Shown here: positions 1-21,468 of the stretch, in pieces
Position numbering within the stretch: the stretch's first letter is position 1
How the letters are laid out: every line of letters begins with the position of its first letter
From: a virus
DNA: 21,468 bases
Direction: 5' to 3' (one strand)
IMG/VR virus record: IMGVR_UViG_3300046819_000128
Coordinates: 1-21,468 of that record
Program-made: the position numbers and the translations under genes
The notes under the pieces: model-generated
What the model saw: only the letters and a program-made list of their open reading frames with translations
What the model was told of the DNA's origin: nothing
The model's database searches: none

Positions 1-127
1 GCGCTAGATAGTTATAGATATATATTAACAAGGCTAGGTCGCCAAGGGTGGGTTTAATAGGTGAGGTCGCTAAGGGTTGTTGCTGGTACTTTATATGTGA
101 AAGTCGCCAGCAACTTGGGGTTTTATT
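1..127. repeat. Left terminal inverted repeat, 127 bp
   Basis: Position k of the left end is complementary to position 21469-k without a mismatch from 1 to 127; position 128 is the first mismatch. Inside are two near-identical 13-mers, AGGTCGCCAAGGG (36-48) and AGGTCGCTAAGGG (64-76), a shorter relative AAGTCGCCAG (101-110), and a hairpin (79-114). The inner edge includes the stop codon of the neighbouring HNH gene. The length equals the largest k-mer used by common short-read assemblers, so the true repeat may continue outward. Whether it is a genome terminus or the edge of an internal inverted repeat cannot be told here. Confidence 0.93.
79..114. other. Hairpin inside the terminal repeat
   Basis: GTTGCTGG (79-86) pairs with CCAGCAAC (107-114). 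Within it ACTTT (88-92) pairs with AAAGT (100-104), leaving a small internal loop and a 7-nt apical loop. On the minus strand it begins 9 nt after the HNH stop codon, so it may terminate or stabilise that transcript, although no T-run follows in that direction. Read rightward, it is followed closely by TTTTATTT, so it could also stop transcription entering from outside. The same structure occurs at 21355-21390. Confidence 0.6.
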
Positions 128-644
128 TAGCAAATTCTTTATGTAATTCTAACCTAGTATTGGTAATCCATGCTATAGCTTCTTCCTTTCCCTCAGGAGT
201 TTGCTTAAATAATTTTCTATACATCTTTTTATTCGCAGTTACATGGGCGTACCAATGCGTATCTCCAACATATGAAAGACCTTTAATACCTGTCCTAGCT
301 TTAACAGCCCCTCCTTTATTCTGAGCATTTTCACATCTAGTAGCTTCTCTTAGATTATCCCATTTATTATTTAAAGCGTTACCATCTATATGGTCTATAA
401 AATTTGTAGGCCATTTTTTAGTCATGTAGAACCAAATCACTCTATGTAGTTTATAAGTCTTCTGAGCTATTTTAACTCTAGCATAAGCTTTACCATTGGC
501 TGTAGCACTTGTAGTAGAACCTAATATATCTCCGGCACTAACCCTATGATTATTTACTTTCCATCTAACCAGACCTGTATCTGGACAATAATCAATGAGT
601 TTCACTAAGTCTTCATGAAGTAAGCTATCTTGTTTTGTTTGCAT
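123..644 (-). CDS. HNH homing endonuclease with AP2 DNA-binding domain (type A)
   Basis: A 173-aa predicted free-standing nuclease. The HNH core is LHRVIW (His67), DHIDG (84-88) and NNKWDNLR (92-99), the pattern of phage HNH_3 proteins, which cut DNA through a His-metal finger. Residues about 117-170 (GIKGLSY, WYAHV) resemble the AP2 DNA-binding domain often attached to these enzymes. I chose the ATG at 644 because AGGTG lies 5 nt upstream; the longer frame from a TTG at 692 would begin inside a GGTCGCCAA repeat. The gene runs outward and stops at the inner edge of the terminal repeat. Such genes usually spread by cutting alleles that lack them. It resembles the HNH gene at 18141-18626 in domain order. 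Confidence 0.85.
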   Translation of the reverse strand: MQTKQDSLLHEDLVKLIDYCPDTGLVRWKVNNHRVSAGDILGSTTSATANGKAYARVKIAQKTYKLHRVIWFYMTKKWPTNFIDHIDGNALNNKWDNLREATRCENAQNKGGAVKARTGIKGLSYVGDTHWYAHVTANKKMYRKLFKQTPEGKEEAIAWITNTRLELHKEFAK

Positions 645-682
645 ATACGCACCTATCAGAAAAAATAACACCTTAACATTAA

Positions 683-692
683 AGGTCGCCAA
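683..692. repeat. Extra copy of the terminal GGTCGCCAA motif
   Basis: AGGTCGCCAA occurs here in the same orientation as the three copies in the left terminal repeat. It lies upstream of the outward HNH gene, 39 to 48 nt before its start codon, and next to a TTGAC on the minus strand (699-695). A role as operator or protein-binding site is inferred only from the repetition. Confidence 0.45.
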
Positions 693-744
693 AAGTCAAG
701 CACACTACCTATCTCAACAAAATTTAACTAAAGCATAAAATAAT

Positions 745-772
745 TTGCACATATCTTAAAAAGCTGTATAAT
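745..772 (+). promoter_or_regulatory. Sigma70-like promoter (TTGCAC-16-TATAAT)
   Basis: TTGCAC at 745-750 and a perfect TATAAT at 767-772 are separated by 16 bp, about 61 nt before the start of the gene at 834. The same arrangement recurs at 6164-6191 and, more weakly, at 12631-12658, which suggests one promoter class recognised by host RNA polymerase. Transcription should start near 779. Confidence 0.8.
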
Positions 773-833
773 GGACTCATCGTTAGGCAGTCACCTAGCG
801 GTTAAATTAACAATCTAATTAGAGGACTCTATC

Positions 834-1367
834 ATGTCAGACGTACAAGCAAAAGAACAAACTATCGTAACTATGGAAGACGGTCAAGTTAAAAACTTCG
901 GTGTTTCAGGTCGTTTACTATCCAGCGAACGTATTACAGAAACTGGTGTGGAAGTTGTTTTCCATATCGTTGACGGTACTCAAGTTACTTATTCACACGA
1001 TGTAGAAGGTTTAGACGACTTTACTGCACAAGCTTTAGCGTTTGGTTTCTCTACTAAAGTAAAAGCATCTACCGCTGGTGTTAAAGTAGAAGACATTAAA
1101 TCAGTTATCGAAGGTAAATTAGCTGAATTTGAAGCTGGTGTATGGGCTACTAGAGGTTCTAACGGTGAAAGCTTAACTCCATTAACTCAGCTACAAACTG
1201 CTTATGCTAATGCACATAATATTGATGTTGCAGGTAGTGAAGGTATTGCTAAAGTAAATGCTATCTTTGCCGCATTAACTAAAGAAGCTAAACAAGCTTT
1301 GTATGGTGAGAAAGCAATTAAGATTGAAATTGCTAAGTTGAAACTAGCGGCGGCTGAAGCTATGTAA
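834..1367 (+). CDS. Conserved phage protein of unknown function, separate transcription unit
   Basis: A 177-aa soluble, mildly acidic protein. The first ~60 residues look beta-rich (TVTMEDGQVKNFGVSGR, then VVFHIVDGTQVTY). The remainder is probably helical, with GVWATRG near 101-107 and an Ala/Lys-rich end. From memory this resembles a family of phage hypothetical proteins with a TxTDGRVVEF-like start and a later GEW-R segment; I know no function for them. AGAGGA 7 nt upstream of the ATG is a good SD. It has its own strong promoter and a clear terminator, stands opposite to both neighbours, and uses codons (GGT, CGT, GAA) that look tuned for high expression. I infer an abundant product. Confidence 0.8.
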   Translation: MSDVQAKEQTIVTMEDGQVKNFGVSGRLLSSERITETGVEVVFHIVDGTQVTYSHDVEGLDDFTAQALAFGFSTKVKASTAGVKVEDIKSVIEGKLAEFEAGVWATRGSNGESLTPLTQLQTAYANAHNIDVAGSEGIAKVNAIFAALTKEAKQALYGEKAIKIEIAKLKLAAAEAM

Positions 1368-1393
1368 GCTAAGAACTTAATGTTCTAAGAAGA

Positions 1394-1417
1394 GGGCGGC
1401 TAACTACCGCCCTTTTT
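1394..1417 (+). terminator. Rho-independent terminator
   Basis: GGGCGG (1394-1399) pairs with CCGCCC (1407-1412) around a 7-nt loop, followed at once by five T (1413-1417). It lies 27 nt after the stop of the gene at 834-1367. The T-run is on the plus strand only, so it mainly ends the rightward transcript. Confidence 0.88.
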
Positions 1418-1429
1418 AATGTCTGTAAG

Positions 1430-1591
1430 TTATTTAAAAATCTTACCTAAGAAATTAAATAGTAAAGAGTTTAAACCGTCTACTTCTCCTCTACTTATAA
1501 TAATTACTCCACCAAACAGCATTATGAAAGGAATTATCACTACGCATAGTAATAGTTCTAACAAGTATTGAAAGCGTTTTAAATAAATCAT
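1430..1591 (-). CDS. Small single-span membrane protein
   Basis: A 53-aa frame. It begins MIYLKRFQYL, continues with a hydrophobic stretch at about residues 10-32 rich in Leu, Val, Ile and Phe and interrupted by one Pro and two Gly, and ends in a polar tail closing FLGKIFK. The basic start suggests an N-in orientation. Its ATG overlaps the TGA of the upstream gene as ATGA (1588-1591), which implies translational coupling, and AGGTGAG lies just upstream. It is the last gene of the leftward operon. A holin-like or host-membrane role is possible, because a cell-wall hydrolase is encoded in the same operon, but nothing in the sequence proves it. Confidence 0.7.
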   Translation of the reverse strand: MIYLKRFQYLLELLLCVVIIPFIMLFGGVIIISRGEVDGLNSLLFNFLGKIFK

Positions 1592-1836
1592 TTCTCACCT
1601 CTAGGTAATGCAGTTACCTGCTGTAAAGTAGCAAATAGTTTATTCTCTAAGTCAAGTAAAGCATCACTTACATTCTCAAAATAGCTACCTCTTACTTTAA
1701 ATTCTACACCCTCTTGAGGAGTAAATAGTTCTATATAAGCGTACCATACTAATGTTCCCATATAAATAGACTTCTGATAACTAAGAGTTATCTCACCATA
1801 CCTTTCTAACTCCTTTAATCTATCTTCCATTGTCAT
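1588..1836 (-). CDS. Hypothetical phage protein, 82 aa
   Basis: I do not recognise the family. The protein starts with a charged helix (MTMEDRLKELERYGEI), has an aromatic middle (LVWYAYIELF) and ends in another helical stretch (SDALLDLENKLFATLQQ). No signal peptide or membrane span is visible. Start and stop both overlap neighbours as ATGA, so it is translated in a chain with the 54-aa gene before it and the 53-aa membrane protein after it. AGGTGG upstream of the ATG serves as SD. Confidence 0.7.
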   Translation of the reverse strand: MTMEDRLKELERYGEITLSYQKSIYMGTLVWYAYIELFTPQEGVEFKVRGSYFENVSDALLDLENKLFATLQQVTALPRGEK

Positions 1837-1997
1837 TTGCCACCTACCTTATATAATTGTCTACCTTTAGCATAAGTATCAGCTATAGTAGCTCTAGCTT
1901 CTTGTTGTGATAAGGCTAAAGGGTCTTTCTTATCCTGACCGATAATAAAACCCTTCATCCAGTTACTTTTCTTTCTTTTCTTAGTTGGTTTACTCAT
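1833..1997 (-). CDS. Hypothetical small basic protein, 54 aa
   Basis: A short frame starting MSKPTKKRKKSNWMKG and ending RQLYKVGGK. The very basic N-terminus could bind nucleic acid; the middle (LALSQQEARATIADTYAKG) looks helical. It overlaps the end of the upstream gene by 8 nt, and its TGA overlaps the next ATG as ATGA, so it fills what would otherwise be the only hole in this operon. No close SD is visible, so translation probably depends on coupling. Function unknown. Confidence 0.65.
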   Translation of the reverse strand: MSKPTKKRKKSNWMKGFIIGQDKKDPLALSQQEARATIADTYAKGRQLYKVGGK

Positions 1998-2394
1998 GCT
2001 TTGTAAAACTAAGTAAAGCTTCTAAGTGTAGTTCTGCGGCTTCTCTGGTTTTATGTAGGAAACCTAGTTTAAACCATCTATTGTCTGTTGTATTATCTGA
2101 AAAGAAATAACTTTCTACTGTGTTATTTGTTAAAAATGTAATATAGTATTTATCCCCTAAACTTGGTTTAACCCTAATAGGTTCAGGAACTTCATACCCG
2201 TTGATATTAATAGTTCTAGGTTTGACTTCCCAATTTGTCAAACAAACATCTACTACGCACCCGGCAGGTTGGTAATAAGCTCCAGTTGCAACTAAAGTAG
2301 CTCCATCAAATCTTAGAGTTACATCCTTATAATATATATCAACTAAAGTTTCTCCAGCTAGTAACGCTTCTAATACTTCTCTATGATTTAACAC
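1990..2394 (-). CDS. Small phage protein of the RxEVLxALxxG family
   Basis: 134 aa from a GTG start. I prefer GTG at 2394 to the ATG at 2430 because GAGGAG sits 6 nt before it, the upstream gene stops one base earlier, and the start then gives LNHREVLEALLAGETL, matching the neighbouring paralogue's LTRKEVLQALADGKTI. The middle contains WEVKP, the counterpart of the WRIKP signature. The C-terminal half (GDKYYITFL, then KTREAAELHLEALL) adds a small strand-helix unit. Such proteins are common in phage early regions and have no known function that I can state. Confidence 0.7.
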   Translation of the reverse strand: MLNHREVLEALLAGETLVDIYYKDVTLRFDGATLVATGAYYQPAGCVVDVCLTNWEVKPRTININGYEVPEPIRVKPSLGDKYYITFLTNNTVESYFFSDNTTDNRWFKLGFLHKTREAAELHLEALLSFTKHE

Positions 2395-2395
2395 T

Positions 2396-2863
2396 TTATT
2401 CTCCTCGTAGGAATTGTTCAATTTCTTCATTAGTTAGTGGTGTGGCGTAGCCCCACTTAACACCATTGCGGTCTATGTAATCCACATAACGACCCACCAT
2501 AATCTTTGTGATGCACGCTATATTAATTTTAAGTTCTGGGTTTCTATCACTTATCCAACATAAAATACCTTGTTCTGGTATGTTCTCGTACCATTTAGGT
2601 GGTTTTGGTTTAATACGCCAGTCAAAGTTATTAAAGCTATCTGATTTTAACGGTAAGTAATTAGTATGGTCTAAAGGTCTGTAATCAGCCCATCTAGGAT
2701 TTTTAAGTTCTATAGTTTTACCATCAGCTAATGCCTGTAATACTTCTTTTCTTGTCAAACTCATAATATCCTCTTTATGTTTATTGAAATGTTCTTTAGC
2801 TAAATGACTATGGTAGTCATAACTTAGAGGCTCCCACCCTTGTAGTACTTCTGACAAACTCAT
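2396..2863 (-). CDS. Small phage protein of the RxEVLxALxxG / WRIKP family
   Basis: 155 aa from the ATG at 2863 (TAGGAA 7 nt upstream), or 122 aa from an in-frame ATG at 2764 that has an even better SD, AGAGGA. The shorter form starts exactly at the conserved family core, MSLTRKEVLQALADGKTIEL. It contains FDWRIKPKPPKWYENIP and then a segment (ILCWISDRN, LTNEEIEQFL) similar to the end of the protein encoded at 7673-8530 (ILCRVGDDKN, LTLEEVTNYI). Both starts may be used. Function unknown; the paralogy links this operon to the rightward one. Confidence 0.7.
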   Translation of the reverse strand: MSLSEVLQGWEPLSYDYHSHLAKEHFNKHKEDIMSLTRKEVLQALADGKTIELKNPRWADYRPLDHTNYLPLKSDSFNNFDWRIKPKPPKWYENIPEQGILCWISDRNPELKINIACITKIMVGRYVDYIDRNGVKWGYATPLTNEEIEQFLRGE

Positions 2864-2871
2864 AGCTGTTC

Positions 2872-3213
2872 CTAATAAAAACAAAGTTTCTCACTTCTAA
2901 TTACTTTAAAATTAGTCTTATATCTCTTACCCATAGTACATTCATTAAAGAAATATCTACCAGTTACCATAGGTTTCTTTAACTCTTTAACGGCTATAGG
3001 TTTAAGACCTTCCAAGAGCTTTCTATTTACTTTAGTATTCTTTCCATCCCACATCCAAGAGTAGGACTTCTTTACCTTCATACTTTTGCAAATAGAAAAC
3101 CCTTCTTGACTAGCTCTTTCAATAGCTACATCAGCTACTAAAGCCTTAGTATAGTTACTCTGATTAAGAGCTTCCATATACATTATTAACGATAAACAGG
3201 CTATAGAACCCAT
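2872..3213 (-). CDS. Probable SleB-like cell-wall hydrolase
   Basis: The 113-aa protein keeps the outline of the SleB / Hydrolase_2 family (lytic enzymes acting on peptidoglycan). LIMYMEALNQSNYTKALVAD places Glu14 where the family has its catalytic Glu in YxEA, followed by a VAxVxxxR-like segment (VADVAIERA), a conserved-looking Cys (SICKSM), YSWMWDG for QFSW, TGRYFF for the HYH region, and a C-terminal Tyr. Its length is about one domain. A short hydrophobic N-terminus (IACLSLIMY) could be part of the fold rather than a signal. AGGAGA precedes the ATG. Finding it beside replication genes is unusual. The match is from memory and the sequence is divergent. Confidence 0.55.
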   Translation of the reverse strand: MGSIACLSLIMYMEALNQSNYTKALVADVAIERASQEGFSICKSMKVKKSYSWMWDGKNTKVNRKLLEGLKPIAVKELKKPMVTGRYFFNECTMGKRYKTNFKVIRSEKLCFY

Positions 3214-3277
3214 GTTATTCTCCTATATTTACCACTTCCTTGTGGTTATAACCCAGTTCCTTAGATAGGTCAAGTTA

Positions 3278-4744
3278 TTAATTACTAGCAGTCTTATCCC
3301 ATAGTTCGGTTAGCTCTCTTACATTGTCGAAAATATCATAGACATTAGAAGGTAGAGTTAGCTGGTACTTGGCTCTGGTCATAGCTACATATAGTAGATT
3401 CAAGGTTTGATTATCTTTCAGCAGTTTAACTAGGTCATCAATACCACCTTCCTCTGTTTCCCGTAACATATCCATATCTAAAGTAACTGAATCATATTCT
3501 AAACCTTTGCTACGGTGGGCTGTAACAATAGTAAACTTACCTTCAGCAGGTGTTTCAGCAAGTACACCTTTAATAGCAACTATATTACCATGAGTACCTC
3601 TACCTTGTGACATTTTAAAAGATAACATAGCTAGTCGTTTTAGGTCTGGGTTACGTTCTGCTTCTGTAGCAAAGTCACCTATAGTATTAAACCTACGCAA
3701 TTCAGCATTAGGGAATTTAGGCTTTGACCCACTACCTAGAGCAGATAAATGATAAAGTTTAGACCATAAATCTTGTAAATCAGCTACTACATGGACTTTA
3801 TAGTTCTCTTGAACAGCCGCAAGTAGATAGTCAATAATAGAAGCGTTAGTTCTAACAATAATAGCACTTGTTTTAACTGGTTTAACCTCAGCCTTACCTA
3901 TAATTGGCCTATCATTACCAGCAATAGAGGTAAGTTTAGTAGCTAACTCAGCTATTTCTGGTGTAAAGCGGAAACTCTCAGTCAAATACAAGCGTTTAAA
4001 TGTATCTGGAATACCATCAAAAGCATTAACTGCACCACGCCACTCATAAATAGACTGGTAACTGTCACCTACCATAATTAACTGACTGTTAGTCTGGTTA
4101 TAGAATATATCTAAGGTAACTGGGTTAGAGTCCTGTGCCTCATCTAAATAGATAACCTCATAGTCTTCTAAATTAGGATTACTTAACTGATACATTTTCA
4201 AATAAACATCATGGGTCATGTTTACAGTACTTGTCTTAGTTGTAACTGCCGCCCAAGCTTGAAGAACTAAAGGTAAATAATAGTCATAACTAGCTCTATC
4301 ATGTTCTAGGAAAGCATAAGTAAACTCACCTAGAGCTAAACTATCCGACTGACAGAAAGCTTTTATAATATCCAGAACTTTAAATATAGTTTCTAGTTGT
4401 TTGTCTTCTGTTAGGTAATCTAACTGCTCACCATATAGCTCTACAAACTGTTTAGTATCAAAGAAACCAGATACCTTCTTGTACATCTTCTCTGGTGCAA
4501 TGATAGTAGCATAAGCTAGAGAATGTAAAGTCCTACACTCTACCCAAGAAGGGAATTTAGTCTTAGCTTCTTCTGCTATGGACTTGTTAAAGGCTATATA
4601 AAGTGATTTACGCTGTAGTTTATCTGCTATAAGTGTGCAAGTAGTTGTCTTAGCTGCACCAGCGAAGGCTGAAATAGCTAGGTTACTGCCTTTACTAGCT
4701 TCTAATACGATTTGTTCTTGTTCTAAAGTAGGTTTAATTGCCAT
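3278..4744 (-). CDS. UvrD/Rep-like SF1A DNA helicase
   Basis: A 488-aa motor with all SF1 motifs in order: Walker A AGAAKTTT (Lys32); Walker B YLDEAQD; motif III MVGDSYQSIYEWRGA; motif IV FRFTPEIAELA; motif V VTAHRSKGLEYD; motif VI LLYVAMTRAKYQL. This is the UvrD/PcrA/FBH1 type, which moves 3' to 5' on ssDNA. It is shorter than bacterial UvrD (about 720 aa), as expected for phage versions with reduced accessory subdomains. Walker A has Ala where the usual AGxGKT has Gly. It overlaps the gene before it by 11 nt; GGAG lies 9 nt before the ATG. Probable roles are fork unwinding or recombination control. The rightward operon encodes a second SF1 helicase of a different type. Confidence 0.92.
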   Translation of the reverse strand: MAIKPTLEQEQIVLEASKGSNLAISAFAGAAKTTTCTLIADKLQRKSLYIAFNKSIAEEAKTKFPSWVECRTLHSLAYATIIAPEKMYKKVSGFFDTKQFVELYGEQLDYLTEDKQLETIFKVLDIIKAFCQSDSLALGEFTYAFLEHDRASYDYYLPLVLQAWAAVTTKTSTVNMTHDVYLKMYQLSNPNLEDYEVIYLDEAQDSNPVTLDIFYNQTNSQLIMVGDSYQSIYEWRGAVNAFDGIPDTFKRLYLTESFRFTPEIAELATKLTSIAGNDRPIIGKAEVKPVKTSAIIVRTNASIIDYLLAAVQENYKVHVVADLQDLWSKLYHLSALGSGSKPKFPNAELRRFNTIGDFATEAERNPDLKRLAMLSFKMSQGRGTHGNIVAIKGVLAETPAEGKFTIVTAHRSKGLEYDSVTLDMDMLRETEEGGIDDLVKLLKDNQTLNLLYVAMTRAKYQLTLPSNVYDIFDNVRELTELWDKTASN

Positions 4745-5015
4745 TGTTGTTCTCCAAATAAAGTTTATGTAATCTGTTAATTTCGTTTAAGATACTTTGA
4801 TAGCCATTGTATCTTTTAGGTTTTTTACTTAAATTAGTTTCTACAACATCCATCTTAGCTGTGGATGCCCAAATATCTATTTTAAAGTCTGGGTATCTAC
4901 AGTAACAATGATAGATACAAGTGCTAGTAACAGTAAAGCCAAGCTCTGTTAGATAGTCAAAGAACATATCGGTTCGGTCAGCTTTATCTGCTTTATTAAT
5001 ATCTGCTATATTCAT
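4734..5015 (-). CDS. Hypothetical phage protein, 93 aa
   Basis: Not recognised. The N-terminal half has an acidic-basic helix (ADINKADKADRTDMFFDYL) and a strand-rich stretch with three Cys and aromatics (TCIYHCYCRYPDFKIDIWAS). The C-terminus (QSILNEINRLHKLYLENNN) is helical. The CxxCxC arrangement is too short to call a zinc site. It overlaps the helicase start by 11 nt, so the two are probably co-translated, and an AGG overlaps the stop of the upstream gene. Confidence 0.65.
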   Translation of the reverse strand: MNIADINKADKADRTDMFFDYLTELGFTVTSTCIYHCYCRYPDFKIDIWASTAKMDVVETNLSKKPKRYNGYQSILNEINRLHKLYLENNNGN

Positions 5016-5021
5016 AAATAC

Positions 5022-5300
5022 CTATAATTCAATGTAACTGTTTTCTAAAGTAATTTCGATAAACTTAGCTAAGTCTTTATGCTTAGTAGTGGTTTTACTG
5101 GCTTGAACAACCTGTTCAATATACTCATCTCTAAAGTGTATCTGCTCTCTAAGTCTTTCTTCTATTCTATCAAAAGCTTTTACCTCTTTCTCTAGCTCAA
5201 TAATCTTAAAAGCCGCTTCTTCAAGTAGTTTTCTAACTGGTTCTGGTAAGTCAACGTACTTAACAATCTCTTCTAAAGAGTAGTTTGATGGAATGTTCAT
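5022..5300 (-). CDS. Hypothetical coiled-coil protein, 92 aa
   Basis: Mostly helical. From about residue 20 to 65 it carries heptad-like Leu/Ile/Val spacing in a highly charged segment (EEAAFKIIELEKEVKAFDRI, then ERLREQIHFRDEYIEQVV), typical of a short coiled coil and probably a dimer. No catalytic motif is visible. It starts one base after the upstream stop, with AGG 9 nt before the ATG, and sits mid-operon. Confidence 0.65.
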   Translation of the reverse strand: MNIPSNYSLEEIVKYVDLPEPVRKLLEEAAFKIIELEKEVKAFDRIEERLREQIHFRDEYIEQVVQASKTTTKHKDLAKFIEITLENSYIEL

Positions 5301-5301
5301 C

Positions 5302-5631
5302 TTATTTACCTACAATTGTTAGTAATTCATTAAACTCTTCTTCGGTAACTCTAACTGCATTATGTGAGCTACAGAACTGTGTTAGTTGTTTACTTATTGT
5401 AGCAGAATACTTTTTAGAAGTAACTTTCCATTCACTATAAGCAGTACTATAAATACCAACAATAGTTCTATACGATACTAACAAACTAACGCTGTAATAC
5501 TTGCGGCTATAACTATCAAAAGCATTAGGATAACTTGAACAGTCAACTTTAAACAGTTGTTGACTTCCTATTTGTTCAATAGCTTTTAAAGGTAAACCAA
5601 ATTGTAAAGCAACATCTTTTCTAGTAGTCAT
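5302..5631 (-). CDS. Hypothetical phage protein, 109 aa
   Basis: Not recognised. Rich in Ser, Tyr and Val, with alternating patterns suggesting a beta fold (KYYSVSLLVSYRTIVGIYST), and a short helical C-terminus (TEEEFNELLTIVG). The N-terminus (TTRKDVALQFGLPLKAIEQI) could be a small helical DNA-contact unit, but no clear helix-turn-helix is seen. GAGGG 8 nt upstream supports the ATG. The downstream gene starts one base after its stop. Confidence 0.65.
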   Translation of the reverse strand: MTTRKDVALQFGLPLKAIEQIGSQQLFKVDCSSYPNAFDSYSRKYYSVSLLVSYRTIVGIYSTAYSEWKVTSKKYSATISKQLTQFCSSHNAVRVTEEEFNELLTIVGK

Positions 5632-5645
5632 TATAATACCCTCTT

Positions 5646-5972
5646 TTAGTTATAGTCGTTTAAGTTATCAAAGTGTTCCCAACAAGCGGCATCCATTATG
5701 TCTATCTGTTCTTTGGTTAATAACTTATCTAAAGCTTTAATTTGTTTACTGTTTAAAGTAACAACAGAATCATCTATAAAAGTTACTTCAGCAACTAGAA
5801 TATCTCCTTCTTCTAAGTCTGGAAACTCTGCCGGATAATCCCAAGTAGCTGGTTGATAACTCCCTGCTATCTGGAATTCGAACTCTATATATAGTTCTAC
5901 AGCTTCTAGGGGAATACAAAGTAACTGTTGTACTTTGTTATCTTGTAATTCAAATACTACTGATGTTTTCAT
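5646..5972 (-). CDS. Hypothetical acidic protein, first gene of the leftward operon
   Basis: 108 aa and strongly acidic (many Asp/Glu; ends HFDNLNDYN). It begins with strands (MKTSVVFELQDNKVQQLLC), has an acidic middle (PAEFPDLEEGDILVAEVTF) and a helical C-terminus (KQIKALDKLLTKEQIDIM). Being acidic, small and first behind the early control region, it could be a DNA mimic or host-interaction protein, but that is only a guess from position and charge. AAGG and AGG lie just upstream of the ATG. Confidence 0.65.
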   Translation of the reverse strand: MKTSVVFELQDNKVQQLLCIPLEAVELYIEFEFQIAGSYQPATWDYPAEFPDLEEGDILVAEVTFIDDSVVTLNSKQIKALDKLLTKEQIDIMDAACWEHFDNLNDYN

Positions 5973-6270
5973 ACCTATACCTTGTAAAGTAGTTTACTGG
6001 AAATTGAAACGGCAAAAATATTGCTTTGTTTCTGTTTTCAGATTTTACAGGATATTATAGAATTTTACAATCATTTATTTATACTTATTTATAATGCAAA
6101 ATTTAAGCTTATAGCTGTTTAAAATTTTATTATCAATAATCAGCTTTTATTTAAATTTAACGCTTGCAATCGTTTCACAATAGATTATAATGACGCTCAA
6201 TTGCTGGAAACGGCAAGCGACAACGGCCAGTAAATTGGCTTGCCTAAACTTAGTTACCAAGGGTGATAAA
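5973..6270. promoter_or_regulatory. Divergent control region, A+T-rich; candidate origin
   Basis: This non-coding stretch separates the leftward operon (start 5972) from the rightward operon (start 6271). It holds a plus-strand promoter at 6164-6191; a minus-strand TATAAT (6059-6054) with no good -35; ATTTTACA direct repeats 20 bp apart flanking that -10 (6042-6049, 6062-6069); a near-tandem TTATTTATA pair (6075-6083, 6085-6093) overlapping a plus-strand TATAAT (6090-6095); and GAAACGGCAA at 6006-6015 and 6207-6216. About 6060-6165 is almost pure A+T, as expected of a DNA-unwinding element. The origin role is inferred only. Confidence 0.65.
6164..6191 (+). promoter_or_regulatory. Sigma70-like promoter of the rightward operon (TTGCAA-16-TATAAT)
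   Basis: TTGCAA at 6164-6169 and TATAAT at 6186-6191 are 16 bp apart. Transcription should start near 6198, giving a leader of about 73 nt before the ATG at 6271. The leader has GGCAAGC (6212-6218) able to pair with GCTTGCC (6238-6244), and a shorter hairpin GCCA/TGGC (6226-6229, 6236-6239) that shares bases 6238-6239 with it, so only one can form at a time. Confidence 0.8.
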
Positions 6271-6501
6271 ATGATTACTTTAACTACTGACAAATATACT
6301 TTAATATCTAAGAACTATAAACTACAGTCTAGTAAAGTTACTAAGATTTCTGAAGAACATTATAACAACTACCTAGGTAGTGTGAACTTTATGAAGTCTT
6401 TAGGTGGCAAAGAGAAAGTAGTTAAGAATGGTAATACTACTGTTCTAACATCTATTAGCCCTGATAAGTCGATTAAAGTAGTTAGAACATTTGAGGTGTA
6501 A
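6271..6501 (+). CDS. Hypothetical phage protein, 76 aa, first rightward gene
   Basis: Not recognised. Starts MITLTTDKYTLISKNYKL; polar and lysine-rich, with a strand-like end (TTVLTSISPDKSIKVVRTF). The ATG at 6271 has AGGGTG 6 nt upstream; the frame is open further upstream, but that part precedes the predicted transcript start. As the first gene after a strong promoter it is likely made early and in quantity. The next ATG follows its stop by one base. Confidence 0.65.
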   Translation: MITLTTDKYTLISKNYKLQSSKVTKISEEHYNNYLGSVNFMKSLGGKEKVVKNGNTTVLTSISPDKSIKVVRTFEV

Positions 6502-6502
6502 T

Positions 6503-6712
6503 ATGTGCAAGTATAAAGTATATAACGATAATAACTCTTTTAACATAGAGTTTCAAGCAACTGCTACTTTAGATACTGTTAAAAGTGCAATGAATATACC
6601 TACTACTCTTAGGGTTAGATTAGTAGAAAAGTACGATACTTTGTCTGGTTTAGTTAAGGAGTACAGGCAGGATAAAACAGGGTTTACATTTAGTATCAGA
6701 GAGGTTTACTAA
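6503..6712 (+). CDS. Hypothetical phage protein, 69 aa
   Basis: Not recognised. Starts MCKYKVYNDNNSFN; mixed strands and one helix (LDTVKSAMNI), ending FTFSIREVY. GAGGTG lies 5 nt before the ATG at 6503; a TTG four codons earlier is less likely. Its TAA shares the A of the next ATG (TAATG), indicating coupled translation. Confidence 0.65.
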   Translation: MCKYKVYNDNNSFNIEFQATATLDTVKSAMNIPTTLRVRLVEKYDTLSGLVKEYRQDKTGFTFSIREVY

Positions 6713-6933
6713 TGACTACATATAACACTTTCTACCTGAATAACACAGGTTCTCGTTGGGTAAATATAGACCGTTTCGGCAATAAAGATAAGATTACCTT
6801 AGAAACTAAGTCAGGTAAGTTAGTTACACGAACCTGCCAGTTCTACGAATCTTTTGGTAACTTTGCTACTATACAGATTACCTATAAAGGTAAACGTATG
6901 ATGGTATTCCCAGATACAGTATTGGAGGATTAA
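6712..6933 (+). CDS. Hypothetical phage protein, 73 aa
   Basis: Not recognised. A probable small all-beta protein: FYLNNTGSRWVNIDRFG, then KITLETKSGKLVTRTC and ATIQITYKGKRMMVF give alternating hydrophobic strands with basic residues. The start overlaps the previous stop by one base, and the next gene's ATG directly follows its stop. No membrane span or cysteine cluster. Confidence 0.65.
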   Translation: MTTYNTFYLNNTGSRWVNIDRFGNKDKITLETKSGKLVTRTCQFYESFGNFATIQITYKGKRMMVFPDTVLED

Positions 6934-7212
6934 ATGAACCTACAACAACTAATTGATTCCAGACAGTCTTTAAACGATTTACAATATCAGTCGCTACTAG
7001 ATATGTTAGCTTATAGACAAGGTAATGCTACTAGAGAAGCTATTAAAGCTTCCTTACGGTGCAAGTTCTATACTATATTTGACCAGTTACCTCTTAGTAA
7101 GAAGATTACAGTCAGAGATGACCATTTAGAACTTACTACTAGAAACCTAGTACAAGCAAAGCAAGAAGTTAAGTTATTAAGAGAGCTAGTTATAGCAACA
7201 GGTGAGTTATGA
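6934..7212 (+). CDS. Hypothetical helical protein, 92 aa
   Basis: Not recognised. Nearly all helical: MNLQQLIDSRQSLNDLQYQS, then TREAIKASLRCKFYTIF, and a C-terminal helix LVQAKQEVKLLRELVIAT with heptad-like spacing. TTGGAGG just upstream is a good SD. Its TGA overlaps the next start as ATGA. Confidence 0.65.
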   Translation: MNLQQLIDSRQSLNDLQYQSLLDMLAYRQGNATREAIKASLRCKFYTIFDQLPLSKKITVRDDHLELTTRNLVQAKQEVKLLRELVIATGEL

Positions 7213-7682
7213 ATATATTTTACTTAGATAGAGATACTAAACTCTGCGCTCAGTACCATACAGATAAACACGTTATAAAGATGATACTAGAGTCAGCACA
7301 GTTACTATGCACAGCGGTTAATGTCAAAGCTGGTAAACAAGTTAGCCCTTATAAAACTACTCATGTTAATCATCCTTGTAGTATCTGGGCTAGGCAAAGC
7401 CTAACTAACGCTACTTGGTTATATCAGTTAATGATAGAACTAGATAGAGAATACTACCACAGATATGGTAAACATCATTTGTCAGTAGAGAAACTACAGG
7501 ATGCGGATATCCTAGGTTTAATGTTCACATACATACCTGTAGGTGAATTTACAGAACTACCCTTAGCTATGCCTGACGAGTTCAAAGTAGCTGATAAAGT
7601 AGAGAGTTATAGAAACTATTACAGAAACGCTAAACAACATTTACATAATTGGACAAACAGAGGTACACCAGCATGGCTATAA
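7209..7682 (+). CDS. Conserved phage protein with DKHVIKMILESAQ motif
   Basis: 157 aa. MNIFYLDRD, then DKHVIKMILESAQLLCTA, HVNHPCSIWARQS and the C-terminal YRNYYRNAKQHLHNW are the invariant-looking blocks of a family I remember from many tailed phages (start MNIFVLD, DKHVVKM core, W-R-x-x-P-W end). Its function is, as far as I know, not established. The conserved His, Asp, Cys and Trp residues suggest an enzyme or metal-binding protein, perhaps in nucleic-acid metabolism given the setting, but that is inference. AGGTGAG precedes the start, which overlaps the previous gene by 4 nt. Confidence 0.75.
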   Translation: MNIFYLDRDTKLCAQYHTDKHVIKMILESAQLLCTAVNVKAGKQVSPYKTTHVNHPCSIWARQSLTNATWLYQLMIELDREYYHRYGKHHLSVEKLQDADILGLMFTYIPVGEFTELPLAMPDEFKVADKVESYRNYYRNAKQHLHNWTNRGTPAWL

Positions 7683-8530
7683 AATTAGAACTAGGTAAAC
7701 AATATATTACTAGAGATGGAAGTGAGTATACAGCACCTTTAGAACAACTAACAGATAGCTTTTTCGGAGGCTTTGATTATATAGCTACTACCTATAAGAC
7801 AGGTACTAACATATCTACAGCCTGTAGAACTTGGGCTTGTGATGGTTCTTGGAGCAATGATTTAGAAAATGGACGAGACCTAGTAGCAGAATATAACCCA
7901 GAGGAGATTAAAATGATAGGTAAAGTAATAGTTAATATAGAAGCAGGTAAAACTTACAGAACCAGAGAAGGTAAAGAAGTTACTTTAGAAACTGAAGATA
8001 GTTACACTTTAAAAGGTAGTAATGGTTTTCTATACAGTAAGTCTTTAACTGGTAGTGTTTATAGCTCTGAACATTCTGAATTTGATATTGTAGAAGAGAT
8101 AGTGAAAGAATCAGTAACTACTTTTACAACTCAGCAGGAGGTTTATAAACATTTAGCTAGTGGTGGTTATGTTAGATTGTATACTGACTCTATATGTGGG
8201 TTCACAGAGGAAGGTACACTAGCTGTCTTCGACAATTATGGTAGTTTTATGTATCCGAGTGATAAAACTTTTACCAATGCTTCGCAATGGCAAGTAGCTA
8301 CCCTAGAACCTAAACCAGTTCCTAGATGGGAAGATGCCCTTAAAGATAAGAAGATATTATGTCGGGTAGGTGATGATAAAAACTACATGCCTAGAATAGC
8401 TCTTGTATCGGGGTTCACTGAAGGTCACACTTACCCATACCTAATAAAGCTTGAGGAGGATGATTTATACCGATTTGCCGTACCACTTACCCTAGAAGAA
8501 GTAACTAACTATATCTATGAATGTGAATGA
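7673..8530 (+). CDS. Multidomain phage protein with repeated GKxYxTRxG units and WRIKP-like tail
   Basis: 285 aa from the ATG at 7673, which overlaps the previous gene by 10 nt. The first ~80 residues (LELGKQYITRDGSEYTA) and the next ~65 (NIEAGKTYRTREGKEVTL) are two copies of one module. The last ~130 residues are a third unit (TTQQEVYKHLASGGYVRLY, ASQWQVATLEPKPVPRWEDA, LTLEEVTNYI) related to the small proteins encoded at 1990-2394 and 2396-2863. GAGGAG lies 6 nt before an in-frame internal ATG (7913), so a shorter product lacking the first module may also be made. Function unknown; it looks like a chain of small phage domains fused into one gene. Confidence 0.7.
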   Translation: MAIKLELGKQYITRDGSEYTAPLEQLTDSFFGGFDYIATTYKTGTNISTACRTWACDGSWSNDLENGRDLVAEYNPEEIKMIGKVIVNIEAGKTYRTREGKEVTLETEDSYTLKGSNGFLYSKSLTGSVYSSEHSEFDIVEEIVKESVTTFTTQQEVYKHLASGGYVRLYTDSICGFTEEGTLAVFDNYGSFMYPSDKTFTNASQWQVATLEPKPVPRWEDALKDKKILCRVGDDKNYMPRIALVSGFTEGHTYPYLIKLEEDDLYRFAVPLTLEEVTNYIYECE

Positions 8531-9819
8531 TAACACTTAACCAAGACCAACTAAGAGCTAAAGAGTTCTTTAGGAACTGGTGGGATAGTGATAAAAGGTT
8601 CGCAATACTTGAAGGTTGTGCTGGTACAGGTAAAACTACTATAGTAAAAGACCTAGTAGCAGAGCTAAAGAATTGCGACCCTTTATTTACTTCACCTACC
8701 AATGAGGCTTGCAGACAGTTAGAGCTAGTATTACCCGTAGGTAGTTTAATTAGAACTACCTACTCGGCACTAGGATTTCACTTTAAAACAGATGAGGAGG
8801 AAGCTAAACTAGCTCAAAGGGCAGAAACACCTATTATTAATGACATTAATCTACTTATAGTAGACGAGTGTTCAATGGTAGGCCAAGAACTCTTAGATGC
8901 TATACTAGAAGCTGGCAAGAAGACATTATTTATAGGTCATAGGTCACAGTTACCTGAAGTAGTAGTTAATCTAAAGTCAGATGATGATTGTGAGAGTGTA
9001 GTATTTAAACAGTCTTATCCAATATATACCTTAACTACCCCAGAAAGGAATAAAGGAGAACTATTTGAGTTTTTAAGTAAGTTAGAAAATTGTATCTATA
9101 AGAAACCTAGAATAGTTGGTAAACGGTATGACATAAGTTTACAAGCTTTAATGGACTATATGGACTCTACAGAAGGTAGACATGACTTTCTTTATGAACG
9201 TAGTAAGTATATCTGCTGGACTAACCGCGAAGCAGATATAATGAATAATTATATCAGGAAGTGTATCTTTAATACAGCTTTACCTGAGCCGTTCTATCCT
9301 AAAGATAAGATAATTATGACCAGTCCTTGTGTATTTGTAGAGCCATTAGTAGGTATTACTAAGGGTAGACTAGATAAACTATCCGGTTCAACCGCAGTAG
9401 TGCAGTTTTCTGCTAATACTAAGGCTATTGTTAGAAAGGTAGGTTTAGCAACAGTTCTAGGTGTACCTTGTTTTGAACTTGAAGTAGAAGTAGATAGTAA
9501 AACCAGACCACTACTTTATGTCGCTATAGATAAGAGTAAGTTAAAAACTCTAGCTAGTAGGTTAAAATATGAGTGCTGGAATAAACAGACTGCTAAAGCC
9601 AGAGAGAAAGCATTTAGAAACTATCACTTTGCTATGAGTATGTTTGCTAATGTAAAACATAGTTATGCTATTACTGCCCATAGAAGTCAAGGTATGACTA
9701 TACCTAGAGTATATGTATCTTGGAAAGATATAAAGAAGTGTGACAATACTGTTCTTAGGCATAAAATTTTATACGTTGGATGCTCAAGAGCTAAAGAACA
9801 TTTATCAATTATTAGTTAG
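8527..9819 (+). CDS. SF1B DNA helicase (Dda / RecD2-like)
   Basis: 430 aa, a usual length for Dda-type phage helicases. Motifs: N-terminal NQDQLRAKEFF (Q-like); Walker A EGCAGTGKTT (Lys36); motif Ia FTSPTNEACRQL; Walker B LLIVDECSMV; motif III FIGHRSQLPEV; motif V AITAHRSQGMTIPRVYV; motif VI LYVGCSRAKEHL. These helicases unwind 5' to 3' and in T4 help origin melting and fork restart. Motif III has GH where GD is usual. Its start overlaps the previous stop as ATGA and has no clear SD, so translation is probably coupled. Nuclease, ATPase and SSB genes follow, as in phage recombination modules. Confidence 0.93.
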   Translation: MITLNQDQLRAKEFFRNWWDSDKRFAILEGCAGTGKTTIVKDLVAELKNCDPLFTSPTNEACRQLELVLPVGSLIRTTYSALGFHFKTDEEEAKLAQRAETPIINDINLLIVDECSMVGQELLDAILEAGKKTLFIGHRSQLPEVVVNLKSDDDCESVVFKQSYPIYTLTTPERNKGELFEFLSKLENCIYKKPRIVGKRYDISLQALMDYMDSTEGRHDFLYERSKYICWTNREADIMNNYIRKCIFNTALPEPFYPKDKIIMTSPCVFVEPLVGITKGRLDKLSGSTAVVQFSANTKAIVRKVGLATVLGVPCFELEVEVDSKTRPLLYVAIDKSKLKTLASRLKYECWNKQTAKAREKAFRNYHFAMSMFANVKHSYAITAHRSQGMTIPRVYVSWKDIKKCDNTVLRHKILYVGCSRAKEHLSIIS

Positions 9820-9826
9820 GAGATTT

Positions 9827-10213
9827 ATGAGCGAGGAAGTTAAAGAACAACCCCATTCTCTACCCGAAGAAGAACTAGCCATACTAGACCAAAGGTATCA
9901 AGAATTAAAACATAAAGTAACTACAGAAAGTTATGAAATGACTCTTGATGACCAAAAGTTAGTAGTAGATTGGCTCAGAGGTAATAGAGAAACTAAATTC
10001 ATACTTAATGCTAAAACAGTAAAGGAGAAGAAAGAGAAAGCAGTTAAAGTTAAGAAACCTAAAAAGTTGACACAAAAGGCGTTAGGATTACTGTTAATGA
10101 GAGAGTTAGCAGGTGAAGTACTAACAGATGATGAAAAGAGAAATAAAGAATTTACTCTAACAGGAGAAATACTAGATGTCAGTACAAACACTATTCCCGT
10201 TAGTTCTATCTAA
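9827..10213 (+). CDS. Hypothetical phage protein with Lys-rich linker, 128 aa
   Basis: The ATG at 9827 (AGGAGA 5 nt upstream) is preferred to an earlier in-frame start lying inside the helicase gene. The N-terminal ~55 residues are acidic and helical (EEELAILDQRYQELKHKV, then LDDQKLVVDWLRGNRETK). A basic linker (KEKKEKAVKVKKPKKLTQKA) follows, then a helix GLLLMRELAGEVLTDDEK. The layout suggests two protein-contact regions joined by a nucleic-acid-binding segment. It overlaps the nuclease gene by 38 nt, so it may be a partner of the nuclease. Family not recognised. Confidence 0.7.
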   Translation: MSEEVKEQPHSLPEEELAILDQRYQELKHKVTTESYEMTLDDQKLVVDWLRGNRETKFILNAKTVKEKKEKAVKVKKPKKLTQKALGLLLMRELAGEVLTDDEKRNKEFTLTGEILDVSTNTIPVSSI

Positions 10214-11159
10214 CACAGATTTAAGTAGTTGGTCAAGTTGCCAATTAAAATGGTATCGTGAACGGTGTCAAAGTTGGCGAAAACCTAGCTTTAACAATGA
10301 CCTAGCGGCTGGTGGAAGTTTCGCCAAAGGGCTTGAAACTGTCAGAAAAGCATACTATAATGATAAGCTTTCAGCTATTGAAGCGATTAATTTAGGCTAT
10401 TATACTGTAATCGAAAGCCTGCATGATGAAATGGCAAAATCAAACGCTAGTACGGAAACTTTAAAAAGTCCTGAACGTATGGGCTTAGCCTTGAAAGAGT
10501 ATTTTCGTTACTTTCCACTAGATAATGAAGAGGTTATCCCAGCTCAATTAGAAGACGGTACCCATGCAATTGAACATAAGTTTACAGTTGAGTTACCTAT
10601 CTTACACCCAGAACTAGGAGTTCCACTTATCTTTAAAGGCAAACTAGATATGTTTGCACAAAGCATGGGTAGAACTTATATTGTGGATGAGAAAACTACT
10701 AAAGCAATTAAGGCTAACGAAGCTGACTTACTAGCTACAGCAGGACAGTTCATCGGCTATGCTTGGTTAGCTAGAGAAAAAGGTATCATTACAGTAGGTG
10801 CTAAAGTTAGAAAGATAGCTATTCAAGTTAAAGAGATTAAATGTGAAGAGATTGAGATACCTATCACGGATTATATGATTAACTTATGGTATGAGTCTAT
10901 GCTTAGTAAGGTAACTGAAATGGTAGAGAAGTATAAAGCTACTATGGGGGATAATAACTTTAAATCCCACTTCGTACCTGACTTCCAGCATGGTTGTACT
11001 TCTTTCTTTAGACCTTGTTCTTTCCAAGACGGTTGTAAGTCTAAGTATGGTGAGAACTTTATCTCTAGTAATTATCAACAATTAGTCTGGGATAGTGAAA
11101 GTAGAAAGGAAATTCCTTTAACCGAATATAGAACTCTTTTAGGTTTAGAAAATGATTAA
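10176..11159 (+). CDS. PD-(D/E)XK nuclease, Cas4/RecB-like, with probable Fe-S cluster
   Basis: 327 aa. Catalytic motifs are GKLD (Asp158), IVDEKTT (Asp171, Lys173) and downstream QFIGYAWLA (the Q-x3-Y motif of RecB-type nucleases). SSWSSCQLKWYRE near residue 20 is the typical N-terminal motif, and its Cys22 together with a C-terminal set (HGCTSFFRPCSFQDGC) gives the one-plus-three cysteine pattern of the Fe-S cluster in Cas4 and AddB. Such enzymes resect or trim DNA ends and in phages usually sit beside a Sak4-like ATPase and SSB, as here. AGGAGA lies 10 nt before the ATG. Exonuclease direction cannot be deduced from sequence. Confidence 0.88.
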   Translation: MSVQTLFPLVLSNTDLSSWSSCQLKWYRERCQSWRKPSFNNDLAAGGSFAKGLETVRKAYYNDKLSAIEAINLGYYTVIESLHDEMAKSNASTETLKSPERMGLALKEYFRYFPLDNEEVIPAQLEDGTHAIEHKFTVELPILHPELGVPLIFKGKLDMFAQSMGRTYIVDEKTTKAIKANEADLLATAGQFIGYAWLAREKGIITVGAKVRKIAIQVKEIKCEEIEIPITDYMINLWYESMLSKVTEMVEKYKATMGDNNFKSHFVPDFQHGCTSFFRPCSFQDGCKSKYGENFISSNYQQLVWDSESRKEIPLTEYRTLLGLEND

Positions 11160-12030
11160 AACAAATATACTATTATATGGTGAAGGTGGTTCTGGTAAAT
11201 CCAGCTCAGTAGCTACTGTCTTTAAACTGTTAGATAAAAATCCTAACTTGAAAGTAAGATACCTGATGACCGAAGCGAACGCGTTAGCAGGTATGGAAGA
11301 TGGTATTAAACGTCTAGGCATTACTCTAAAGAAAGGTCAGTTACATTACATGGTTTGCAGACCTACTTATAATCCTAAGTACACTTCAGCCGCAGTAGTT
11401 AAAGACTTTAAAGAGAACTTCCTTAACCTATCTGAAGCTGATGCTTTGAAAGTTAAGATAGGTGCTGGAGACCGTTCTAAACATAATGAATTTATCTCTA
11501 TCTTAGAAGGTTTAGCAGTATTTAAAGGCACAGACTATGTTACTAAAGAAGTTGATAACTTGGGTGACTATCTACAATGGGACGAGGATACTATCCTTGT
11601 AGTAGATAGCTTGACAGCCTGTGTAGATTATCTAGTTTCAACTGTTAAAGGTAGTCGTTCTGCAACTACTCAGAAAGATTATGGTGATGTACAGAATAAT
11701 CTAATGGCTAAGATTATTGTACCATTAACTGAACAATGTAGATGTTCTATCATTATGCTAGGTCATCCTGTTATTGGTGAAGACCAGACAGTTAAACAGC
11801 CAAAAGAAGAGGATTTAAAAATCACTAAACTATATCCTAAGACTTTTGGGCAAGCGTTAAACAATACTATCGTATCTAAGTTCTCCGAAGTCATCTACTC
11901 TTATGTTGATAGACAAGATAACTTCTGGTTCGCTGGCAAGAAAGAGGGCGTAGCAACTAGCCCTAGAAGATTCCCTAGACAAGATAAACTGAAGCCAGAC
12001 TTCTCAGCATATCCGGTCTTTACCGATTAA
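11152..12030 (+). CDS. RecA-fold ATPase, Sak4-like recombination protein
   Basis: 292 aa. Walker A GEGGSGKSS (Lys16) right at the N-terminus; a Walker B-like LVVDS at 149-153; a sensor-like IIMLGHPV near 205; a conserved C-terminal run (YVDRQDNFWFAGKKEGV). This is the AAA_24 / Sak4 class: short RecA-core ATPases that help anneal ssDNA, working with the phage SSB. The gene overlaps the nuclease gene by 8 nt and is followed by a probable SSB, the usual Sak4 partner order. It lacks the C-terminal domain of true RecA. Confidence 0.82.
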   Translation: MIKTNILLYGEGGSGKSSSVATVFKLLDKNPNLKVRYLMTEANALAGMEDGIKRLGITLKKGQLHYMVCRPTYNPKYTSAAVVKDFKENFLNLSEADALKVKIGAGDRSKHNEFISILEGLAVFKGTDYVTKEVDNLGDYLQWDEDTILVVDSLTACVDYLVSTVKGSRSATTQKDYGDVQNNLMAKIIVPLTEQCRCSIIMLGHPVIGEDQTVKQPKEEDLKITKLYPKTFGQALNNTIVSKFSEVIYSYVDRQDNFWFAGKKEGVATSPRRFPRQDKLKPDFSAYPVFTD

Positions 12031-12038
12031 AGGTCGAA

Positions 12039-12109
12039 GTGCTTAGACCACTAAATAGCACAATTACATTATTTATTATTTATTATTTATTACTAAAGGA
12101 AATACTATT
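12039..12109 (+). promoter_or_regulatory. Leader of the SSB gene with hairpin and TTATTTA triplet repeat
   Basis: GTGCT (12039-12043) can pair with AGCAC (12057-12061). It is followed by three perfect tandem copies of TTATTTA (12069-12089) and a partial fourth. AAGGAA at about 12097-12102 is the SD of the SSB gene. The hairpin plus A+T tract might partly terminate or stabilise the message, while the unstructured leader should favour heavy SSB translation. The same TTATTTA core occurs in the 6075-6093 repeats. Confidence 0.5.
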
Positions 12110-12598
12110 ATGGCACGTTTTGATTTAGACCTCTCCTCAATGTCTACAGAAAGAAAAGTAATGCAAGCTGGTCAATACCCTGCTTCTATCATTAAGTCTG
12201 ATGTAAAGACTGGTGATACTAAAGATGGTGAAGGTAAATGGATGAGTATCCAAACTGTTTATGTAGTAAAAGATGAAGATGTTATTAAAGACTTAGGTGT
12301 AGATGAGCCTAAAGTATACGGTAACTTCTTTATCCGCTTTGATAAAGATACAGGTTTGTTATCTAATGATAACCCACAGTTAGCACAGTTAGGCCAAGCT
12401 TGTGGTATTGATACTACTGATGAGTTGTACCAAGAAGGTATTGAAGACTCTATGAATGACTTTGAAGCTTATACTGTTATGTTTACTAACATTGCAAATA
12501 GTCTACCTGGCTATGATGTTCTAGTTAATGTAACTCGTAGAGCGCAAGGCGATAACATTAGAGCTGAAGTATCTAAGGTAGCTAAATTAGAAGCTTAA
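12110..12598 (+). CDS. Probable single-stranded DNA-binding protein
   Basis: 162 aa and acidic. FDLDLSSMSTERKVMQAGQY, IIKSDVKTG, WMSIQTVYVV and YGNFFIRFDK outline strands of an OB-like fold as in phage SSB / DUF669-type proteins, and the C-terminal part (LPGYDVLVNVTRRAQGDNIR) completes the barrel. There is no acidic tail like that of E. coli SSB. Its position directly after a Sak4-like ATPase and before the polymerase is the usual one for phage SSBs. Regular codon use and a clean A+T-rich leader suggest strong expression. The call rests largely on context and fold pattern. Confidence 0.65.
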   Translation: MARFDLDLSSMSTERKVMQAGQYPASIIKSDVKTGDTKDGEGKWMSIQTVYVVKDEDVIKDLGVDEPKVYGNFFIRFDKDTGLLSNDNPQLAQLGQACGIDTTDELYQEGIEDSMNDFEAYTVMFTNIANSLPGYDVLVNVTRRAQGDNIRAEVSKVAKLEA

Positions 12599-12630
12599 TT
12601 GGCTTCAACTGTTAGTTTTAGCGTTTATGA

Positions 12631-12658
12631 TTGCTCCGCTAAGCTAGCCCAGTATAAG
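12631..12658 (+). promoter_or_regulatory. Possible internal promoter (TTGCTC-16-TATAAG)
   Basis: TTGCTC (12631-12636) and TATAAG (12653-12658) have the same 16-bp spacing as the two stronger promoters at 745 and 6164. It would start a transcript near 12665 and give polA a leader of about 140 nt. It is weaker by sequence than the other two. Confidence 0.45.
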
Positions 12659-12690
12659 TAAGCTGGCAGTATAGGTAGTTCTGTTAAACT

Positions 12691-12805
12691 CCTAGAGTAC
12701 AGGTAGTGTTTACTAGGTAATGTGACCTCTCCGACATTAGGCTGTACTTACGGGCGAAAGCCGCTGGATAACGTAACCAGCAAATAACTTATAGAGGACA
12801 ACTAT
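12691..12805 (+). promoter_or_regulatory. Structured polA leader that can mask the ribosome-binding site
   Basis: Several helices can form in the 207-nt gap before the polymerase gene. CCTAG (12691-12695) can pair with CTAGG (12713-12717). TGT plus CCTCT (12721-12723, 12726-12730, with a 2-nt GA bulge) can pair with AGAGGACA (12793-12800), which contains the SD. Enclosed are a GAAA tetraloop hairpin (GGC/GCC around 12753-12762) and GCTGG/CCAGC (12763-12767, 12777-12781). This resembles a translational operator. T4 DNA polymerase is known to repress its own mRNA in such a way; whether this one does is inference. Confidence 0.55.
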
Positions 12806-13927
12806 ATGCACAGACCCAAACACCCCTCACCTAAACCAGTTATGGTTATAGTTGATTATCCGATTCAAAATGAAGTAGAAAGAGATTTTCCTTGGTCAGG
12901 AGCTTCTCACTTATCTTTACTATCTGACCTAGCTAAAGCAGGAATACCACAGAGATTTATCCATACTACTTATCTTAGTTACGAAAGACCAGATAAAGAT
13001 AGCTATGACTGGGCTACTGATTTCTGCAAGAAGAAAGGTTTAGAAACTAAACCGCATTATCTGCAACTAGAGCATCAGAAAGACCTATATGTTTCACCAG
13101 AACTAATGTTAGAGTTTCAGATGTTAGTTAATGAAATTGCTAAAGTAGAACCTAAGTTAATTATTGTAGCTGGTAAGTGGAGTTTATTCTTCCTATCTGG
13201 TAAAGTAAGTTATACAGCTACACAAGGTTCAGGTAAATCACAGAAACCTTTAGGTGGTTTATCTAAGTACAGGGCTTCGCTAGAGACTACTTGGGGAGGG
13301 CTTGGACTGCCAGAGAATATAATGCTTCCATTACTACCACCAGTAACTAAACAACGTAGTCCAGATAAAATACCTGTAATGCAATGGGATTGTTTAAAAG
13401 CTGGTGATTTATTTAGAGGGCTTATCGAGGAAGGTAAAACAGTTGCTAGTTACTTAGAACCAAAACAAGAGTTTATACTTGGAACAGAACTTGAAACTGT
13501 TACTGGTTTTATGACAGAGCTATTAACAGAATTAGATAAAGGTAGCTTGCTAGTATCAGTTGATATTGAAACTCGTTATAGTTCCACAATAGATTGTATT
13601 GGGATTGCTTGCCAGAATGACAGAGGTATCTGTATTCCCTTCTCTACTTTAGCTAGTCCTAACTTCTGGACTGCTGAAGAGGAATATAAGGTATTTGAGT
13701 TGCTCTTAAAAGTCCTTAACCATGAGAACATACAAGTAACAGGGCAGAACTATGCTTATGATAGCCTCTTTATCTCTACCTTCTGGTTAGTAAAAACTAA
13801 AGCTCACCTAGATACTATGGTTCTACATCATGTTCTATATAATACAATGGAAAAGAACTTAGCGTTTCTAGCTAGTATTTACTGCGATAACTATCAATTT
13901 TGGAAAGACGACCAACAACATGGCTAA
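12806..13927 (+). CDS. Family A DNA polymerase, N-terminal part (UDG-like domain and most of the 3'-5' exonuclease)
   Basis: 373 aa. Residues ~10-210 resemble a uracil-DNA-glycosylase-like domain: DFPWSGASHLSLLSDLAKAG, KLIIVAGKWSLFFL and LLPPVTKQRS match its structural blocks, but the usual catalytic residues of the first motif are not evident, so it may be structural. Residues ~250-365 hold exonuclease motifs I (SVDIETR, Asp253 and Glu255) and II (GQNYAYD, Asp319), then DTMVLHHVLY. The frame stops before motif III, which lies in the next frame (YNIKD). The next ATG overlaps this stop (13920-13927). The two halves could be made as separate chains by coupled translation, joined by a +1 shift, or be one gene with a sequence error. 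AGAGGA precedes the ATG. Confidence 0.85.
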   Translation: MHRPKHPSPKPVMVIVDYPIQNEVERDFPWSGASHLSLLSDLAKAGIPQRFIHTTYLSYERPDKDSYDWATDFCKKKGLETKPHYLQLEHQKDLYVSPELMLEFQMLVNEIAKVEPKLIIVAGKWSLFFLSGKVSYTATQGSGKSQKPLGGLSKYRASLETTWGGLGLPENIMLPLLPPVTKQRSPDKIPVMQWDCLKAGDLFRGLIEEGKTVASYLEPKQEFILGTELETVTGFMTELLTELDKGSLLVSVDIETRYSSTIDCIGIACQNDRGICIPFSTLASPNFWTAEEEYKVFELLLKVLNHENIQVTGQNYAYDSLFISTFWLVKTKAHLDTMVLHHVLYNTMEKNLAFLASIYCDNYQFWKDDQQHG

Positions 13928-15344
13928 CTATACTGAACAAGACGTAACACGCTGGCGTTACAATATAAAGGACATTCTCTATACCAGAGAAATAGCTCTT
14001 AACTTACAAGGTGTTCTAAGGTCACAGAATCCTAAACTACAAGAGTTCTACGAGTTCCAGCAATATCATAATGCACCTGCTTTAGATAGAGTGATGCACA
14101 GAGGTATTAAGATAGACTTAGCTAAGAAAGACGAACTCTTTACTCAACTAACAGCTTTATTAACTGATGTAGAAAAGAAACTAGAGTATCTTATTGGGGA
14201 GCCATTCAATCCAAAGTCTTTACCACAGATTAAGGCAGTCTTTAAAGACCTTTTAGGTATTAAGCCTATTATTGATAAAAAGACAGGTAATGAGAGCTTT
14301 TCTTCTGGATATATGTTACAATATCTTGAACAATATCCTATGTATAAGCCCTTGATTACTTTGATTTTGGAATATCGAAGTATAGGTGTTTTCCTTAGAA
14401 CCTTTGTATCCGCTAAAGTTGATGATGATGGTAGAATGAGAACCAGCTATAACATTGCTGGAACTAAAACCTACCGACTATCTAGTAGAAAGAACCCTTT
14501 TGGTAATGGCGCTAATCTAGCTAACATTCCATCTAAAGGTAAGATAGACCTTAAATTCTCTTTAGCAACTATAGAACCTACAGAGGAAGTAGAATCAGAC
14601 GAGAGTTTTGTTGTTGGTGAGTATGAAGGTATAACTAAGTTGCCTAACTGTAAAGAGTTCTTTATACCTGATGATGGTTATACCTTCTTTAATGCTGACT
14701 ATAGTGGTGCTGACGCTATGATAGTAGCTTGGGATAGTGATTGCGCTTGGCTACAAAAGTTCTTTACTACCTCTAATGAGAAACTATATATTTATATTGG
14801 TTCACATTACTTACAAAGAGAACTTACAGTACATGATAAAGAGTATAAATTATATAAACAGTTTATCCATGGTACTAACTATGGAATGATGGAAGCTAAA
14901 GCTGCCGCTAATGCTAATATGCCTTTAGATGAAGCTAGGAAACTTAGACAATGGTACTTTAAACTATGTCCAGAGATTCCACAATGGCATAAAAGAATAG
15001 CTAGTGATATTAGTTCAAGAGGATATGTCGAGAATATCTTTGGAGCTAGGGGGTATTTTATGAATAAAGACAGCCCGACATTATTAAACCAAGCCTATGC
15101 TTTTATACCACAATCAACTATTGCTATCCTAGTTAATAAAGGTTTAGTTAATATAGACCAAAAGGAGAAAGATATACAAGTTCTACTACAAGTGCATGAT
15201 GCTTTAGCAGGCCAGTTTAAAACAACAGACTTAGATGCGCCTAGTAGAATTGTTAAACATATGAGTGTTGAGTTACCTTATAAACGTCCACTGGTAATTC
15301 CAGTAGACATAACCACAAGTGCTAAAAGCTATGGAGATTGTTAG
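13920..15344 (+). CDS. Family A DNA polymerase, C-terminal part (exo motif III, palm, fingers)
   Basis: 474 aa. It opens with the missing exonuclease motif III (WRYNIKD, Tyr14 and Asp18). Polymerase motif A is NADYSGAD (Asp260), motif B KQFIHGTNYG (Lys313, His317, Tyr321), motif C QVHDAL (His426, Asp427). Compared with E. coli Pol I: Asp replaces Glu710 after DYS; Lys313 stands at Arg754; His317 stands at Lys758; Tyr321 at Phe762, as in T7 polymerase; and Ala follows HD where Glu883 is usual. Both metal-binding aspartates are intact, so activity is expected. GGAAAG lies 12 nt before the ATG, a weak SD, which suits coupling to the first half. Confidence 0.9.
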   Translation: MANYTEQDVTRWRYNIKDILYTREIALNLQGVLRSQNPKLQEFYEFQQYHNAPALDRVMHRGIKIDLAKKDELFTQLTALLTDVEKKLEYLIGEPFNPKSLPQIKAVFKDLLGIKPIIDKKTGNESFSSGYMLQYLEQYPMYKPLITLILEYRSIGVFLRTFVSAKVDDDGRMRTSYNIAGTKTYRLSSRKNPFGNGANLANIPSKGKIDLKFSLATIEPTEEVESDESFVVGEYEGITKLPNCKEFFIPDDGYTFFNADYSGADAMIVAWDSDCAWLQKFFTTSNEKLYIYIGSHYLQRELTVHDKEYKLYKQFIHGTNYGMMEAKAAANANMPLDEARKLRQWYFKLCPEIPQWHKRIASDISSRGYVENIFGARGYFMNKDSPTLLNQAYAFIPQSTIAILVNKGLVNIDQKEKDIQVLLQVHDALAGQFKTTDLDAPSRIVKHMSVELPYKRPLVIPVDITTSAKSYGDC

Positions 15345-15542
15345 ATGATAGAAGTTACAGTAACCTTTAAAGAACTGGAAAAGATGCACAACCCAGAGTT
15401 ATATATTCAGAGTAAGTTAAGAAATGCAGGTATTCCTTTAACTGGTTTGTTCTCGATTAGTAATCTAGTAAGTTTAGGTAGATTAGTCAAAGAACAACAT
15501 ACAGAACAAGGTTTAATCGTCTATAAATGGGAGTCAAAATGA
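15345..15542 (+). CDS. Hypothetical phage protein, 65 aa
   Basis: Not recognised. Starts MIEVTVTFKELEKMHNPELY and ends TEQGLIVYKWESK, a probable alpha-beta mini-fold. Its ATG follows the polymerase stop directly, and its TGA overlaps the dUTPase start as ATGA, so it is translated between the two. A small accessory role to polymerase or dUTPase is possible but unsupported. Confidence 0.65.
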   Translation: MIEVTVTFKELEKMHNPELYIQSKLRNAGIPLTGLFSISNLVSLGRLVKEQHTEQGLIVYKWESK

Positions 15543-15991
15543 GTAAAATACAAGTTAAAATAGTAAATGATATGGTTAGTTTGCCTGAAAGAGCTACTGA
15601 TGGTAGTGCAGGCTTTGACCTACTAGCTGCTATAGATGAGACCTTAGTACTACAGCCAGGAGAAAGTAAACTAATTCCAACAGGATTAGCTATTTTTATT
15701 AAAGACCCTTCAATAGTAGGTTTAATCCTACCTAGAAGTAAACGTGGTCATAAGGATGGGCTAGTAGTAGGTAATTTAACAGGTGTTATTGACTCAGACT
15801 ATCAAGGACAATGGTTTGTATCTGCTTGGAATAGAAATAGTAATAAGACAGTAACTATCGAACCTTACTCAGCAATTGCACAGACTGTATTCTTACAGTT
15901 ATCAAATGTAAACTTTGAAGAGGTATTGGAGTTCCCAGAAACTACAGAGAGAAATGATGGAGGTATTAGTAAAGATGTCGATACAAAATAA
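15539..15991 (+). CDS. dut: dUTPase (dUTP diphosphatase)
   Basis: 150 aa, the length of trimeric dUTPases, which hydrolyse dUTP to dUMP and pyrophosphate, keep uracil out of DNA and feed dTMP synthesis. Motif 1 AGFDLLA (24-30); motif 2 LPRSKRGHKDG; motif 3 GNLTGVIDSDYQGQW with the catalytic Asp; motif 4 PYSAIAQTVF; motif 5 reduced to ERNDGGI. Motif 2 has KRGHK where the family has GLAxK, and motif 5 lacks the usual GGFGSTG tail, so nucleotide closure may differ. GGGAG precedes the ATG. A ThyX-like gene lies downstream. Confidence 0.93.
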   Translation: MSKIQVKIVNDMVSLPERATDGSAGFDLLAAIDETLVLQPGESKLIPTGLAIFIKDPSIVGLILPRSKRGHKDGLVVGNLTGVIDSDYQGQWFVSAWNRNSNKTVTIEPYSAIAQTVFLQLSNVNFEEVLEFPETTERNDGGISKDVDTK

Positions 15992-16253
15992 AAAATTATA
16001 TTCCATTGTTGAGATTGCTAAAGAACTTAAATTATCTGAATCTAGGATTAGAGCTTATTTAGGTAAAGCTGGTTCACCGGAACCTGTAACGTTAGGTCAA
16101 TTCTATGGAGGAGGTAGAACACCAAACCTATATGACTTAGAAGAGTTTAAAAGATTCTATTTAAAAACTGTAAATAGTAGACAAGATAAAATACAGGTTA
16201 GAGGTGCTTTTAATAATGAACTCGCAAAGAGCTTTTTAAGAGATAGGCGATGA
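15975..16253 (+). CDS. Small helix-turn-helix DNA-binding protein
   Basis: 92 aa from the ATG at 15975 (GGAGG 11 nt upstream), overlapping dut by 17 nt. LYSIVEIAKELKLSESRIRA is a winged helix or excisionase-like helix-turn-helix, followed by a wing-like GGGRTPNLYDLEEFKRFY, as in MerR/AlpA-type small regulators. The rest is basic. It may act as an early transcription switch. The TGA overlaps the next ATG. Confidence 0.7.
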   Translation: MSIQNKKLYSIVEIAKELKLSESRIRAYLGKAGSPEPVTLGQFYGGGRTPNLYDLEEFKRFYLKTVNSRQDKIQVRGAFNNELAKSFLRDRR

Positions 16254-16381
16254 CTAAAGCAAGAATAGGTTATGCTATTTACTGGATAGTTTATTTTGCC
16301 GCTATGGGTCACTTATATCAGTATATGGAAGAGAAGATACCTAAGTATATCAAAGAAGAGGTAGTTAAACGTGGTAATTAA
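16250..16381 (+). CDS. Small probable membrane-associated protein, 43 aa
   Basis: A frame starting MTKARIGYAIYWIVYFAAMG, with a hydrophobic, aromatic segment at residues 6-23, then a charged helix (YMEEKIPKYIKEEVVKRG). The start overlaps the helix-turn-helix gene as ATGA, and the end overlaps the following zinc-ribbon frame by 11 nt. This coupling and the absence of any other use of the stretch support it. The hydrophobic part is short for a membrane span. Function unknown. Confidence 0.6.
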   Translation: MTKARIGYAIYWIVYFAAMGHLYQYMEEKIPKYIKEEVVKRGN

Positions 16382-16514
16382 CTTTAGCTGTACTAAGTGT
16401 GGAAGTACTGTGTTTAGGATATATGTATCTAGGAATCTAGCAGAATGTCATCAATGTTTGGCTAAGTATGAGTTAGATAAGATACATGAGATTAAAATTG
16501 AACATCAGAGGTAG
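16371..16514 (+). CDS. Small zinc-ribbon protein, 47 aa (GTG start)
   Basis: Reads MVINFSCTKCGSTVF, then AECHQCLAKY: two CxxC pairs (Cys7/10 and Cys26/29) 15 residues apart, a classic zinc ribbon, followed by a charged helix. AGAGG lies about 10 nt before the GTG. The next ATG comes 2 nt after its stop. Zinc ribbons this small in phage early regions are often nucleic-acid or protein adaptors; nothing more specific is visible. Confidence 0.65.
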   Translation: MVINFSCTKCGSTVFRIYVSRNLAECHQCLAKYELDKIHEIKIEHQR

Positions 16515-16516
16515 TT

Positions 16517-16942
16517 ATGAGTGATATTAAACAAACATTAAATGAACGTGGTAAACGATATGGCTCTTTCAAAGGTCATGCAGAAGTATCTCAAAGACTA
16601 AAAGTAGTAGTGCAGGAAGAATTGGAAACTAGAGAGAAGTTTCTATCACCAGTACAACAAGAAGCTGTAGATATGATTTTGCATAAGTTAGCAAGAGTTG
16701 TAAATGGTGATGCTAACTACATCGACAGCTGGAGAGATATTGTAGGGTACACTCAACTTGTTGTTGATGAGTTACTGGCAACAGATGGCTCTACTGATGT
16801 TAAGACTTTGCCTTTAGAAGTAATTGATGGGCAATTAGTAGTTAAGAGTTCTAAACTATTACCTGAAGCTACAATAGCTCAGGAAGAATATGTTATTAAC
16901 TTTGGTGATAGAGGTGATAGGGATGGATATAAAAGTAGATAA
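16517..16942 (+). CDS. DUF6378-type phage protein
   Basis: 141 aa. LNERGKRYGSFKGHAEVSQR, EAVDMILHKLARVVNGDANY and IDSWRDIVGYTQLVVDELL are the conserved blocks of a widespread phage/prophage family I know as DUF6378 (ERGxRYGxF, then MIxHKxARIxNGD, then DSWxDIxGY). The helical core with acidic residues recalls MazG-like nucleotide hydrolases, but no activity is established to my knowledge. The last ~40 residues are less conserved. GAGG precedes the ATG. The HNH gene that follows overlaps its end by 20 nt. Confidence 0.8.
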   Translation: MSDIKQTLNERGKRYGSFKGHAEVSQRLKVVVQEELETREKFLSPVQQEAVDMILHKLARVVNGDANYIDSWRDIVGYTQLVVDELLATDGSTDVKTLPLEVIDGQLVVKSSKLLPEATIAQEEYVINFGDRGDRDGYKSR

Positions 16943-17522
16943 GCCAGTCAATTTATCAGCTTTAAGAGCTAGGAACAATTGTATAGAATGTGATAAACGT
17001 ATAACAGCTAAAGCAGTACGTTGCCAAAGTTGCGCTAATAAGATAACAAGTAAAATTCACGGACAAGCAAAAACCAGATTATATATAATATGGAGAGGTA
17101 TGCTTGGTAGATGTTATAGCAAGGGTAATGCTTCTTATAAATTTTACGGAGCTAAAGGTATTACAGTTTGTGAGGAATGGGTGGCTTCTTTTGATACCTT
17201 CAAAGAATGGGCTCTGGTTAATGGCTACTCTACCGAACTTACACTAGATAGGATTGATTCCTTTAGTAAATATAGTCCTGATAATTGTAGATGGGCTTCT
17301 AAAGAGGTGCAGTATACTAATAGGAGATTAATGTCTAACAATTCTTCTGGGTTTAGAGGGGTTGGTAAGGATAAAGGTAAAAGTAGATGGTACGCTAGAA
17401 TAGCTCTAAATGGTAGAAGAATTAGACTAGGGCTATTTGATTCTGCTATAGAAGCTGCTGTAGCATATAACAACTATGTAATTGCTAAAAATCTACCACA
17501 TCAATTAAATATAATACCATGA
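16923..17522 (+). CDS. HNH homing endonuclease with zinc finger and AP2 domain (type B)
   Basis: 199 aa. An N-terminal zinc finger (Cys20/23 and Cys34/37) precedes the nuclease region IWRGMLGRCY, YGAKGITVCEEW, LTLDRID (109-112) and YSPDNCRW (117-124), then an AP2 DNA-binding domain (SGFRGVGKD, WYARIALNGRRIRLG; ~143-190). AGAGG lies 10 nt before the ATG at 16923. It is wedged between the DUF6378-type gene, which it overlaps, and the ThyX-like gene, with which it overlaps by 4 nt, so it seems to have entered without breaking either. The same architecture is encoded at 20732-21346, with clearly diverged sequence. Confidence 0.88.
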   Translation: MDIKVDKPVNLSALRARNNCIECDKRITAKAVRCQSCANKITSKIHGQAKTRLYIIWRGMLGRCYSKGNASYKFYGAKGITVCEEWVASFDTFKEWALVNGYSTELTLDRIDSFSKYSPDNCRWASKEVQYTNRRLMSNNSSGFRGVGKDKGKSRWYARIALNGRRIRLGLFDSAIEAAVAYNNYVIAKNLPHQLNIIP

Positions 17523-18094
17523 ATATAAAAATACTAGAAGAAGCAGGTTATGAAAGTGCTTTAAAAGGTCTAGCTTTAAGCTACTATAGGGAAGGCTATG
17601 ACTTTGATACTTGGTGGACTATAGAAAGAAGAGAGAAAGCTGAGAAACAGTTAAGAAATCTAGCTTTTAAAGGCGGTGGTCACTCAAAGGCTATAGAATC
17701 TATGGTAGTTTGGATGCTTATAGCTGCTCCTAGAAGTTTCTGGCAAGAGTTTGATACTTATAGAGTAGGTATGACAAAGAACAGCGCTTCTAGTATGCAC
17801 ACCCTTCTAAAAGAACCTGTAACTGAAGCCAATTTTGAGGAAGGAACTTCTTCTTTACTTATAGCTAATTTAAATAAACTTATAGAAGATAAGGTAGATA
17901 TAACAACTGTAAAGAATAATTTACCTGAAGGTTACATACAGACTAGACAGGTATGTGTAAATTATATGACTTTGCAGAACATCTATAAACAAAGGAATAA
18001 GCATAAATTAGTATATTGGAGGACTTTCTGCCAGTTCTTACTAGATAACCTAGAGTTTCCTGAGTTTATTAGAGATGAAACTAAACTGGCCTGA
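17519..18094 (+). CDS. ThyX-like phage protein
   Basis: 191 aa. GGGHSKAIESMVVWM, then APRSFWQEFDTYRVGMTKNS, ASSMHTLLKEP, and a later LPEGYIQTRQVCVNY with a C-terminal helix match a phage family I remember with PRYWWQEFDTYRVG and STMHT motifs. It looks distantly like flavin-dependent thymidylate synthase (ThyX), but the ThyX signature RHRxxSxNExSxR is absent, so thymidylate synthesis is not assured. The neighbourhood (dUTPase, DUF6378) fits pyrimidine metabolism. The start overlaps the HNH gene by 4 nt and is probably coupled, because no clear SD is seen. Confidence 0.65.
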   Translation: MNIKILEEAGYESALKGLALSYYREGYDFDTWWTIERREKAEKQLRNLAFKGGGHSKAIESMVVWMLIAAPRSFWQEFDTYRVGMTKNSASSMHTLLKEPVTEANFEEGTSSLLIANLNKLIEDKVDITTVKNNLPEGYIQTRQVCVNYMTLQNIYKQRNKHKLVYWRTFCQFLLDNLEFPEFIRDETKLA

Positions 18095-18140
18095 CTTAAA
18101 GTTTCCAGCAATTAACTTATTAACCTACCCTAGAGGTAAT

Positions 18141-18626
18141 ATGAAACTAGACAAACTAACAGCTAGAAAACTAAAAACCTTAGTTATCTATGACCCTGAC
18201 TCTGGTTTATTCTATAGAAGAGGAGCTAATTGTTTAGCTACTAATCAAAGACCGGATGGTTATCTATCAGTATATATAACTGGTAAGCATTACGAACTAG
18301 CCCATAGATTAGCCGTATTATACATGACTGGAGAATATCCAGAAGGTGAAGTAGACCATATAAATGGTTTAAAATCGGATAATAGATGGGATAATCTTAG
18401 GGTAGTAACTAAAGCTAACAACCAATGGAATAGTAAAATTAGAAAAGATAACTCTTCAGGTGTTAAGGGCGTAAGTTGGATAGAGCGAGACAAAGCTTGG
18501 GTAGCTAGAATACAGGTAAACGGTAAAAGATTAACTATAGGCTACTTTAAAACTTTAGAAGAAGCTCAAGAAGCTATAGCAGAAGCTAGAGTAACATATC
18601 ACGGTAGTTTTGGGAATAGAGGTTAA
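18141..18626 (+). CDS. HNH homing endonuclease with AP2 domain (type A)
   Basis: 161 aa from the ATG at 18141 (AGAGGT 5 nt upstream); an earlier in-frame start at 18075 lies inside the preceding gene and is less likely. DPDSGLFYRRG, AHRLAVLYMTGEYP, VDHINGLKSDNRWDNLR (71-87) are the HNH_3 core. SSGVKGVSW, WVARIQVNGKR and IGYF (107-135) are the AP2 domain. It is more regular than the left-end relative at 123-644 and has the consensus ending HGSFG. It sits between the ThyX-like and ligase genes with a 46-nt gap before it and one base after it. Confidence 0.9.
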   Translation: MKLDKLTARKLKTLVIYDPDSGLFYRRGANCLATNQRPDGYLSVYITGKHYELAHRLAVLYMTGEYPEGEVDHINGLKSDNRWDNLRVVTKANNQWNSKIRKDNSSGVKGVSWIERDKAWVARIQVNGKRLTIGYFKTLEEAQEAIAEARVTYHGSFGNRG

Positions 18627-18627
18627 T

Positions 18628-19503
18628 ATGACAATGTATTTACCACAGAAAGTACTTTCATATACTGAAGCTAAAAAGAAAAAATCTTTCAGAACTACAA
18701 CTAACTATGCAATTTTACCTAAAATTGACGGGTGGTATGTGTATTTAGATTGTATAGAAGGTATTTGGGGTGAACTATGTTCATCAGCAGGTAGAGAGAT
18801 ACCTTCATTAACCTATTTATCTAAGAAGTTTAAACGGTTATCTACTCCGAGCAGGAATTTAAGGTTTATCTTTGAAGCTACTATCCCAGGTATGTTATTC
18901 CATGAAACTAACGGAATACTGAATAGAAAGTATGAAGATGCCGAAGGTGTGGTTCTTAACTTACATGATGTAGTTCCTATAGATGAGACTGGAACTCCAT
19001 TCTATGTCAGATATGAGAATTGCAAACTATATATAGACGTATTCCAGCAAGTTATTGGCGAACAGGCTTCGTTAATAGAGATTCTGGAAGTATCTAAAGA
19101 AGAACCTGTGTTCTATGACCATTTTGGCAATGTTATATCTAAAGGAGGTGAAGGTGTTATTCTAAAAGATATAGACTCCGGCTACTTCTTTGGTAAACGT
19201 AATGATAGAATGTTAAAGATTAAAGAGGAAGTTACTAAGGATTTACTGGTAGTAGGTTTTCTTAGAGGTGAAGGTAAGTACTCAGATACTCTAGGAGCAT
19301 TGGTAGTTCAAGGTAAGAATGGGGTTAGACATTCTGTATCAGGTATGACTGATGCTCAGAGAGATATGTGGTTTGTAATGCCTAGTTTAATTCATGGTAA
19401 AGTAGTTGAGGTTAAAGCAATGAAAGAGTTACCTGATGGTTCACTTAGAGAACCAAGGTTTAAATGTATTAGAGAAGATAAAACAATAGGAGATATAGAC
19501 TAA
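18628..19503 (+). CDS. ATP-dependent DNA ligase
   Basis: 291 aa, typical for compact phage ligases made of an adenylation domain plus an OB fold. Motif I KIDGW (Lys32, the AMP-accepting lysine); motif III FIFEATI; motif IV EGVILKD; motif V MLKIKEE; motif VI-like PRFKCIRED. It seals nicks left by replication and repair using ATP. Trp follows KxDG where other ligases often have Val or Phe and then Arg. The ATG at 18628 has AGAGGT upstream. The next gene overlaps its stop by one base (TAATG). Confidence 0.9.
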   Translation: MTMYLPQKVLSYTEAKKKKSFRTTTNYAILPKIDGWYVYLDCIEGIWGELCSSAGREIPSLTYLSKKFKRLSTPSRNLRFIFEATIPGMLFHETNGILNRKYEDAEGVVLNLHDVVPIDETGTPFYVRYENCKLYIDVFQQVIGEQASLIEILEVSKEEPVFYDHFGNVISKGGEGVILKDIDSGYFFGKRNDRMLKIKEEVTKDLLVVGFLRGEGKYSDTLGALVVQGKNGVRHSVSGMTDAQRDMWFVMPSLIHGKVVEVKAMKELPDGSLREPRFKCIREDKTIGDID

Positions 19504-19715
19504 TGTTTGTTTATTTAGAAGGCTCGAAAGTAGTATTTGCAACAGCTAAGTTAATCAAAGCTTATATAGACGGTACAACTCTAAGAGTTATCTTAGAGAA
19601 TAATCAGGGTTTTGACTTACTGTGTGAGAATGAACAAGATGCTATAGACTCTTTAAAGTATATAGTAGATAGATTAGATATTAATGAACCAATGGAGAAT
19701 GATAATGGTTGGTAA
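19503..19715 (+). CDS. Hypothetical phage protein, 70 aa
   Basis: Not recognised. Starts MFVYLEGSKVVFATAKLIKA; strands and a helix (NEQDAIDSLKYIVDRLDI), with an acidic end. It shares a base with the ligase stop and overlaps the next gene by 11 nt, so it is translated within the ligase-exonuclease segment. Confidence 0.65.
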   Translation: MFVYLEGSKVVFATAKLIKAYIDGTTLRVILENNQGFDLLCENEQDAIDSLKYIVDRLDINEPMENDNGW

Positions 19716-19881
19716 AAGTGTTAATCCTTATGATATATGGAAAGCTAAAGCTGACCTAGTAGACTTTTATAAACAAGATTATGAAAGATTACAGGTGGTA
19801 AATAAACTGCTAATGGCTGGTCTAGCCTTTAGCTTAACTACAACATTTATTGTAACGTGGTATTTATGCAAGTATTTATAG
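19705..19881 (+). CDS. Small protein with C-terminal membrane span, 58 aa
   Basis: From the ATG at 19705 (GGAG 8 nt upstream) it reads MVGKSVNPYDIWKAKADLVD, a polar helix with KQDYERLQVVNK, then a hydrophobic run at about 35-56 (LLMAGLAFSLTTTFIVTWYL) typical of a C-terminal anchor. It overlaps the neighbours on both sides. It might tether something to the inner membrane; a lysis or host-takeover role is only a guess. Confidence 0.65.
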   Translation: MVGKSVNPYDIWKAKADLVDFYKQDYERLQVVNKLLMAGLAFSLTTTFIVTWYLCKYL

Positions 19882-20630
19882 TAGATAGTGAAACTACCGG
19901 CTTGGTGGAGCCACAAGCCTGTGAAATAGGTTGGCTTCATGTACAAGATACATTAGCAGAGTTTAAACAGGCTATAGTAGATAATCCTGTAGCTTTTCTT
20001 AGTGATAACAGCTACTTTCTATCAGTTTATGAGCAGCGTTTTCGCCCTACTAAAGCTATAGAACTGCAAGCAAGTAAAGTTACAGGTATTTATATGAAAG
20101 ACGTGCTACATTGTCCTTCTATCACTACCTTTGAGTTCCCTAAGTCAGTTAAATATATGATTGGACATAACATAGCATATGATTGGAGGGTGTTTGGTAA
20201 ACCCGATGTTAAACTTATCTGTACTAAGGAACTAGCCCAGTTGGTCTTTCCTAAAGATAAAGGTTTAAAGAGCCATAAGTTGACTACTATCATTGAATGG
20301 CTATACCCTGAAGAGGGGGCGACTCTCGTATCTAATGCTCATGGTGCTGTACTTGATTGTAAACTTGTTTATTTAGTTTTGTTAAAGGTATTAGAGAAGT
20401 TACCTCAAGTAGAAACATGGGAACAGTTAGCTAGTTTATGTTCTCAAGGTAAAAAGAGCTATGAGGAACTGAATGAACCATTAGTAGAGATGAAAGTAAT
20501 ACCGATAGGCAAATATAAAGGTAGTAAATTTTCAGAAATACCTACTGACTATTTAAAATGGCTAGGGAAGCAAAAAGACCTATCCCCTACGCTAGAAAGG
20601 GCTATTAAAATCGAGTTGACTGTTAGATAA
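19866..20630 (+). CDS. DEDDh 3'-5' exonuclease, ExoX-like
   Basis: 254 aa. Exo I FIVDSETTGL (Asp7, Glu9); exo II MIGHNIAYDWRVF; exo III NAHGAVLDCKLVY with His and Asp, i.e. the DEDDh class that includes DnaQ, RNase T and ExoX. The C-terminal ~45 residues (IGKYKGSKFSEIPTDYLKWL) match the small domain found at the end of exodeoxyribonuclease X and alone as DUF3820. It likely degrades single strands or blunts ends during repair, separate from the polymerase's own proofreading. The ATG at 19866 is preferred over a GTG at 19857; no strong SD is seen, so coupling to the overlapping upstream gene is likely. Confidence 0.87.
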   Translation: MQVFIVDSETTGLVEPQACEIGWLHVQDTLAEFKQAIVDNPVAFLSDNSYFLSVYEQRFRPTKAIELQASKVTGIYMKDVLHCPSITTFEFPKSVKYMIGHNIAYDWRVFGKPDVKLICTKELAQLVFPKDKGLKSHKLTTIIEWLYPEEGATLVSNAHGAVLDCKLVYLVLLKVLEKLPQVETWEQLASLCSQGKKSYEELNEPLVEMKVIPIGKYKGSKFSEIPTDYLKWLGKQKDLSPTLERAIKIELTVR

Positions 20631-20644
20631 TGTAAGTTTAAAAT
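20616..20644 (+). promoter_or_regulatory. Predicted promoter TTGACT-17-TAAAAT
   Basis: TTGACT at 20616-20621 and TAAAAT at 20639-20644 are 17 bp apart, overlapping the end of the exonuclease gene. The expected start point, near 20651, is the first base of the folded element described next. Confidence 0.6.
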
Positions 20645-20650
20645 GTGACT

Positions 20651-20696
20651 GTGGCTAGGGTAGCTCCCGAAAGATAGTAGCACAACTATCAGCCAC
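20651..20696 (+). ncRNA. Compact three-way-junction RNA element in the leader of the terminal HNH gene
   Basis: All bases but the loops and short linkers pair perfectly. P1 is GTGGCT (20651-20656) with AGCCAC (20691-20696). P2 is GGG (20658-20660) with CCC (20666-20668), loop TAGCT. P3 is GATAGT (20673-20678) with ACTATC (20685-20690), loop AGCACA. A single A joins P1 to P2, GAAA joins P2 to P3, and P3 abuts P1. An alternative GCTA-GGG-TAGC hairpin (20654-20664) would break P1 and P2. It does not match the riboswitch or ribozyme cores I know. It may act as a cis-regulatory leader or a stable 5' end. Confidence 0.55.
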
Positions 20697-20731
20697 TTCC
20701 TTCCTTGTGCGAAACTATAGGTGCAATAGTA

Positions 20732-21346
20732 ATGATTACAAAAATAAGTATACCAGCATACCCACATAACTGTATTATCTGCGGAAATCCTAGATTAAGA
20801 ACTTTACGAGAGATAAAATATAGACCAAATGCCCCTTGTAGAGCTTGCTCGCAAGCCAAAAGAGATGCTTCAAAAGGGATGGGTGGTTTGGCTACTTCGA
20901 GAATAGCTGGAATTTGGTATAAAATGAAAGATAGGTGTAATAACCCAAATAATACCCATTATAGTTACTATGGGGCTAATGGTATTACCGTATGTGAAGA
21001 ATGGTTAGTATTCGCTAACTTCAATAACTGGGCGAATCTAAATGGTTATGAAGAACATCTAACTATAGATAGGATAGATGGCACTAAAGGATACTCACCA
21101 GATAACTGTAGATGGGCTACTAGAGAAGAACAAGCTCAAAATACCAAATTATTATTTAAGCATAATACCTCAGGTTATCGAGGAGTAACTTTTAATAGAA
21201 AGGATTCTAAATGGGTAGCCCAAATAAAAATAAAAGGTAAGTGCATTATAATAGGTAGGGCTGGGTCAGCTAAAGAAGCAGCTAAACTAAGAAATAACTA
21301 TATTATAGACAATAAGCTAAAGGCACCTCTAAATACAATCGAATAA
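20732..21346 (+). CDS. HNH homing endonuclease with zinc finger and AP2 domain (type B), outward at the right end
   Basis: 204 aa from the ATG at 20732 (AGGTG ~9 nt upstream). Zinc finger Cys14/17 and Cys36/39; nuclease region IWYKMKDRCN, YGANGITVCEEW, LTIDRID (110-116), YSPDNCRW (121-128); AP2 domain ~148-195 (TSGYRGVTFN, WVAQIKIKGK). It shares the whole layout with the protein encoded at 16923-17522 but is diverged, so it is not a recent duplicate. It has its own predicted promoter and a folded leader, unlike the other HNH genes. Its stop codon lies within the right terminal repeat, mirroring the unrelated type A gene at the left end. Confidence 0.88.
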   Translation: MITKISIPAYPHNCIICGNPRLRTLREIKYRPNAPCRACSQAKRDASKGMGGLATSRIAGIWYKMKDRCNNPNNTHYSYYGANGITVCEEWLVFANFNNWANLNGYEEHLTIDRIDGTKGYSPDNCRWATREEQAQNTKLLFKHNTSGYRGVTFNRKDSKWVAQIKIKGKCIIIGRAGSAKEAAKLRNNYIIDNKLKAPLNTIE

Positions 21347-21468
21347 AACCCCAAGTTGCTGGCGACTTTCACATATAAAGTACCAGCAACAACCCTTAGC
21401 GACCTCACCTATTAAACCCACCCTTGGCGACCTAGCCTTGTTAATATATATCTATAACTATCTAGCGC
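21342..21468. repeat. Right terminal inverted repeat, 127 bp
   Basis: Exact reverse complement of 1-127. The repeat units lie at 21421-21433, 21393-21405 and 21359-21368, and the hairpin at 21355-21390. The TAA stop of the last HNH gene (21344-21346) lies within it, so two unrelated HNH genes share the same 3' flank. Confidence 0.93.

Follow-up and report, generated by a model that had tools for sequence, protein, structure and literature searches.

At one end of a 21,468-nt viral contig from IMG/VR (the whole stretch analysed here, hereafter the window), a gene for an HNH-type nuclease is preceded by a 46-nt RNA element with three short stems. What is this element, and does it act on the gene behind it, as a leader, or elsewhere, as a small trans-acting RNA? 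The original prediction, which was made from the sequence alone, left both answers standing. The features of the locus are collected in Table 1.

Table 1. Features of the HNH locus, in window coordinates (SD, Shine-Dalgarno site; the SD hairpin, decoy pairing and promoter are predicted)
Feature	Position	Strand	Details
Sigma-70-like promoter	20616-20644	+	-35 TTGACT 20616-20621; 17-nt spacer; -10 TAAAAT 20639-20644
Insertion cassette (promoter, leader, HNH gene)	20631-21346	+	Behind the exonuclease stop codon; edges approximate, to within a few tens of bases
Three-way junction	20651-20696	+	P1 20651-20656/20691-20696; P2 20658-20660/20666-20668; P3 20673-20678/20685-20690
Unpaired parts of the junction			A 20657; P2 loop UAGCU; GAAA 20669-20672; no linker after P3
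P3 loop AGCACA(A), putative switching strand (anti-SD and anti-decoy)	20679-20685	+
Pyrimidine linker UUCCUUCC	20697-20704	+
Decoy UUGUGC	20705-20710	+	Complementary to P3 loop GCACAA 20680-20685 (pseudoknot)
SD hairpin	20714-20730	+	Stem ACUAU 20714-20718/AUAGU 20726-20730; loop AGGUGCA 20719-20725
HNH/AP2 homing-type endonuclease gene, cassette cargo	20732-21346	+	204 aa; PHROG_374, E 2e-48; AP2 a weak Pfam match

The junction and its relatives

The element, GUGGCUAGGGUAGCUCCCGAAAGAUAGUAGCACAACUAUCAGCCAC, lies exactly where the original prediction had placed it, with perfect stems of 6, 3 and 6 bp and the linkers A, GAAA and none. Its predicted fold (-16.4 kcal/mol, z -2.67) is equalled by 2 of 200 shuffles and by 18 of the 6122 46-nt windows of the contig, and a longer stretch of 96 nt folds ordinarily (z -0.41). 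Folding energy alone is therefore weak proof, and it is homology that supplies it. At least 120 viral stretches match the first-half pattern GTGGCTNGGGNNNNNCCCGAAA, nearly all of them retaining the closing strand of P1 while P3 varies freely, and the 22-mer GTGGCTAGGGTAGCTCCCGAAA or a close variant is found together with P1' in about 100 viral contigs. Several of the copies that match the first-half pattern are named int-alpA RNA by Rfam (RF02996), where the family is typed as 'Gene; sRNA'. In a literature search without the founding paper, int-alpA appeared only as a name in a list of sRNAs.

The window has no match to Rfam's own models at the gathering score, nor do short stretches of it match at E values up to 10. 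The same holds for an Rfam scan of six other members of an A/T-rich branch (L260, L268, L269, L273, L274 and L298). However, a covariance model (CM) built only from 15 copies that Rfam accepts as int-alpA finds the window element with 36.0 bits (E 4.9e-8), as well as the divergent-branch members that were tested, the weakest at E 0.005. A second CM, built from 49 diverse copies with the window excluded, gives 45.6 bits (E 1.5e-12) and has this element as its sole match in 21 kb. As models made from other copies find what Rfam's model misses, these searches identify the element as a divergent relative of int-alpA RNA that lies outside Rfam's threshold. A branch of the family rich in A/T escapes the current Rfam model. 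An Rfam scan alone would wrongly suggest an orphan RNA, and the original prediction could match the element to no known riboswitch; the homology CMs contradict an orphan status.

Other identities were considered and rejected. C4 antisense RNA, the first suspicion, was not found at the element. A hammerhead ribozyme, already dismissed in the original prediction, does not fit either: the CUGANGA core opposite GAAA is absent, the linker there being UA, and Rfam gives no match. A parser match elsewhere in the window (4647-4683) is attributed to chance and is not found by the CM.

The original prediction named the lack of covariation in homologues as grounds for abandoning it, and strong covariation was found. 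Among 49 distinct copies, 87.5% of the cells in P1-P3 are paired, double changes number 156 against 51.5 after shuffling, and the covariation score is 0.584 against 0.160, a value reached by none of 500 shuffles; versions of the stems slid along the alignment score at most 0.138. The copies were gathered partly by fixed sequence patterns and by a parser demanding P1-P3, so that this test leans towards structure, whereas there was no selection in the sample for the decoy and SD pairings described below. The stems vary freely and the unpaired bases of the junction (UA, GAAA and a closing U or A) are invariant. The hairpin of GCTA with TAGC that had been put forward as a competing fold does exist in the window; only 20 of 55 homologues have it, so it is not a conserved switch, and we rejected it in that role.

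The proposed promoter is present upstream, its -10 box ending 6 nt before the element. By itself, the match is at chance level (10 sites found against 10.6 expected), but homologues carry a -10 box at the same place and lend it support: a perfect TATAAT stands directly upstream of the element in 13 of 66, compared with 2.3% of shuffles, and the upstream -10 box is extended by TG in 16. The element thus sits at a likely transcript start.

Two pairings of one loop

We compared about 60 non-redundant copies from phages and prophages. A start codon with an SD is present in 59 of 66 non-redundant entries, 74-100 nt from the start of the element in nearly all copies. In the window this distance is 81 nt, the HNH gene starting at ATG 20732 rather than at TTG 20705, with the SD AGGUG at 20719-20723. 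Between the junction and the start codon lies, 7-17 nt beyond P1, a decoy site complementary to the P3 loop. The linkers across the family are 40% T, 29% C and 5% G. Just before the start codon, a hairpin stem of at least 5 bp can form in 63% of copies, compared with 9% after shuffling, and its loop holds SD-like letters in 46 of 54.

The P3 loop matches both the decoy and the SD of its own copy. When loops and tails were swapped among copies 20000 times, the mean loop-decoy pairing of 5.54 bp (3.29 permuted; z 18.1) and the mean loop-SD pairing of 4.89 bp (3.54 permuted; z 11.3) were never reached. Thus, the loop UCGUCA can pair with the decoy UGACGA and the SD AGACGAGG, UCCUAA with UUAGGA and AUAGGA, and UGCACC with GGUGCA and GGAGUGCAG. 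Forty-nine copies can form 4 bp or more with each partner, and every one of them uses the same loop bases for both; the two pairings are therefore mutually exclusive. A held-out set of CM-found loci from whole genomes, limited to the roughly one half that could be parsed, agrees for the decoy (z 6.0, 14 unique loops) and for the SD (z 4.7, 13 unique loops), again with 0 of 20000 permutations reaching the observed values.

In the window, the P3 loop can form 6 bp with the decoy and 4 bp with GUGC (20721-20724), the alternative partner that lies with the SD in the hairpin loop, and these 4 bp are barely above the permuted average. The five-pair stem of its SD hairpin is weak, being mostly A-U, and in a simple fold of the window leader the decoy is paired with the SD region rather than with the P3 loop. 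Control by CsrA was also considered and set aside, as the GGA through which it would act is missing from the loop of the window's SD hairpin, AGGUGCA.

The near-fixed distance to the start codon, the covarying decoy and SD pairings and the SD in a hairpin loop argue that the leader acts in cis, and a translational switch is its most likely role. We think it probable that the mRNA of the HNH gene has the element as its 5' leader, that transcription starts at about the element's first base, and that the choice of the P3 loop between decoy and SD sets the output of nuclease. In such a leader, a promoter just upstream would start the transcript at about the first base of the element, and the three-way junction would present the P3 loop to two alternative downstream sites. 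With the loop on the decoy, the SD hairpin loop would be open to ribosomes (ON); with the loop on GUGC, the SD would be closed (OFF). The choice, which may be made by something that the junction senses (a ligand, a protein or the kinetics of folding), would set the yield of nuclease per message.

Several other readings of the same features can be weighed against this one. Rfam's label would make the element a free trans-acting small RNA standing before a gene by chance, and an exposed, variable P3 loop could suit targeting. This is very unlikely, given that an SD and a start codon lie at a near-constant distance in most entries, that the loop keeps its complementarity to the neighbouring SD and decoy as these change between copies, and that no terminator was found between the element and the ATG in the window. 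The put sites of phage HK022 are a cis-acting antitermination RNA, and a structured RNA with which phage transcripts begin might likewise modify RNA polymerase near the promoter; however, antitermination needs neither a conserved SD, nor an SD hairpin, nor a set start-codon distance, and we give this reading the least credit of all.

A constitutive leader is harder to dismiss, although we consider it unlikely. The junction would guard the 5' end from decay and the pseudoknot would free the SD hairpin, giving steady low expression with no switching. The first base of the element is paired and coincides with the predicted transcript start, and the element has its own promoter and moron-like positions, such as that ahead of orf23 in phage D3, all of which suits this reading, but the complementarity of loop and SD would be unneeded and yet is strongly conserved, including in the held-out set. 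A strict riboswitch, in which the junction is a binding pocket for a ligand or protein and the decoy/SD choice its output, is a narrower form of the reading that we prefer, and a possible if somewhat doubtful one. Invariant unpaired junction bases beside freely varying stems, two mutually exclusive outputs and a pyrimidine linker that fits a pseudoknot speak for it. Nevertheless, the downstream genes have no common pathway, so no metabolite is suggested, and occurrence mainly in phages and prophages of Pseudomonadota fits a host protein equally well.

Cassettes, cargo and distribution

The element travels with its promoter and its gene. In a close relative (G001) whose exonuclease protein is 90% identical, the terminal repeat follows the exonuclease gene within some 25 nt, and neither an HNH gene nor the element is present downstream of that gene. 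Another relative (L136/G002), with a polymerase 99% identical, does not cover the site after the exonuclease; it carries a different HNH gene at the stop codon of an ATPase gene, with its own -10 box TATAAT and a leader of the same family, and this site is empty in the window near 12028. These two comparisons indicate that promoter, leader and gene form one minimal cassette, which moves as a unit and inserts just behind genes. At the ATPase site (L136:7470-8090), the ATPase gene has acquired a TAG, and the TAA used by the ATPase gene in the window closes the HNH gene here.

The cargo of such cassettes is varied. PHROG or Pfam assigns at least 18 of the 53 non-redundant proteins encoded downstream to homing-type nucleases, of the HNH_3, NUMOD4 and AP2-HNH types or homing endonucleases with NUMOD3. 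The others include DUF1376, Rha, PAPS reductase, an integrase, a methyltransferase and many unknowns; this non-nuclease cargo is moron-like. In named phages, the leader precedes an HNH gene after the head genes in Pseudoalteromonas phage TW1, a Seg-like endonuclease gene in Rhizobium phage RHph_X2_25, a Rha gene in Acinetobacter phage vB_AbaS_Gln, and orf23, between tail genes and with a terminator downstream, in Pseudomonas phage D3. Enterobacter phage Tyrion is a further carrier. Single contigs may hold two leader copies ahead of different genes (L265 and L201). A fixed link between the leader and the HNH family of the window was rejected, since the leader is absent from all eight loci that encode related HNH proteins. 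The association with HNH genes is a preference, not a rule. The original proposal of a structured leader ahead of a homing endonuclease gene, and controlling it, would appear to be right, with the amendment that the leader is not HNH-specific. Of note, in one contig a sub-threshold match to a group I intron (L053:4397-4657, 40.3 bits) starts close to where a homing endonuclease gene with the leader ends.

The leader is found mainly in phages and prophages of Pseudomonadota. It occurs in 23 of 274 genomes from the class of Buttiauxella (Gammaproteobacteria), in 5 of 190 from the class of Rhizobium (Alphaproteobacteria) and in 2 of 196 from the class of a Lachnospiraceae bin, each count including the centre genome, which was picked for having a pattern match. 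Searches without a positive control found it in none of 198 genomes each from the phyla of Cyclobacterium and of an Actinomycetes bin.

As for the rest of the contig, it is dominated, at 13920-15344 and as a whole, by replication-type genes (family A polymerase, ATP-dependent ligase, dUTPase-like and helicase-like), and no virion gene was recognised among the proteins examined. Three more HNH genes, at 123-692 (-), 16890-17522 (+) and 18075-18626 (+), have no leader; the region of the second is unaligned in a relative (L002). The contig ends in a perfect 127-nt inverted repeat (1-127 and 21342-21468) that contains a GTTGCTGG...CCAGCAAC hairpin, and G001, too, has at its ends an exact inverted repeat, 127 nt long and homologous in sequence. 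As 127 nt fits an assembler k-mer, a longer true inverted repeat probably flanks the replication region.

Significance and comparison with known systems

Our analysis re-reads a catalogued, unexplained RNA family as a gene leader with a concrete putative switch, and links int-alpA to phage cargo, both mobile homing endonucleases and other moron-like genes. It is tempting to go further and propose, tentatively and with confidence just short of even, a portable cis-acting translational switch that many phages, prophages and mobile elements, mainly of Pseudomonadota, would use to run their cargo, chiefly homing endonucleases, on one common signal from host or infection. Its parts would be a host-type promoter, a three-way junction able to offer its loop either to the SD or to the decoy copy of it, and the SD hairpin. 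If this is correct, accessory genes in many phages of this range are under a single shared regulatory module.

With int-alpA RNA, the window element shares the three-stem junction, the UA and GAAA linkers (the U of UA being able to pair with the closing A in the window) and the conserved letters. The Rfam model ends in an unpaired 3' tail at the position of the decoy, and lacks the start codon of the window leader and its predicted pseudoknot and SD hairpin. Both the name and the Rfam type suggest an RNA near integrase and alpA genes that acts in trans, whereas the window's element adjoins an HNH gene and Phage_integrase accounts for only 1 of 53 downstream genes.

In the SAM-II and preQ1-II translational riboswitches, a pseudoknot decides whether the SD is free. 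The predicted pseudoknot of the leader would control its SD in a similar manner; unlike in these riboswitches, its SD lies in a hairpin loop of its own, and a decoy provides a second copy of the pseudoknot partner. HEARO/omega RNA also lies next to HNH-type nuclease genes. The original prediction had set it aside, and rightly so, as the window element has no Rfam match and is much shorter, and the protein is of the HNH/AP2 homing type, not IscB.

A parallel in setting is offered by phage homing endonucleases whose translation is limited by hairpins that sequester the ribosome-binding site, namely mobE of Aeh1 and I-TevI and segB of T4 (PMC3014915). Such precedents make translational control plausible here. 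The likeness consists in a leader RNA structure upstream of a phage homing endonuclease gene, and in the window, too, the SD lies in an RNA structure, the predicted hairpin loop, ahead of the PHROG_374 open reading frame. In mobE, I-TevI and segB, the SD or start codon is buried in a helix, whereas here a junction loop would pick the decoy or the SD and, unlike those leaders, the window-type leader also heads many other genes.
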